Assembly: GCF_001753165.1 (NCBI RefSeq)
Contig: NZ_CP017448.1
Location: forward strand, 2,498,462-2,562,461
Direction: 5' to 3'
Origin: Acidihalobacter aeolianus
Lineage (GTDB): Bacteria > Pseudomonadota > Gammaproteobacteria > DSM-5130 > Acidihalobacteraceae
Length of the DNA: 64,000 bases
Below are positions 1 through 64,000 of the stretch, in pieces; position 1 is the stretch's first letter; every line of letters starts with the position of its first letter. The notes under the pieces are model-generated. The model was given only the letters and a program-made list of their open reading frames with translations. It did not search any database and was not told where the DNA came from. Made by a program: the position numbers and the translations under genes.

Positions 1-15
1 CAGATTAAGTGCCAC
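1..15 (-). CDS. rplJ: 50S ribosomal protein L10, first five codons only
   Basis: Reading the minus strand to the window edge gives GTG GCA CTT AAT CTG, that is (M)ALNL, the usual start of ribosomal protein L10. A GGAG Shine-Dalgarno lies at 23..26, seven bases before the GTG. It follows rplA in the standard rplKAJL order, and the rest of the gene lies outside the window. L10 holds the L7/L12 dimers on the ribosomal stalk. Confidence 0.8.
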
Positions 16-241
16 GCTACTTCTCCAGCTCGGGGGGGCGAAAATCGCCTCACCGTCTACAACAGACCCCGCCGTTTATATCGACGAGGCACCCACGATG
101 CCCCAAGCTTTCGTTTTGACTCGGGTCACACCGTCTACGCAGGCAAGATGTTGCCATTAAGCCCGAAGGCACCTGCGGTCTGGGACGATGTACGTCCTGT
201 ACAAGCCCGGCCACGGCTTCCTGCCGCGACCTGTGCTGGCC
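16..241 (-). promoter_or_regulatory. L10 (rplJ) mRNA leader
   Basis: This 226-base gap between rplA and rplJ has no ORF of its own. On the minus strand it carries the segment GCCTGCGTAGACGGTG (about 129..144), which resembles the enterobacterial rplJ leader where the L10-L7/L12 complex binds to repress rplJL translation. The 10-mer GTAGACGGTG occurs a second time nearer the gene (51..60), and a small hairpin GGCGA-TTT-TCGCC sits at 37..49 just before the rplJ Shine-Dalgarno. The leader role is inferred from position and this motif. Confidence 0.6.
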
Positions 242-937
242 TTAGAGCACCAGCGAACTCTGATCGACCGGGATACCGGGCCCCATAGTCGACGATACGG
301 TCACACGCTTGATGTAAACACCCTTCGAAGTCGAAGGCTTGGCCTTGACCAGATCGGCCATCAACGCGTTCAGGTTACCGGCAAGGGCTTCGACCTCGAA
401 ACCCGCCTTGCCGATGCTGCAATGGATAATGCCGGCCTTATCGGTGCGATAGCGCACCTGGCCACCCTTGGCGTTTTTCACCGCCGTGGCGACATCGGGT
501 GTCACAGTACCCACCTTGGGGTTCGGCATCAGGCCTCGCGGACCCAGGATCTGGCCCAACTGACCGACGATGCGCATCGCATCCGGCGAGGCGATCACGA
601 CATCGAAATCCAGCTTGCCGGCCTTCACTTCCGCGGCCAGATCATCCATCCCGACCTTGTCCGCGCCGGCGGCGAGGGCCGCTTCGGCATTGGCACCCTG
701 AGTAAACACGGCGACGCGCACCGTCTTGCCGGTGCCGTTGGGCAACACGGTCGAGCCGCGCACGACCTGATCGGACTTACGAGGATCCACGCCCAGATTG
801 ACGGAGACATCGATCGACTCGGCAAATTTCGCCTGGGCGCACGACTTGATCAGGGCCAGAGCCTCATCGAGCGTATAGCTCTTGCCGGGCTCGATCTTCT
901 CGCGAATCGCCTGCATGCGTTTGCTCAGCTTAGCCAT
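242..937 (-). CDS. rplA: 50S ribosomal protein L1
   Basis: A 231-residue L1, the family's normal length, beginning [16 protein letters not shown]1 binds 23S rRNA at the stalk that releases deacylated tRNA and in many bacteria represses its own operon. The ATG at 935..937 is chosen because the longer open frame upstream runs into rplK and is not L1-like. Only one base separates the rplK stop from this start, so the genes are translationally coupled. The signature [15 protein letters not shown] in the middle of the protein is intact. Confidence 0.97.
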
Positions 938-938
938 C

Positions 939-1370
939 TCACACCCCCTCCACATTGAGGCCCATCGAACGCGCACTACCGGCGATGGTACGCACCGCGG
1001 CATCCAGGTCGGCGGCCGTCAAATCGGGGGTCTTGGCCTTGGCAATCTCTTCGAGCTGCTCACGCGTCACGGTACCCACCTTGACCGTGTTCGGCGTGCT
1101 GCTGCCCTTGGGAATGCCCAGTGCCTTCTTGAGCAGTACCGAGGCCGGCGGCGTCTTGGTGATGAAGGTGAAGCTGCGGTCGGAATAGACCGTAATCACC
1201 ACCGGTAGCGGCAGGCCTGCCTCAACATTCTGGGTCTGCGCGTTGAATGCCTTGCAGAACTCCATGATGTTGACGCCATGCTGGCCCAGTGCGGGACCAA
1301 CCGGCGGACTCGGGTTGGCCTGACCTGCGGCCACCTGCAGCTTGATGTAACCCGTTACCTTCTTTGCCAT
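939..1370 (-). CDS. rplK: 50S ribosomal protein L11
   Basis: A 143-residue L11 beginning [20 protein letters not shown] and followed by [19 protein letters not shown], the conserved N-terminal domain that meets translation factors and RelA. The C-terminal rRNA-binding domain is complete, ending near [10 protein letters not shown]. The minus strand has AAGGAGATGAA just before the start. It lies 70 bases downstream of nusG and one base before rplA, the usual rplKA pair. Confidence 0.97.
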
Positions 1371-1440
1371 TTCATCTCCTTCGGGTGCAAGCGCCTCGCG
1401 GCTCCCCGAATCGTGTCAACAGACGCACCCCAGCGCGCGC

Positions 1441-1971
1441 CTAAACCTTTTCGACTTGATGGAAGTCGAGCTCCACCGGAGTGGAGCGCCCGAAGATCTG
1501 CACTGCCACCAACAAGCGACTCTTGTCGTAATTGACTTCTTCCACCACGCCGTTGAAATCGTTGAACGGCCCCTCGATCACGCGCACCACCTCGCCGACC
1601 TCGAACAGCACCTTCGGGCGCGGCTTTTCCACGCCTTCCTGGATACGGCTGAGTATGGTGTCGGCCTCCTTGTCGGTGATCGGCGAAGGCTTGTCCGGCG
1701 TACCACCGATGAAACCGAGCACCCGAGGCACCGAACGGATCAGATGCCAGGTTTCCTCGCTCATGTCCATCTGCACGAGCACGTAACCCGGGAAGAATTT
1801 CCGCTCGCTGCGGCGCTTCTGCCCCTCGCGCATCTCCACGACTTCTTCGGTAGGGACCAGGACCTGCCCGAAGTGATCCTCCATGCCGGCGCGACGTACA
1901 CGCTCCTCAATGGCGCGCTTAACCTGCTGCTCGAAACCGGAATAGGCGTGTACCACGTACCAACGCAACAT
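1441..1971 (-). CDS. nusG: Transcription termination/antitermination factor NusG
   Basis: A 176-residue NusG. The N-terminal NGN domain starts [20 protein letters not shown] and binds RNA polymerase. A C-terminal KOW domain (from about [17 protein letters not shown]) contacts NusE/S10 or Rho. The ATG at 1969..1971 matches the family start; the open frame continues 13 codons upstream but overlaps secE. It is two bases downstream of secE, an order conserved across bacteria. Confidence 0.96.
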
Positions 1972-1973
1972 GA

Positions 1974-2351
1974 TCAGCCCCCGTATCCCATCAAATGCTT
2001 CACAACCCAACCGAGCAGCGTATCCAGTAACCAGAGAAACACGCCCATGACGAGCACCATGGCCACGACGACCAGGGTCACCTGCGTGGTTTCCGCCCGC
2101 GAGGGCCAGACCATCTTGCGCACTTCCGTGCGCGAACCTTGCAGGAATCCCCAGGCATTCTTGCCGGGTACCGTGGTCACGAACACACCCACCGCAACAC
2201 CGCCAATCGCCAACAGCCCGATCACGCGCACTACCAGCATCTCGTGTGAGAAGTAGTAGAACCCGCCGACGCCCAGCGCCAGCAACAATAACGTGATCGC
2301 GATCTTCACCGTATCGAGGGCTGACCCTCCAGAAGCGGCCTTTTCAGCCAT
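1974..2351 (-). CDS. secE: Preprotein translocase subunit SecE
   Basis: A 125-residue SecE with three membrane segments, the long proteobacterial form. Two N-terminal helices (about residues 15-60) are followed by the conserved cytoplasmic amphipathic helix with [16 protein letters not shown] and a last membrane helix. SecE clamps SecY in the Sec channel. The ATG at 2349..2351 is preferred to the longer frame because upstream codons run into tRNA-Trp. It is followed directly by nusG. Confidence 0.95.
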
Positions 2352-2405
2352 GCTATGCCCAACGTTCAGATAATGGGCCGGCAGCAACGCCGGGCCCGAT
2401 GAATA

Positions 2406-2481
<76 letters not shown>

Positions 2482-2536
2482 ATTCATCCAGACCGCGCGC
2501 CAGCAAAGCCCGGCGCGCGTTCGCGCGAAGCGCGAC

Positions 2537-3727
<1,191 letters not shown>

Positions 3728-3814
3728 TAAAGCACCCCAGTTTCCACGACTGACATCATTTCAGGACATACGCAGCGACGTTGCTCGACTGCACTCAATT
3801 AACCTTACAAAGTA

Positions 3815-3890
<76 letters not shown>

Positions 3891-3930
3891 GCTTTGCATA
3901 TTTCCAGCCCCAACCGGCCAAACCAACCAA

Positions 3931-4004
<74 letters not shown>

Positions 4005-4048
4005 CTGCGGAACGTCTCGCGACCATTCACCGGTCAAGCAGAACTGTG

Positions 4049-4133
4049 TGGTGGAGGGGGGAGGATTCGAACCTCCGAAGGCTGAGCCAGCAGATTTACA
4101 GTCTGCCCCCTTTGGCCGCTCGGGAACCCCTCC
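4049..4133 (-). tRNA. tyrU: tRNA-Tyr (anticodon GTA)
   Basis: An 85-base class II tRNA on the minus strand with a long variable arm, anticodon loop TGTAAAT (GTA), GGTTCGAATCC T arm and encoded CCA. It is first in the tRNA-tuf transcription unit. Confidence 0.95.
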
Positions 4134-4148
4134 AATACAAAGGCGGGA

Positions 4149-4178
4149 ATTCTCTTCTAATTGAAGACCGCTTGTCAA
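4149..4178 (-). promoter_or_regulatory. Promoter of the tRNA-tuf operon
   Basis: On the minus strand a perfect -35 TTGACA (4173..4178) is followed after 18 bases by GAGAAT (4149..4154, 4 of 6 matches to TATAAT). A GC-rich discriminator CCCGCC follows, typical of stringently controlled stable-RNA promoters. It ends about 15 bases before tRNA-Tyr. The -10 is weak, so this is a prediction. Confidence 0.5.
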
Positions 4179-4284
4179 CCTCGCAAACACGCTCCCCGAG
4201 CCTAAAAAGTCTGCTAACATCCCGGGCGAACCGGCGCCAAAATCATTGGCGCTCCGCTTGCAGGCCGGAGACTATACACGCGCC

Positions 4285-5625
4285 ATGAAGATCACGATAT
4301 ACGGATCGGGTTACGTAGGGCTGGTGACAGGGGCGTGTCTGGCCCAGGTGGGCAATCACGTGCTCTGCGTCGACGTCGATCCCGACAAGATCCGGCGCCT
4401 CGAACAGGGCGACATCCCCATCTACGAGCCCGGCCTCGACAAGCTCGTGCGCGACAACGCCGCCGCCGGCCGCCTGCGCTTCACCCTCGACGCCGCCGAG
4501 GGCGTCAAGCATGGCCTGTTCCAGTTCATCGCCGTCGGCACCCCGCCCGACGAGGACGGCTCGGCCGATCTGCGCCATGTCCTTGAGGTCGCCCGTACCG
4601 TCGGACGCCACATGGACGAGTATCGGGTGGTGATCAACAAGTCGACCGTGCCCGTGGGCACCGCCGACCGTGTCCGCGCGGCCCTCGCCGAGGCCCTCGC
4701 CGCGCGCGGGGTGACGGCGGAGTTCGATGTGGTCTCGAATCCGGAGTTCCTCAAGGAGGGCGCGGCCATCGAGGACTTCATGAAGCCCGACCGCATCGTG
4801 GTCGGCACGGACAATCCGCGCACCGGCGAGCTGATGCGGGCGCTGTATGCGCCCTTCAACCGCAGCCACGAGCGCGTGGTGCTGATGGATGTGCGTTCGG
4901 CCGAGCTGACCAAGTACGCGGCCAATGCCCTGCTGGCCACCAAGATCAGTTTCATGAACGAGCTGGCCAATCTGGCCGAGCGCCTGGGCGCGGACATCGA
5001 GGCGGTGCGCGTGGGCATCGGCTCGGACCCGCGTATCGGCTATCACTTCATCTATCCGGGCTGCGGCTACGGCGGCTCGTGCTTCCCCAAGGACGTGAAG
5101 GCCCTGGAGCGCACGGCGCGCGGCAGCGGCTATCAGGCCGAGCTGCTGGCCGCAGTGGAGTCGGTCAACGAGCGCCAGAAGCAGCGCCTGTTCGAGAAGC
5201 TGCACGCGCACTTCGACGGCAACCTCAAGGGCCGCAGCTTCGCCCTCTGGGGCCTGGCCTTCAAGCCCAACACCGACGACATGCGCGAGGCCCCCAGCCG
5301 CACCCTGATGGAGGCGTTGTGGGACGCCGGTGCCCGTGTGCAGGCCTATGACCCGGTCGCCATGCACGAGTGCCGTCGGATCTACGGCGAACGGCCCGAT
5401 CTTGCCCTGTGCGACAGCCCCGAGGACACCCTGGAGGGCGCCGACGCGCTGCTCATCGTCACCGAGTGGACTCACTTCCGCAGTCCCGACTTCGACCTCA
5501 TCAAACAAAAACTCGCCCACCCCCTCATCCTCGACGGCCGCAACCTCTACGACCCCAAACTCCTACAGCAGCTCGGCTTCCAATACCTCGCCATCGGTAG
5601 GGGTCAGGTACCGCCAACGGAGTGA
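4285..5625 (+). CDS. ugd: UDP-glucose 6-dehydrogenase
   Basis: A 446-residue UDP-glucose dehydrogenase, which oxidises UDP-glucose to UDP-glucuronate with two NAD+ for polysaccharide or LPS precursors. The N-terminal Rossmann fold starts [16 protein letters not shown]. The catalytic cysteine is in [13 protein letters not shown] near residue 265, and the C-terminal UDP-binding domain has [16 protein letters not shown]. The ATG at 4285 gives the canonical start; upstream codons are not family-like. It is divergent from the tRNA operon and precedes mrdA by 76 bases. No exopolysaccharide genes flank it. Confidence 0.95.
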
Positions 5626-5701
5626 CGGCCTCGATCTGGAACGAATGTGGCCACTGACTGAACATTTGCGTTACAGCCAGGTCGAACCCCGCTGGACGTA
5701 A

Positions 5702-7657
5702 GTGCGCCGCGCCGCGGCCGCAGCAGAGCAGCGAACACCTTCAGTGAAGCGACGGTACCCACTCGCAGATCCGGCAAGTCAGAAACGACTGTTCAATTAC
5801 CGCACGCTCGCCACAGCGTTTGCGGTCATCGTTCTGTTCGTCGCGGCGATCGCCAGGCTGGCTCAACTGCAGCTATTCGACCATCGCGACTATGCCCAGG
5901 CTGCGCGTGAGAACCGTGTCCGAGTACAACCCATCCCACCGCCCCGGGGACTGATATACAGCCGCAATGGGCGCCTGCTTGCCGAAAACATACCCAGCTA
6001 CAGCCTCGCAGTCATTCCCGACGAGGTGCATGATCTTCATGCCACGCTCGCAGCGCTGGGCCGCATCATCAAATTGACTCCTGACGACCTGCATAGCTTC
6101 GACGCCTTGCGCAGGGTCACTCCCGGCTACCGCGCCATTCCGCTCGCCACACACTTGAGCCAGGACGCTCTGGCAAGTTTTGCGGTCAACCGCTATCGCT
6201 TTCCGGGCGTCGAGATACAGTCCCGCCTGAGGCGCTACTACCCTTATGCCAATCTCACCGCCGACACGGTGGGCTATGTCGGGCGCATCAGCGAATCGGA
6301 CCTGCATCAGGTCGACCCCAGCCAATATGCCGGAACCGCATATTTCGGCAAGAACGGACTCGAACTCGCCAATCAAGCGCTTCTGCACGGGACACCCGGT
6401 TACAAGGTGCTCGAAGTTGATGCCAACGGCCAGCCCGTTGGCACACTCAAACGCCATCTGCCAAGGCCCGGACAGGATCTGATTCTGACCTTGGATATAG
6501 GCCTGCAACGTGTGGCTCAGAAAGCCATGCAAGGCAAGCGCGGTGCAGTCGTGGTGATGAACCCCCGCACTGGCGCCATCCTGGCCGCCGTATCCAATCC
6601 GGATTACGACCCCAACTGGTTTGTCGATGGCATCTCCAATCGGCGTTACCACGAACTCGTGAACGACCCCGGTAACCCGCTGTGGAATCGCGCCTTCGCA
6701 GCCGGTTATGCGCCTGGCTCGACCATCAAACCATTCATCGCCCTGGCCGGTCTGGATGCGGGTCTGATCAAACCTCAGACCGAAGTATTCTCCGGGCCTT
6801 ACTACATCATTCCGGGCGACACCACTCACCATAAATTCTGGGACTGGACACCCTACGGACACGGCTGGACCGACCTGACCAAGGCGATCGCCCAGTCCGT
6901 AGACACCTACTTCTACCCGCTCGCCTACCAGTTGGGCATCAAGCGCATCGACGGCACGCTGAGCCGCTTTGGCTTCGGCCAGCGCCCCGCCCTGCGCGTT
7001 CCCGGGGTCTCCGCCGGAGTGCTGCCGTCGCCAGCCTGGAAAGAACGCACGCAAGGGCATGGCTGGTATCCAGGCGACACGGTGGTAATGGGCATCGGCC
7101 AGGGTTATCTGCAAGTCACCCCATTGCAGCTGGCGGCTGCGGTTTCCGAGATCGCCATGCACGGCCGCGGCTTCAGACCACACCTGCTGCGCGCGCTCCG
7201 CAATCCAGTCGACGGTAAAATTACACCGATCCCCCCACAACCCTTGGCACCGATCGAGCTCAAGCGATGGGCATATTGGAACGACGTCATCGCCGGCATG
7301 CAGGCGGTGGTCAATTCACCCGCAGGCACGGCGTATCAGGAATTCCAGGGATTTCCGCTCCCCGTTGCCGGCAAGACCGGTACGGCGCAGGTCTTCGCCA
7401 ATCCCAAAAATCCATTCCAGCAGCACAAGCAGCTACCATATCGCCTGCGCGACAACGCCCTGTTCGAGGCCTTCACGCCGATCGACCACCCGGAACTCGC
7501 CGTGGTCGTGATCGTCGAGCATGCGGGCGACCGCCTGGGGCCGGCCTCGACCATCACACGCAAAATCATGAATTACTGGTTGGCACATCGTCGGCTCATC
7601 GAACATCCAGACACCCCCGTTTCACTGCAACCCTTCACACGGAAGCCGACGCACTGA
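5702..7657 (+). CDS. mrdA: Penicillin-binding protein 2 (peptidoglycan DD-transpeptidase)
   Basis: A 651-residue class B PBP2 that cross-links peptidoglycan in the elongasome with RodA. One N-terminal membrane helix lies at about residues 33-55, then the PBP dimer domain with PPPRGLIYSRNGRLLAEN, then the transpeptidase. Catalytic motifs are intact: STIK with Ser340, SVD (SxN box) and KTGT. The GTG at 5702 is a weak start; a GTG about 14 codons in (SVKRRYPL) aligns better with other PBP2 proteins. mreBCD are not upstream; ugd is. A PBP5-like gene and rodA follow on the same strand. Confidence 0.94.
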   Translation: MRRAAAAAEQRTPSVKRRYPLADPASQKRLFNYRTLATAFAVIVLFVAAIARLAQLQLFDHRDYAQAARENRVRVQPIPPPRGLIYSRNGRLLAENIPSYSLAVIPDEVHDLHATLAALGRIIKLTPDDLHSFDALRRVTPGYRAIPLATHLSQDALASFAVNRYRFPGVEIQSRLRRYYPYANLTADTVGYVGRISESDLHQVDPSQYAGTAYFGKNGLELANQALLHGTPGYKVLEVDANGQPVGTLKRHLPRPGQDLILTLDIGLQRVAQKAMQGKRGAVVVMNPRTGAILAAVSNPDYDPNWFVDGISNRRYHELVNDPGNPLWNRAFAAGYAPGSTIKPFIALAGLDAGLIKPQTEVFSGPYYIIPGDTTHHKFWDWTPYGHGWTDLTKAIAQSVDTYFYPLAYQLGIKRIDGTLSRFGFGQRPALRVPGVSAGVLPSPAWKERTQGHGWYPGDTVVMGIGQGYLQVTPLQLAAAVSEIAMHGRGFRPHLLRALRNPVDGKITPIPPQPLAPIELKRWAYWNDVIAGMQAVVNSPAGTAYQEFQGFPLPVAGKTGTAQVFANPKNPFQQHKQLPYRLRDNALFEAFTPIDHPELAVVVIVEHAGDRLGPASTITRKIMNYWLAHRRLIEHPDTPVSLQPFTRKPTH

Positions 7658-7711
7658 ACTTGTGGCAAGGCGGCGGGTCAAGATGAGGGTCCCGATTACC
7701 AGAATCCCCCC

Positions 7712-8899
7712 ATGCCCAGAATTCGCCTGATATACAGCGTCTTGATGACCCTCCTCACGCTCGCTGCAATGCCTTTCGCACACGCGGCCACCCCCCCTAA
7801 CACGGCTCTGGACTTGCTCATCCCACCAGCCCCACATCTGCACACGGGCGGCTATGCGCTGCTCGATGCGTCCAACAGCCAGGTGCTGGCGGCGCAGCAC
7901 CCTGACCGGACGGTCAGCCCGGCCGCCAGCACCAAGCTGATGCTGGCCTATCTCGTGTTCGACGAACTGACCACGGGCCAGGTTTCCCCCACTACCCGCC
8001 TACCTGTCAGTACGACGGCCTGGCACACCCCCGGCTCGTCGATGTTTCTCAAACCCGGGACACAAGTCAGCATCGCCCATCTGCTCGATGGCCTGATCAC
8101 CGACGGCGGCAATGATGCCGCCGTATGTCTGGCACAGGGTGTCGCCGGCACGCAGTCGGCTGCGCTGAGCCTGATGAACCAGACGGCGCAGAGGCTCGGG
8201 CTCAGGCGGACGCACTACGCCTCGGTTGACGGACTGACCGCAGCGGGAGCCCGGACCACTCCGCTGGATGCCGCTAAACTGGGCCAGGCCGTGGTCTCTC
8301 GATTCCCGCAGTACCTAGGCTACTTCCGTCATCGCACGATGCGCTGGAACGGCATCACCCAGATCAGCTTCGACCGCCTGCTCGAACGCGATCCGGCCGC
8401 CCTCGGCCTGACCGTCGGGGACGGCGCACAGGGATATGGCATTGTCGCCGCGGCGCGGCAACACGGCACAACCCTGGTGGCTGCCGTCATGGACACACCA
8501 GCCGACGGACGCAGCGTGGCTGGCGCCTTTGCGCACGTCGCCAGCCAGGCTTATGCCCTGTTGTCATGGGGATTCGACAATTTCGACGCACATACCCTCT
8601 ACCAGCGCAACGAACCGTTGAGGCAGATCCACATACATGGCACTGCAGCACGGGTACCGATCGGCGCACAGCACACCTTGCGCGTCCTCGTACCACGTGG
8701 CTGCTATGATGACCTGCACATCCGCCTGCTGCTCGACAAACACCTGCATGCACCCATACAAAACGGTGTACAAGTCGGCGAAGTCAGTGTGGCACTGCGC
8801 GGAAAGATACTCGCGCAGACACCGGTGATTGCCCTCCACACAGTCGCCCGGGAAAATGGCCTACAACGCCTGGCCGCGGAACTCGGTCACTGGCTGTAG
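7712..8899 (+). CDS. PBP5/DacA-like protein with all three catalytic motifs altered
   Basis: A 395-residue protein with a signal peptide ending near AHA (residue 25), a peptidase S11 (PBP5) domain and the C-terminal PBP5 beta domain. Family members trim the terminal D-Ala of pentapeptides. Here the nucleophile motif PASxTK reads PAASTK, putting Ala72 in place of Ser; SGN reads GGN (132-134); KTG reads TVG (234-236). The fold looks preserved and the frame is open throughout, so it is probably a non-catalytic paralogue with a structural or regulatory job, not a pseudogene. It is between mrdA and rodA, ending 7 bases before rodA. In E. coli dacA lies further downstream, after rlpA. Confidence 0.85.
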   Translation: MPRIRLIYSVLMTLLTLAAMPFAHAATPPNTALDLLIPPAPHLHTGGYALLDASNSQVLAAQHPDRTVSPAASTKLMLAYLVFDELTTGQVSPTTRLPVSTTAWHTPGSSMFLKPGTQVSIAHLLDGLITDGGNDAAVCLAQGVAGTQSAALSLMNQTAQRLGLRRTHYASVDGLTAAGARTTPLDAAKLGQAVVSRFPQYLGYFRHRTMRWNGITQISFDRLLERDPAALGLTVGDGAQGYGIVAAARQHGTTLVAAVMDTPADGRSVAGAFAHVASQAYALLSWGFDNFDAHTLYQRNEPLRQIHIHGTAARVPIGAQHTLRVLVPRGCYDDLHIRLLLDKHLHAPIQNGVQVGEVSVALRGKILAQTPVIALHTVARENGLQRLAAELGHWL

Positions 8900-8906
8900 A
8901 GGAAAC

Positions 8907-10040
8907 ATGGAAAGCCTTTATATCAACCGCGGCACCGGTCACAGCCTGCGTGCACGCATGCGGCGAGCCTCCGCCTGGCTGCGGCTGGACTGGCCACTGG
9001 TGACCGGGATCCTGGGCATCTTCGTGGTCGGCGAACTCGTGCTGTACAGCGCCTCGGGCCAGCACCTCGCCACGGTGGTGCACCAGGGCATCAAATTCGC
9101 CGTCGCCCTGGTGATCATGGTCGCCATCGCCCAAGTGCCGCCGCAACGCTGGCGGCAGCTCAGCCCGTATGCCTACGTGGTCGCCCTGATCATGCTCGCC
9201 GCCGTACTCGGACTCGGTGAAACGGCACTGGGCGCCCGTCGCTGGCTGGACCTCGGCCCCGTGCGCCTGCAGCCCTCGGAATTCATGAAACTCGCCCTGC
9301 CGATGATCCTTGCCTATCTGTTCAGCCGCCGGCCGCTGCCGCTCAATCTGCCGCAGCTGCTGCAGGCGCTGCTCCTGATCGCCCTGCCCGTGGCACTGAT
9401 CGCCAAGGAGCCTGACCTTGGCACTGCCCTGCTGATCGTGATCACCGGACTCGTGGTCATCTTCCTCGCTGGCGTGCGCTACCGCTACCTGCTGATCGGC
9501 ATCGTCATCGCGGCGGCGCTGATCCCGGTCGCCTGGCATTTCATGCACGCCTATCAGCAGGCCCGCATCCTCACCTTTCTCGATCCGCAGAGCGCGCCGC
9601 TGGGGGCGGGCTACCACATCATCCAGTCGACCATCGCCATCGGCTCCAGCGGGATGTACGGACTAGGCTGGCTGCACGCGCCGCAGGCCCAGCTCGGCTT
9701 TCTCCCGGAAAGCCGCACCGACTTCATCTTCGCCGTGTTCGGCGAGGAATTCGGGTTCGCCGGGACGGTCGCGCTGCTCAGCGGCTACGCCTTCATCATC
9801 CTGCGCGGGCTGTACATCGCCTGGCGGGCCCACGACAACTACTCTCGCCTGCTCGCGGGCACCCTGTCGCTGACCTTCGCCATGTACGTGTTCGTGAACG
9901 TGGGCATGACCATGGGGCTATTGCCCGTGGTCGGCGTGCCGCTGCCGTTTATGAGCTACGGCGGTACCTCGCTCGTCACCATGGCCGCGGCCATGGGATT
10001 GCTGCAGAGCATCGCCCGCCACCGGCCTCTGATGCGCTGA
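8907..10040 (+). CDS. rodA: Rod-shape-determining SEDS glycosyltransferase RodA
   Basis: A 377-residue polytopic SEDS protein, the peptidoglycan glycosyltransferase paired with PBP2 in lateral wall synthesis. It has about ten membrane helices, the motif RRWLDLGPVRLQPSEFMKL, the loop with the catalytic-region residues around EPDLGTALL, and the C-terminal VVGVPLPFMSYGGTS. The start ATG at 8907 follows AGAGGA that overlaps the end of the PBP5-like gene, so the two are coupled. The longer in-frame start inside the previous gene is not needed. Confidence 0.95.
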   Translation: MESLYINRGTGHSLRARMRRASAWLRLDWPLVTGILGIFVVGELVLYSASGQHLATVVHQGIKFAVALVIMVAIAQVPPQRWRQLSPYAYVVALIMLAAVLGLGETALGARRWLDLGPVRLQPSEFMKLALPMILAYLFSRRPLPLNLPQLLQALLLIALPVALIAKEPDLGTALLIVITGLVVIFLAGVRYRYLLIGIVIAAALIPVAWHFMHAYQQARILTFLDPQSAPLGAGYHIIQSTIAIGSSGMYGLGWLHAPQAQLGFLPESRTDFIFAVFGEEFGFAGTVALLSGYAFIILRGLYIAWRAHDNYSRLLAGTLSLTFAMYVFVNVGMTMGLLPVVGVPLPFMSYGGTSLVTMAAAMGLLQSIARHRPLMR

Positions 10041-10050
10041 ACGCGCGGTT

Positions 10051-11433
10051 TCAGATCACCTTCGAATAGCTGCCCGCACCCTGCTGCAGGTAGGCGTCGA
10101 ACACCATGCAGATGTTGCGGATCAACAGCCGCCCGGCCGGCGTCACCGTGATGCCGCCCGAATTCAGGTCGAGGAGGCCGTCGTCGCGCAGATCGGCAAG
10201 GGCCGCAAGCTCGGCGGCGAAATAATCCGCAAACACGATTCCGAATGCCGACTCGATGGCGGCATAGTCGAGCCGGAAGTGGCAGATCAGCGCTGAGATC
10301 ACCGCGCGCCGCAGACGGTCGTCTTCGCTCAGGGCGACCCCGCGAAAGACCGCCAGCCGATCATCGTCCAAACGCGCGAAATACTCCGCCTCGGTGCGCA
10401 CGTTCTGCGCATAGACATCACCCAGCGAGCCGATGGCGGTCACGCCCATGGCCACCAGATCACACTCGGCGTGCGTGGAATAGCCCTGGAAGTTGCGATA
10501 CAGCGTGCCCGCGCGCTGGGCCACCGCGAGTTCGTCGTCCGGCCGCGCGAAGTGGTCCATGCCGATGTAGACGTAGCCGGCCGCGGTCAGCCGGTCGATG
10601 GTGTCCTCGAGAATGGCCAGCTTCTCCGCCGGGCTGGGCAGATCCTCGGCGGCGATCCGCCGCTGCGGCTTGAAGCGCTCGGGCAGGTGCGCGTAGTTGA
10701 ACACCGAAACGCGATCCGGCCCGGCCGCGACGATGCGGTCGACCGTGGCGGCGAAACTCGCCACGCTCTGGAACGGCAGGCCATAGATGAGATCGACGCT
10801 CACCGAGCGGAAACCGGAGGCACGCGCCCGCTCGATTACGCCGAGCGTCTCCGCCTCGCCCTGGATGCGATTGACTGCCCGCTGCACGCGCTCGTCGAAG
10901 TCCTGCACGCCCAGACTCAGACGGTTGAAACCGAGTTCGCCCAGCAGCTCGATGGTGCCTGGGCCCGCCTCACGCGGATCGACTTCGATGGAATACTCGC
11001 CATCCTCGACCAGGGTGAAGTGTTCGCGCGTTGCCCTCATCAGCGCCGTCATCTCCGCGTGCGAGAGGAAGGTCGGGGTGCCGCCGCCCCAGTGCAGCTG
11101 CTCGACCTGTCGGTCCGCGTCGAACAGCTCGGCCTGCAGGGCGATCTCGCGATGCAGGCGCGCGAGGTAGGGTGCGGCGCGCGACCGGTCCTTGGTCACG
11201 ATCTTGTTGCAGGCGCAGTAGTAGCAGACCGTGTTGCAGAACGGCAGATGGAAATACAGCGACAGTGCCCGCCCCTGCGTGTTGCTGCGCGCGGCGGCCG
11301 CGCGATACTCGGTCTCCCCGAAGCCCTCATGGAACTGCACTGCGGTCGGATAGGATGTGTAGCGCGGACCGGCGCGGTCGTAGCGGCGGATCAGCTCGGC
11401 GTCGAAATGGATAGTCTGGGTGTCGTCCTTCAA
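10051..11433 (-). CDS. hemN: Oxygen-independent coproporphyrinogen III oxidase
   Basis: A radical SAM enzyme that decarboxylates coproporphyrinogen III to protoporphyrinogen IX without O2. The N-terminal region has RAGPRYTSYPTA, then the cluster motif FCNTVCYYCACNK (CxxxCxxC) and the HemN C-terminal domain. No ATG is suitably placed; a TTG at 11431..11433 preceded by GGGGAT gives 460 residues, close to E. coli HemN (457). TTG at 11484 and GTG at 11469 are alternatives. It is convergent with rodA, with 10 bases between. An FNR/ANR-like palindrome lies upstream. Confidence 0.93.
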   Translation of the reverse strand: MKDDTQTIHFDAELIRRYDRAGPRYTSYPTAVQFHEGFGETEYRAAAARSNTQGRALSLYFHLPFCNTVCYYCACNKIVTKDRSRAAPYLARLHREIALQAELFDADRQVEQLHWGGGTPTFLSHAEMTALMRATREHFTLVEDGEYSIEVDPREAGPGTIELLGELGFNRLSLGVQDFDERVQRAVNRIQGEAETLGVIERARASGFRSVSVDLIYGLPFQSVASFAATVDRIVAAGPDRVSVFNYAHLPERFKPQRRIAAEDLPSPAEKLAILEDTIDRLTAAGYVYIGMDHFARPDDELAVAQRAGTLYRNFQGYSTHAECDLVAMGVTAIGSLGDVYAQNVRTEAEYFARLDDDRLAVFRGVALSEDDRLRRAVISALICHFRLDYAAIESAFGIVFADYFAAELAALADLRDDGLLDLNSGGITVTPAGRLLIRNICMVFDAYLQQGAGSYSKVI

Positions 11434-11525
11434 CTCGGTATCCCCAATATGATCGGGCGTGACAAGCACGCACCTGCGGGCCAACAGACACTCGTCTCAA
11501 TGTACTGGAAAACCTGGCCCGCACT

Positions 11526-11539
11526 TTGGCCTCGATCAA
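11526..11539 (-). promoter_or_regulatory. Possible FNR/ANR box upstream of hemN
   Basis: The minus strand reads TTGAT-CGAG-GCCAA, 8 of 10 matches to the FNR consensus TTGAT-N4-ATCAA, about 90 bases before the hemN start. hemN is FNR-activated in several proteobacteria. The match is imperfect and untested. Confidence 0.3.
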
Positions 11540-11588
11540 GTTGCGCGTTGAAAGTCAGCAGGGAGCACCCAGTGCCAGACATGCTTTC

Positions 11589-14234
11589 TCAGCCTTCCAG
11601 ACTCTTGCTGACGATCTCGTACACGTCGGGGGACAGATCGTGCCCCTTGAGGCGCTCCAGCTCGGTTCGCATCAATGCCTGACGCTCCGTGTCGAAGCGC
11701 CGCCAGCGGCTGAACACCTTGACCAGGCGCGCGGCGACCTGCGGATTGCGCGCGTCCAGCGCCAGCACCTGATCGGCGGCGAAGCGGTAGCCGCTGCCGT
11801 CGGCGGCATGGAAGCCCGTCGGATTGCCCATCATGAACCCGCCGAGCAGCGCGTACACGCGGTTCGGATTGCCCAGGGAAAACGCCGGATGCGCCAGCAG
11901 CCGCTCGACCTCCGCCAGGGTATCCGGATGCTGCCGCACCGCCTGCAGGCCGAACCACTTGTTCAGTACCAGCGAGTCGTCCTGCCAGCGTTCGTAGAAC
12001 GCCGCCAGTGCGAGACCCCGGGCGGGGTCATCGGTCAGCATCAGCGCGCCGAGCGCGCCCATGGTGTCGGTCATGTTGTCCGCCTCGCGGAACTGCGTCT
12101 CGGCGAGCCTGGCGCCGGCAGGCGAATCCAGCGCGGCCAGGTAGCTCAGCGCGAGATTGCGTAGCGCGCGCCGGCCCGCCTCCTCCGGCGTATAGCGATA
12201 GCCGCCCTCTGGGGTGTGGCCGTGGTAGGCGGCCAGCCATTGCGCTTCCAGTTCCGTGGCCAGCGCCCGGCGCGCATATTCGCGGGCTGCGTGGATCGCA
12301 TCCGGGTCGACGGTCTCGAACTGCTCGGCGAGCCAGGCCTCGCCCGGCAGAACCAGCATGTCGGCGCGCAGGTTCGGTTCTAGCCGAGTATCACTCAGCA
12401 CGGCGGCGAAGGCCTCGACAAAGCCGGCCGGCAATGCCAGCTCTCGTCCGGCGCGCACGTCCTCGACCAGATCGAGCAGCACGGTCAGCGCCAGGCGCTC
12501 GCCCGCATCCCAGCGGTTGAAGGGATCGCCGTCGTGCGCGGCCAGGAAGGCCAGCAGCGTCGGCGTGTAGTCGAACGTCACCCGGACCGGCGCGGAAAAA
12601 CCGCGGTTGAGCGAGGGCACCGGCCGCGCCGGCAGACCGGTGAAGCACAGCGTCTGCTCGGGCTCGGTCAGGCGGAACACGCGGTCGGTCGCGCCGCCGT
12701 CGCCCTCGCCTTCGAGCCGCATCGGCAGGTCGACGCCGTCCGGACCGACCAGCCCCATGCGCAGCGGGATCAGGAACGGCAGTTTCTCGGGCTGTCCGGG
12801 CGTCGGCGGGCAGGACTGACTCAGACGCAGGGTATAGCGCCCGGATTCCGGTTCCCACGTATCCTCAACCGTCACCACCGGCGTGCCCGCCTGGTCGTAC
12901 CAGCGGCGGAACTGTTCGAGGTCGGCGCCGTTGGCGTCGGCCATCGCGGCCAGGAAGTCGTCGGTGGTCACCGCCTGTCCGTCGTGGCGCTCGAAGTACA
13001 GATCCATGCCGCGGCGGAAGCCGTCGCGCCCCAGCAGGGTCTCGTACATGCGCACGACCTCGGCGCCCTTCTCGTACACCGTCACGGTGTAGAAGTTGTT
13101 GATTTCCATATACGACGGCGGGCGCACCGGGTGCGCCATGGGGCTGGCGTCCTCGGCGAACTGGTGCGTGCGCAGGCGGCGCACGTCGGCGATGCGCTTC
13201 ACGGTGCCCGAGGTCATCTCGGCGGTGAAGCTCTGGTCGCGGAACACCGTGAGCCCTTCCTTGAGCGAGAGCTGGAACCAGTCGCGGCAGGTGACGCGGT
13301 TGCCGGTCCAGTTGTGGAAGTATTCGTGGGCGATCACGCCCTCGATGTGCTCATAGTTGTCGTCGGTCGCCGTATCCGGGCGCGCCAGCACGTACTGGGA
13401 ATTGAAAACGTTAAGGCCCTTGTTCTCCATCGCCCCCATGTTGAAGTCATCCACCGCGACGATCATGTAGATGTCGAGGTCGTACTCCAGGCCGAAGCGC
13501 GTCTCATCCCAGCGCATCGCTTTCTTGACCGACTCCATCGCGTGCGCGCACTTGTCGGCGTTGTGCGCCTCGACATAGATGCGCAGCTCCACCTCGCGGC
13601 CCGATGCGGTGATGAAGCGGTCGCTATGACAGGCCAACCGTCCCGCCACCAGCGCGAACAGATACGAGGGTTTGGGAAACGGATCGTGCCAGGTCGCGTA
13701 GTGCCGGCCGTCGTCGAGCCGGCCGGTATCCACAGGATTGCCGTTGGACAGCAGCACGGGATACTCCGTCGCATCCGCCACCACGGTGGTGGTGAACACG
13801 CTGAGCACGTCGGGACGGTCGAGATAATAGGTGATCCGCCGGAAGCCCTCGGCCTCGCACTGCGTGCAGAAATTGCCCGAGGACTTGTACAGCCCCTCCA
13901 GGCGGGTATTTTCCTGCGGCTTGATGCGATTGTCGATCTCCAGCTCGAATGCATCGGGCACGCCGGCCAGGGTCAGCGAATTGGCATCCTGCAGCCATTC
14001 CTGCGCCTGCATCTCGCGGCCGTCGATGCGCACGGCATGCAGTTCCAGGTCCTCGCCGTCCAGCACCAGCGGCGCATCGGCGGAAGCCGTCGCCGGATTG
14101 CGGCGCAGCTGCAGGCGGGCGGTCACCCGGGTGGATTCCTCGCCGAGTTCAAAGCGCAATTCCGTGCGCTCGATCAGAAAATCCGACGGCTGGTAATCCT
14201 TGAGATAGATGGTGCGCGGAGAGGCTTCCTTCAT
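11589..14234 (-). CDS. pepN: Aminopeptidase N
   Basis: An 881-residue M1 metallopeptidase of the E. coli PepN type that removes N-terminal residues from peptides in the cytoplasm. Exopeptidase motif GAMENKGLN and zinc site HEYFHNWTGN (HExxH) are intact, with the downstream Glu in LKEGLTVFRDQ. The start MKEASPRTIYLKDYQPSDF at 14234 matches the family; the reading frame extends 23 codons upstream without similarity. It lies alone between hemN and an ABC transporter, which is transcribed in the same direction 128 bases upstream. Confidence 0.96.
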   Translation of the reverse strand: MKEASPRTIYLKDYQPSDFLIERTELRFELGEESTRVTARLQLRRNPATASADAPLVLDGEDLELHAVRIDGREMQAQEWLQDANSLTLAGVPDAFELEIDNRIKPQENTRLEGLYKSSGNFCTQCEAEGFRRITYYLDRPDVLSVFTTTVVADATEYPVLLSNGNPVDTGRLDDGRHYATWHDPFPKPSYLFALVAGRLACHSDRFITASGREVELRIYVEAHNADKCAHAMESVKKAMRWDETRFGLEYDLDIYMIVAVDDFNMGAMENKGLNVFNSQYVLARPDTATDDNYEHIEGVIAHEYFHNWTGNRVTCRDWFQLSLKEGLTVFRDQSFTAEMTSGTVKRIADVRRLRTHQFAEDASPMAHPVRPPSYMEINNFYTVTVYEKGAEVVRMYETLLGRDGFRRGMDLYFERHDGQAVTTDDFLAAMADANGADLEQFRRWYDQAGTPVVTVEDTWEPESGRYTLRLSQSCPPTPGQPEKLPFLIPLRMGLVGPDGVDLPMRLEGEGDGGATDRVFRLTEPEQTLCFTGLPARPVPSLNRGFSAPVRVTFDYTPTLLAFLAAHDGDPFNRWDAGERLALTVLLDLVEDVRAGRELALPAGFVEAFAAVLSDTRLEPNLRADMLVLPGEAWLAEQFETVDPDAIHAAREYARRALATELEAQWLAAYHGHTPEGGYRYTPEEAGRRALRNLALSYLAALDSPAGARLAETQFREADNMTDTMGALGALMLTDDPARGLALAAFYERWQDDSLVLNKWFGLQAVRQHPDTLAEVERLLAHPAFSLGNPNRVYALLGGFMMGNPTGFHAADGSGYRFAADQVLALDARNPQVAARLVKVFSRWRRFDTERQALMRTELERLKGHDLSPDVYEIVSKSLEG

Positions 14235-14362
14235 GCCGATGTGTCCTTTTCTGGTAGGTCGGTGCACGCGCGATAGGGGATATTGACTCGGATTTCGCGG
14301 CACTCACGGTTAATTCGCTTTCGATGGGCGTGTTCAGCCCGTTCCGTACAAGTCATGGGGGC

Positions 14363-15784
14363 TCAACCGGCCGACGACTCGAAGCCCAGCGGCCGGTCGA
14401 TGAACATCTGACGCGAGGCTTGCCAGACGGCGAGCCCCAGACTCCACCCGACCCCCAGGACCACCAGGCTGCCGGTGATCGTGCCGAGGGCGTGGAGCGC
14501 CAGATAGGCACCGTTGTACGCCGCCGCTGCGATCAAGAGCGTAACAATGCGGATAACGATGTTCGCGATTCTATTGGCGGTCTGGACGATGAACAAGCCG
14601 AGCACCAGCAGCGCGGTGGGAGGCAGCACGAGCACATCGATCAGCAGGGTATGCCACAACGCCTGCGGATGGATCGCCAGCGTGACCACTGCGGTCAGCA
14701 GCGTGGCCAGGACGATGTGCCCCGGCAGGGTGTTCAGAAAGCAGTCCACCAGCAGCTCATTGAAGTCCCTGACCGTGTGCGGCGCAAGATCGAAATAAAG
14801 CTCCACCAGGCTGGGTCTGAGCTGGGCCAGCCCAAAGCCTACGTTGACGGGCGTCAGCAGCATGATGGCCACATATGTATTCAGCAAGCGCGCATGGATG
14901 TGCTGAACGCTGAAATGTGCGGATGAAAAATTCATGAGCATCAACGGACCCACCGCTAATGCCAGCCACACCAGCGAGACCAGCCAGCCACGTGGCTGAT
15001 CGTAGGGAAACAGCAAGACGCTCGTCAGCTTGCGTTGCCGGCCCGGCGTGGGCTTGCTCCGATAACGCAGCGCATGGCGGCGCAGACGCCCTTCGTTGCC
15101 GGCGGCACCCCATGCCTGCAATGCGCGCAGCCGGCGCGCCAGTGGCGTGCCGGCTGCGCGCGCTTGGCTGCCCTGAAACCTCGCCTGAGGGGCGAACGGG
15201 GCTTCGGGCGAGGCCGTGTCGCCCAGAGAGAACAGACGGCGCACGTAGAACAACAGGATGACGGCGGCCAACAGCAGCGGTAGCGAAGGCAGCCAGACAC
15301 TGTGGGCAATCGCATGTTTCAAGGTGATGCGCACTGGCGCGGGCAGAACATTGGAAATCACGATCAGCAGCAGAGGGAGATATCCGGCCAACGATGGGCC
15401 GGATGTGACCAGCAGCATATAGGCAATGGCCAGGCCTCCGCCGCCTATCGCCCACCAACCCGCCAGTCCGCCCAAGCCGAACGCCACCAGAGCCGACGGC
15501 AGGAGCCATAAGACCACGCCCCAGAGCACGCCTGCCGTCGCTATCACACGGCGAAAATCGGGTAACAGCAGGGATTCCGGCTGCACGACGAGTCGCAGCG
15601 CGTAGCCGACCAATAGCCAGGAGAACAGCGCCGTGATGGCCGATAGGGTCAGCATCAGCTTGCTCCAGTAACCCGGCAGCAACGCATCGAGCAACAGCGG
15701 CAACACCAGCAGGGCAAGGATCGCCGAGCCCGCCCACGGCATTGTCACCACCGGCAGCCATGCCACCCGTAGGACGGCCTTCAT
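14363..15784 (-). CDS. ABC-2 type transporter membrane protein
   Basis: A 473-residue integral membrane protein with about eleven hydrophobic segments and a soluble, Arg-rich loop near the middle (about residues 205-250). It overlaps the start of the upstream ATPase gene stop by four bases (ATGA at 15781..15784), so the two form one exporter. No substrate can be read from the sequence. It resembles multi-span permeases of the ABC-2 group more than FtsX-type proteins. Confidence 0.75.
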   Translation of the reverse strand: MKAVLRVAWLPVVTMPWAGSAILALLVLPLLLDALLPGYWSKLMLTLSAITALFSWLLVGYALRLVVQPESLLLPDFRRVIATAGVLWGVVLWLLPSALVAFGLGGLAGWWAIGGGGLAIAYMLLVTSGPSLAGYLPLLLIVISNVLPAPVRITLKHAIAHSVWLPSLPLLLAAVILLFYVRRLFSLGDTASPEAPFAPQARFQGSQARAAGTPLARRLRALQAWGAAGNEGRLRRHALRYRSKPTPGRQRKLTSVLLFPYDQPRGWLVSLVWLALAVGPLMLMNFSSAHFSVQHIHARLLNTYVAIMLLTPVNVGFGLAQLRPSLVELYFDLAPHTVRDFNELLVDCFLNTLPGHIVLATLLTAVVTLAIHPQALWHTLLIDVLVLPPTALLVLGLFIVQTANRIANIVIRIVTLLIAAAAYNGAYLALHALGTITGSLVVLGVGWSLGLAVWQASRQMFIDRPLGFESSAG

Positions 15785-16716
15785 GCCATCTCCACGAACA
15801 GGTCCTCAAGACTCAGCGTGGTGAAGGAAAGCTGCGCCTGTTCGCGTTTGGCCAAGGCCTGCAGGGAGGTCAAGGTTTCGGGATCGCCGGCGTCGACGAC
15901 GTAACAGGCGGCGCCACTGTCGACCCGCGCCGCCAGCACGCCTGGGACCTGAGGCGGCTCGACGTACGCGGTGCCAGCATCGGCCCGCAGGACAGCCTTC
16001 TGGATCTGCTCGCGTACGGCCTGTACCGGCCGGGTAAAGGCGATGGCGCCGTCGCGCAGCAGCGCGATGTCCGCATCGATGCGCTCGAGATCGGTGGTGA
16101 TATGGGTGGAAAACACCACCGTGCGACCGGTGCCTTGGATCAGCGGCATCAGCGTGGCGAGAAAATCGCGCCGGGCCTTGGGATCGAGACTGGCCACCGG
16201 TTCGTCCAGGAGGATCAAATCGGGTCCCGGCGCCAGGGCGCGGATGATGGCGAGCATCTGGCGCTGGCCCTGGGAGAGGGTCGAAATACGCTTGCGCGTG
16301 TCGATCGACCATTCCTCAAGCAGGCGTGCGCATAGCGCCGCATCCCAGCTGCGATAGAAGGCGGAGGTGAAATCGAGAAAGGCGGCGACCTTCATCCAGG
16401 GGAACAGATCGAAGGTCTGCGGGACGTAGCCGATGCGGTGCAGACGCTCCCCACGCGGTTCGTCCATCGGCTCGCCCAGAATCTCGACCGTGCCGCCGTT
16501 GATCGGCATCAGGCCGAGCATGCAGCGCAGTAGCGTGGTCTTGCCGGCGCCGTTGCGTCCCAGCAGGCCGATCGTGCGCCCCCGGGGAATCGACCAGTCG
16601 AGCCCCTGCAGCACATCCTGCCCGTCGAAACGCTTGCGCAGGCCGCGTATCTCCACCGCGTGCGGCCCGTCTTCGACGCGCATTTCGCCAGGCGCACGGC
16701 CCCCACTCGCAGACAT
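15781..16716 (-). CDS. ABC transporter ATP-binding protein
   Basis: A 311-residue ATPase: Walker A LGRNGAGKTTLLRCMLG near residue 55, signature LSQGQRQM, Walker B LILLDEPVASLD, and the switch His in FSTHITTDL. The C-terminal 90 residues form a small extra domain seen in ABC-2 drug or lipid exporters. It is cotranscribed with the overlapping permease. The gene starts 228 bases from divergent tatD. Confidence 0.88.
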   Translation of the reverse strand: MSASGGRAPGEMRVEDGPHAVEIRGLRKRFDGQDVLQGLDWSIPRGRTIGLLGRNGAGKTTLLRCMLGLMPINGGTVEILGEPMDEPRGERLHRIGYVPQTFDLFPWMKVAAFLDFTSAFYRSWDAALCARLLEEWSIDTRKRISTLSQGQRQMLAIIRALAPGPDLILLDEPVASLDPKARRDFLATLMPLIQGTGRTVVFSTHITTDLERIDADIALLRDGAIAFTRPVQAVREQIQKAVLRADAGTAYVEPPQVPGVLAARVDSGAACYVVDAGDPETLTSLQALAKREQAQLSFTTLSLEDLFVEMA

Positions 16717-16944
16717 GCCGTCTCCCCGAAATCAGCCCCATGGAACCGCCGTTCCCGGGCGCAACGTACCGGGCCAGACCCCGGTTTTTCAGTAGATCGA
16801 TAGATACTCATCCGGTTTGACTGAGCGCATGGAAATAGTTCCCCATGCGCAGCCGACCAGTTCCTCGGTCTTGCGCAGGCCATCATCGAAGCGTTGCCCA
16901 TCGGGGTTTTGTTATAGTCCCCGCCGTTCACGGAGAGGGCCTCG

Positions 16945-17736
16945 ATGGAATTGGTCGACATCTGCTTCAACTTCGCCCACAGCGGTTTCCGCGCGGACGA
17001 ACATGCCGTACTCAAGCGCGCGCTGGAGGTCGGCGTCGCGCAACTGCTGTGCACCGGCTCGGACCTCGAGGACAGCCTCGCCAGCGTGACCCTGGCCGAG
17101 CGCTACCCGGAGCATCTCTACGCCACCGTGGGCGTACACCCGCACCGCGCGGTGACCTGGGACGACGCCACCGCCGGCACGCTGCGCGAACTCGCCCTGG
17201 CCCACCCCAAGATACGCGCGATCGGCGAAACCGGGCTCGACTTCAATCGCGACTATGCGCCTCGCGACGTGCAGGAACGCGCCTTCGAGGCGCAGCTCGA
17301 ACTCGCGGCCGAACTCGGCTTGCCCGCTTTCCTGCACGAGCGCGAAGCGCATGCGCATTTCATCGCCATCCTGCGCCGCCACCGCGAGCGCCTGAGCCGC
17401 GCGGTCGTGCACTGCTTCACCGGGACGCGCGAGGAACTCGACGCCTATCTCGACCTCGACCTGCACATCGGCATCACCGGCTGGATCTGCGACGAACGCC
17501 GCGGCCACCACCTGCGCGAATTCATCGGCCGCATACCGCCCGACCGCCTGATGATCGAGACCGATGCGCCCTATCTGCTACCGCGCGACATGCATCCCAA
17601 GCCACACTCGCGGCGCAACGAACCGGCCTACCTGCCCCACGTGCTGGCGGCGGTCGCCGCCGCCGTCGGGCGACCGCCCGAACAGGTCGCCAGCGAGACC
17701 ACCGCCACCGCGCGGGCCTTCTACGCACTTTCCTGA
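16945..17736 (+). CDS. tatD: 3'-5' ssDNA/RNA exonuclease TatD
   Basis: A 263-residue metal-dependent hydrolase of the TatD family. It matches E. coli TatD through the whole length: GVHPH, GETGLDFNRDY, HCFTGTREE, GITGWICDERRG and ETDAPYLLPRD. These supply His, Glu and Asp metal ligands. Like E. coli TatD, the N-terminal motif is DICFN, not the DxHxH of YcfH proteins. An upstream GAGAGG serves as ribosome site. Unlike E. coli, no tatABC precedes it. Confidence 0.93.
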   Translation: MELVDICFNFAHSGFRADEHAVLKRALEVGVAQLLCTGSDLEDSLASVTLAERYPEHLYATVGVHPHRAVTWDDATAGTLRELALAHPKIRAIGETGLDFNRDYAPRDVQERAFEAQLELAAELGLPAFLHEREAHAHFIAILRRHRERLSRAVVHCFTGTREELDAYLDLDLHIGITGWICDERRGHHLREFIGRIPPDRLMIETDAPYLLPRDMHPKPHSRRNEPAYLPHVLAAVAAAVGRPPEQVASETTATARAFYALS

Positions 17737-17821
17737 ATTCGGTTCCCGGGCTTAGGATCGGGCATATTCCTGACGCCCACGCGTCGCGTTATGCTAGCCA
17801 TATACAACTGAGGAATCCGCC

Positions 17822-18136
17822 ATGTCACGCCAGCAACTGATCGAACGCAAACTGACCGACGTCCTCGAACCGGAATTCATCGAGGTCATCAATGAAAGCA
17901 GCAATCACAACGTGCCGCCCGGCTCCGAATCCCACTTCAAGGTGACCGTGGTCAGCGCCGCCTTCGACGGCGAGCGGCTGATTCAGCGCCATCGCAGGGT
18001 GAATCAGATTCTGGCCGAGGAATTCGCCGACGGGCTGCATGCCCTCGCACTGCATACCTTGAGCCCGGACGAATGGTTCGAGCGCGCCGGGCACGTGCCT
18101 GAGTCGCCTCTCTGCATGGGTGGCAGCAAAGGCTGA
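17822..18136 (+). CDS. bolA: BolA family protein
   Basis: A 104-residue BolA-like protein. BolA partners monothiol glutaredoxins in Fe-S handling and affects morphology and biofilm. The class II KH-like fold is visible as ESSNHNVPPGSESHFKVTVV followed by RHRRVNQILAEEF and LHALALHTLSPDEW. The usual invariant His is in the last segment. The next small gene starts two bases after the stop, so the two are probably cotranscribed. Confidence 0.9.
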   Translation: MSRQQLIERKLTDVLEPEFIEVINESSNHNVPPGSESHFKVTVVSAAFDGERLIQRHRRVNQILAEEFADGLHALALHTLSPDEWFERAGHVPESPLCMGGSKG

Positions 18137-18138
18137 AT

Positions 18139-18324
18139 ATGGGCGACGTCGTCCCGTTCCGCCGTCCGAGCGCCTCGGAAAAACACCGCGGCAACACGCT
18201 GTGCCGCCGCGGCTTCCATAAATGGGTGGTGGAGAAGGACAAGCGGTTCGACGTGAAGCAGGGGCGCCTCGTCACCGTCTACCGCTGCGCCCGCTGCGGC
18301 AAGGACCGCATCGAGGCACATTGA
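18139..18324 (+). CDS. Small putative zinc-ribbon protein
   Basis: A 61-residue basic protein starting MGDVVPFRRPSASEK. It has two potential metal ligand pairs, C22 and H27 in CRRGFHKW and the pair CARCG near the C-terminus, an arrangement seen in small zinc-ribbon proteins. It begins two bases after bolA, suggesting cotranslation. I do not recognise a named family with confidence; function is unknown. Confidence 0.7.
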   Translation: MGDVVPFRRPSASEKHRGNTLCRRGFHKWVVEKDKRFDVKQGRLVTVYRCARCGKDRIEAH

Positions 18325-18342
18325 GCGCTCGGCCGCCAGGCG

Positions 18343-19491
18343 TCAGCCCAGCCCGCCGGCGCCGGCGCCGGCGAAGAATTCCGCCATGACCGGGGCAAAG
18401 CGCGCCTCGTCGATCAGGAAGGCGTCGTGTCCCTGGGGCGATTCCAGCGCTGCATAACTCACTTGCGCACCGGCCGCTTGCAGGCCCTCCGCAAGCGCAC
18501 GCTGCTGCGATTCGGGAAACAGCGTGTCGCTGTGCACCCCGATCACCAGCGCCCGCAGCGCTCCGAGCCGGGACAGGGCTCGCTGCAGATCGCCTGCCCC
18601 GTGTTCGGCCGCATCGAAATCGTCCATCGCTCGCGACAGCGAGAGGTACGCGTTGGCATCGAAGCTGTGCGCGAACTTTGCCGCATTGTGCTCAAGGTAG
18701 GATTCGACCTCGAAGCGCCCCGCCGCATCGGCCCGCGTCGCACGCCGGTGTCCGAAGCGCTGCTCCCATTCCTGCGGCGAGCGATAGCATGAGATGCCCA
18801 ACTTGCGCGCCAGCAGCATGCCGGAAACCGGTCCCGGCGCCTGATAACGCCCGTCCGCCCACGCCGGGTCGGCGCAGACGATCTCGCGCTGCAGGGATCG
18901 CATCGCAATGGCATGCGCCGTGGGGTGGGCAGCGGAACTGACCAGGACCAGGCGGTCGAGCAGCTCCGGGGTCTGCAGTGCCAAGGCCAGCGCCGTCATT
19001 CCCCCGAGCGAGGCACCGACCACGGCCGACAGGCGTCTCAGGCCCAACGCCCGCGCCAGCTCCCGGCCGGCGGCGGCGATGTCTTCCACCGACAGCCGCG
19101 GAAAGTCGGGCCCGTAGGCCATGCCCGTGATGGGATTCATCGAGGTCGGGCCGCTACTACCGTAGCAGCTCCCCAGCGAATTGACGCAGACGACGTAATA
19201 GCGCCCGGTGTCCAACGGCTTGCCCGGGCCGATCATGAACTCCCACCAGCCGGGCTGCGGATCGCAGGCCGACGAGGCGGCATGCGCGTTCGCCGACAGA
19301 CCGGTGAAAATCAGGATCGCGTTGTCCCGCGCGGCGTTCAGGGTGCCCCAGGTCTCGTAGGCAATATCGAGAGCAGGCAGTTCGCCGCCGCAGCGAAAAT
19401 GGAACGGTCGCGCCAGCGACATGATCCGCGTTCCGCGCGGCAGTGCCGGACCGGTCGGGGGAAGCGATTGAGCAGCAACGGTGCTTGGCAC
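18343..19491 (-). CDS. metX: MetX-family acyltransferase, serine O-succinyltransferase-like
   Basis: A 382-residue alpha/beta hydrolase of the MetX family. The nucleophile Ser is in GASLGGM, with Asp and His of the triad in HSDTLFP and PQGHDAF. The family acylates homoserine (methionine pathway) or serine (cysteine pathway). Here NSLGSCYGSSGP and MRSLQREIVCADP resemble the Xanthomonas enzyme that succinylates serine more than Pseudomonas MetX (NNLGGCNGSSGP). A cysteine-pathway role is therefore likely, but inferred. The start is a GTG with AGGA upstream. It lies 34 bases downstream of the GH100 gene. Confidence 0.85.
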   Translation of the reverse strand: MPSTVAAQSLPPTGPALPRGTRIMSLARPFHFRCGGELPALDIAYETWGTLNAARDNAILIFTGLSANAHAASSACDPQPGWWEFMIGPGKPLDTGRYYVVCVNSLGSCYGSSGPTSMNPITGMAYGPDFPRLSVEDIAAAGRELARALGLRRLSAVVGASLGGMTALALALQTPELLDRLVLVSSAAHPTAHAIAMRSLQREIVCADPAWADGRYQAPGPVSGMLLARKLGISCYRSPQEWEQRFGHRRATRADAAGRFEVESYLEHNAAKFAHSFDANAYLSLSRAMDDFDAAEHGAGDLQRALSRLGALRALVIGVHSDTLFPESQQRALAEGLQAAGAQVSYAALESPQGHDAFLIDEARFAPVMAEFFAGAGAGGLG

Positions 19492-19525
19492 GATGCGCGT
19501 CCTTTTTCCCTAGTGTGATGGTCAA

Positions 19526-20962
19526 CTATTCCGGCATTTTCGCCAATTCGACCTCAGATTGCCAGCCACCCACCTCGTCAGGGGCCATCCAGAAATCGAG
19601 CTGGCCGGGCTCGCGCAACAGGCCGTGAGCCACCAGCAGGGCCGCGCCGCTCCACGTCTGCCGGGTATTCGCGCGTCGGCCGATGAGCCTTCCGTTGCGC
19701 CCATCGTAGTACTCGGGCCAGTCGTCCGCCAGCAACCTGGGTTCGGCGATATCGAGCGCACGGCGCGCCAGATCGCCGCGCCCTGCCCGCATCGCGGCGC
19801 CGACGAAGGCCCACAGCAAGGCGGGCCAGTTGCCTCCGTTGTGGTAGGACCAGGGCGTGTTCTTGGGGTCTGAGCCGGTCAACAGCTGCCATTCAAGGCC
19901 GGCCATCGCCGGGTAGATCAGCTTGACCGGCATGCGTCCCACGAGATCGGACCACTGGGCTTCATACAGGTTCATGATCGCCTCGGCCTGGGCCTGCGTG
20001 GCCAGCCCGAAGATCACCGCCAGCAGATTCCCGAAGGCGAAGAAACGGAAGTCCATGCGTCCGGGGCCCAGATTCCCGAGCAGGTAGCCGCCTCGGTCAG
20101 GTAACCAGTCGACGACCCAGTCCGGAATGCTCTCCGGGTAGATGTTGAGCGGGTTGGCGGCATCCTGGCCGAAGGCCTCGGTCTCGTAGCGGTGAATCTC
20201 GTTCAACCGGGTCATGTCCAGCCAGTAGAACTGGCGAACGTACTCGGTCAGCTGGGCACGTCGCTTGGCCGCCTGCTCCAGCATCGGCGCCAGGGTGTCT
20301 GTGGGCACGAGCAACGCGCTCAGCGCATTGAGGCTGCCGAAAAACAAGGCCTGGATCTCCAGCGGGTGGCCATACACGCCCATGCGCCGGTCGATCATGA
20401 ACGAGCCGTCGGGCACCAGCAGCGTGGGAAACACCTCGAAACGGTCGTTGAGCAGCACCCCCAGGATGGACTGCATGCCACGCTGGAAGGCAGGGTCGGC
20501 TGCCAGCGCGCGGTCGCCAGTTTTGCTCACGTAGGCTTGCAGCAGGAGCACCCACCACATCATCGAATCCACCGGCGCCACGCGCCCGATGGCACGGTCG
20601 CCGAAGTCGGCATGCAGCGTTTCGCGACCATCGGACAAACGCTCCACGCGAAAGCTTGCCGGCATGACCCGCGGCAGACCACGATGCCCCTCCATCTCTT
20701 CCTGGAGATCGCGGATGCGCAACGCCACGCGCAGGAAATTACGCACCACGTCTTCGCGTCCGGCCTGCAGGAACACCAAAGCCGACGGCACGAAATCACG
20801 GATGAAGCAGTCTGCGTAGTTCTCCGCCGCGGTCCAGGCGCTGAGTGCCGCGCGCGTACCCACCGCCTCCCCATTCAGATGAATCAGGGACTCGGTGAGC
20901 AACCGTCGGGCGGAGGCCTCGGCCAGGGTTTCGATGTGTGGTGCCTGTACGTGTTCGCTCAC
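19526..20962 (-). CDS. GH100 alkaline/neutral invertase-like glycoside hydrolase
   Basis: A 478-residue enzyme resembling cytosolic alkaline/neutral invertases (GH100) of cyanobacteria and plants, which split sucrose to glucose and fructose. Characteristic blocks are NYADCFIRDFVPSALV, the catalytic-Asp region RVAPVDSMMWWVLLLQAY, and MIDRRMGVYGHPLEIQALFF. There is no signal peptide, so the protein is cytoplasmic. A GTG at 20962 with GGAGG five bases upstream is a much better start than the codon at 21001. It precedes the metX-like gene. A fructokinase-type ROK gene lies 4 kb away. Confidence 0.85.
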   Translation of the reverse strand: MSEHVQAPHIETLAEASARRLLTESLIHLNGEAVGTRAALSAWTAAENYADCFIRDFVPSALVFLQAGREDVVRNFLRVALRIRDLQEEMEGHRGLPRVMPASFRVERLSDGRETLHADFGDRAIGRVAPVDSMMWWVLLLQAYVSKTGDRALAADPAFQRGMQSILGVLLNDRFEVFPTLLVPDGSFMIDRRMGVYGHPLEIQALFFGSLNALSALLVPTDTLAPMLEQAAKRRAQLTEYVRQFYWLDMTRLNEIHRYETEAFGQDAANPLNIYPESIPDWVVDWLPDRGGYLLGNLGPGRMDFRFFAFGNLLAVIFGLATQAQAEAIMNLYEAQWSDLVGRMPVKLIYPAMAGLEWQLLTGSDPKNTPWSYHNGGNWPALLWAFVGAAMRAGRGDLARRALDIAEPRLLADDWPEYYDGRNGRLIGRRANTRQTWSGAALLVAHGLLREPGQLDFWMAPDEVGGWQSEVELAKMPE

Positions 20963-21045
20963 TCGGTCCTCCGTAGGGCTGGCCCGCGGCGCAGATCGCA
21001 CCGCGGACGGACAAGACCGAGCTTACTGAAGCGGGACGTCAGGCA

Positions 21046-22335
21046 CTAGGGCCGCTGGGACTCGCAGTAGAGATAATCGCGGGTTACCGGCACGGCCCCG
21101 TGGGCGCGGCTGAGCTGGATGTGGAACACCACAAGGTCGCGCCACAGGAACGAACCTTCGCTGACGGCGAGATAGAACTCCCACATGCGGCAGAAGCGCT
21201 CGCCCATGCGCTCGGCAATCTCGGCCCGGTGATTCTGAAAACGCCGGTACCACTCGGCCAGCGTCCAGGCATAGTGCAGCCGCAGCACCTCGATATCGGT
21301 CTGCATCAGGCCCGTGCGCTCCACCACCCGGCTGATCTGCGACAGCGACGGGATGAAACCGCCCGGGAAAATATGCTCGCGGATCCAGGCGTTGGTGGGA
21401 CCGGCCTCGTTGCTCGCGCCGATGGTATGCAGCAGGGCGATGCCGTCGGGAGCCAACAGCGATTCCACCTGATTGAAGAAGGTCGGGAAATTCGGCTCGC
21501 CGACGTGCTCGAACATGCCCACGCTGACGATGCGATCGTATTCGCCGCGATGTTCGCGGTAGTCGCGCAAATGGAACTTCACGCGATCTGAAAGTCCCCG
21601 GCGTTCCGCCTCGGCCTCGGCCACCCGCAACTGTTCCTTGGACAGGGTCAGGCCATCCACCGTGACGCCGGCGTGCTCGGCAAGATACATCGCCAGCCCA
21701 CCCCAGCCCGAACCGATATCGAGCACGCGCTGGCCCGGATGCAATTGGAGCTTGTGCATGATGTGGCGGCACTTGGCCTGCTGCGCCTCCTCCAGGGACA
21801 TGTCCTCACGCTCGAAGTAGGCGCAGGAATAAAACATGCCCTCGTCCAAAAAGGTGCGAAACAGGGATTCGTCCAGATCATAATGGTGCGAGACGTTGGT
21901 GCGTGAGCGCTTGATCCGGTTGCCCTCCTGGATCAGCTTGATCAGCGGCAGCACAACGCGCCCGATTCCGTGCGGAGGCGCCTCGGTGAAGCTGCTCATC
22001 AGCACGCGCAGCAAGGTGCGCAATCCGCCCTGACCAGGCTCCCAGCCACCGTCCATGTAGGTTTCGCCGAGTTCGTATTCCGGATCCTGCAGGATCCGGC
22101 GCAGCACCGACCGCTCACGAATGATCAGCTCGGCGCGAATGTCGCCCTCGCCGAAATTCAAGGTTTCGCCGCCAGGTAGGCGTACGGTGAGGCGGGCACC
22201 GCGGATACGCCCGTCCAGCAGACGGCGCAGCATGCTCGCGGGCGAAATTACGATGTGATGTTTGTGCAGGGTCGCCGCACTGGACGGATGCGACCCCCCT
22301 AGCTCTTGAGATTGTCCGGCCATGACTGTCCTCAT
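21046..22335 (-). CDS. cfa: Cyclopropane-fatty-acyl-phospholipid synthase
   Basis: A 429-residue SAM-dependent enzyme that adds a methylene bridge to unsaturated acyl chains of membrane lipids, often an acid or stress adaptation. The N-terminal lipid-binding part (about 1-150) is followed by NVSHHYDLDESLFRTFLDE and the SAM site VLDIGSGWGGLAMYLAE, then SVGMFEHVG. M1 or M5 could be the start. It is the first gene on the minus strand here, with a 180-base divergent region to the GlcG/HbpS gene. Confidence 0.94.
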   Translation of the reverse strand: MRTVMAGQSQELGGSHPSSAATLHKHHIVISPASMLRRLLDGRIRGARLTVRLPGGETLNFGEGDIRAELIIRERSVLRRILQDPEYELGETYMDGGWEPGQGGLRTLLRVLMSSFTEAPPHGIGRVVLPLIKLIQEGNRIKRSRTNVSHHYDLDESLFRTFLDEGMFYSCAYFEREDMSLEEAQQAKCRHIMHKLQLHPGQRVLDIGSGWGGLAMYLAEHAGVTVDGLTLSKEQLRVAEAEAERRGLSDRVKFHLRDYREHRGEYDRIVSVGMFEHVGEPNFPTFFNQVESLLAPDGIALLHTIGASNEAGPTNAWIREHIFPGGFIPSLSQISRVVERTGLMQTDIEVLRLHYAWTLAEWYRRFQNHRAEIAERMGERFCRMWEFYLAVSEGSFLWRDLVVFHIQLSRAHGAVPVTRDYLYCESQRP

Positions 22336-22516
22336 CGGCTATGTGTTTACATGTAGAACGGTGAGCATGCTCCCTCACTCACCATCAACTAATCTATGTA
22401 GACAAGGCGATTGCGAAAATTCTCCTCATCACGTCCAGGATAATTTGATATAGAACACGGTCATGGAAGGTGAATGCAGCCCGACATGCCTACCTGCCCA
22501 TGTGAGAGCAAACATC

Positions 22517-23035
22517 ATGCCTAAAACCAATCAATCAAATGAGCAGACGCGACTCTTGCTTGTTACCAGCCTGATTCTGCTGTGCTGGGCAGGGTCGAGC
22601 TTTGCCGAATCCCCCATTGTGGAGATACCCAGACTCACGCTGAATTCCGCACTGAAGATTGCCAAAACGGCTCTACTCACCTGCCAACATAAAGGCATCT
22701 CGGTAGCCGTGACTCTGCTGGACCGGGGTGGCAATGTTCAGGTGATTCTGCGCGACACCCTCGCCTCCGACCTCACTCTGGCGATCAGTCGCGACAAGGC
22801 CTATACAGCCCTGTCCTTCAACACGCCCACGGCCGATCTCGGCGAGCGTGCGAAATCGCCGCTGGGACGCATGCCGCGCATGGCCATGTTCGCAGGTGGC
22901 CTGCCGATCCATGCGGGTGGTACCCTCGTCGGCGCGATCGGGGTCAGTGGCGCGCCATCGGGAGATACCGATGCCATCTGCGCCAAGGCCGGCGTGGACA
23001 GCCTGCAAACCGATCTGGATATGGCCGGCGGCTGA
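22517..23035 (+). CDS. Exported GlcG/HbpS-family heme-binding-like protein
   Basis: A 172-residue protein with a signal peptide (hydrophobic LLLVTSLILLCWAG, cleavage after SFA) and a DUF336 domain: ALKIAKTALLTCQHKGISVAV, VTLLDRGGNVQVILRD, and the Gly-rich GGLPIHAGGTLVGAIGVSG. Family members include the heme sensor HbpS and GlcG; their biochemical roles are poorly settled. The ATG at 22517 is chosen because the export signal starts there. It stands alone before DUF1841. Confidence 0.85.
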   Translation: MPKTNQSNEQTRLLLVTSLILLCWAGSSFAESPIVEIPRLTLNSALKIAKTALLTCQHKGISVAVTLLDRGGNVQVILRDTLASDLTLAISRDKAYTALSFNTPTADLGERAKSPLGRMPRMAMFAGGLPIHAGGTLVGAIGVSGAPSGDTDAICAKAGVDSLQTDLDMAGG

Positions 23036-23079
23036 ACGGCCACGGGGCTCGCCCCGATGATACGTAGGGATACCTAACC

Positions 23080-23514
23080 ATGTTCGGTAACGACCGCGGC
23101 CAGATTCGCCGCTACTACCTGGATATCTGGCAACGCCATTGCCGCGGCGAACCGCTGGATGCACTGGGCGTCCAGATCGCCGGGGTCATCGAGGAACATC
23201 CCGAGTATCACGCGATGCTGGCAAGCGGCGAGGACATGCTCGATCGAGATTTCACCCCCGAGGAAGGCACCAGCAACCCGTTTTTGCACATGGGGATGCA
23301 CCTGGCCATTCGTGAGCAGGTCGCCACCGATCGGCCGGTCGGCCTGGCCGGCGCGCACCGGCGCCTGAGCCTGCACCTGGGGGGCACGCACGCGGCGGAG
23401 CACGCCCTGATGGAATGCCTGGGTACGGCGCTGTGGGAAGCGCAACGCTCAGGCAAGCCGCCCGACGAACTGGCGTACCTGGAGTGCGCGCAGCGCATGG
23501 CCCAGAGCGACTGA
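23080..23514 (+). CDS. DUF1841 family protein
   Basis: A 144-residue soluble protein with the conserved start MFGNDRGQIRRYYLDIWQ and the His-containing stretch NPFLHMGMHLAIREQV. The later HAAEHALMECLGTALWEAQR adds more conserved His/Glu residues. This is typical of DUF1841, common in beta- and gammaproteobacteria. The function is not known. The pattern of His and Glu could suit metal binding, which is a guess. Confidence 0.85.
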   Translation: MFGNDRGQIRRYYLDIWQRHCRGEPLDALGVQIAGVIEEHPEYHAMLASGEDMLDRDFTPEEGTSNPFLHMGMHLAIREQVATDRPVGLAGAHRRLSLHLGGTHAAEHALMECLGTALWEAQRSGKPPDELAYLECAQRMAQSD

Positions 23515-23533
23515 GCCCGACGCGAAAGACCTT

Positions 23534-24019
23534 TCAGCCGCCGAGCAGGCGTTGCCACCAACGGCGGCGGTTGTTCGCCAGCGGCATGGCGTCGGAAACG
23601 TCTTCCGGCGGCAGCAGCGAAACCACCCAGCCCGGCGGGGTCGGTTGGCCGCTGGAACCGCACGACGAGCCCAGGTGATTGGGGTCGAAAATCTTGATCA
23701 GGCGGGGCGTTTCGAGGTCATCGGCGTAGACGATGCCGCAGTAGTCATGCTCATGTTCGCGGCGCAGCAGGGCGTCGATTTCGTCGATGAAGCGAACCAC
23801 TTCGTCACCACCAGCCGGCGCCGAGGGCACGGCTTCTCCGACGGCATACAGATACCAGCCATCCCCCGCCCGGTTCTTCAGGCGATCCCAGAATTCATCG
23901 AGTTGGGGCCAGCGCAATATCCCCACGGTACGGCCATGGTAGACATCATGAAAGCCTTGGGGTGCCACCGACGGGTCGTTGCTGGACATACGGACAGCGT
24001 CTGTCTGCTGGCTAGACAT
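23534..24019 (-). CDS. Hypothetical protein beside dsrE2
   Basis: A 161-residue soluble protein with no membrane segment or signal. Visible parts are GFHDVYHGRTVGILRWPQLD, RAGDGWYLYAVGE and an acidic central region around DEIDALLRREHEHD. A Cys pair in SSCGSSG precedes a Trp/Pro-rich tail. Either M1 or M11 may start it. It lies 55 bases downstream of the DsrE2-type gene on the same strand, so a shared transcript and link to sulfur metabolism is possible. I do not recognise the family. Confidence 0.7.
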   Translation of the reverse strand: MSSQQTDAVRMSSNDPSVAPQGFHDVYHGRTVGILRWPQLDEFWDRLKNRAGDGWYLYAVGEAVPSAPAGGDEVVRFIDEIDALLRREHEHDYCGIVYADDLETPRLIKIFDPNHLGSSCGSSGQPTPPGWVVSLLPPEDVSDAMPLANNRRRWWQRLLGG

Positions 24020-24073
24020 GTGCCCAGCACGTTAGGAGCCGACCGGCCTCTGAACGCGCTGGGCGTGCGGTGA

Positions 24074-24553
24074 TCAGATGAACAGGCAGATGTCGCTGTC
24101 GCCGGCGAACTCGAAGAAGGTCGCGGCGCCGCCGAATTCAATGCCGTCGATGAAATCTGACGGGTTCATGTCGAACAGGTCGACCGTCATCTGGCAGGCC
24201 ACCATGCGCACCTCGGCCTCCTGGCAGAGTTCGCGCAGCTCTTCGAGGCTGGCCACGCCCTTCGACTTCATCTTGTTCTTCATCATCATGGTCATCATGC
24301 CCTCCATGCCCGGCAATGCAGTACCGAGAATGGGGAACCACTTGTCCATGCCCATCGGCATGGGCATACCCGGGTTGCCCAGCGGGCTGACCTTGAGATC
24401 GAGATTCTTCTTCAGCAGCTGCAAGCCATAGAAGGTGAAAAACACCTCTGTGCTATAGCCCAGCGCCGCGGCCGTGGACGCCAGAATGAAGGGAGGATAT
24501 CCCCAATCCAGGGTGCCTTTGGTCGCAATGATGGCGAGCTTCTTCTCAGACAT
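24074..24553 (-). CDS. dsrE2: DsrE2-type sulfurtransferase-like protein (DsrE/F/H family)
   Basis: A 159-residue protein of the DsrE/DsrF/DrsH-like (DsrE2A) group. It begins MSEKKLAIIATKGTLDWGYP and has the Met-rich membrane-proximal segment (about 75-95) and MVACQMTVDLF, whose Cys is the conserved sulfur-carrying residue. Relatives pass sulfane sulfur with TusA and rhodanese in sulfur-oxidising bacteria. Here neither tusA nor a rhodanese gene adjoins it. GGAGGATAAGGTA precedes the ATG, a strong ribosome site. An AT-rich palindromic region lies upstream. Confidence 0.88.
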   Translation of the reverse strand: MSEKKLAIIATKGTLDWGYPPFILASTAAALGYSTEVFFTFYGLQLLKKNLDLKVSPLGNPGMPMPMGMDKWFPILGTALPGMEGMMTMMMKNKMKSKGVASLEELRELCQEAEVRMVACQMTVDLFDMNPSDFIDGIEFGGAATFFEFAGDSDICLFI

Positions 24554-24594
24554 TACCTTATCCTCCTCAGATAACTTTCGTAGTGTTTATGCTA

Positions 24595-24620
24595 ATATTC
24601 GAATGATTATCCGATTAATA
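24595..24620. promoter_or_regulatory. AT-rich palindromic site upstream of dsrE2
   Basis: An AT-rich stretch in GC-rich surroundings, containing the perfect palindrome ATTCGAAT (24597..24604) and a weaker ATCCGAT about eight bases on. ArsR-family repressors of sulfur genes often bind such sites. This is a suggestion only; promoter elements alone could explain the AT content. Confidence 0.25.
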
Positions 24621-24637
24621 CGCTGTGTCAAGGCGCC

Positions 24638-25174
24638 TTATAGCGCCGCCTGCCCTATTTTGTCGCTACCCTGACGCAGCCACGCAAAGCGTCGCTCCGC
24701 CAGCCAGAACCCGCCGAACAGCAGCGCGACATATACCGCATCGCCGGCCAAGGCATTGCGGAAAAAGGGAATTCCTGCGACGTAGGCTGCCGCCAGCCCT
24801 GCTGTATTCTGCGGATAGAGCCCGGTCGTCAGCCATGCCCCAAAATTGCTGATCAGGAAGAACGCGATGGCGCCGGCCAGCGTGCCTGCGGCAATCCGCC
24901 GCAATCCGCGCCGGCGGCGCAGGGCAAAACCGATCAGCACGCTGACCGCAAAGCCCGAGTAGACGAAAACCATGCCTGGGTAAAAGCCCAGTACCCAGTC
25001 GCTCAGCAGCAACGCCGCCAGGGGCACGACGAAGGCCAGACGACGGTCCTCGACGTAGGCTCCGGCAAACAGCGCCAATGCAACCACCGGGGTGAAATTG
25101 GGCCAATGGGGGAGCAGGCGCAACGCCGCCGTCGCGAAAATCAGCAGGCTGAGGGTCAGGAATCGGGGGGTCAT
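24638..25174 (-). CDS. Small polytopic membrane protein, DUF6580/S-component-like
   Basis: A 178-residue membrane protein with five or six helices. The N-terminus RLLPHWPNFTPVVALALFAGAY and the middle LLSDWVLGFYPGMVFVYSGFA resemble the DUF6580 group, which looks like the substrate-binding S components of ECF transporters. It is the last gene of the btuB operon, 33 bases after the ROK kinase. A role in corrinoid or vitamin uptake is a reasonable inference from this, but no energising ECF proteins are encoded here. Confidence 0.72.
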   Translation of the reverse strand: MTPRFLTLSLLIFATAALRLLPHWPNFTPVVALALFAGAYVEDRRLAFVVPLAALLLSDWVLGFYPGMVFVYSGFAVSVLIGFALRRRRGLRRIAAGTLAGAIAFFLISNFGAWLTTGLYPQNTAGLAAAYVAGIPFFRNALAGDAVYVALLFGGFWLAERRFAWLRQGSDKIGQAAL

Positions 25175-25207
25175 CGTACGCTCCGGTGAAATCGTCAGGC
25201 CGCGATT

Positions 25208-26107
25208 CTAGTCCGTCCAGAGGCGCGCCGCACCTCTCACACCACTGGAATCCCCATGCTGTGCCGTTACCAACCGCGTATCGACACGGTCTGAAAAAAC
25301 ATACTCGCCCCAGCGCTCGGACACCGTCGCGCATAACCCAGGCAGGTTGGACAATCCCCCGCCGAGCACGATCACCTCAGGGTCCAGCACATTGATTACC
25401 GAAGCCAGACCGCGGGCCAGGCGGTCCGCGTGCCGGTCGAGGGTCGCACGGGCGGCGGCATCCCCGGCAGCGGCGCGGCGCACGATTTCCTGCGCAGCCA
25501 ATCCTCCGCTCGATGTAGCTGCGTGATCGCGCGCGAGACCTGACCCGGAAATGAAGGTTTCCAGGCAACCATGACGACCGCAGTAGCAGACAGGCCCCGG
25601 TCGTTCCTCGTCCCGAGGCCACGGCAGGGGGTTGTGCCCCCACTCGCCTGCAATCGTATTGGCGCCGGTCAGCAGGCGGCCATCGACCACGATGCCACCG
25701 CCCGTCCCGGTACCCAGGATTACCGCGAACACCGTGGCCGCGCCGGCCGCGGCCCCGTCGGCCGCCTCGGACAGAGCAAGACAGTTGGCATCGTTGGCGA
25801 GTCGCACCTCGCGACCGAGCCGGCGTGTCAGATCCTCGCCCAGTGCGCGACCGTTGAGACAGGTCGAGTTCGCGTTCTTGATCAGGCCGGTGGCGGGCGA
25901 TATCGCACCGGGGGTACCCACGCCCACGGTACAGCGCACGCCGAGCGCCTGCTCGGCGGATTCGACCAATTCACCGACGGCCTCGACAGTGGCCGCGTAG
26001 TTGCCCTGGGGGGTCGGGACGCGCCGGCGCAGACACTCATGGCCATCCGGATCGAGTACCGCCACCTCGATCTTGGTACCGCCGAGATCCACGCCGAGAT
26101 GCCACAT
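25208..26107 (-). CDS. mak: ROK-family sugar kinase, fructokinase (Mak)-like
   Basis: A 299-residue ROK kinase. ATP motif DLGGTKIEVAVLD starts at residue 7; catalytic Asp lies in NDANCLALSEA; the zinc motif CYCGRHGCLETFISG and GEWGHNPLPWP closely follow E. coli Mak, a manno(fructo)kinase. It would turn fructose into fructose 6-phosphate. Its stop is directly followed by the dsrE2-side gene, and its start directly abuts the adenosyltransferase stop, so it belongs to the btuB operon. Its link to corrinoid genes is odd; the GH100 invertase nearby could supply fructose. Confidence 0.85.
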   Translation of the reverse strand: MWHLGVDLGGTKIEVAVLDPDGHECLRRRVPTPQGNYAATVEAVGELVESAEQALGVRCTVGVGTPGAISPATGLIKNANSTCLNGRALGEDLTRRLGREVRLANDANCLALSEAADGAAAGAATVFAVILGTGTGGGIVVDGRLLTGANTIAGEWGHNPLPWPRDEERPGPVCYCGRHGCLETFISGSGLARDHAATSSGGLAAQEIVRRAAAGDAAARATLDRHADRLARGLASVINVLDPEVIVLGGGLSNLPGLCATVSERWGEYVFSDRVDTRLVTAQHGDSSGVRGAARLWTD

Positions 26108-26680
26108 TCAGGGATTCCCTTCCGGATCGGGACGCGCTGGCTTGCGCCAGAAGACCTCGCCGGTACCTGCGCTGCGAGCCAATACCCGCGACAGCACGAA
26201 CAGCAGGTCGGAAAGGCGGTTGAGATAGCGCAGCAACTCAAGAGGAACGGACTCGTCGCGTTCCAGCGCAACTAATACGCGCTCGGCGCGCCGGCAGACC
26301 GCGCGCGCCAGGTGGCAGGCGGCTGCGGCACGTCCGCCGCCGGGGAGTATGAACTCCCGCAGCGGCGGCAGCGCCTCGTTGAATCCGTCAAGCTCGCGTT
26401 CCAGCCGCGTACTGGCCTGCGCCTCTAGCAGGCACTGCCCCGGCAGGCTGAGCGAACCGCCCAGCGAGAACAGATCGTGCTGCACGCGGGTCAGACACTC
26501 GCGCACCGCATCCGGTATCTCCGCCTCGGCCAGCACCAGCGCCAGCGCGCTGTTGAGCTCGTCCACCTCGCCCATCGCCGCCACCCGCGGCGCATCCTTG
26601 GGCACGCGACTGCCGTCGGCCAGCCCCGTGGTGCCGTCGTCGCCGGTGCGGGTATAGATGCGGGTCAGGCGATTGCCCAT
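26108..26680 (-). CDS. pduO: PduO-type ATP:cob(I)alamin adenosyltransferase
   Basis: A 190-residue PduO-type enzyme that makes adenosylcobalamin from cob(I)alamin and ATP. The N-terminal ATP motif TRTGDDGTTGLADG, the central VQHDLFSLGGSL, and the C-terminal CRRAERVLVALE with RYLNRLSDLLFVLSR are all conserved. Its ATG overlaps the btuB stop (ATGA at 26680). This fits an operon that imports and then activates cobalamin under riboswitch control. Confidence 0.93.
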   Translation of the reverse strand: MGNRLTRIYTRTGDDGTTGLADGSRVPKDAPRVAAMGEVDELNSALALVLAEAEIPDAVRECLTRVQHDLFSLGGSLSLPGQCLLEAQASTRLERELDGFNEALPPLREFILPGGGRAAAACHLARAVCRRAERVLVALERDESVPLELLRYLNRLSDLLFVLSRVLARSAGTGEVFWRKPARPDPEGNP

Positions 26681-28527
26681 CAGGTGCTCCCGAAGTCGTA
26701 GCGCAGGCCGAGCATCGCGCTGCGCGCAGGCGCCAGGTAGGCGATGCCGGTGCCGTAATAGGCCGGAACATAGTTCGTGTTGAGCAGATTGTCGACGGAG
26801 GCATGCAGCGTCAAGGCCCGGTTCAGATGCACGCGCAGACTCAGGTTGCCGAGCAGATAGGGGTCCAGCACCTGCCCGCCGAAGTCCTCGCGGCGACCGG
26901 TCCAGATCCAGTCGCTGCCCAGCGTCCAGCGGCCGGCGTCATAACCTAGGCGTGCGCGATAGCTGTGCGACGTACGGCGCAGCAGAGGCTGCCCGGTGCT
27001 CAGATCCACCGGCTTCTGCCAAGTCGCATCCAGGGCGAGGTCGAGCGCTCCGCGCTGCCAGGACCAGCCCGCGGTCACCCCGCGGATACGCGCCTGCTGC
27101 ACGTTGCGGTTCTGATACTGATAGGTCGCGGGATCGACCAGCACCGTCTCGATCAGGTCGTCGATGTGCTGCTGATAGACGGAAACATGCAGTCGGCCTG
27201 CCGCACCGAAGGCCGTGGTCAGATCGGCCTGCACGCTGCGCGAGGTCTCCGGCTTGAGCGCCGGGTTGCCGCCGTAGCCGTACAGATCGTTGAAGGTCGG
27301 CGCACGGTAGCCGGTGCCGGTCGACACGTCGATGACGGTCGCTGCGGCCAGGTGGTAACCGACCCCCAGGTTCCAGGTGTCGTGCCCGCCGAACTGGCTG
27401 TCGTCCGTGCGTCGCCCGGCCGCGGTCAGGCGCCAGGCGCCGAACTGCTGCTGCCATTCGGCAAAGCCGGCATCGGTACGGCGGTCATTGTCGTACGCCG
27501 TGCCGTAGCTCAGGCTGGCGGCATGGGTGCGTGCCCGGCTCGCGCCGAACAGCCAATGGCTGCCGTCGCCTGCATAGGCCAGTTCCGCATGCACCGAATT
27601 GCGCGTGCTGTGCGCGAAGTCGTAGGCCGAAGGATCGTAGCTCTCGGGCTGATCCTGGTTGTACGCGTTGCGCGTCTGCTCGATCCCGCCCTTGAGCCGC
27701 CAGCCGCCACCCAGCGGCAATCCGCCGCGCAGTGCGGCGGTCTGGTGCAGGTAGCGCTGCGACAGCAACGAGAGTGGGGTATAGGGCGGATACCCAGTGG
27801 CGTAGGCACCGCGCCCGCGGCTCTGCCACAAATCCGCGCGCAGGTCGGCGCCGCCGGCATGCAGATCGGCGTACGCGCTCAGCGTGCGGTTGCTGTATGG
27901 CGCGGGCTGGCTCATGCCCTGCACCGGCGGCGTGCCTGCGGTGTGCTCGCCGCTCACGCTCGCGCCTGCGGCGGCATGGCGTCCGGCGGCATGCACGCCG
28001 AGCGAGCCCGTGCGCGTGCCCCAGCCCCCGGCGGCGGCCGAAAGGTGCCCACCTACCCCGCCTGGGTGGCGGGTGATGATGTTGACCACGCCGCCGATGG
28101 CGCTGGAGCCCCACAGCGTCGACAGCGGCCCCTGCACCACCTCGATGCGCTCGATGTCGGCCGCAGGGATGTCCGCCCACGGCGCACCGCCGCTGGTCGA
28201 ATCGTTGAGCGGCACGCCGTTGACCATCACCTTGACCATGTTGCTGTTGGTGCCCTGCAGGAATACCGAGGTGAGCTGCCCGGGACCGCCGCTGGCCACC
28301 ACGTCGAAACCCGGATAGAAACGCAGCACGCCGGCCGCGGTGGCCGCACCGCTGGCCTCGATCTGACTGCGGGTGATGACCTGTGTCGGCACCACGGCAT
28401 CGCTCGCTGGCTGCGCGAAACGGGTCGGCGTGATCACCAGCACCGGCGGCTGGCCGTCGGCCTGCGCGGGAAGAAACGGGAACGACAGCGCCAGGCCGGC
28501 GCCGATCAGGATAAGACGATTTCGCAT
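26680..28527 (-). CDS. btuB: TonB-dependent vitamin B12 outer-membrane receptor
   Basis: A 615-residue TonB-dependent receptor with a signal peptide (cleaved near QADG), a TonB box around PVLVITPTRF, a plug domain with GVLRFYPGFDVV and VMVNGVPLND, and a beta-barrel to the end. A cobalamin riboswitch upstream identifies the ligand as B12 or a related corrinoid. SD GGAGG lies six bases before the ATG and is paired in a predicted hairpin. The C-terminus is LRYDFGST, three residues past the Phe that usually ends such barrels. Confidence 0.93.
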   Translation of the reverse strand: MRNRLILIGAGLALSFPFLPAQADGQPPVLVITPTRFAQPASDAVVPTQVITRSQIEASGAATAAGVLRFYPGFDVVASGGPGQLTSVFLQGTNSNMVKVMVNGVPLNDSTSGGAPWADIPAADIERIEVVQGPLSTLWGSSAIGGVVNIITRHPGGVGGHLSAAAGGWGTRTGSLGVHAAGRHAAAGASVSGEHTAGTPPVQGMSQPAPYSNRTLSAYADLHAGGADLRADLWQSRGRGAYATGYPPYTPLSLLSQRYLHQTAALRGGLPLGGGWRLKGGIEQTRNAYNQDQPESYDPSAYDFAHSTRNSVHAELAYAGDGSHWLFGASRARTHAASLSYGTAYDNDRRTDAGFAEWQQQFGAWRLTAAGRRTDDSQFGGHDTWNLGVGYHLAAATVIDVSTGTGYRAPTFNDLYGYGGNPALKPETSRSVQADLTTAFGAAGRLHVSVYQQHIDDLIETVLVDPATYQYQNRNVQQARIRGVTAGWSWQRGALDLALDATWQKPVDLSTGQPLLRRTSHSYRARLGYDAGRWTLGSDWIWTGRREDFGGQVLDPYLLGNLSLRVHLNRALTLHASVDNLLNTNYVPAYYGTGIAYLAPARSAMLGLRYDFGST

Positions 28528-28533
28528 GGTGGC

Positions 28534-28568
28534 CCTCCGCGCACCTTGAACTCATGAATACGCGGAGG
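28534..28568 (-). promoter_or_regulatory. Hairpin that can mask the btuB ribosome-binding site
   Basis: CCTCCGCG (complement of 28561..28568) pairs perfectly with CGCGGAGG (28534..28541), which holds the btuB Shine-Dalgarno. The stem is eight base pairs with a 19-base loop. It is the likely expression platform of the riboswitch, acting on translation initiation. Pairing is seen; the mechanism is inferred. Confidence 0.6.
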
Positions 28569-28578
28569 TACGGCATCG

Positions 28579-28620
28579 CGGTCGCGGTGGGCGGCGCGAT
28601 CCCGCCGCCCACCGCGACCG
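28579..28620. repeat. 18-bp perfect hairpin between riboswitch and btuB
   Basis: Left arm 28579..28596 pairs without mismatch to right arm 28603..28620, leaving a 6-base loop. It is GC-rich and has no U tract on the minus strand, so it is not a standard terminator. It sits between the aptamer and the SD hairpin and may insulate or shape the expression platform. Confidence 0.75.
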
Positions 28621-28631
28621 GAACGAAAACG

Positions 28632-28830
28632 CCAGGGCCGGTTTCCGGGCTGATGGGCGCACGGCACGAACGCAGTGCGGGGCGATCCGCCTTCCCATGC
28701 GCGCTGCGCACAGTGGCATTTCGGAGCGCCTTGACCCAATCACCGTTGCGGGGGCAGCGCCGGTCTAGTCCACGAGGGACGCACCGGCTTCCCGTTTAAC
28801 CCCGCGCGCTGACGCGGGGCACCCTGGGCG
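28632..28830 (-). promoter_or_regulatory. Cobalamin riboswitch
   Basis: On the minus strand this shows the conserved cobalamin aptamer blocks in order: AGGGTGCC, AACGGGAAGCCGGTG, the B12 box GCTGCCCCCGCAACGGTGA, CACTGTG, CATGGGAAGGCG and GCCCGGAAACCGGCC. It lies about 100 bases upstream of btuB. When adenosylcobalamin binds, such elements lower expression of uptake genes. Confidence 0.92.
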
Positions 28831-28898
28831 ATACGTTGATGTCGGCGGCACGCAGCCGCCGGCGCGCGATCTTAGCAGCTTTACAGATTCAGAAGCGA

Positions 28899-30689
28899 TT
28901 AGGCAGGCAAATCGTATGCGGTGTACTTCCTGCACTGCGGCAATACATCTCCATCGCGATCACGGCGATCCACGAACAGGCTGTTACCTGACATCCGCTT
29001 GGCCATGCATTTGACCTCGCTTGCCCTTGCGGCGACCTGATGATGATTCCCGAACGTTCCCGGCATCACCTGAACTACGCCGATGGATAGGGACAACAGG
29101 TCATGGAATTCCTCATGCCCCTGACGGTTCGGCGCACGAATGCCACCGGCCTCACGCTCCATCTCGTCGTAGAAATTCGGTGCCAGCGCCTCGAAACGCG
29201 CGAGCACGCTCTCCAGCACCTCCTGCCAGTGAGAGGCCACGAGCACGAGCACGAAGTCGTCGCCGCCGACATGGCCGACGAAATCGGTGCGCGGGTCGAC
29301 GGCCTCGCTGAGCACGCGGCCCAACTCGCGGATCACCACGTCGCCCCGAGCGTAGCCGTAATAGTCGTTGTAGGGCTTGAAGGCGTCGAGGTCGCAGTAG
29401 GCGACCACAAAGGGCAGCCCGCGCTCGAGTTGCGCGTCGATGTGCTCGTTCACCGGCACGCTGCCCGGCAGCTGGGTGAGCGGATTGGCGTAGCGCGCGT
29501 ACTGGATCTGCAGCTCGGTCAGCCGGCGCAGCAGATCGATCACCGCGCCCATGCCGAGATAACGCCCCGCCTCGTCTGTGATGATGAAATCGCGATCCCA
29601 GTCGTCATCGATCTGGTTGGTGACCAACTGGCTAAGCTGCTCCAGCGGCGTGCCCTGCGCGACCACCAGCGGATTGCGGTCCATGAAATCGCGCGTCGGC
29701 TTGCGCGCATTGAGCTCGCGCACGAAACGACGCGCGTAGAAGTCCATGATCCGGTGCCGGCGCACGATGCCGACCGGGCGCTCGCGGTCGACGATCGCCA
29801 CCGAGCGCAGCTGGGGTTCATGCTGGAACAGATCGACCACATCGGAGAGCAGCGTATCGGGTACCAGCGCGGTGGCCGGGCGCAGCAGCGCGCGGGCGGT
29901 GGTGGCGCGGTGGCGCGGCAGCGGCACCTGGCCGACGCCGCCGAGCTGCGGCAGCGAACGCGGCGGATGCGGCGACGGCCGCTGCAGGTAGTAGCCCTGC
30001 GCGAACTCGATGCCCAGCGAGGCGATGACCGCATATTCCTCGCGCGTCTCGATGCCCTCGACCACCAGGCGGCTGTCCATCTCCTTGGCAATCTCGCGCA
30101 TCGAGCGCACGAACTGGCGCTTGACCGGGTCCTCGTGGATGTTCTGCGCGAAATGCCCGTCGATCTTGACGTACTCCGGCCGCAGTTCGGTCCAGTGGCG
30201 CAGCCCGCCGTAACCCGAACCCAGGTCGTCGATGGCGATCGCGAAACCCATTTCGCGGTAGTGGTTCACCGCCTCCTGCATCACGCGGTAATCCTTGATC
30301 GGCGTGTGCTCGGTCAGCTCGATGACCACCCGTTCCGGCGGCAGCCCCGCCGCCTCCAGAAAGCGCAGGGTGCGCCCGCGCGGGCCGTCGGGCTGGGCGA
30401 TGGTTTCCGGTGTGACGTTGAGGAACAGCCGCCCCGGCAGATCGAGCTGGCCGAAACGCTCGATCGCAAGCTGCCGGCACAGATGATCCAGTTCGCTCAG
30501 CGCGCTACAGGCCATCGCGGTGTCGAACAGGGTCAGCGGGCTGTGCAGTGGGCTGTCCGACGGTCCGCGGATCAGCGCCTCGTAACCGAATACCTCACCG
30601 ACCGCCACCTCGGCAATGGGCTGGAACAGGACGTGCAGTTGGCGGCTGTCCAGCAATTCGCGCAGGGCGTCACAAAAAGGATTAGGCAT
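28899..30689 (-). CDS. EAL-CBS-GGDEF cyclic-di-GMP signalling protein
   Basis: A 596-residue cytoplasmic protein. An N-terminal EAL phosphodiesterase domain (about 1-245) keeps EALIRG, ELTEH, DDLGSGYGG, KIDG and EGIET. A CBS pair (about 265-390) follows, then a GGDEF domain (about 415-575) with GGDDF. The RxxD inhibitory site before GGDDF is not present. With the EAL signature complete, degradation of c-di-GMP is likely; the cyclase side may act or serve as a GTP sensor. It is not in an obvious operon: it lies downstream of metE, with 79 bases between. Confidence 0.92.
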   Translation of the reverse strand: MPNPFCDALRELLDSRQLHVLFQPIAEVAVGEVFGYEALIRGPSDSPLHSPLTLFDTAMACSALSELDHLCRQLAIERFGQLDLPGRLFLNVTPETIAQPDGPRGRTLRFLEAAGLPPERVVIELTEHTPIKDYRVMQEAVNHYREMGFAIAIDDLGSGYGGLRHWTELRPEYVKIDGHFAQNIHEDPVKRQFVRSMREIAKEMDSRLVVEGIETREEYAVIASLGIEFAQGYYLQRPSPHPPRSLPQLGGVGQVPLPRHRATTARALLRPATALVPDTLLSDVVDLFQHEPQLRSVAIVDRERPVGIVRRHRIMDFYARRFVRELNARKPTRDFMDRNPLVVAQGTPLEQLSQLVTNQIDDDWDRDFIITDEAGRYLGMGAVIDLLRRLTELQIQYARYANPLTQLPGSVPVNEHIDAQLERGLPFVVAYCDLDAFKPYNDYYGYARGDVVIRELGRVLSEAVDPRTDFVGHVGGDDFVLVLVASHWQEVLESVLARFEALAPNFYDEMEREAGGIRAPNRQGHEEFHDLLSLSIGVVQVMPGTFGNHHQVAARASEVKCMAKRMSGNSLFVDRRDRDGDVLPQCRKYTAYDLPA

Positions 30690-30768
30690 AGATCGACGGC
30701 ATTTCCCAGATCAATGCCCATCCATAACACTTTCCTATTAAGCACTGATGACAACCGCGCCGCATCAC

Positions 30769-33051
30769 CTAACCGGCCGGAACCTCCGCACGCAGCGCGC
30801 GCGCCGAATCGACCATCGCACGCAAGGCCGCCTCGACCTCCGGCCAGCCCCGCGTCTTCAGCCCGCAGTCCGGATTGACCCACAGCCGCGACCAACCCAG
30901 GCGCCGGGCCGCGGCGCGCAGCAGCTCCTCCATGCGCGCCGGTGCAGGCACGTTCGGCGAGTGGATGTCGTAGACGCCCGGGCCGATCTCGTTGGGATAG
31001 GCGAAATCGGCGAAGGCATCGAGCAGCTCCATGTCCGAACGCGCGGTCTCGATGGTGATCACGTCGGCGTCCAGCGCGGCGATCGCCTCGATGATGTCGT
31101 TGAACTCCGAATAGCACATATGGGTGTGGATCTGCGTCGCGTCGGCCACCCCCGAGGTCGCCAGGCGGAATGACTCGACCGCCCAGTCCAGATAGGCGCC
31201 CCACTGCGCCCGGCGCAGCGGCAGACCCTCGCGGAAGGCCGGCTCGTCGACCTGGATCACGCCGATGCCGGCGCGCTCCAGATCGCCCACCTCGTCGCGC
31301 AGGGCCAGCGCGATCTGCCGGCAGACATCGGCGCGCGGAAGGTCGTCGCGCACGAAGGACCACTGCAGGATGGTCACCGGCCCGGTCAGCATGCCCTTCA
31401 CCGGCCGTTCGGTCAGCGACTGCGCGTACACGCTCCAGTCCACGGTCATCGGCCGCGGCCGGGCGACATCGCCCCAGATCACCGGCGGCTTCACGCAGCG
31501 CGAGCCGTAGGACTGCACCCAGCCGTGCGCGGTGACCGCGAAACCGTCCAGGCGCTCGCCGAAATACTCGACCATGTCGGTGCGCTCCGGCTCGCCGTGC
31601 ACCAGCACGTCCAGCCCGTAATCCTCCTGGGCGCGAACCACGCGCTCGATCTCGCGGCGCAGGAAATCCTCGTAGCCGGCCTCGTCGAGACGCCCGGCGC
31701 GCCAGTCGCGGCGCGCCGCGCGGATCGCCTCGGTCTGCGGAAACGAACCGATGGTGGTAGTCGGCAACGGCGGCAGATGCAATTTTTCCTGCTGCACGCG
31801 TTCGCGCATCTCGTAGGGGCTGTCCCGGCGCGCGGCGTCGGGCGGCAGCGCCGCCAGCCGCGCCGCGACATCGGCCCGGTGCACCCGCGTCGATTCGCGG
31901 CGCGCGGTCAACGCAGCAGTGGCGGCGGTCAGCGCCTCCACCCCGCCCTCCTCGCGCAGCGAACGCCCGAGCACCACCACCTCGTCCAGCTTCTGCCGCG
32001 CGAAGGCCATCCATGCGGTCAGCTCGGGATCGAGTGTCGTCTCCTGCGACAGATCGACCGGCACATGCAGCAACGAACAGGACGGCGCCAGCCACAAGCG
32101 CTCGCGCCCGATGCGTTCGGCCAAGGTCGCCAGGCGCACCCGCTGCGCGGTCAGGTCGGTGCGCCACACATTGCGTCCGTCGATCACGCCGGCGGACAGC
32201 ACCTTGTAGCCGGGCAGGCGATCCGCCGCCTGCGCCAGTTCGGAAGCGCGCACGCCGTCGAGGTGCAGCCCGTCCACCGGCAGTCCGCAGGCCAGCCCCA
32301 GATTTTCCTCCAGCGACCCGAAGTACGTCGCCAGCAGGCGCTTGGGACCGCGCCCCTGCAGCCGGTTGTAGGCGGGTTCGTAGGCCGCGCGCCAGGCCGG
32401 CGGCAGATCCAGCACCAGGGCCGGTTCGTCGATCTGCACCCAGTCGACGCCCAGCCCCGCCAGCCGATACAGAATCTCGCCGTAGACCGGCAGCAGGTTG
32501 TCCAGCAGCGCGAGACGATCGTCCGCGCCGCCCTTCATCTTGCCGAGCCACAGGTAACTGATCGGCCCCAGGATCACCGGCTTGACGCGGTAACCCTGCG
32601 TCTGCGCCTCCACCACCTCGTCGAACAGCGTCTCGCTGGCGATGCGGAAGGTCTGGTCGGGCGCAAACTCCGGGACGATATAGTGGTAATTGGTATCGAA
32701 CCATTTGGTCATCTCGCAGGCGTCGGCCGGATCGCCGCTCGGCGCGCGTCCCCGCGCCATGCGGAAATAGGTGTCGAGATCGACCCGCTCGCCCGCCTCG
32801 CTGAAACGCGGCGGCACGCAGCCGAGCAGCGCGCTCGTGTCCAGCACGTGGTCGTAGAGCGAGAAATCGCCCACCGGGATCAGGTCGATGCCGGCGTCGG
32901 CCTGGTCGCGCCAGCGCGCGTCGCGCACCGCCCGCGCCTCGGCGAGCAGCGCCTCGCGGTCGATGCGCCCGGACCAGTACGCCTCCAGCGCACGCTTGAG
33001 CTCGCGCCGCGGCCCGATCCGCGGATATCCCAGGTTGTGCGTCGTCGTCAT
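30769..33051 (-). CDS. metE: Cobalamin-independent methionine synthase
   Basis: A 760-residue MetE, which transfers methyl from methyltetrahydropteroyl-triglutamate to homocysteine. The N-terminal half starts [19 protein letters not shown]. The C-terminal half holds the zinc ligands His and Cys in [10 protein letters not shown] and the later Cys in [11 protein letters not shown]. The ATG at 33051 matches the family; the longer frame start is not. Divergent metR lies 101 bases away, so MetR with homocysteine probably activates it. This genome also imports B12 (btuB nearby), so MetE may be a backup. Confidence 0.96.
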
Positions 33052-33137
33052 CTCGCCGTCCTCGCAGCCATCAGTTGTGGAGCGGCAGTGTGCCCGGCGC
33101 ATTACTTGAGTACAATTTCTATTTATTCAATAAAACT

Positions 33138-33150
33138 TGAATTTCTCTCA
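33138..33150. promoter_or_regulatory. Possible MetR site in the metE-metR gap
   Basis: TGAATTTCTCTCA resembles the MetR box TGAA-N5-TTCA, with 3 of 4 bases in the second half. It lies next to the metR start, where autorepression would act. Another TTCAA/TTGAA pair (33126..33140) nearby may form the metE site. Confidence 0.3.
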
Positions 33151-33152
33151 AC

Positions 33153-34061
33153 ATGAACCTCGAACTCAAACACCTCAGAACCCTGCTCGCCCTGCATCGC
33201 GCCGGCACCCTCGCGGGGGCCGCCGAACGCCTGCATCTGACGCAGTCGGCACTGTCGCACCAGATCAAGGGACTGGAGGACGATCTCGGCGGCGCGCTGT
33301 ACGTGCGCAAGAGCCGCCCGCTGCGCCTGACACGCATCGGCGAACGCCTGCTTGCCTCGGCCGTGCGCATCGCACGCGAGATGGACGAACTCACGCGCGA
33401 CCTCAGCCAGTTCGCCGACGGCGGCGGCCGCCTGCACATTGCCATCGAATGTCACAGCTGCTTCGCCTGGCTGACGCCGGCGATGGAGCGCTACCGCGAG
33501 GACTGGCCGGCGGTGGAAATGGACCTCACCCTGGCCTTCAGCTTCGCCCCGCTGAATGCGCTGGCCGCGGGCGACGTGGATCTGGTGGTCACTTCCGACC
33601 CCGAGCCGCGCGCCGGGCTGGCCTACCGGCGGCTGTTCGACTATGCGATGCGCCTGGTGGTGGCACCGCAGCACCCGCTGGCGCAGCGCACCTGGGTGAA
33701 CCCCGAGGACCTCGCCGGGGAGACGCTGATTACCTACCCCGTGTCGCCGCAGCGGCTCGACGTCTTTACCCGTTTCCTCGACCCTGCCGGCGTCGCGCCG
33801 GGTGCGGTGCGCACCGCCGAGCTGAGCGAGATGATCCTGCAGCTGGTTGCGAGCGGCCGCGGGGTGAGCGCGCTGCCGGACTGGGCGCTGCGCGACGTGC
33901 CCGCCGGACGTCGCCTGGTCACCCTGCCGCTCGGGCGCGAGGGCCTGATCTGCACACTGCACGCCGGCATGCGCGCAGCGGACGCCGAACGCGCCTACGT
34001 GCGCGACTTCGTCGCGGTCACCCGCCGGCTCGCGGGCGGCACGGACGACGCATCGGTCTGA
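33153..34061 (+). CDS. metR: LysR-type regulator MetR
   Basis: A 302-residue LysR-type regulator. The N-terminal winged HTH MNLELKHLRTLLALHRAGTL and LHLTQSALSHQIKGLED are followed by a substrate-binding domain with HSCFAWLTPAMERYREDWP, the segment typical of MetR. It is divergent from metE, and the pairing is conserved in proteobacteria. Homocysteine is the known co-inducer in the family. Confidence 0.93.
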   Translation: MNLELKHLRTLLALHRAGTLAGAAERLHLTQSALSHQIKGLEDDLGGALYVRKSRPLRLTRIGERLLASAVRIAREMDELTRDLSQFADGGGRLHIAIECHSCFAWLTPAMERYREDWPAVEMDLTLAFSFAPLNALAAGDVDLVVTSDPEPRAGLAYRRLFDYAMRLVVAPQHPLAQRTWVNPEDLAGETLITYPVSPQRLDVFTRFLDPAGVAPGAVRTAELSEMILQLVASGRGVSALPDWALRDVPAGRRLVTLPLGREGLICTLHAGMRAADAERAYVRDFVAVTRRLAGGTDDASV

Positions 34062-34305
34062 AACGGGCGCCGGCTCCTTTCCGTCCGGACTTCGCACCGA
34101 CCGCAGCGGCAACACCGAACCTCCCGACCCTCGCCGAAGCACTGTACCGGCCCCTCCGGCCACGCTGTGCGCGGCCTACCTTATAGAGGTCACGCCTTGC
34201 GCAAGGCCGCTCCCCGGCGTGCACGAACTTCGCGCGCGCCCCGCCATGGGGCCCTGCAGACGCACTTTCATGCACAGATCATCCACAGCCTATCAACCGA
34301 GTCAT
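34062..34305. other. Intergenic sequence before nrdA, no gene seen
   Basis: Together with the NrdR region this makes a 354-base gap between metR and nrdA. It has no convincing ORF. TCATCCACA at 34279..34287 matches the DnaA box TTATCCACA in 8 of 9 bases, of interest because DnaA helps control nrdAB in E. coli. GC content drops toward nrdA. Confidence 0.5.
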
Positions 34306-34354
34306 ACACATCATATTGTGTGATTGACCACCTCGAAAACACATCCTATAGTAA
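34306..34354 (+). promoter_or_regulatory. Tandem NrdR boxes upstream of nrdA
   Basis: Box 1 is ACACATCATATTGTGT (34306..34321), close to the NrdR consensus ACACwATATATwGTGT. Box 2 is ACACATCCTATAGTAA (34339..34354), a weaker copy. Start-to-start spacing is 33 bases, about three helical turns, as NrdR tandem sites require. This predicts repression of nrdAB by NrdR. Confidence 0.75.
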
Positions 34355-34415
34355 CCGAACCAGCCAGCCCCATGACCTGTCCACATAACCTATTCCGTAT
34401 ACCGAGGGGGAATGC

Positions 34416-37312
<2,897 letters not shown>

Positions 37313-37319
<7 letters not shown>

Positions 37320-38488
37320 ACTGGAAGACCCGCTCGCCCCCCCCGCCGCCCCCGCGCGCGCAGCCCGCACCCGAGGGTCCATGGAACAGGCGCCGGACAG
37401 ACGACGCCCCCGCGCGGGGCCCGCAAGGCCTCCGCCGCGCGCACCGCCAAGGCCCCGCGCCGCGCGCCGCAGCCGGGATCTTGTCCGCCAGGCGGTCAAT
37501 CCCGATGAAGCGCGTCGTCAACGGCCTCACCGACGTCAACCAGCTCGCGCCGTTCAAGTACCCCTGGGCGTGGAACTACTTCCTCAACGCCAACAAGAAC
37601 CACTGGACGCCGCTCGACATCAACATGGCCTCCGACGTGCACGACTACTTCCACAAGCTCACGCTGGAAGAACGCCACGTCTACGAGAACGTGCTCGCCT
37701 ACCTGACCACCTCCGACATCCTGGCCATGCGCAATATCGGCCTCGCGGTGATGGAAAAGATGTCCGCGCCCGAGCTGCAGATCTACCAAGCCCGCCAGGT
37801 CTACGAGGAATCCCTGCACACCTGGACCTACCAGCACTGCATCGAGACCATCGGCCTCGACCAGGGCGAGATCTACAACCGCTACCGCGTGGTCCCCGAG
37901 ATCCACGCCAAGATCCGCATCGCCAACCGCCGGCTCGACTCCGTCCTGCGTCCCGACATCGACCTCAAGGATCGCGACGAACTGATGAACTTCCTCATGG
38001 CGTACATCTTCTTCGCCGCCGTGTTCGAAGGCAGCTGGTTCTACAACGGCTTCACCCCCATCTTCGCCCTGCAGCGCCGCGGCCTGATGAAGGGCACCGC
38101 CGAACAGCTGCAATACATCATGCGCGACGAGGTCATGCACGCCAGCTTCGGCATCCGCGTGGCCAAGCAGATCATGCTGGAGGAAAACATCCGCCCCGAT
38201 CCCAAGGCCATCCGCGAGATGTGGGACGAGGCCGAGGCCGCCGAAAGCGGCTACGCCCGCTACCTCCTGCCCGACCCGATCCTCGGCTACACCGCCGAGA
38301 TGCACAGCGACCAGTTCCGCTTCGTCGCCAACCGCCGCGCCAAGCAGCTCGGCCTCGAAGAACCCTTCCCGGGGGCCGAGAACGCGATCGAGTGGCTGGA
38401 CGAGCAGGCGAACTTGCGGAAGGAGAAGAATTTCTTCGAGACGCGGGTGACGGAGTATCAGACGGGGGGGGCGTTGAGCTGGGATTAA
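37313..38488 (+). CDS. nrdB: Ribonucleoside-diphosphate reductase, class Ia beta subunit
   Basis: The beta subunit holding the di-iron/tyrosyl radical cofactor. From about residue 64 the ferritin-like fold is complete: iron ligands in TTSDILAM, ESLHTWTY (Glu, His and the radical Tyr), FEGSWFYNG and RDEVMHASFG. The ATG at 37313, with AAGAGGT upstream, gives 391 residues. The first 60 residues are Pro/Arg-rich and look out of frame; another frame gives an Ala/Lys linker (ARKASAARTAKAP) typical of NrdB. The next in-frame ATG is near 37505. Confidence 0.92.
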
Positions 38489-38496
38489 CTGTCAGT

Positions 38497-38537
38497 CACA
38501 GCATCAAGTGGTTCTTTTCACAGCATCTGGTGGTTCT
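38497..38537 (+). repeat. Two copies of a 19-base direct repeat after nrdB
   Basis: CACAGCATC..GTGGTTCT occurs at 38497..38515 and 38519..38537, 17 of 19 bases identical, 22 bases apart. It lies 10 bases after nrdB at the boundary to AT-richer foreign-looking DNA. Its role is unknown. Confidence 0.7.
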
Positions 38538-38652
38538 GAGAGTTGATCTCAGCTAACTGCCGAGCCTAATCCCCAATAACTATTCGCTAGTGGCTTTTTT
38601 GTAAATTCAACTGAATAACGGCATCGAGCTTGCGATTTAGGTATGACAAGCC

Positions 38653-39717
38653 ATGAAGTACTACTACAAAGCAGCATGGGCAGTGATCGGAGGAATTTCA
38701 TCGCCCTCTGATGTTGAACGTGCTGTACTCGTGAGCGGAACTGATTTCACGTTTTCTCTTGTCCGCAATGCTGAAGTCGATCTCACGGAGATAGATAACA
38801 ATCAAGCTATCGCGCGGCTTTTAGTCAAGAGTATTGTGGGGCAACGTGGCTCTGCTCCGTTTCGCGATGCAATAGCGATTGAGGCGAGTGAGATCAAGGA
38901 AGAACGGAAGCAGAAAGCCGAATCTAACCCCATTCTTGTCTACGAGGCAGAAGGTGATCTACCCGTTCAGATGGATCGCCATCACCGCGAACAGGACGGC
39001 ATAATTATAGGCTTCGACCTTATTGATAAAGCCGAAGTGCGGCAACTTCATAAACCCAAAATTGAAGCCATGAAAATGGCTGTCGCCTTCGAAGGCGGAA
39101 GCACATCGCGATTCACAGAATTGGGTGATGGGATACATCTAGTTACGGACGATGGAAAATCCGTATTTAGCTTCACTGCTTCAGCAAGTGGAAGAACGAC
39201 CGTATTCACCTCGAATCCGCTGTCGGATCAAGGGGTTCAGAACGTTGGCAACCGATACCACACACTTCTAAGTATGGATGATCTGACATCGGTGGAACGA
39301 CTATTTTCACAAATGGCTGTTCAGGGTGCCGACCAACTGAAGACATTCTTATCAGGTTGGGCGGCTCTGGAGATTCTCATTGCCAAGGCTTTCAAACGTT
39401 ACGAGCAGGAATTTCTGTCACCTTTCACGCAGATTGGACAAGAATCAATGCGCGAACGCTTCCTTGCCCGCATCAAAGATGTAATGAAGGATAAATATCG
39501 CCTAAGTGATAAGTTTGTCGCAGTCAGTGCCGTATTATTCCGGGATGCGTCACGCGAAGATTTTCAGCGGGACTACCAAACCTTTCGTGATTTGAAGGAG
39601 CGGAGAGATTCCATCTCTCACGGAGACCCATTCGAAGAGAATTCCCTTCCAATTCAGCAAGTCGATGCACTACTTCGGAAGTATTGTCTCGCGTATATAG
39701 CAACACAATCCACATAA
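38653..39717 (+). CDS. Hypothetical protein with HEPN-like C-terminus
   Basis: A 354-residue soluble protein, AT-richer in codon use than its neighbours, so likely acquired. The first 220 residues show no motif I know. The C-terminal part is helical, with LKERRDSISHG giving R318-x4-H323, the RNA-cleavage motif of HEPN domains, then QVDALLRKYCLAYI as in Apea-like HEPN proteins. HEPN proteins are common in defence and toxin systems. No partner nucleotidyltransferase is beside it. The start ATG at 38653 has no strong ribosome site. Confidence 0.7.
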   Translation: MKYYYKAAWAVIGGISSPSDVERAVLVSGTDFTFSLVRNAEVDLTEIDNNQAIARLLVKSIVGQRGSAPFRDAIAIEASEIKEERKQKAESNPILVYEAEGDLPVQMDRHHREQDGIIIGFDLIDKAEVRQLHKPKIEAMKMAVAFEGGSTSRFTELGDGIHLVTDDGKSVFSFTASASGRTTVFTSNPLSDQGVQNVGNRYHTLLSMDDLTSVERLFSQMAVQGADQLKTFLSGWAALEILIAKAFKRYEQEFLSPFTQIGQESMRERFLARIKDVMKDKYRLSDKFVAVSAVLFRDASREDFQRDYQTFRDLKERRDSISHGDPFEENSLPIQQVDALLRKYCLAYIATQST

Positions 39718-39734
39718 ACACACTTCGCGCTGTG

Positions 39735-39830
39735 ATGACTGTACTGACCACTGGCTTCGTCGAAAGCTTCAACGGACGCTTCCAGGACGAGTTTCTGCAC
39801 GAAACGCTGTTCACGACATTCTCCTTTTAG
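39735..39830 (+). pseudogene. Fragment of IS3-type transposase OrfB
   Basis: A 31-residue reading frame holds GFVESFNGRFQDEFLHETLF, the conserved DDE/integrase C-terminal motif of IS3-family OrfB (ESFNGR..DE). Nothing else of the element is visible on either side; it is a relic of an earlier insertion at this hotspot. Confidence 0.75.
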
Positions 39831-39903
39831 TCATACAGTTGAAGCTGATTGCTGAGTGATTGTCATAGGACAGATGCCTACGGCTAAGGTCACTGCCCAC
39901 CCG

Positions 39904-40051
39904 TTATTTGAATGTTTTTTTATACGCCGCAACGCAGTCCCTGAGGACTGCCACTCCATTTTGTGCTTTTTCAAGTGGACTGTAGCCATCAATGTGATCT
40001 GGCAGGACAGAGTCTGGTATCGCTACCAGAGTCTGGCCTGGCTGACTCGCA
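39904..40051 (-). pseudogene. 3' part of a membrane coiled-coil gene split by an IS
   Basis: Removing the IS at 40056..41353 and one TTAA copy fuses this piece in frame to 41354..41796. The rejoined frame continues through DGYSPLEKAQNG and ends CVAAYKKTFK before TAA (39904..39906). The open frame across the join confirms both the IS ends and the gene. Confidence 0.85.
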
Positions 40052-40055
40052 TTAA

Positions 40056-41353
40056 CAGGCTGTTGAAAATTCCCCCGATTTAGCGGTTATCATGTTGATC
40101 AGGGTCCATTGGCGACGTGCCCCTTCGGATCTGGGGCCTGATTTTTCCCGAAAACAGCCCAAATCCCGATCTCTGGGCGCACCGATCCCTTGATGTGTGC
40201 CTTCAACATGCTGCCAGTCCCAGATTGCGCATCCGCACCAGGTTGTAGGCCGCCGCGCTGAGCACAAACTGGAAATCCAGTTTCTCGCGTCCGACAAACC
40301 GACTTTTGCGCAGACCCGCAATGGTCTTGAGCCAACCGAAGCATTCTTCGATCCGCTTGCGGATCGTCAGGCTGGTTCGGTAACCGGGATGGCCGATGGT
40401 GCGCCCGTCGATGGCCGAGCGGCGCCCGGCCGTGTTCTGAGCCACATGCGGCGTGACGTTTCGTCCACGCATCGCCGCCACAAAGCCTTGCGTGTCATAG
40501 TTCTTGTCCGCGCCCAGCGTGATCCGGTGGCTCCCGCCGAGCGCGTCGACAAGCTCGACACCGGCCTCGCGCTCGGCCGTGCCGGTGGCCTGGCTCGTCT
40601 GCGACTCGACGATCAGGCCGTGGCGGTTTTCCATCAGCAGGTGTCCGAGGTAGCTGAGCTTGGCGGTCGTGCCTTCGCTCTTGCGATACAGCAAGGCATC
40701 CGGGTCGGTCCTGGAGACGTGCGTTTCCCGACACCGCTTCTGCCCGCGAAAGTCCACCGTGGGATTGCGCCCGCCACCGCTCGGCGGCGCGTCCTCGTCC
40801 CGGGGCCGGTAGCTCTTGTGCGAGGCCAGCGCTTCGATCAACGTGCCATCGACGCTGAAGTGTTCGCTAGACAGCAGATCGGCCGCACGGGCCTGATCCA
40901 GCACCCGGGCGAAGAAGGTGCGGGCCACATCGCCTGCAAGCAGGCGGTCACGGTTCTTGGTAAACGTGGAGTGGTGCCAGACCGGATCGTCCATGGAAAA
41001 GCCCACAAACCAGCGAAACAGCAGGTTGTAGTCGATCTGTTCGACCAACAGGCGTTCGCTGCGGATGGTGTAGAACGCCATCAACAGTTGCGCGCGCAGC
41101 AGCTTCTCCGGCGGGATCGAGTCACGGCCCATATGGGCATACAGCGCATCGAAGTCAGCGTCGAGTTCTTTGAGCGCTTGATCGACCATCCGCCGGATCG
41201 GGCGCAGAGGATGGTCCTTCGGCACCCGTTGCTCCGGGCTGACCGTGCTGAACAGCCCATCCTGATGTATGTCGGCACCGCGCATCGGCCACAACCCTCA
41301 CTCAACAATACAAAACCAATCTTCCGGGTTTACAGGACTTTTTCAACAGCCTG
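40056..41353 (-). mobile_element. IS5/IS1182-like insertion sequence
   Basis: A 1298-base element. Terminal inverted repeats CAGGCTGTTGAAAA occur at 40056..40069 and (inverted) 41340..41353. It is flanked by TTAA on both sides (40052..40055 and 41354..41357), a 4-base target duplication. It carries one transposase gene. It interrupts a membrane protein gene whose frame is restored when the element is removed. The transposase looks intact, so the element may be active. Confidence 0.9.
40203..41285 (-). CDS. IS5/IS1182-like transposase
   Basis: A 360-residue DDE transposase. The N-terminal domain has LLRAQLLMAFYTIRSERLLVEQ and FRWFVGFSMDDPVW, followed by the first catalytic Asp in FSVDGTLIEA, the second in LGADKNYDTQGF, and the Glu region ECFGWLKTIAGLRKSR. 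The ATG at 41285 is chosen over a TTG three codons upstream. It is the only gene of the element. Confidence 0.9.
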   Translation of the reverse strand: MRGADIHQDGLFSTVSPEQRVPKDHPLRPIRRMVDQALKELDADFDALYAHMGRDSIPPEKLLRAQLLMAFYTIRSERLLVEQIDYNLLFRWFVGFSMDDPVWHHSTFTKNRDRLLAGDVARTFFARVLDQARAADLLSSEHFSVDGTLIEALASHKSYRPRDEDAPPSGGGRNPTVDFRGQKRCRETHVSRTDPDALLYRKSEGTTAKLSYLGHLLMENRHGLIVESQTSQATGTAEREAGVELVDALGGSHRITLGADKNYDTQGFVAAMRGRNVTPHVAQNTAGRRSAIDGRTIGHPGYRTSLTIRKRIEECFGWLKTIAGLRKSRFVGREKLDFQFVLSAAAYNLVRMRNLGLAAC

Positions 41354-41796
41354 TTAACACAAGACCTTACGATCGAGGTCATTCTCCTGATCTTTTCCAA
41401 TTCAATTTTTAAATTAAATTTCTTTTCCGCTATGAGCTCCTGCATCTTCATATTGTTTTCAAAGTTTTTATTATCGGCGTTATATAACTGCTGCTGAAGA
41501 GACTGTATCTTATCTTGAGCATAAGAAAGCCTTGTGTGCAGTCGTTTTGTTTCGTCGTGGTATTGATTTACTTGATAAGAGTAAACAGCAGTAGCCGCCT
41601 TAATCTCTGCTTTTCTTAGTGGCGTTAGATAAAAGATAAGCAAAGTTATTACTCCAGCGAACATAACCCCTAGGCCTATCTGTATGGATTTACCAAAATA
41701 CTCTAATGAAACATAAAATATTCTCTTTACCAGCCGAGGCGCGACCCATTTGGCGCCAGCATCTCCACTTATATTTTGAATTTCCTCATCGCTCAC
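41354..41796 (-). pseudogene. 5' part of a membrane coiled-coil gene split by an IS
   Basis: A GTG at 41796 with GGAGGT six bases upstream starts SDEEIQNISGDAG. A membrane helix (IGLGVMFAGVITLLIFYL) follows, then a long coiled coil rich in Gln/Lys (HTRLSYAQDKIQSLQQQ). The IS at 40056..41353 cuts it after SIVRSCV. The rebuilt protein would have 196 residues. AT-rich codon use suggests acquisition. Function unknown; the plan resembles small one-helix coiled-coil proteins near phage or defence genes. Confidence 0.85.
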
Positions 41797-41901
41797 CTTT
41801 AATACCTCCAAATGTCACAAATTGATCGATCGAATGATATTTCAACTCCTGGAATATATATTATGGAGTTTGCCATGAGTTTCTCATCTCATCGCATCTC
41901 T

Positions 41902-43260
41902 TTAGCGCAGATCATCCTGACTTAACCGAGCAATCCTGCTCCCCCCCACTTCGACATGTCGTTCCAATGCGGCGAGACACGGCTTGAACCGCTCGCTGAA
42001 TGCGTCGCCGACAAGCCGCAACCTCTCCAGATATTGCCGCGCGACTTCCAGCGCGCGCCCCCAGGTTTCGTTATCGACCGACGGCGTGATATGCGGCTCT
42101 GCCAGCGATTCGGGCAGAGCACCGCCGCTTCTTGGCGCAAAACCCATGGGCAGCATGTCGTAGGCAGGTGCGAGGGTGTAGGGCCTCCCATGATCGCCGT
42201 GGAACGAGAGATTTCCGAAGTGCATGTCCGTGTTGCCGATGAGCGTGCCGAAGGCATGCAGGAAGGCCGATTCGCCATGGGCTTGGGCCTGCACATGCCC
42301 GGCTTGCGCCAGGCGCTGCACGATCGCGGGCCATTCGCCGGAACCGGCGCCCACGAACTCGGCATCGAGCGCGGCCAGGGAGATCAGGGCATGACGCCCC
42401 ATCTCGCCCTCGCGGTCGAAGCGCTCGGTTTCCAGGAATCTTTGCCCGCCATGATCGAACAGACGCGTCGCAACGGCGGCGATACCGGCGGCGCGCAAGG
42501 CCTCGGCCGCGATGTGCTCGGCCAGCAGCAGATCTTGCCAGCGCTCGGCGATCGGGTTGTCCTCGGCTACCGAAAACTTGACGAGCACATGCCGTGGGCC
42601 GACGTCCGTCAACGTGTAGGCGGCAAACTTGGGCTGCTCGCCGCCCGCTGATGAACCCGGCTGATCGCCGCGCGTGGCGGCCTCGGCCAAACGGACATAG
42701 GCCTCGCCACGGTCGGCAGGGGTGATGGGAGCCGGCAGCGCTCCTTCCAGGAAGCGCTGGCGCGCGCGATCGCCCAGCAGGAGGTTGCCGACCGCGTTTT
42801 CGCCATGCCTCAGCAGCGCACGCAGGACTTGCGTGTCGTTCCACTCGTTCGGATTCGCCGGCAGATCCAGATTGTCCGCATGCCGGCGCGCATACGCGCG
42901 TCCGAGGAATCCCTGCGGACGCATGTCCAGCAACCACCAGGGCAGACCCTCGAAGTGTTGCGCGGCGCCGTCTTCCTGACGCATGACGAAACCATCGGGG
43001 TGAACGGGGATCAGCCGCCCGAGCAGCCGCAATCCCCCTGCGACATCGACCCGGTACACGGGCACGTCATCCAGGCCGCGAGACGCGTCCCGAAGGGCGT
43101 AATGAATAGACGGCCCCGCCCCGATACGCACGACCTCATCGCCCAGACCGGCGATGGCGCGGGAAACGGTGGGCTGGCTCAGGCCCGTCGAATCAACGAG
43201 TTGACGGGCCCTCATCGCCCCACGGGCCAGTTGCTCGCGGATGATCGTGCCGTTGCTCAT
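41902..43260 (-). CDS. yjjJ: HipA-family protein kinase-like toxin YjjJ
   Basis: A 452-residue protein that fuses a winged-HTH (residues 1-60, STGLSQPTVSRAIAGLGDE) to a HipA kinase domain. The Gly-rich loop SSAGGEQPKFAAY, catalytic GNTDMHFGNLSF and APAYDMLP are present, so phosphorylation activity is plausible. YjjJ-type proteins have no separate HipB antitoxin; their own HTH is thought to serve. An inverted repeat lies just upstream of the start, a likely autoregulatory operator. It is next to IS elements in the accessory region. Confidence 0.9.
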   Translation of the reverse strand: MSNGTIIREQLARGAMRARQLVDSTGLSQPTVSRAIAGLGDEVVRIGAGPSIHYALRDASRGLDDVPVYRVDVAGGLRLLGRLIPVHPDGFVMRQEDGAAQHFEGLPWWLLDMRPQGFLGRAYARRHADNLDLPANPNEWNDTQVLRALLRHGENAVGNLLLGDRARQRFLEGALPAPITPADRGEAYVRLAEAATRGDQPGSSAGGEQPKFAAYTLTDVGPRHVLVKFSVAEDNPIAERWQDLLLAEHIAAEALRAAGIAAVATRLFDHGGQRFLETERFDREGEMGRHALISLAALDAEFVGAGSGEWPAIVQRLAQAGHVQAQAHGESAFLHAFGTLIGNTDMHFGNLSFHGDHGRPYTLAPAYDMLPMGFAPRSGGALPESLAEPHITPSVDNETWGRALEVARQYLERLRLVGDAFSERFKPCLAALERHVEVGGSRIARLSQDDLR

Positions 43261-43278
43261 GGTGTACGGACCATGCGT

Positions 43279-43314
43279 GAATAACTAGATGAATAGATAG
43301 ATGAATAGTTATTC
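43279..43314. promoter_or_regulatory. Palindromic operator-like site upstream of yjjJ
   Basis: GAATAACTA (43279..43287) and TAGTTATTC (43306..43314) form a perfect 9-base inverted repeat. Between them AGATGAATA occurs twice, 12 bases apart (43287..43295 and 43299..43307). It ends 19 bases before the start codon, where the HTH of YjjJ could bind. Function inferred. Confidence 0.6.
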
Positions 43315-43655
43315 TATGAGGCCCACAGAGCGGGTTCAAGCAATATCGTGAGATCGCGACACCTTGATCGACCCAATACCACCGCTTACTTGATCGCATG
43401 GGTGGCTAGCCGCCGCCAGCATCCAAACCAGGCACGAGTCGTAACGTGAACAAACATCCACAGCGAAGACGCTTCGCGGTTGTGCTTTGTCTATCCCCTT
43501 ATCGCCTTGCCTTGCGAGGATGCGTCTGGACGGGGTCGGCCCGGAGGATCCGGGCCGAGCAGCCCGCGCCCGGACGGCGCTTGGCTGCGGCCCCGGCCAG
43601 ACGGATTCACGCAAGGTTGCCCGTAGGTCAAGGCGGTCCGGGGCGCGTTTCTTTC
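43315..43655. other. Gene-free stretch with two hairpins
   Basis: No supported ORF. It holds a perfect 9-bp hairpin CGGCCCGGA/TCCGGGCCG with a 3-base loop (43537..43557), followed by a REP-like unit (43557..43588) that also occurs at 47107..47137. The region may contain terminators or a REP cluster. Confidence 0.5.
43557..43588. repeat. REP-like palindromic unit, copy 1
   Basis: GAGCAGCCCGCGCC followed by GGACGGCGC and TTGGCTGC forms an imperfect GC-rich hairpin. A similar unit lies 3.5 kb away at 47107..47137 near the end of another gene. The two share GAGCAGCC, GGACGGC and TGGCTGCG. Confidence 0.55.
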
Positions 43656-43888
43656 ACCTCTTTCTTTGCGCGAACTGCGTATTTCGGCGCAACGTGACCG
43701 GTCATTTCGCTCGAACGTGACCGCCCGTTTCGGATCAACGTGACCGGCCATTTCGTTTGATCGTGACCGATTTCGGCTCTTTTTCCGAAATCGGCGGTCA
43801 CGTTCCTCCGTCATCTCATCCAAGCCACTGGAATTCTTTCACTTATTCCGGCACAACCGCGCTCCTTTGCTCACTCAAGGAGACAGCG

Positions 43889-45427
43889 GTGCCGGCAGCG
43901 AGGATTCCAATGAAGCATGTCATCGAGGTGCTGCGCCTCAAATACGCAGCCCAACTCAGCCACGCGCAGATCAGCCGCGCCTGCGGCCTGTCCAAGGGCG
44001 CGGTCAACAAGTACGTCAACCTGGCCAGGGCTCAAGGCATCACCTGGCCGTTGCCTGCGGACATGGACGAGGCCGCCCTGGAGGCACGTCTGTTTCCCGC
44101 CAAGGCGCCCTCGAGCCGGTTCGTCGTCCCCGACGGCTTCCAGATCCATCAGGAACTCAAGCGCAAGGGCGTGACCCTGCAACTGCTCTGGGCCGAGTAC
44201 TGCGCCGCGCACGGCGAGCGCGCGTACGCGTATACCCAGTTCTGTCACCATTACCGGCAGTGGCGAGAGCGGCAGAAGCGCAGCCTGCGCCAGCACCATC
44301 AGGCCGGGGAAAAGGTCTTCATCGATTACTGCGGGCCCACGGTCGACATCGTCGACCGTCACACCGGCGAGGTGCGTACCGCACAGATCTTTGTCGGCGT
44401 GCTCGGGGCCTCCAGCTACACCTATGTCGAGGCTACCTGGACCCAGTCGCTGCCCGACTGGATCGCCTCCCACCAGCGCATGCTGGGCTTCTTCGGCGGG
44501 GTGCCGGCGCTGCTGGTGCCGGACAACCTCAAGGCGGCGGTTCAGCGCGCCGAGCGCTACGCGCCGCAGCTCAACGCCACCTATGCCGAGATGGCGGCGC
44601 ACTACGGCACCGCCGTGCTGCCGGCGCGGCCCTACAAGCCCAAGGACAAGGCCAAGGTCGAAGTGGCGGTGCAGGTGGTCGAGCGCTGGATCCTGGCGCG
44701 GCTGCGCCACCACCGCTTCTTCTCGCTGGCCGAGTTGAACCGGGCCATCGCCGCGCTGTTGCCTGAACTGAACGAGCGGCTCTTCCAGGGTCGCACCGAG
44801 AGCCGTCGCGACCTGTTCGAGAGCCTCGATCGGCCCGCGCTGCGCCCGCTGCCGGGCGAGGCTTACGTCTACGCCGAGTGGCGACGCGCCCGGCCCGGCA
44901 TCGACTACCACGTCGAGGTCGACAAGCGCTGCTACAGCGTCCCGCATGCCCTGGTCGGCCAGGTGCTGGACCTGCGCATCACCGCCACCACGATCGAGGT
45001 GCTGCACCGGGGTCAGCGCGTGGCCCTGCATCCGCGCCACCACGGCCCGGGCCGCTACGTCACCGTCACCGAGCACATGCCCAAGACCCATCAGGTGCAC
45101 CGTGACTGGTCACCCAAGCGCTTCCTGCGCTGGGCGAGCCAGATCGGCCCCAGCACGGCCGAGGTGGTACGCCGCCAGCTGACCGACCGGCCTCATCCGG
45201 AGCACGGCTACCGCGCCTGCCTGGGGCTGCTCAGCCTCGCTCGGCGTTACCGCCCGGCGCGCCTGGAGGCGGCCTGCGCTCGAGCCTTGGCCATCGACTC
45301 GGCCCGTTACCAGAGCGTCAAGTCGATCCTCGCCCGCGGCCTTGACCAACAGCCCCTCGATCAGAGCCCGGCCCAGGAGGCACTGCCCCTGCACGCCAAT
45401 GTCCGCGGCGCCAACTACTATCACTGA
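43889..45427 (+). CDS. istA: IS21 transposase IstA
   Basis: A 512-residue IS21-type transposase. The N-terminal HTH is MKHVIEVLRLKYAAQLSHAQ with ISRACGLSKGAVNKYV. The integrase core has FIDYCGPTVDIVD, then DNLKAAV and a Glu after. GTG at 43889, six bases after AAGGAG, gives VPAARIPMKH, the usual start in this group; ATG at 43910 is internal. istB starts 13 bases after the stop. Confidence 0.92.
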   Translation: MPAARIPMKHVIEVLRLKYAAQLSHAQISRACGLSKGAVNKYVNLARAQGITWPLPADMDEAALEARLFPAKAPSSRFVVPDGFQIHQELKRKGVTLQLLWAEYCAAHGERAYAYTQFCHHYRQWRERQKRSLRQHHQAGEKVFIDYCGPTVDIVDRHTGEVRTAQIFVGVLGASSYTYVEATWTQSLPDWIASHQRMLGFFGGVPALLVPDNLKAAVQRAERYAPQLNATYAEMAAHYGTAVLPARPYKPKDKAKVEVAVQVVERWILARLRHHRFFSLAELNRAIAALLPELNERLFQGRTESRRDLFESLDRPALRPLPGEAYVYAEWRRARPGIDYHVEVDKRCYSVPHALVGQVLDLRITATTIEVLHRGQRVALHPRHHGPGRYVTVTEHMPKTHQVHRDWSPKRFLRWASQIGPSTAEVVRRQLTDRPHPEHGYRACLGLLSLARRYRPARLEAACARALAIDSARYQSVKSILARGLDQQPLDQSPAQEALPLHANVRGANYYH

Positions 45428-45440
45428 GGAGCTCCACGCC

Positions 45441-46184
45441 ATGCTCAATCAACAGACCCGCCAACAGCTGCGCACCCTCAACCTCACCGGCATGCTCGCC
45501 GCCCTCGAGCAACAACAGGGCCAACCCCAGACCCATGCGCTGTCCTTCGACGAGCGCCTCGCCCTGCTCATCGAGCACGAGGTGCTGCACCGCGAGAACC
45601 GACGCCTCACCCGCCTGCTCAAGGCCGCCCGCCTGCGCGTGCCGGCCTGCGTCGAGGACATCGACTACCACCACCGCCGGGGCCTGGAAAAGCCCCGCAT
45701 GGCCCAACTGGCCAGCCTCGACTGGATACACCAGGCACTGAACCTGTGCCTCACCGGACCGACCGGCTGCGGCAAGACCTGGCTCGCCTGCGCACTGGGC
45801 AATCAGGCCTGCCGGCGCGGCCTGTCGGTGCGCTACCTGCGCCTGCCGGCGCTGTTCGAGCAGCTGCGCATCGCCCACGGCGACGGCTCCTACGTCCGGC
45901 TCATGGGCCAGCTCCTCAAAACCGACCTGCTGATCCTCGACGACTGGGGCATCCAAAAGCTCAACACCGCACAGCGCAACGACCTGATGGAAGTCATCGA
46001 GGATCGCCACGGCCGACGCTCCACCCTGATCGCCAGCCAGTTGCCTATCGAACACTGGCACGACTACCTCGGTGAAGCCACCCTGGCCGACGCTATCCTC
46101 GACCGCCTCCTGCACGGCTCACACCGACTCAACCTGACCGGCGAGTCCATGCGCAAGATCCAGGCTCCGGTTGACGGATCGTGA
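45441..46184 (+). CDS. istB: IS21 helper ATPase IstB
   Basis: A 247-residue AAA+ ATPase that directs IstA to target DNA. Walker A GPTGCGKTWLA lies near residue 108 and Walker B LLILDDWG near 170. ATG at 45441 is preceded by GAGGA. It ends inside the element, about 100 bases from the right end. Confidence 0.93.
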   Translation: MLNQQTRQQLRTLNLTGMLAALEQQQGQPQTHALSFDERLALLIEHEVLHRENRRLTRLLKAARLRVPACVEDIDYHHRRGLEKPRMAQLASLDWIHQALNLCLTGPTGCGKTWLACALGNQACRRGLSVRYLRLPALFEQLRIAHGDGSYVRLMGQLLKTDLLILDDWGIQKLNTAQRNDLMEVIEDRHGRRSTLIASQLPIEHWHDYLGEATLADAILDRLLHGSHRLNLTGESMRKIQAPVDGS

Positions 46185-46296
46185 CCGCTCAGGATAGAAA
46201 AACCACTCCAGTGCGCAACCAATGAGAGCAGCGGTCACGTTCACCGAAATCGGCGGTCACCTTCGACGAAATGCGCACGCGAACAAAGAAAGAGGT

Positions 46297-46532
46297 TCGC
46301 ACGCCCGCACCGAAACTAGTCAAGAGCGCCGTTGCTTAAGGCGTGTGAAATAGGCCCGCCGCTTCCTACTGGCTGCGAAAGAAAATCACTCAAAGCGTGT
46401 GAAGCCATCCCGCAGCTCTGGCTAATCCGCGACGAAAAGCCGCCAAAACCGCCGCGCCGAACGCCATTGTCCCGACCCAATTCCACAGCCTATCATCCCG
46501 AATACCCGCCACAACGAGACACAGGAATCACG
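46297..46532. other. Intergenic stretch before the LOG gene
   Basis: No supported gene. It contains two related segments starting AAGGCGTGTGAA (46338) and AAAGCGTGTGAA (46391), an imperfect direct repeat of about 25 bases. No promoter with good -10/-35 was found. Confidence 0.4.
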
Positions 46533-47102
46533 ATGAGAGTCGCCGCCTACTGCGGTTCCAGCCACGGGAACGAACCGCACTTCAGACGAGAAGCCCAGAA
46601 TCTGGCCCTGGCGCTCGGCAGGAACAAGATGGACCTCGTGTACGGCGGCGGGAAAGTCGGCCTGATGGGGGCGCTGGCCGATGCGGCGATTGCGGCCGGT
46701 GTGCACGTCATCGGCGTCATTCCCCAGTTCCTGGCCGACCACGAACTCGCCCACCCGCACGTGCACCAGTTACTGGTCGTGAACGACATGCACGAACGCA
46801 AGGCCGCCATGGCTCAGCAGGCCGATGCCTTCATCGCCCTGCCCGGAGGGCCGGGCACCCTGGAGGAAATCATCGAGGCCTGGACGTGGGCCCAGCTGGG
46901 TTTGCACGCCAAACCCTGCGCCTTCCTGAATGTCGACGGCTATTTCGACGAACTGCTGGCCTTCATCGACAAAATGATCGTCAAAGGTTTCATGAACCCA
47001 GCCTACAAGGACATGTTGATCCTCTCTGACGGTGCCGACGACTTGTTGTCACAGATCGAGGCCTACCGGCCGCCGCAGTCCAAATGGGGAAGTCCACGCT
47101 AG
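46533..47102 (+). CDS. LOG family protein (cytokinin riboside 5'-monophosphate phosphoribohydrolase-like)
   Basis: A 189-residue TIGR00730/LOG-type protein. It begins MRVAAYCGSSHGNE; GGGKVGLMG and PGGPGTLEEIIEAWTW are the nucleotide/ribose binding motifs. Members split nucleotide 5'-monophosphates to base and ribose 5-phosphate; the bacterial role is often purine nucleotide turnover. The ATG at 46533 has CAGGAATCACG upstream. The longer frame upstream is not LOG-like. A REP-like hairpin follows the stop. Confidence 0.92.
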   Translation: MRVAAYCGSSHGNEPHFRREAQNLALALGRNKMDLVYGGGKVGLMGALADAAIAAGVHVIGVIPQFLADHELAHPHVHQLLVVNDMHERKAAMAQQADAFIALPGGPGTLEEIIEAWTWAQLGLHAKPCAFLNVDGYFDELLAFIDKMIVKGFMNPAYKDMLILSDGADDLLSQIEAYRPPQSKWGSPR

Positions 47103-47106
47103 AGCC

Positions 47107-47137
47107 GAGCAGCCAGCGCCAGGACGGCACTGGCTGC
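47107..47137. repeat. REP-like palindromic unit, copy 2
   Basis: GCAGCCAG and CTGGCTGC form an 8-bp stem, five bases after the LOG stop codon. It resembles 43557..43588. It may serve as a terminator-like or REP element. Confidence 0.55.
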
Positions 47138-47161
47138 GCCCCCCTGCCGGGCTCTCCCCGG

Positions 47162-47602
47162 TCAGATTTTGAAGTTGTAAATCATCCCGAGTTACGCATG
47201 CATCTTGCCGTTCTTTGCCGGCAGGAAACAGAGAATGGCGTAACTACCTTTCTTGAAATCCTCGACCAGATAGTTCACCTGATGCGATGCCTCACCGGTG
47301 ATGCCACCAATCGGCGCGCCAGGCGGCAGACCCGGGGGGAGCGACATAAAATCAGCAAGCGTCTTGTCATGTGAAAATTTAACGATGGCCATCTGGTGAT
47401 GCCGATGACCGTTATTGATAAATTTGAACAATGTGAAACCAGCAGAAATATGAGTGGACATAACGTATTTATATCCGTCTGCCACCACTTTAACCGTATG
47501 TATTCCCTTTAGCGGTTTAGCCGAAGACATGGATGCGTCTGCATTGGTACTTACGCCCACCATGAGCGCTGCCAGCAGGGCAGGTACACAGAGTTTTTTC
47601 AT
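47162..47602 (-). pseudogene. Exported cupredoxin-like protein with a nonsense codon near its end
   Basis: A signal peptide (MKKLCVPALLAALMVG, cleaved near ADA) precedes a beta-rich domain with NNGHRHHQMAIVKF and YAILCFLPAKNGKMHA, typical of copper-binding cupredoxin-like exported proteins. The frame then hits TAA at 47192..47194, but continues in frame as LGMIYNFKI to TGA at 47162..47164. Relatives end in a H..LGM..F motif, so the TAA is probably a recent nonsense mutation (or an error). The gene's start abuts an IS630-type element with only TA between, and no ribosome site is seen. Confidence 0.75.
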
Positions 47603-48696
47603 TACTCAGCAGTCAGAAATACAGGCAACAGAAGGATGCTCGAAGCATGACCTGACGAGCGCGGGATTGTCAGCCATGGATTGAAGCTGAGCAGCGACCC
47701 GGCCCTTGAGTTTTTCGCCCTTGCGTAATGGATTGCGCGCCACGCCTGTTCTCTTGGCGTGGCTCCAGACCAGCTCATCCGGGTTGAGGTCTGGTGCATA
47801 GCCCGGCAAGACGTGCAGCGTCAGCGCACCTGCCGTGCTGGCCACATACTCTTTGACGATGGCTTTTTTGTGCGCTGGCAAGCCGTCGATGATCAGATGC
47901 ACCGGCCGCCCGCGCTCGGCCATCATGTTCTTGAGCAGGTGCACGAACCATTCCCCGGTGAGGGCTCCTGGGTAGGTCTCGAACCAGAAGGCGCCCTTGG
48001 CGTTGACCGCCGAGGCCGCCGAGATCGACTGACGCTGACCGGGGCGTTCCACCACGGGGGTCTGGCCTTTAGCGCCCCAGGTCTTGCCATGCACGGCATC
48101 GGTGCGAAAGCCCGACTCGTCCCAGAAAAACACCTCGGCCTTCTCGCGCTTGGCGCGCCGGGCAATAGCCGGGTACGTTTCCTTGACCCAGCGCGCGATC
48201 GCTTCGGGATCACGCTGGTAGGCGCGCTGCAGGGGTTTTTGCGGTGTCAGGCCCACGCGGGCGAGCAAGGCCCCGATGCTCGCCCGCGACAGCGTCACCC
48301 CAAAGCGTTGGGCAACCAGCTCGCGCACGAGTTGGCGCGTCCACAGGCCAAAGTCAAAGCCGTACTGACGCGGGTTCTTGCCGTTGATCCACCGAAAGAC
48401 TCGGCGCTCTTGCGCAGCAGTCAGGCGGCGCGGGCGCCCTGTGCCCTTGCGCGAGAGCAAGGCGCGTTTGCCGTGCCCACGACCGTGGGCCTTGGCCCGT
48501 ACCTTGTAGGCCCACCGCGGTGCAGACCGAACGAGGTGGCCACCGCGGCTGGCGACTCGCCTTCGTTCATTCGCTGCAGGGCCAGCAGCCGCATCTCTTG
48601 CAGCGCAGCGCGCGACACCTTGCGTCCATCTCTCTTCAGGGAACATGAAGACAACCCATATCACCACTTGTTCCCTAATTTACTGACTTGTCAGTA
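47603..48696 (-). mobile_element. IS630-type insertion sequence
   Basis: Ends were placed by the transposase and by imperfect inverted repeats: TACTCAGCAGTCAGAAATA at the left and the inverse of TACTGACAAGTCAGTAAATT at the right. IS630 elements insert at TA, and TA is present at 47603..47604 and 48695..48696. It lies immediately upstream of the cupredoxin-like gene's start codon. Its transposase needs a frameshift. Confidence 0.75.
47606..48654 (-). pseudogene. IS630-type transposase, frameshifted
   Basis: The N-terminal HTH part begins MSSCSLKRDGRKVSR at 48654 and includes RMNEGESPAAVATSFGLHRG. The frame must slip by -1 near 48518 to continue as WAYKVRAKAHGRGHGK and the DDE core: FFWDESGFRTD, LIIDGLPAHK and PGYAPDLNPDELVW. 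One missing base explains it; no A-rich slippery site is present, so programmed slippage is unlikely. It may be an inactive copy. Confidence 0.85.
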
Positions 48697-48757
48697 AGAA
48701 TCACTAACGCAATTACATACTCTAATGGTTCGCGTCAGCTCGGGTGGCAGGCAGCAG

Positions 48758-49618
48758 CTACTCACGCTCTGGCTCTGAATAGGGATGCGTATTGACGTCA
48801 TCGTTAGCAATCCGTACTTCCTGTGCCGATGCCCGCTTCCAGTATTTCATCGCCTCGGCAAGATTTTTTTCAACCCCGATACCCTTGTAATAAAGCATCC
48901 CAAGATTGTATTCGGCATCTGCGTTCCCGCTGTTGGCCGCTCTCTTCCACCAATCCAAGGTCGTCGCGACGTCTTCCTTGACCCCTCGGCCTTTGAAATA
49001 GAGCACACCCAGATTGTATTGCGCGCGCGGATCGCCTTGCTCCGCCGCACGCCGCCACCAGTTCACCGCCTGCGCCAGGTTCTTCTGCATGCCTTTGCCC
49101 AGATAGTAGGCCAAGCCCAGGTTATAAGCGGCCTTCGCGTTTCCTTGCTCGGCTGCCTTACGGAACCAAAGCAAAGCCTTTGTGGGGTTCTGCGTCACTC
49201 CCCAGCCTAATTCATATTGGATCGCCAGATTATATTGCGCATCGGCATCGCCATGTTCTGCGGCCTGCCGGTACCATTGGGCCGAACGTGTGTAGTCGAT
49301 AGGTACACCGGCACCATTGAAATAGGCCTGCCCCAGACTGTAGGCAGCTTTGACGTTACCCTGGCCTGCAGCCTTTTTGTACCAGCCCATTGCCAGCTCG
49401 TGCTTTTGTTTCAGGGTGTAATAAACGCCCAGCCAGTATTGCGCATCCGTATTACCGGCTTGTGCAAAATGCTTGAGCTCGCCCAGCGGTTTCTGATTGC
49501 CCACCGCAGCCGCCGCTGCCAGATTTTCCGCATCATGAGAGCTGAATGCATATGCCGGGAAACTGGATGCAGCCAGCATCGCAGCAAACGCTAAGCTGAC
49601 GACATATTCGTTCTTCAT
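48758..49618 (-). CDS. Exported Sel1-repeat protein
   Basis: A 286-residue protein with a signal peptide (cleavage near AYA) and about six Sel1-like repeats of 36 residues, each with A(Q/A)YNLGxxYxxGxGVxxDxxxA. Such repeats are helical adaptors for protein-protein contacts. It is divergent to the DUF202-domain operon with 281 bases between, so both might share regulation. The partner is unknown. Confidence 0.9.
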   Translation of the reverse strand: MKNEYVVSLAFAAMLAASSFPAYAFSSHDAENLAAAAAVGNQKPLGELKHFAQAGNTDAQYWLGVYYTLKQKHELAMGWYKKAAGQGNVKAAYSLGQAYFNGAGVPIDYTRSAQWYRQAAEHGDADAQYNLAIQYELGWGVTQNPTKALLWFRKAAEQGNAKAAYNLGLAYYLGKGMQKNLAQAVNWWRRAAEQGDPRAQYNLGVLYFKGRGVKEDVATTLDWWKRAANSGNADAEYNLGMLYYKGIGVEKNLAEAMKYWKRASAQEVRIANDDVNTHPYSEPERE

Positions 49619-49899
49619 CTCGACTCCTTTGCTGGTCAGGCCAACATTTTTTAATTAGGAATAATGATTACTAGCCTTTGATCCTTACATACCACGATTA
49701 AATTCTAGAACTCAGACTAGCATCGCGCGCGCACTGCGAACGCGATTTTCTACCTCACGAGGTGTTGTTACCTGCAAAACGAACCGTGACGAGAAAGCCC
49801 GCGGAACTCGACTGAAAGATTGCTGTCACATATCAGTTGTGCCTTTCGATTGGAGCGACTCTTGCCTGATGCAGGACCTCCCCCGAATTCGCATGGAGA
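49619..49899. promoter_or_regulatory. Divergent promoter region of sel1-like gene and MshEN-DUF202 operon
   Basis: A 281-base gap, AT-rich next to the Sel1 gene (49640..49720) and more GC-rich toward 49900. I see no strong -10/-35 pair. GGAGA lies directly before the ATG at 49900. No gene is supported. Confidence 0.4.
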
Positions 49900-51441
49900 A
49901 TGACGATACACTCACAAGCCCTTACGAAACAGGAACAGCTCTCCCACCTATCTGAGCATTACGGTTATCCGACCGTCGAATACGATGAAGGACTGACGGC
50001 GTCGCAATCCATTCTGAGACGACTGGACGTCGATACGCTGAGGTCCGAACTCTGGCTGCCCCTGTCATGGGACGAGGACAGCGCGGAGGTCGTCGTGTGC
50101 GATCCGGATGACCCTGCGCTGCTGCGCACCATTCAGGAAACCCTCGGTGTCGATGACATCGAATTCCGCGTCGCCACTCGCCCCGACCTGATCCGCCTGA
50201 TCGAGAACAGCGCGGATCTGAACGCCGAATTCCCTGTCACCGCCGGACGCACGCCGCTGGCAAAGGTGCGCACCTATCTGGCCGGGCTCCGCACCCGCTA
50301 CGCTGCCCAGCGGACCCAGTTCGCGCGCAGCAGGACGGGCTTGGCGCTCGCGCGCACCGGTCTTGCCTTCATCACGATCGCCGTGGCGTTTCTGCGTTTG
50401 TTCGGCGGTGGCGAGCTATTGTTCTTCGAGGTACCGCTGCTGGTATTGGGCGTTGCCGGCGTGATCGACGGCATCGTGTGGTATCTGCCGGCACGGCGCC
50501 ATACGAAAGAGATCAAGCCTTACCCGCCCTATGCGGTGCCTGAAGCATATTCCGCATTGCAAATCTCGGACCCCGGCGGCGCCATGGAATTCCACAGAAG
50601 CCCGATCGTGGAAAGTGCCGGGACGCTGCGCGAACACTGGGATGCCTTATCCCCCGTCGAGAGACGGCGCTTCCTGGCCAACGACCGCACCGATCTCGCC
50701 GAAGAGCGGACCGTGCTGGCCTATCTGCGAACCATGATGGCCAAGGCCCGAACGGGGCTCGCCTTCGCACGCACCGGCGTCGCCTTTGCCGGTATTGGCA
50801 TCGGCTTCATCCGCAAATTCCACCCCGGTCCCTGGACGATCTTCGACTGGGCGTTGATCGTCATCGGCACGGCGATGCTCGCCGAGGGTTTTCACTGGTA
50901 CCGCCCCGGTAGACATGCCGCCAATGTAGCGCTGCACACGGTCAGCAAGGCCAGCAAACGCAAGGGTTTGTGGGACACCATTTTCCCCTCGCAATGTCTC
51001 TACGCCGCGCACCATGATCCCGTGGCGGAGGCCAACTCGCCAGAAGCCCAACCTGGAGTCTGGGCCACCACGGGCCTCGCGCTGGAACGCACCACACTGG
51101 CCGACAAGCGCAACGCCATGTCGCACCTGCGCACGGTGATGGCGCGTTCGCGGACCGGGATGGCCTTCATCCGGACCGGCTTCAGCGTGATGTCCGTCGG
51201 CGCCGGCATGTTCATCTATTTCACGTATTTCGATCACGCCAACACATTCTGGACCGTATTCGACATCACCCTGGTCATCATCGGCTTGTATCTGATCGTG
51301 GACGGTCTGCTTTGGTATCTGCCGGCCGAACGCATCAAGCGGCGCTCGACCTTCTGCGATGCCAACTTCGAGATAGCCGACGCCGACTACAGCAAACCCA
51401 AAGTTGCCTGGGATAGGGATCATTACCGTCATGACGACTGA
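49900..51441 (+). CDS. Membrane protein: GspE/MshE N-terminal-like domain plus three DUF202-like units
   Basis: A 513-residue protein. Residues about 8-110 resemble the second half of a GspE/MshE N-terminal domain (LSEHYGYPTVEYDE, then LWLPLSWD and a VATRPDLIRLIE end). Three units follow. Each has a helix with Arg every seven residues (R117-R152 six times, R263-R291 five, R397-R425 five; consensus RTxLAxx), two membrane helices, and a closing D/EG..WY.P. Ordinary DUF202 proteins such as YidH have one unit and about two such Arg. The stop overlaps the next gene by 11 bases. Function unknown; a c-di-GMP or stress-linked membrane sensor is a guess. Confidence 0.85.
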   Translation: MTIHSQALTKQEQLSHLSEHYGYPTVEYDEGLTASQSILRRLDVDTLRSELWLPLSWDEDSAEVVVCDPDDPALLRTIQETLGVDDIEFRVATRPDLIRLIENSADLNAEFPVTAGRTPLAKVRTYLAGLRTRYAAQRTQFARSRTGLALARTGLAFITIAVAFLRLFGGGELLFFEVPLLVLGVAGVIDGIVWYLPARRHTKEIKPYPPYAVPEAYSALQISDPGGAMEFHRSPIVESAGTLREHWDALSPVERRRFLANDRTDLAEERTVLAYLRTMMAKARTGLAFARTGVAFAGIGIGFIRKFHPGPWTIFDWALIVIGTAMLAEGFHWYRPGRHAANVALHTVSKASKRKGLWDTIFPSQCLYAAHHDPVAEANSPEAQPGVWATTGLALERTTLADKRNAMSHLRTVMARSRTGMAFIRTGFSVMSVGAGMFIYFTYFDHANTFWTVFDITLVIIGLYLIVDGLLWYLPAERIKRRSTFCDANFEIADADYSKPKVAWDRDHYRHDD

Positions 51442-52609
51442 AGTGTCACCCTATATCGCCCTGGTGGAGAACGGCCTCCTCAGCGATCCACAGCTCGCCG
51501 CCGTGCAGCAAAGCGCGGCTGCTCGAGGTGTCGAGACCGAACGCGTGTTACTGAAAGAATCCGGAATCTCGCGCTGCGCGCTGCTGGAGGCCCTGGCCCG
51601 CCACTACGCATGCCGCTTCATTCAATACGACGAACGCATCCCGGTTCCCTCGCACCTGTTCGCCGGGCTGGACGCCAAAGTGTTGCGCGCCGGCAGGTGG
51701 TTCCCGGTGATGCAGCTGGGCGAGACAGTGATCGTCGCCGCGGCCGACCCGGCCAGCGAGACGATGCGGGAGCAGGTGCGGCAGCTCGTCCCGGCCAAGG
51801 ATTACGAATTCCGCGTCGCGCTCAACGAGGACGTGCGCTGGTACATCCAGGATTACCTGCACGCCGAGGCGCATCTGCTGATCGGCATCGAGCGCACCGG
51901 TCTCGCCTACTGGCGCAACACCATGGCCCTGTGGCGCACCAAGCTCGCCTGCCACCGAAACGGACATGCCCGCGCGCGGACTTCGATGAAGCTGCTCAGG
52001 TGGGGTCTGGCCATGGTGGCCCTATCCAATGCCCTGACGCACATCAAGGCCAACGTGCTCTCGCCATATCACTTTGCCCTCCTGGCGGCGGGCATCGTGA
52101 TGGCCTCCATTGGCCTTTACGACTATTTCAAGGTGCGCCGTTCGCGCATGGATCTCCCCTGCCAACATGCCCTGTTGGACATCACCAGCGAGAATATCCG
52201 CTTTACCAAGCGATACCATCTGGAAGAAGCGCCCGTCAAAGCCGAGGATGAAACGACTCTCGCCCAGCTCGCCGCAGCCATCCCGCATTACTGCTCCGTG
52301 CTGCGCCCGGTCCCGGCGAGCAAGGAACGCACCCACCTGGCGCGCGAGCGCAACATCCTCGCCGCACAGCGTACGATCGCCGCCAGCCACCGCACGTCCT
52401 ATGCACGCGCCAGAACCGGCCTGTCGCTGATTCGCACGGGTGTCTCCTTCATCGGCCTCGGCCTCGCGATGAACAAGATGCTGAGTACCAGCCCCTACAG
52501 CGTCACCGATTATTTCCTCATGATGGCGGGTTTCCTGATGCTGGTTGACGGCATCATCTGGTACGTGCCGGTGCGCCGGCTCAAATATGGCATCGGCCGC
52601 GAATCTTAG
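51431..52609 (+). CDS. Membrane protein: MshEN-like domain plus two DUF202-like units
   Basis: A 392-residue protein, partner to the preceding one. The N-terminal 145 residues resemble a whole GspE/MshE N-terminal domain: ENGLLSDPQLAAVQQ, then ISRCALLEALARHYACRFIQ, ending FRVALNEDVRWYIQDY. Two DUF202-like units follow, with Arg at R155-R190 (six, step seven) and R300-R335 (six, step seven), each leading into two membrane helices. The ATG overlaps the end of the previous gene (ATGACGACTGA), indicating tight translational coupling. No ATPase domain follows the MshEN-like part. Role unknown. Confidence 0.85.
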   Translation: MTTEVSPYIALVENGLLSDPQLAAVQQSAAARGVETERVLLKESGISRCALLEALARHYACRFIQYDERIPVPSHLFAGLDAKVLRAGRWFPVMQLGETVIVAAADPASETMREQVRQLVPAKDYEFRVALNEDVRWYIQDYLHAEAHLLIGIERTGLAYWRNTMALWRTKLACHRNGHARARTSMKLLRWGLAMVALSNALTHIKANVLSPYHFALLAAGIVMASIGLYDYFKVRRSRMDLPCQHALLDITSENIRFTKRYHLEEAPVKAEDETTLAQLAAAIPHYCSVLRPVPASKERTHLARERNILAAQRTIAASHRTSYARARTGLSLIRTGVSFIGLGLAMNKMLSTSPYSVTDYFLMMAGFLMLVDGIIWYVPVRRLKYGIGRES

Positions 52610-52671
52610 CGGGCCCAAGCAGACACACGGCGCGCTACCCCAATCATCCCGTACACGCTTCCCGGCCGGCG

Positions 52672-52687
52672 CCGCCGGATCCGGCGG
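52672..52687. repeat. 16-base perfect palindrome after the DUF202 operon
   Basis: CCGCCGGATCCGGCGG is perfectly self-complementary, 63 bases after the operon stop and before DUF2288. There is no T tract; it may slow RNA polymerase or be chance in GC-rich sequence. Confidence 0.35.
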
Positions 52688-52727
52688 GGTCGAACCCGCT
52701 CCCCCGCATCCCTTACAATCCCTACCC

Positions 52728-53039
52728 ATGAACGATAATGCGCAGGAACTCAGGGCCCATCTGAATGCCGAGACCGGCAAGATCGCGTGGGCGGAACTCG
52801 AGCGGCACTTCGCACGCGGGGCGGTGGTCAAGGTGGATGCCCGGCTGGATCTGATCGAAGTGGCGGCCTGCGTGGTGCGGGACGATAGCGAGGCGATCCG
52901 CAACTGGATGGCAGACGGAACGCTGGCCCGGGCGACGGATGCGGACGCGCGGCGTTGGGGGGAAAGCCTGCCGGTATTCTGGGCGGTGGTCGCCGCGCCC
53001 TGGGTGCTGGTGCAGGAGATCGAGCACGGCGACGACTAG
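52728..53039 (+). CDS. DUF2288 family protein
   Basis: A 103-residue soluble protein matching DUF2288 along its length: LNAETGKIAWAELERHFARG, VDARLDLIEVAACVVRDDS, and the end LPVFWAVVAAPWVLVQEIEHG. These conserved Trp-rich ends mark the family, found in many gammaproteobacteria and with no known function. The ATG at 52728 is internal to a longer frame with no similarity. It is 64 bases upstream of a putative lipoprotein. Confidence 0.88.
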   Translation: MNDNAQELRAHLNAETGKIAWAELERHFARGAVVKVDARLDLIEVAACVVRDDSEAIRNWMADGTLARATDADARRWGESLPVFWAVVAAPWVLVQEIEHGDD

Positions 53040-53102
53040 CCCTCGCCCGCCTGCATCCTCCGCCGCCGGGCTATCCTCTGGGAAAACAGGGGGAGGAACA
53101 GC

Positions 53103-53642
53103 ATGCGCCACTCGGTCGCACCGATCATGGCCAGCCTGACACTGAGCGTCGCGCTCGCAGGCTGCATTCCCGGCGGTTCACGCTACTATCGCCCCACGAT
53201 GGCGGGCGGGCAGATCGTCAAGCACTATTGAACGCAGACCCCGTCGGTGGTCAATTTCCAGATCGGTCCATTGCCCGGTCACGCACTGGCGAGAAAAACG
53301 CCGGAGGGCATGGTCGTATTCCTGGAACTGGGTACCTATCTGCCGGCGAGAGACACGCCGCCCCGCACCTGGAAAAGCTTCCACTTCGCCTCGGATTGCT
53401 TGGCCGCGCACAATCTGACGAACCATACGACGCTCGACCACCTACCCTACAGCGGCCCCGACAAGGCACTTACCGCGCCGGCGACGAAGCGCTATTTCCT
53501 GCAGATCACCCTGCCCGGATCGACGCCCGATCGCTTCGAGCTGCTCAGCCCGCCGCTTATGATCGACGGCAAGACCTGGCCATTCCCGCCGATCCGCTTC
53601 GAATACGAGCTGTGGATCGGCATCCTGCCCTTCAATTGCTGA
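53103..53642 (+). pseudogene. Putative lipoprotein interrupted by an in-frame TGA
   Basis: The frame begins MRHSVAPIMASLTLSVALAGC, with lipobox LAGC at residues 18-21. After GGQIVKHY it meets TGA at 53229..53231, then continues in the same frame as TQTPSVVNFQIGPLPG to ILPFNC and a stop at 53642. The two halves fit one exported protein of about 180 residues. A single substitution (for example TGG or TGC to TGA) would explain the break. I do not recognise the family. Confidence 0.65.
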
Positions 53643-53678
53643 TATTCCTGTATTCGCGTCCATCGCGGCATGCTTCGC

Positions 53679-54173
53679 TCATGCGCGGCCGCGCAACTTC
53701 CAGACCAGCCAGCCGACGATCCCGCCCAGCATCACCCCACCCAGATCCAGGAGCAGGACGAACGGCAGCGTCAACGGCCACATGGCGGCAACCATCGAAG
53801 CGGCCTCGAAATCCGGCAACAGGCCGGAGAGCAGCCAGATACTGACCACGGTCACACCGACATATCCCCCGACCGCGACATGCAACCAAATGCGAAACGG
53901 AAGCGGGCCGCGCGCATGCTTCTTGACCAGGACGACACGCATGAGCATGGCCAGGATGAAATAGGGAATCAGGAACAACAGGGTCAGCGGCAAAACCGCC
54001 AAGGCGAGGCCGGTGGCCGGCTCCACGACACGCACGCCCATGACCGCCAGCACCAGCCAGATCGCAATCCCCAGTATCGCGGGCAGCAGCAGGCCGGTCA
54101 GCAGAACAAGGCGGAACAGCCGCTGCACGGGACGGGGTACAGGTTGTCCGTCCTGAGCCTGCGTCGTATCCAT
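53679..54173 (-). CDS. Hypothetical four-helix membrane protein
   Basis: A 164-residue protein with four predicted membrane helices (LFRLVLLTGLLLPAILGIAI, LALAVLPLTLLFLIPYFI, VAVGGYVGVTVVSIWLL, LPFVLLLDLGGVMLGGIV) and a basic C-terminus LVWKLRGRA. M13 of the open frame, giving MDTTQAQDGQ, is the likely start. It is divergent to the lipoprotein region. No family recognised. Confidence 0.65.
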   Translation of the reverse strand: MDTTQAQDGQPVPRPVQRLFRLVLLTGLLLPAILGIAIWLVLAVMGVRVVEPATGLALAVLPLTLLFLIPYFILAMLMRVVLVKKHARGPLPFRIWLHVAVGGYVGVTVVSIWLLSGLLPDFEAASMVAAMWPLTLPFVLLLDLGGVMLGGIVGWLVWKLRGRA

Positions 54174-54323
54174 GGTCTCCCCCCGGACCTGGCCGCCTCT
54201 TCCAATCATTGATCACGCCAGCGTCGCTGTCAGCACGGCGCGCATCCACAGACACGGATGCTTGATATTTCTCAAGCCTGGGAACGGTAAAGCCGCAGCC
54301 GGGGAGCGGGGGGGCGACACTCT

Positions 54324-55283
54324 CTAGAAAGAGGCGTCCAGAAAATTCAGCACCCCGGCCAGCATCAGCGAACTCGCCAGCACACCGGCGGCATAGACCA
54401 CTGCTGCCCGACGTCCCATCAGCCGCCCGACGGGGCCAAGGGTGGCGATGTTGGTGCCGACGCCGGCGACCAGCAGCAACATGGCATTGCCGGAGGCGAG
54501 CCCCTTGGATTGCAGGGCGTGAATCCAGGGCAGCGATCCCAGGCTGTCGGTGTAGAGCACGCTGGCGATCAGGGCCAGGGCCAGCAGGCTGAACAGGCCG
54601 GTCGCCGCGCCGAAGTGGGAGACCCAGTCGGCCGGCATGAAATCCTTCACGACCGCACCCAGGACTGCGCCGGCGAGAATCCAGGGTGCCAGTTCCCGCA
54701 GCAGGTCCAGTGCGGTACCCAGGGCGCGCCGTAGCTTCTGCGCGGGGTGGGTGAAATCGAACCACGGCACGTCATCGGCCGTTTCGCCGGCAGGCTCCGT
54801 CCCGCAGGCCGCGCAGCAGCCGCACGACGCATCCTCCTTCGCCGGGTCCGAGGCCGGCGGACATCCGTTGCCGGTCAAGAGGTCCACCGCCACCCCGGTC
54901 GCCAGCGCAATGAGCACGGCGCTCAGGGCAATCGACAATGCGAACCGCCAGCCGAGAAACACGAACAGGGCCACGAGGGCGTACCAGTTGAACCAGGGGG
55001 TGGCGATCAAAAAGGCGCTCGCCGGACCGCGTCGCCCCGTGGCACGGTACAGTTCGACCGCCGTCGGGATCGCGGTGCAGCAGCACAGAGGGGTCGCGAA
55101 ACCGGCCACCGAGGCCACGGCATTCGAGCGCAGCACGCCGCCCCGGACCATGCTCTGCAGTGCCTGCGGGCGGATCACGGCCTGCAGCAACCCGGCAAAG
55201 AAAAAGCCCAGCACGGCTACCTCGGCAAACTGCCAAAGATAGCGCGCTGCAGTCAGTGACAAGCCTTGCAGTGCCTGTTCCAT
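54324..55283 (-). CDS. Cys-rich permease (COG0701/SO_0444 type), probable metal efflux
   Basis: A 319-residue polytopic protein with two repeated permease halves. The first has TPLCCCTAIPTAVELY, matching the Cys-Pro motifs of COG0701 permeases such as ArsP. A cytoplasmic loop near residue 150 holds a Cys cluster CGCCAACG, and the second half has LLVAGVGTNIATLGP. SO_0444-type members export copper or zinc; the substrate here is inferred. It lies alone, after a gap of about 100 bases from the HDOD gene. Confidence 0.85.
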   Translation of the reverse strand: MEQALQGLSLTAARYLWQFAEVAVLGFFFAGLLQAVIRPQALQSMVRGGVLRSNAVASVAGFATPLCCCTAIPTAVELYRATGRRGPASAFLIATPWFNWYALVALFVFLGWRFALSIALSAVLIALATGVAVDLLTGNGCPPASDPAKEDASCGCCAACGTEPAGETADDVPWFDFTHPAQKLRRALGTALDLLRELAPWILAGAVLGAVVKDFMPADWVSHFGAATGLFSLLALALIASVLYTDSLGSLPWIHALQSKGLASGNAMLLLVAGVGTNIATLGPVGRLMGRRAAVVYAAGVLASSLMLAGVLNFLDASF

Positions 55284-55382
55284 GCGTCGTCTTTAACACC
55301 GCCATCGGCGCATCGTCAAATAGCCGTAGCGTATGTGCAGACGCCCTCGGCGACTCCGTCTCGGCTCAGACGGGTCGTCGCA

Positions 55383-56869
55383 TCAGACGCAGCGGTAGCG
55401 GAAGGTACGGTTGCCTCCCATCACCCGTGCGACGTAGTTGGCGCGGTCGGCGGCGGCGAGCAGATCCCGTACGCCCTCGATCCCGCAGCCGTCGGGCGAA
55501 TCCTCGACGTACGTGAACACGCCGATTGAAAATCGGGTGTTTTGCGGGAGGCCGGGGGAGCCAATGCGCAAGCGTTCGGTCACTACCTCCGCATTGTCGG
55601 CACCGGTACCGGGCAGCACCAGCGCGATCCCGTTTTTCGGGGCACTGGAGACAAAATCCGTCGGGCGCAACTGGTTGCGGATATATTGCGCGGCGTCCCA
55701 CTGCATTTTCTCGCATGCCTCACCGCCCTGCCGCTCGCGCACCTCCTTGAGCGTATCGAGTGACAATCGGCATACGGACAGCGGCCAGCCTCCCAGTCGG
55801 GCGGCCTCGAATTCGTGCTTCAGGATGGCCAGCAGATGACGCTCGTCGAGCAGGTCGGGCGGCCCAGACGGTCTGGGTGCCGTGTTCTGATGCATGACCG
55901 GCCTGGGCCGAGTCAGCGGTTGCGACAAAGGTTCTGCCGTTTCGATCGATGCAGGCAGCAGCAATTCGCACTCGTCAGAACGCTGCAGCAGGGCCGCAAG
56001 AATACCGGGTGAGTTAAGGCTCACGTCGAACATATCCGCATATTGCGGTATCCATTCGGCGATGCGCGCCTGCGTCTGATGGAAATCCTCAGGCGTCAGA
56101 CCCAGCAGCGCTTCCGTTTCTTGCGCAACGGCACGAATATCGACCTTCCCTCCGTCCACAGACAGCCAGAATTCGGCCAAGTTGCGGGAAAGATATACGC
56201 AGTTATCCAGTTGACCGATGCCGTCGTCGCGTTGTGGCTGCGCGTGATGGCTGCAGCGCACCGCCTGACAGAGTTTTTCCGAGATGCCCCAGCGTTTCAG
56301 CAGGTGTGCCCCGACCTGCGCGTGATCGAAACCCAACACATTGGTTTCCTCGGTCACCAGCTTCTCATGCGATTTGGTGCGCCGCAGGATATCGGCATAC
56401 AGATCGGGATCCGATTTTTCGAGCACCAGCTGACCGATGTCCTGGAGCACCCCAGCCTGGAAAAATACTTCGGGTTCGTGCACCTGAAGTTGCACAGCCA
56501 GGGCCCTGGCGACCAGCGCCGACACCAGCGACCTGCGCCAGAAGCGTTTGCCGTCGATGCATTCGCCGTGTCGTTGGCAATCAGCGACAGGCTGAGTGCC
56601 AACGACACGGCGGTATTGAAACCCAACAGACTGAGCACCTGCCGGAGGTTTTCGATTTTCCTGCGCGAGGCGTACAGCGGCGAGTTGGCCGTCCGCATCA
56701 GCCCCGCACTCAGCATCGGCGCGTTGGCGATGAATTTCGCAACCTCGCTGAACCCGGCGACATTGTCCTCGCTGAGTTCCAGAACGTGTACCGCAGTAGC
56801 CAGACTCGGTAGCTGGCCGGCACGCTCAATCGCGTGTTCGAGTCTAGCCACCAGCGCCATTTCCGACAT
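55383..56869 (-). pseudogene. HDOD-degenerate GGDEF protein split by a frameshift
   Basis: The first part, from 56869 (MSEMALVARLEHAIERAGQL), reads an HDOD domain up to SLALSLSLIANDTA. It then must change frame near 56570 to continue as DGKRFWRRSLVSALVARAL and on to GVLQDIGQLVLE. One missing base (for example a G in ACGGCGAA) restores the frame. The C-terminal half is a degenerate GGDEF domain with PKNGI in place of GGDEF. HDOD proteins are signalling adaptors, often linked to c-di-GMP. Divergent to a PAS-GGDEF-EAL gene. Confidence 0.8.
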
Positions 56870-57100
56870 AGCCGTCCTCAGGGAGAGATATCGGTTTTTT
56901 TATAGCCGCTTTGAATCATAAATGATGCTCCCAGCGAAAGTTCCGCGCTGCAGCTTTGCAGCGTTGCAGCTTGTCCAGGGTGAGCGTTTGGAATATCCGA
57001 CGTACCCGCTGTCCGTAAGGCGTAACGAGGCAAGACTCTTACGACACAAACTGAATCGACCGTAGCGGGTTGTGGGCTGCGACAGACGGCCCAGTTAGCC

Positions 57101-58794
57101 ATGGAGGCGTCACGGATGTTCCCCCAGACCACCATCATGGCCACAACCGGCACGCTGCAAACGCTTCTGAATGCCATACCCACCCCCATGTTCCTGATCG
57201 ACCGCGAACATCGTCCGGTTCTGATCAACGACGCCTTTTGCGAAATGACCGGACACGCCCGCGAATATCGTCGAGCGCACGAATTACCTTCTGCCGGATG
57301 AGCAGAAGGCCATCTTCTGGGCCGTGGACGACGCCGTCTTCGCCACCGGGCAACCCAACGAGAATGAAGAAGTGATGACGGCAGCAAACGGTGATCTGCG
57401 CATTCTGCTGACCCGCAAACGGCTGATCTCCCTGCCCACCGAGAATGGCGAACAACCGTTCATCCTGGCCTCGACCACCGACGTCACGCGTCTTCGGGAG
57501 GCCGAGTCGCGTGCGCAGTTTCTCGCCGAGCACGATCCGCTCACCGGTCTCGCCAACCGTTCGCGACTGAACAACCGCATGGCACAGGCGATAGAGGACG
57601 CGGCCCAAAGCGGCGAGCAGGGTGCGCTGATCATGCTCGACCTGGACGATTTCAAGGCGATCAACGACCAGCACGGGCATCCCATGGGCAACGATGTGCT
57701 ACGCATCGTGGCGAAGCATCTCGCGACCCTGGTGCGCCCAGCAGACACCCTCGCCCGCCTCGGCGGCGATGAGTTCTGCATCCCGCAACCCGCCAGTCGG
57801 CAGCCCGATGGCGCATTCGCCCTGGCGCAGCGCATCCTGTCGTCGCTGGCAAAACCGATCACGGTGGGTGACTGGCACATGATGCTCTCGGCTTCGATTG
57901 GCATCGCCCTGTTCCCCGACGACGGCAACTCGGCCGAACTCCTCATGCAGCGAGCCGACATTGCGCTTTATGAGGTCAAGCGGAAGGGCAAGAACGACTA
58001 TCTGCGTTTTTCCGTGGACCCTCAGGAATTGCGGTCGGAGTCATGGGATATCGCCACCGACCTGCGCGACGCGCTCGCGGCCGGCCAACTGTCGCTGGCG
58101 CTTCAGCCACTGACCTCCGCCGCGGACGGCGAAACCCGCGGCTTTGAGGCCCTGGCCCGCTGGGAACACCCCACCCGAGGCACCATTCCGGCCGACGTCT
58201 TCATTCCGGCCGCAGTGTCAGCCGGACTGATTCGGCAACTCGACAGCTGGATGTTGCACGAGGCCTGCGCACAGGCCGCCAGGTGGCCGTGGCCTGCACA
58301 GATTTCGGTCAACGTTTCGACCACCCAACTCGAGCGCAGGGATATGGAGGCGGTCGCCACCCAGGGGCTACAGGCCTCCGGCCTGCCGCCCGAACGCCTG
58401 TCTCTCGACATCGCCGAAAAGGCGCTGATCGGCGACCCGGAACACGTCTATACAATCCTCGCAGGACTCAAGCGACTCGGTATCGGACTGGCATTGGATG
58501 ACTTCGGCTCAGGCTGGTATTCGCTGGCCGCACTGCATCGCTTTCAGTTCGACCGCATCAAGATCGACCGCAGCTTCATCGGCAATATCGAATCCGACGT
58601 GCGCTCCGTGGCGATCGTGCGCGCCTGGACCTGGCCAAATCGCTGAAAGTCCGCGTCGCGGCGGAAGGCGTCGAGGCACGCTCGCAGCTTCAGACACTGC
58701 TGAGGATGGGATTTGACGAGGTGCAGGGTTCTACATCGGCGAACCGCAAAGCGAGGCCAAAATACCGAAAAACCCACGCAAGGGTATCGTTTAA
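57101..58794 (+). pseudogene. PAS-GGDEF-EAL protein broken by three frameshifts
   Basis: An N-terminal PAS domain (ALQTLLNAIP-like start, then PMFLIDREHRPVLINDAFCE) loses frame near 57267; the next frame has IVERTNYLLPDEQKAIF. GGDEF (ARLGGDEFCI, with RPAD as the RxxD inhibitory site) and EAL (FEALARWEH, DDFGSGWYSL, KIDRSF) are then intact to about 58624. Frame changes there (to LDLAKSLKVRVAAEGVEAR) and near 58724 (to FYIGEPQSEAKIPK) are needed to reach TAA at 58794. Each needs one or two bases. It would be a bifunctional c-di-GMP enzyme if whole. Confidence 0.8.
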
Positions 58795-59054
58795 CGCGAA
58801 CGCATTAACCCAGCCAGGTAACCAGTCAGGCCATGAGCTAGTTTGCGGGATTGCAGGAATTCAATTCGACGAACGCATCATCGCCGTCGAAACCGGGAAA
58901 TTGAAAAAAACACGGAACACTCTAAATTAGATTAATCGGTAGAATTCCAGACAAGCTTGGACACAACGCATAAAACACTGCAGCGCAATGGAGAAGTTTC
59001 CCCCATCCCCGCTTACTAAATACACCTTGACTCGCCTGAAACGGAAACACTGAA
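58795..59054. other. Intergenic region between convergent genes
   Basis: A 260-base stretch, AT-richer at 58880..58940, with no supported ORF, terminator or repeat. It separates the PAS-GGDEF-EAL gene and the methyltransferase, which point toward each other. Confidence 0.4.
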
Positions 59055-59735
59055 TCAAGCATGCCTTTTTTCCAGTATCCACACCTCTGCGGGCACCAGA
59101 AACGGCGCCATGACCCTGCGATGCATGACCTGCCAGCGGTGACGATCGACAAACGGATCGAGATCGATCGGGCGGCATCCGCCGAGGAGCATGGGCCGTT
59201 TGGCAAACAGGGCAGACCACAGGGCACTGACAATACGCGACGGAATATTTGCGCCTCGATGCAGGCTCAGGAAACAGAGTTTTCCATCATCACTCAAACT
59301 CCGATAGGCCTCGTTAAAAAATTGCGCAACCTGTTCCTCGCCCAGCAGATCGAGCACGAATATGGAGACGATTCGATCCGCCTCTTTGTCCAACAGAGGG
59401 AGCCGCATGGTGTCGTCAGCAGGCACGATCTGTGCCCGCTTGGCATGTGCTGCCAACCGCGACTGCGCCAGCCCGACCATCACCTCGCTGGCATCGCAGC
59501 CCAAGTAACGCGCCTCCGGGGGTAGGTATTTCTCGAATAGGCGCTCTGCAAACCTGCCGGTACCACAACCGAGTTCGAAAATATTCTGCGCCAGATCGAA
59601 GTCGGCATTCGTCATCAGATCATCGACGGCAGGCAGGCCATAAAAGCTCAGAATATCGAGCTTGCGCCCCATGTGGTCGTAGTAGCTACGCACCTCTGAC
59701 GCGTCTGGCACCCATTCGATTTCCCGATCAGACAT
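59055..59735 (-). CDS. Class I SAM-dependent methyltransferase
   Basis: A 226-residue methyltransferase with SAM motif I FELGCGTGRFAERLFEK near residue 45, motif II Asp in LGCDASEVM, and IVSIFVLDLLG later. It starts MSDREIEWVPDASEVRSYYD. The ATG at 59735 is used since the upstream codons contain unrelated Cys-rich sequence. The substrate cannot be told; ubiquinone, lipid or small-molecule methylation are all possible. Confidence 0.85.
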   Translation of the reverse strand: MSDREIEWVPDASEVRSYYDHMGRKLDILSFYGLPAVDDLMTNADFDLAQNIFELGCGTGRFAERLFEKYLPPEARYLGCDASEVMVGLAQSRLAAHAKRAQIVPADDTMRLPLLDKEADRIVSIFVLDLLGEEQVAQFFNEAYRSLSDDGKLCFLSLHRGANIPSRIVSALWSALFAKRPMLLGGCRPIDLDPFVDRHRWQVMHRRVMAPFLVPAEVWILEKRHA

Positions 59736-60050
59736 GCCCACACCGTAAGCCGGCAAAGGATTCATGCAACTCATGCATCGCACAATGCGAGAGTCCTGAG
59801 ACCATCGGCATGGTTATGGCACCGATGGGAAATACCATACCGCTGAAACGATAACCATCCGATAAATCGCTTCGTTGCAGAAGTGCATTCTAGCAATTCA
59901 AAACACCGTGGATCGCGAACGCGTGCCATGGTGCACAACGGCAAGCCTGGCGTTCGACATCATTCGGCTTCGATCGGGGGTTGACGGCGGTCATACCGCG
60001 CCGACGACAGCCCGGCCATATATCCAGACAGGCTCATCCCTCGAGGCAGC
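59736..60050. other. Divergent intergenic region
   Basis: A 315-base gap between the methyltransferase and phosphoribosyltransferase genes. No ORF is supported. It has an inverted repeat CCATCGG/CCGATGG (59802..59808 and 59822..59828) and an AT-rich stretch near 59850..59910 that could hold promoters. Confidence 0.4.
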
Positions 60051-60721
60051 ATGAGCGCCGAATTCGAAAACCGCCGCGACGCCGGGCGCAGACTTGCCGA
60101 TAGGTTGCAGGGTTATACCGGGCGAGATGACGTCGTCGTGCTGGGACTGCCGCGCGGCGGCGTACCCGTGGCCTACGAGGTCGCTCGCGCGCTGAACGCC
60201 CCTCTCGATGTGCTCGTCGTGCGCAAGCTCGGCCTGCCGTTCCACCCGGAACTGGCGATGGGCGCCATCGCCTCGGGTGGCGCGGTCGATCTCAACGACG
60301 ATGTCATTACGGCCTATGGCATCCCTGCGGACGAGCTGGCCCTCGTCAGGGCGCGCGAACTGCGCGAGCTGGAACGCCGCGAGTCCACGTATCGCGGCTC
60401 CCGGCCAGCCATCCCCCTTGTCGGCCGCACCGTGATCGTGGTCGACGACGGCCTGGCTACCGGCGCCTCCATGCGTGCGGCGCTGCGCGCGGTGCGGCAA
60501 GGCCGTCCAGCCCGGCTCGTGGCGGCCGTACCCGTAGCGCCCCAGGGCTCGCGGGACATGCTCGGCGGCCTTGCCGACGACCTCGTCAGCGTATTTTCGC
60601 CCCTCGACTTCGCCTCGTCGGTCAGTTCTACCGCGATTTCGCGCAAACCGAAGACGACGAAGTGCTGCGCCTGCTGCAACGCGCTGCTGCGACCCACCGA
60701 TCTCCCGACAGCTCCGGGTAG
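60051..60721 (+). pseudogene. Phosphoribosyltransferase family protein, frameshifted near its end
   Basis: It starts MSAEFENRRDAGRRLADRL, GAGG upstream. LGLPRGGVPVAYEVARAL and the PRPP motif VIVVDDGLATGASM are intact. After LADDLVSVFSPLDF the frame slips near 60615; another frame continues QFYRDFAQTEDDEVLRLLQR to TAG at 60721, the normal end of this family (..FY..F.QT.DEEV..LL..). One base missing or extra explains it. Such COG1926-type proteins are often near stress genes; the substrate is unknown. Confidence 0.8.
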
Positions 60722-61009
60722 GTACCCGCCCGACGCAGGACCCGTCACCGAAACGGAATTTGCAGGAACATCGACGCGCCGCATCGGTCATTCAATAGGT
60801 AGGGCAGGACAAGGCCGGCGCCCCACCCGCAATGCACCCACCGTCTCACGCCGGCCGAACGCCCCGCACCAGCGTGATTTGAACACCTGCAACATCACCC
60901 GCCGGCCCGGACTGGCACATCGGCACTTCATCACCGGCGGACGCCGGCAACGACCCGCAGACCGCCAACCGCCGCACCCAAGCCCACGCACGGCATACGG
61001 AGGTTTTCC

Positions 61010-62347
61010 ATGAATCATGCAATCGGCGCATCGCATGACCGACTGCGCGTCTGGCGTCAGGCGCTGGCCGCGCCCGCTCGCTACATCCGCCCCTGGTACG
61101 GCGCCTATCTGCTGCTCGGCATCGTCACCGCCGGCATCGTGCCGGTACTGCTGCCGCTGATGATGGTCTCGATCTCCCACCGAATGTCGAACGTCGCCTA
61201 CGTGATGGGCGTCTACGATTTAGGCCTGCTCACCTCGCCGCTGTGGGGCCTGCTCGCCGAACGCCTCAAGCTCTACCGCAGCCTGTTTTTCCTCGCCTTC
61301 ATCGTCGCCGCCATCGCCATCGGGCTGTTCCCGATGCTCCCCGGACTGCCGAGTTGGATGGGCGCGGCCTTCGCCCTCGGCGCGGGATCGGCCGGCGCAG
61401 GCACCATGGCCTCGCTGTTCATCGTCGATTTCGCCCCGCAGGCGGAATGGGAACCGCGCATCGGCCTGCTGCAGAGCTTCAACGGCACCGGGCAGGTGCT
61501 GGGGCTGCTGCTCGCCGGCATCTTCTCCCACGGCCAGTTCAATACCGGCCTGTGGGTGGCCGCTGCCCTGCTGGTACCGGCCCTGCTGATCGGCGGGATC
61601 GGCCTGCCCGTACAGCGCCACCCGCGGGCGCCCGGGGTGCATCCGCATCGCGTGCTCGACGTGCGCGCCCTGGCCGCCTTCCCGCGCGTCAACTTCCTGT
61701 CCGGCGTGGGCTTCCACTTCCATCACCTGAACATCTCCGGCCTGCGCCATCTACCCGCCATCGTGGGCACGCCGTTCGGGCGTTTCATCGTTTCCTGGTT
61801 CCTGCTCTCCCTCGGCGTATCCGGATTTTTCACCTATTTCCCGCTGATGCTCGAACACGGCTACGGCCTCGACACGCACATGTCCTCGCTGATCTATGCC
61901 GTCGCCGCGGCGGTGGGCATCGCCTTGTTCATCCTCGCCAGCCGCTGGGCGGGGCGCTTCGGATCGGGGAAGGTGTATCAATGGGGGCTCTGGCTGCGCC
62001 TGGCCGGCTTCGTCCTGCTGCTCGCCCCCTACGTGACGCCGGTCGGCCCGCGTATCGGCTTTGCCATGGTCGGCTTCGTGCTGATCGTGATCGCCTGGCC
62101 GATCCTGAGCGTGGCCGGCACGGGGCTGGCGGCGCGCCTCGCGCCCTTCAGCGAGGGTGCCGCGATGGGGCTGTTCAACGCCTCGCTGGCCCTGGCCACC
62201 GTGATCGGTGCCTTCGCCAGCGGCCCGCTGATGGCCGCACTGGGCTTTCGCTCGATGGCGTGGATGGGCGTCGCCGGACTTGCGCTCTCGATTCTGTCGG
62301 GGCTGAACCTAGCCCCTCGGCCGGTTGCGGAGCCGAGCAGCAGCTAG
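61010..62347 (+). CDS. MFS transporter
   Basis: A 445-residue major facilitator protein with twelve predicted membrane helices. The loop after helix 2 has SPLWGLLAERLKLYRS, near the usual G(x)LaDrxG-type motif A. Helix 5 region GTGQVLGLLLAGIF follows. A second half begins around FIVSWFLLSLGVSGFFTYFP. No substrate can be inferred. Its TAG stop (62345..62347) shares CTAG with the stop of the convergent sensor kinase gene. Confidence 0.88.
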   Translation: MNHAIGASHDRLRVWRQALAAPARYIRPWYGAYLLLGIVTAGIVPVLLPLMMVSISHRMSNVAYVMGVYDLGLLTSPLWGLLAERLKLYRSLFFLAFIVAAIAIGLFPMLPGLPSWMGAAFALGAGSAGAGTMASLFIVDFAPQAEWEPRIGLLQSFNGTGQVLGLLLAGIFSHGQFNTGLWVAAALLVPALLIGGIGLPVQRHPRAPGVHPHRVLDVRALAAFPRVNFLSGVGFHFHHLNISGLRHLPAIVGTPFGRFIVSWFLLSLGVSGFFTYFPLMLEHGYGLDTHMSSLIYAVAAAVGIALFILASRWAGRFGSGKVYQWGLWLRLAGFVLLLAPYVTPVGPRIGFAMVGFVLIVIAWPILSVAGTGLAARLAPFSEGAAMGLFNASLALATVIGAFASGPLMAALGFRSMAWMGVAGLALSILSGLNLAPRPVAEPSSS

Positions 62348-63741
62348 CCGGCCGGCGCCGCGTCAGCTGCCGCAAACTGCAGCGTCACCCGCAGCCCGGG
62401 AGCGTTGTCCGCCAGGCGCAGCTCCGCCTCGTGCAACGCGGCGATGGCCGCGACCAGGCTCAGCCCCAACCCGCTACCGGACGTGGAACGGCTGGACTCG
62501 AGCCGATAGAAGCGCCCGGTGACCTTGTCCAGAGCCTCGGCCGGAATGCCCGGCCCGTCGTCGGCCACCGTCGCCGTCACGCCCTGCGGTCCAGTGTCCA
62601 ACGCGAGCTCGATGCGGCTGCCGGCCGGCGTGTGGCGCAGCGCGTTCTCGATCAGATTGGCAAAGGCCTGCACCAGCAGCTCGCGGTCGCCGCGCACGTG
62701 AATTCCCGGCGGGATGCGTGCGTGCAGGACATGGCCGGCATCCTCGGCCACCGGGAGATAGGCGTCGAGCACCGTGTCCAGCACGGCGGACAGGTCGACG
62801 CGCTGGAAGCGGCTGCGACGCGCGCCGGACTCGATCTGCGCGATGCGCAGCAGCGCCGCGAAGGTCTCGAGGATCTGGTCGGTCTGCTCGAGGGCGTGAT
62901 CCACGGCGAGCTGATAGTCGGCCACGCTGCCGGCGTCCCGCCGCGCGGTTTCCAGGGTCTGGCGAAGTCGCCCCAGCGGCGTGCGCAGGTCGTGGGCGAT
63001 GTCGTTGCTGACCTGACGCATGCCCTCCATCAGCTCCTGGATGCGCGCCAGCATCCGGTTCAGGTGCGTCGCCAGGGTGTCGAACTCGTCCTCGGTGCCG
63101 CGGACCGGAATCCGCCGCGCGAGGTCGCCGGCCACGATGTCGCCGGCGACGCGGTTGATCGCCTCCACCCGGCGCAGCGCGGCCGCGCCCATGAACGCGC
63201 CGCCGAGCGCGGCCAGCAGCAGGGTTGCGCCCACGCCCCAGGCCAGCGCGGAGAGCCACAGCTCGCGCATCTCGTTGAGCGCGCCGGCGTCCTGCCCCAC
63301 GAACAGGAGCAGGTCGCGGCTCAGCGCTCGACCCTCGCCCTGCACCACGCGATGCTCGCCCGACTCGCCCTCGCCGGCGTGGCCGCCGCTGCCCGGCAGC
63401 ACGAGCTGCTGCCACCCCTCGCGCGGGCGCACGCCGGGCGGCAGGTTGCCGGCGAGCCGCGTGCCCTGCCCATCCAGCAGCAGGAACCAGCCGCCGTGGC
63501 CATGCTCCCCCCGCGTGCGCGCGTCGATGGCGTGCCGCAGACCCTCCACGCCGGCATGGCGCAGCACGCTCTCCAGCGTATGGAAATCGGTTTCGGTCAC
63601 GGCGCGTAGCTGGCGCTCCATGTAGCCCGCGGTCTGCCAGTAGATCACCCCGAACAGGACGAACACCGAGGCGGCGAACAGCGCCGCATAGCCCAGTCCG
63701 GTGCGGAACCCGGTGCTGTGCAGCAGTCTATGCGGGCGCAC
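62344..63741 (-). CDS. Two-component sensor histidine kinase
   Basis: A membrane histidine kinase. Helix 1 (LGYAALFAASVFVLFGVIY) and helix 2 (ALAWGVGATLLLAALGGAFM) flank a periplasmic domain of about 120 residues. HAMP follows (RRVEAINRVAGDI), then the H box VSNDIAHDLRTPLGRLR, N box LIENALRHTP, and ATP motifs DDGPGIP and GSGLGLSLV. It resembles the heavy-metal/QseC-like group. GTG at 63741 is used here; GTG at 63759 (18 bases upstream) is also possible. It overlaps the response regulator's end. Confidence 0.92.
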   Translation of the reverse strand: MRPHRLLHSTGFRTGLGYAALFAASVFVLFGVIYWQTAGYMERQLRAVTETDFHTLESVLRHAGVEGLRHAIDARTRGEHGHGGWFLLLDGQGTRLAGNLPPGVRPREGWQQLVLPGSGGHAGEGESGEHRVVQGEGRALSRDLLLFVGQDAGALNEMRELWLSALAWGVGATLLLAALGGAFMGAAALRRVEAINRVAGDIVAGDLARRIPVRGTEDEFDTLATHLNRMLARIQELMEGMRQVSNDIAHDLRTPLGRLRQTLETARRDAGSVADYQLAVDHALEQTDQILETFAALLRIAQIESGARRSRFQRVDLSAVLDTVLDAYLPVAEDAGHVLHARIPPGIHVRGDRELLVQAFANLIENALRHTPAGSRIELALDTGPQGVTATVADDGPGIPAEALDKVTGRFYRLESSRSTSGSGLGLSLVAAIAALHEAELRLADNAPGLRVTLQFAAADAAPAG

Positions 63742-64000
63742 GCAGGGAGTACCCGGCACCGCGCACGGTGTGGATCAGTGGCGGGTCGAAATCGCGGTCG
63801 ATCTTCTGCCGCAGACGGCTGATGTGGGTCTCGACCACGCTGGTCCTTGGGTCGAAATGGAAGTCCCAGACCTGTTCCAGCAGCATGGTGCGGGTCACCA
63901 CCTCGCCGGCGTGGCGCAGCAGGTATTCGAGCAGGCGGAATTCGCGCGGCTGCAGTTCGATCGTCGTACCCCGCCGACTGACCCGACGCTTGACCAGATC
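63728..64000 (-). CDS. OmpR-family response regulator, C-terminal part (cut by window edge)
   Basis: Ninety codons of the winged-helix output domain: LQPREFRLLEYLLRHAGEVV, the recognition helix TSVVETHISRLRQKID, and the final hairpin IHTVRGAGYSLRAPA before TAG at 63728..63730. The receiver domain lies beyond 64000. Its 3' end overlaps the histidine kinase start, as in a coupled regulator-kinase operon. Confidence 0.92.
   Translation of the reverse strand, partial: DLVKRRVSRRGTTIELQPREFRLLEYLLRHAGEVVTRTMLLEQVWDFHFDPRTSVVETHISRLRQKIDRDFDPPLIHTVRGAGYSLRAPA

Follow-up and report, generated by a model that had tools for sequence, protein, structure and literature searches.

The described membrane assembly that offers the closest comparison for the proteins reported here is the yeast VTC complex. 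It is a 3:1:1 pentamer in which five TM1 helices form the pore, and among the basic residues lining this pore K24/R31, K622/R629 and K698/R705 lie seven residues apart in each pair (PMC9911596). A second point of reference is the MshEN domain, which in its c-di-GMP-binding form carries two 24-residue motifs of the type RLGxx(L/V/I)(L/V/I)xxG...LxxxLxxQ (PMC5013675), and a third is provided by designed open helical barrels, whose LxxIAxZ heptads have Ala at position e (PMC8503928). Ordinary bacterial DUF202 proteins (PF02656) consist of one unit with an ERTxLAxxRTxLA core, 2–4 heptad-spaced arginines and two transmembrane helices, and have no MshEN domain. The two proteins described below share this core and the two transmembrane helices, but distribute five such units over two genes, with 5–7 heptads in each array.

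The gene pair lies in the window, by which we mean the whole 64,000-nucleotide stretch of Acidihalobacter aeolianus DNA that was analyzed. An earlier note, made from the sequence alone, had placed here two genes overlapping by 11 bases, and had read both products as a GspE/MshE N-terminal-like domain joined to DUF202-like membrane units, three in the first protein (P1) and two in the second (P2). The open reading frames agree with these gene positions and with the overlap, the ATG of P2 falling at 51431. In orthologous pairs the spacing of the genes is the same or similarly tight. The features of the locus, all on the forward strand, are as follows.

49895..49898, + strand: GGAG, Shine-Dalgarno-like element of P1, read directly
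49900..51441, + strand: P1, C-terminal part of an MshEN domain plus three Arg-heptad DUF202 units; ORF of 513 aa from ATG 49900 (or start at ATA 49906)
49906..49908, + strand: ATA, at which P1 probably starts, judged from the upstream regions of orthologs
49963..50208, + strand: MshEN domain of P1, residues 22–103, C-terminal part only (Pfam; VIA-align to 5htl)
50248..50373, + strand: Arg array 1 (P1), R117–R152, six heptads; continuous helix 117–168 in the AF2 model
50356..50508, + strand: DUF202 transmembrane pair 1 (P1), residues 153–203 (Pfam, AF2 model)
50665..50790, + strand: Arg array 2 (P1), R256–R291, six heptads; helix 252–306 in the AF2 model
50773..50934, + strand: DUF202 transmembrane pair 2 (P1), residues 292–345 (Pfam, AF2 model)
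51088..51192, + strand: Arg array 3 (P1), R397–R425, five heptads; helix 388–443 in the AF2 model
51175..51339, + strand: DUF202 transmembrane pair 3 (P1), residues 426–480 (Pfam, AF2 model)
51431..51441, + strand: overlap of P1 and P2, 11 bases
51431..52609, + strand: P2, full MshEN-like domain plus two Arg-heptad DUF202 units; ORF of 392 aa from ATG 51431
51455..51859, + strand: MshEN/PilB-N-like domain of P2, residues 9–143 (Pfam, TIGR02538; AF2 pLDDT ~90)
51893..52018, + strand: Arg array 4 (P2), R155–R190, six heptads (run of Arg, alignment, AF2 model)
52001..52141, + strand: DUF202-like transmembrane pair 4 (P2), residues 191–237 (AF2 model; units profile E 8.6e-32 in the own-genome scan, pair 4 itself having helped to build that profile)
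52328..52453, + strand: Arg array 5 (P2), R300–R335, six heptads (run of Arg, alignment, AF2 model)
52436..52585, + strand: DUF202 transmembrane pair 5 (P2), residues 336–385 (Pfam, AF2 model)

In the window, the ATG at 49900 begins one base past the GGAG element and the ATA at 49906 seven bases past it. Among 19 distinct upstream regions of the Acidihalobacter/Acidithiobacillus type, 16 offer an AUH codon as the sole start-type codon at the P1 start site, with no ATG, GTG or TTG at a sensible place. Most P1 orthologs have GGAG, GGGG or GAGG followed after 7 bases (9 in two cases) by ATA, ATT or ATC. The E. coli infC gene likewise begins with an AUH codon. Judging from these upstream regions, the true start of P1 is probably an AUH codon, namely ATA 49906 rather than ATG 49900.

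Profile searches, which the earlier note had proposed as a check, recover a joint MshEN and DUF202 architecture in both proteins. Pfam MshEN (PF05157, cut-off 23.1 bits) matches residues 22–103 of P1 (E 8.8e-13, 48.5 bits) and residues 68–146 of P2 (E 1e-11, 45.2 bits), and the match of the NCBIfam PilB model TIGR02538 to P2 is confined to the N-terminus (E 1.1e-7). Searches with Foldseek and VIA confirm the MshEN part alone of the P1 structure model; this part aligns to MshE (5htl) with a VIA-align Z of 11.2 (104 aligned residues, rmsd 3.6), and its fold matches MshE, XpsE and PilF at Z 8–11, with the PilB N-domain–PilZ complex also among the matches. Matches of the helical part of P1 to ABC exporters and designed repeats were rejected as common helical bundles (Z <13). 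When profiles were compared with PDB sequences, weak PilB/MshE matches came only from P2, and the P1 profile gave no match.

Both proteins share the N-terminal fold of the MshEN/GSPII domains of MshE, PilB, PilF and XpsE. Unlike those proteins, they lack the ATPase partner, as had been noted from the sequence: no GspE/PilB/MshE ATPase domain was found in P1 or P2 with Pfam or NCBIfam, and their C-terminal parts are the DUF202 units. They also differ in the c-di-GMP motif, which in strict or relaxed form occurs in none of 36 N-terminal domains (19 of P1 and 17 of P2). Moreover, P1 is cut to the C-terminal part of the MshEN domain, with the N-terminal c-di-GMP subdomain missing. The c-di-GMP binding suggested in the earlier note is not borne out by these data, and c-di-GMP is, on sequence grounds, an unlikely ligand.

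The DUF202 profile (PF02656, cut-off 23.4 bits) matches P1 over several stretches (E 6e-15, 55.9 bits) and P2 barely above the cut-off (E 4.7e-5, 24.2 bits). Two of the P1 units were also matched individually in a scan of the own genome, which holds one other DUF202 protein, of ordinary type. Together with the structure models and the array pattern, the Pfam matches uphold the count of three units in P1 and two in P2. In the AF2 monomer model of P1 (pLDDT 75.8, pTM 0.69), the C-terminal MshEN part is accompanied by three continuous helices of 52–56 residues, each comprising an array and the first transmembrane helix, and a second transmembrane helix comes after each long helix. In the monomer model of P2 (pLDDT 74.0, pTM 0.47), an MshEN-type domain is present in full, together with two long array/transmembrane helices. 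Thus, the arginine-striped helix that had been proposed to precede each membrane pair is recovered in the models as a long unbroken helix.

The five arrays hold 29 heptad-spaced arginines, 17 in P1 and 12 in P2, and continue the conserved DUF202 core ERTxLAxxRT. The strict step of seven described earlier holds, but the accompanying count of 28 does not, R256 having been overlooked and array 2 given as R263–R291. Similarly, the RTxLAxx form ascribed to the arrays stands as a loose pattern only, with Thr at +1 in 23 of 29 cases, Leu at +3 in 15 and Ala at +4 in 24. In 20,000 shuffles, the number of arginines in heptad runs of at least four always stayed below that observed. The arrays are strongly basic, with a net charge of +4 to +9 each and +35 across all five.

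Ortholog alignments comprise 19 P1 sequences down to 42% identity and 17 P2 sequences down to 38%. All 17 heptad arginines of P1 are invariant, compared with 5 of the 26 other arginines (Fisher 8e-8); in P2 all 12 are invariant, one site failing solely through masked bases, compared with 1 of 24 others (Fisher 2e-7). Lysine never replaces a heptad arginine in these alignments, position a is far better conserved than the remaining array helix, and array lengths are nearly constant (6, 6–7 and 5 heptads in P1; 6–7 and 6 in P2). Invariance at ∼40% identity, together with nearly fixed lengths, indicates strong selection. The same observations make it highly improbable that the arrays are an unremarkable expansion of the ERTxLAxxRT motif by slippage of 21-base repeats, even though each array does prolong two conserved DUF202 arginines and the DNA of one long array contains degenerate repeats of 21, 42 and 63 bases.

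Each of the four other family genomes sampled carries orthologs of the pair, with P1 identities of 67–81%. Among 84,980 species genomes scanned, carriers turned up in Acidithiobacillus, Igneacidithiobacillus and Acidihalobacter and in one Deltaproteobacteria MAG; as the scan relied on patterns from the N-terminal part of P1, it missed carriers in which that part has diverged. Within the Acidithiobacillus order, 16 of 31 genomes have P1 matches, some of them partial; further matches occur in 5 of 46 genomes of the MAG's class and in 7 of 297 of its phylum (two common to both samples), and many carriers are MAGs. A 299-genome sample of the window's own phylum held no full-length P1 match besides the own genome. 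No match was obtained by tblastn to plasmids (P1) and phages (P2), or with the P1 profile in viral contigs. In the P1 tree, 14 gamma-type sequences fall on one side of a fully supported branch; two long branches leave the deeper order unsure. A role specific to acidophiles was considered and dropped, since the habitat of genomes with further pairs is unknown. All fully read pairs have the 3+2 arrangement of arrays, with units counted from alignment and array pattern. The neighboring Sel1 gene, which had been put forward as possibly conserved, is not conserved beside the pair in relatives and is unrelated to P1 and P2.

The expectation that ordinary DUF202 proteins have about two heptad arginines is correct for the basic type; elsewhere, arrays of 4, 5, 9, 10, 12, 15, 17, 22, 29 and 38 heptads occur. 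Other DUF202 proteins have 2–5 heptads, the protein of locus L123 has 9, a plasmid-encoded Leptolyngbya protein with a fused SBF transporter has 10, and a REC-DUF202 fusion with a C-terminal REC domain has 12. Single-DUF202 proteins in the MAG's phylum have 12, 15, 17, 22, 29 and 38 consecutive heptads. These stalk proteins, which are associated with histidine kinase and REC genes, and the REC-DUF202 fusions share the RTxLAxx array and the DUF202 pair with P1 and P2; both kinds differ in having one unit, 12–38 heptads and no MshEN domain. In 181 pooled heptads of relatives, position a is Arg in all 181 (by construction), d is Leu or Met in 155 and e is Ala, Ser or Gly in 180.

On a straight helix with 3.6 residues per turn, a seven-step stripe rotates by ∼20 degrees per heptad, which amounts to about two turns over 38 heptads. 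An exact period of seven over 12–38 heptads therefore points to a left-handed coiled coil rather than to a flat amphipathic helix, and the heptad periodicity and fixed a/d/e pattern of a coiled coil are found in the relatives' heptads and also in P1 and P2. The designed α-helical barrels CC-Pent to CC-Hept likewise combine a small residue at e with a core of a and d, but they are soluble peptides with Leu/Ile at a and Ile at d, whereas here a is Arg and d is mostly Leu/Met (PMC8503928). The earlier suggestion of a helix that binds lipid headgroups does not fit this geometry, as an exact period of seven over long arrays is unsuited to a flat membrane surface. In the long arrays of relatives Glu/Lys occupy c, f and g, and one of these arrays is charge-neutral; such neutral net charge, as read from sequence, counts against a generic polyanion clamp. 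A device under c-di-GMP control, or a helix binding lipid headgroups or nucleic acid, could draw on the confirmed MshEN fold and the strongly basic arrays of P1 and P2, yet given the missing motif and binding subdomain and the geometry just described, we regard this group of explanations as the least probable.

In the MAG's phylum, two genes, one for a ∼480-aa membrane histidine kinase and one for a ∼130-aa REC protein, lie downstream of either the P1–P2 pair or a single-DUF202 gene. The kinase follows the pair at seven loci (L061, L153, L181, L182, L183, L185 and L186, REC having been checked at some of them), and kinase and REC genes follow a single-DUF202 stalk gene at three (L191, L192 and L193). 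The kinases are homologous across the two kinds of locus, and the sensor region matches at E <1e-70 in carriers of the kinase operon type and in G414. A PPDK_N/PEP-utilizer protein recurs near the kinase-REC loci. A two-component operon is thus found at pair loci of the deltaproteobacterial type and not at the pair in the window; at E 1e-6 neither the own genome nor seven other Acidihalobacter and Acidithiobacillus carriers gave a match to the kinase. Because homologous kinase-REC genes lie behind both the pair and the lone single-DUF202 gene, five linked units occupy the position of a single protein that presumably self-assembles, and the P1–P2 pair thus takes the place of one single-DUF202 gene. 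Should the single-unit protein be a homopentamer, as VTC suggests, the 3+2 units would make the same ring from two chains. We infer this equivalence by analogy, and it is strengthened by the number five being kept.

The kinase association and the variable arrays also suit a signalling or structural stalk, an explanation nearly as likely as the arginine-ringed conduit developed below. Here the coiled coil would transmit conformational signals or space partners from the membrane, DUF202 would serve as an anchor without transport, and the arginine at a would be an internal, mostly salt-bridged specificity feature. Array length varies widely in single-unit relatives (12 to 38 heptads), and long arrays have the Glu/Lys at c, f and g noted above; REC is fused to a 12-heptad array; and MshEN-type domains are docking modules in PilB/GspE. 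However, the strongly basic arrays of P1 and P2, the lack of any lysine substitution and the outstanding conservation of position a are less readily explained in this way, and a stalk has no need for array arginines that prolong the pore-facing arginines of the DUF202 core.

The reading as an arginine-ringed conduit draws on the comparison with VTC. A profile of the P1/P2 units searched against the PDB gives Vtc1 as best membrane match, a weak one (E 0.28–0.44), with R31 falling on a heptad arginine. By this weak match, the unit type is similar to that of the VTC complex (Vtc1/Vtc3/Vtc4; PDB 7ytj, 8i6v and 9umg); VTC has five units in the complex and P1 plus P2 have five by sequence count, and basic residues seven apart occur in VTC TM1 as in all P1/P2 arrays. 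In contrast, VTC units have three helices where the AF2 models of P1 and P2 have two, and VTC carries SPX and polymerase domains and no long arginine stalk, whereas P1 and P2 have the stalk. VTC is not listed among the Foldseek matches of the P1 model.

If the likeness extended to the ligand, the pair would be a polyphosphate channel or receptor, in effect a bacterial counterpart of VTC with polyphosphate kinase as its supplier. The spacing of the basic residues in the VTC pore (PMC9911596) favors this, as does the finding of PPK1 in each of the eight Acidihalobacter/Acidithiobacillus carriers examined. Conversely, neither PPK1 nor PPK2 was found in the five deltaproteobacterial carriers (MAG incompleteness may in part account for the absence of PPK or kinase, though both PPK types are missing from five of five), the VTC polymerase domain PF09359 is absent from 13 of 13 carrier genomes, and no phosphate gene was seen beside the pair. 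Since PPK1 and PPK2 are absent from five carriers, polyphosphate is not the general ligand; as a universal ligand it is disfavored, and the explanation as a whole is improbable.

The VTC pore residues seven apart and the Vtc1 match nonetheless lead us to favor, tentatively, an arginine-ringed pseudo-pentameric conduit or gate. P1 and P2, produced together from overlapping genes, would assemble 1:1, their 3+2 DUF202 units together making up one pseudo-pentamer like the five VTC1-type units of the yeast complex. The first transmembrane helix of each unit would continue into the cytoplasm as a helix of 5–7 heptads, and the five helices would pack as a parallel coiled coil whose a positions are Arg, d positions Leu/Met and e positions Ala/Ser. 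Rings of five arginines, ∼10 Å apart, would then line a tube that extends the membrane pore, and the device may bind and pass, hold or gate an anionic ligand, with polyphosphate not required. The MshEN domains might serve as lids for docking or gating, without sensing c-di-GMP. In deltaproteobacterial relatives, the device would be the membrane partner of the histidine kinase and REC protein; in Acidihalobacter and Acidithiobacillus, the kinase would have been lost or never acquired.

Several points stand against this conduit model: the weakness of the Vtc1 match, the failure of Foldseek to list VTC and the difference of three versus two helices; array lengths of 2–38 heptads across the family, which resemble a stalk or ruler more than a binding site; the charge-neutral arrays of some relatives, the lack of a transport gene conserved beside the P1–P2 pair and the pTM of 0.47 for P2; and the missing VTC polymerase domain and, in five carriers, polyphosphate kinases. 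It is also possible, though less likely than the conduit itself, that P1 and P2 belong to an unrecognized class of pentameric DUF202 pores with arginine-ringed coiled-coil tubes of 5 to 38 rings under two-component or docking control, in which a homopentamer gave way to covalently linked 3+2 units and which conducts or stores an anionic ligand.

As the earlier note had supposed, no system of this design was found in the literature searched, and the two-gene arginine-heptad arrangement is apparently undescribed. If such a class exists, its arrays, with as many as 38 exact arginine heptads, would rank as natural coiled coils of unusual regularity and could be useful for designing helical barrels with charged lumens. 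Should the conduit model hold, the DUF202 family, which is widespread in bacteria but has no assigned function, would gain a testable model of an arginine-ringed pore. That model would derive from an extreme variant found in nature and take the yeast VTC channel as its reference, and the 3+2 split predicts a definite stoichiometry for it.

Single-DUF202 proteins in three loci from other genomes carry long uninterrupted arrays of RTxLAxx heptads, in which Arg recurs at every seventh residue:

L193 3269-4390, + strand: 38 consecutive heptads
L192 2397-3386, - strand: 29 consecutive heptads
L191 4760-5578, - strand: 22 consecutive heptads

A histidine kinase gene and a REC gene follow each of these genes, and the DNA of the L192/L173 heptad array contains degenerate 21-base repeats. 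Among kinases associated with Arg-heptad DUF202 loci, the sensor-region motif NxxxLExRxxEKNYFL is invariant (L182 9082-10590; L192 945-2393). In other loci, DUF202 proteins with twelve heptads themselves end in a C-terminal REC domain:

L157 6936-7967, + strand: DUF202-REC protein
L158 6717-7775, + strand: DUF202-REC protein
L159 2648-3721, - strand: DUF202-REC protein

Each adjoins a PPDK_N/PEP-utilizer protein of ∼860 amino acids, and such proteins occur repeatedly near Arg-heptad DUF202 loci (L181 3170-6073 and 10621-13224; L182 1468-4188; L186 11355-13961; L153 1-897). A Leptolyngbya plasmid carries a cluster of four DUF202 genes (L151 2362-5398), one of which encodes a fusion of ten near-identical RTELAE heptads with an SBF domain (sodium/bile acid symporter).

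In genome G004, amphipathic segments (LAKEGMELAAKFATEGMELGYEFATHGMDLGYEFA) recur within a frame close to P2 (L012 2-721, + strand), but this frame lacks the Arg stripe. Two further frames, in the window, were assigned from reading their translations:

47606-48667, - strand: transposase-like ORF
47192-47602, - strand: small secreted-protein-like ORF (MKKLCVPALLAALMVGVSTNADA...)

The former ends four bases upstream of the latter, which may have been cut off from its own promoter.

Upstream regions of P1 were compared across loci. The apparent start is a conserved near-cognate AUH codon (ATA, ATT or ATC) located 7 bases, or twice 9, after a Shine-Dalgarno element:

49895-49908 in the window: Shine-Dalgarno element and AUH start region

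This arrangement is found in the window and in L005, L006, L007, L051-L058, L063, L078, L079, L082 and L087; only L008 and L059 have a clear ATG start.
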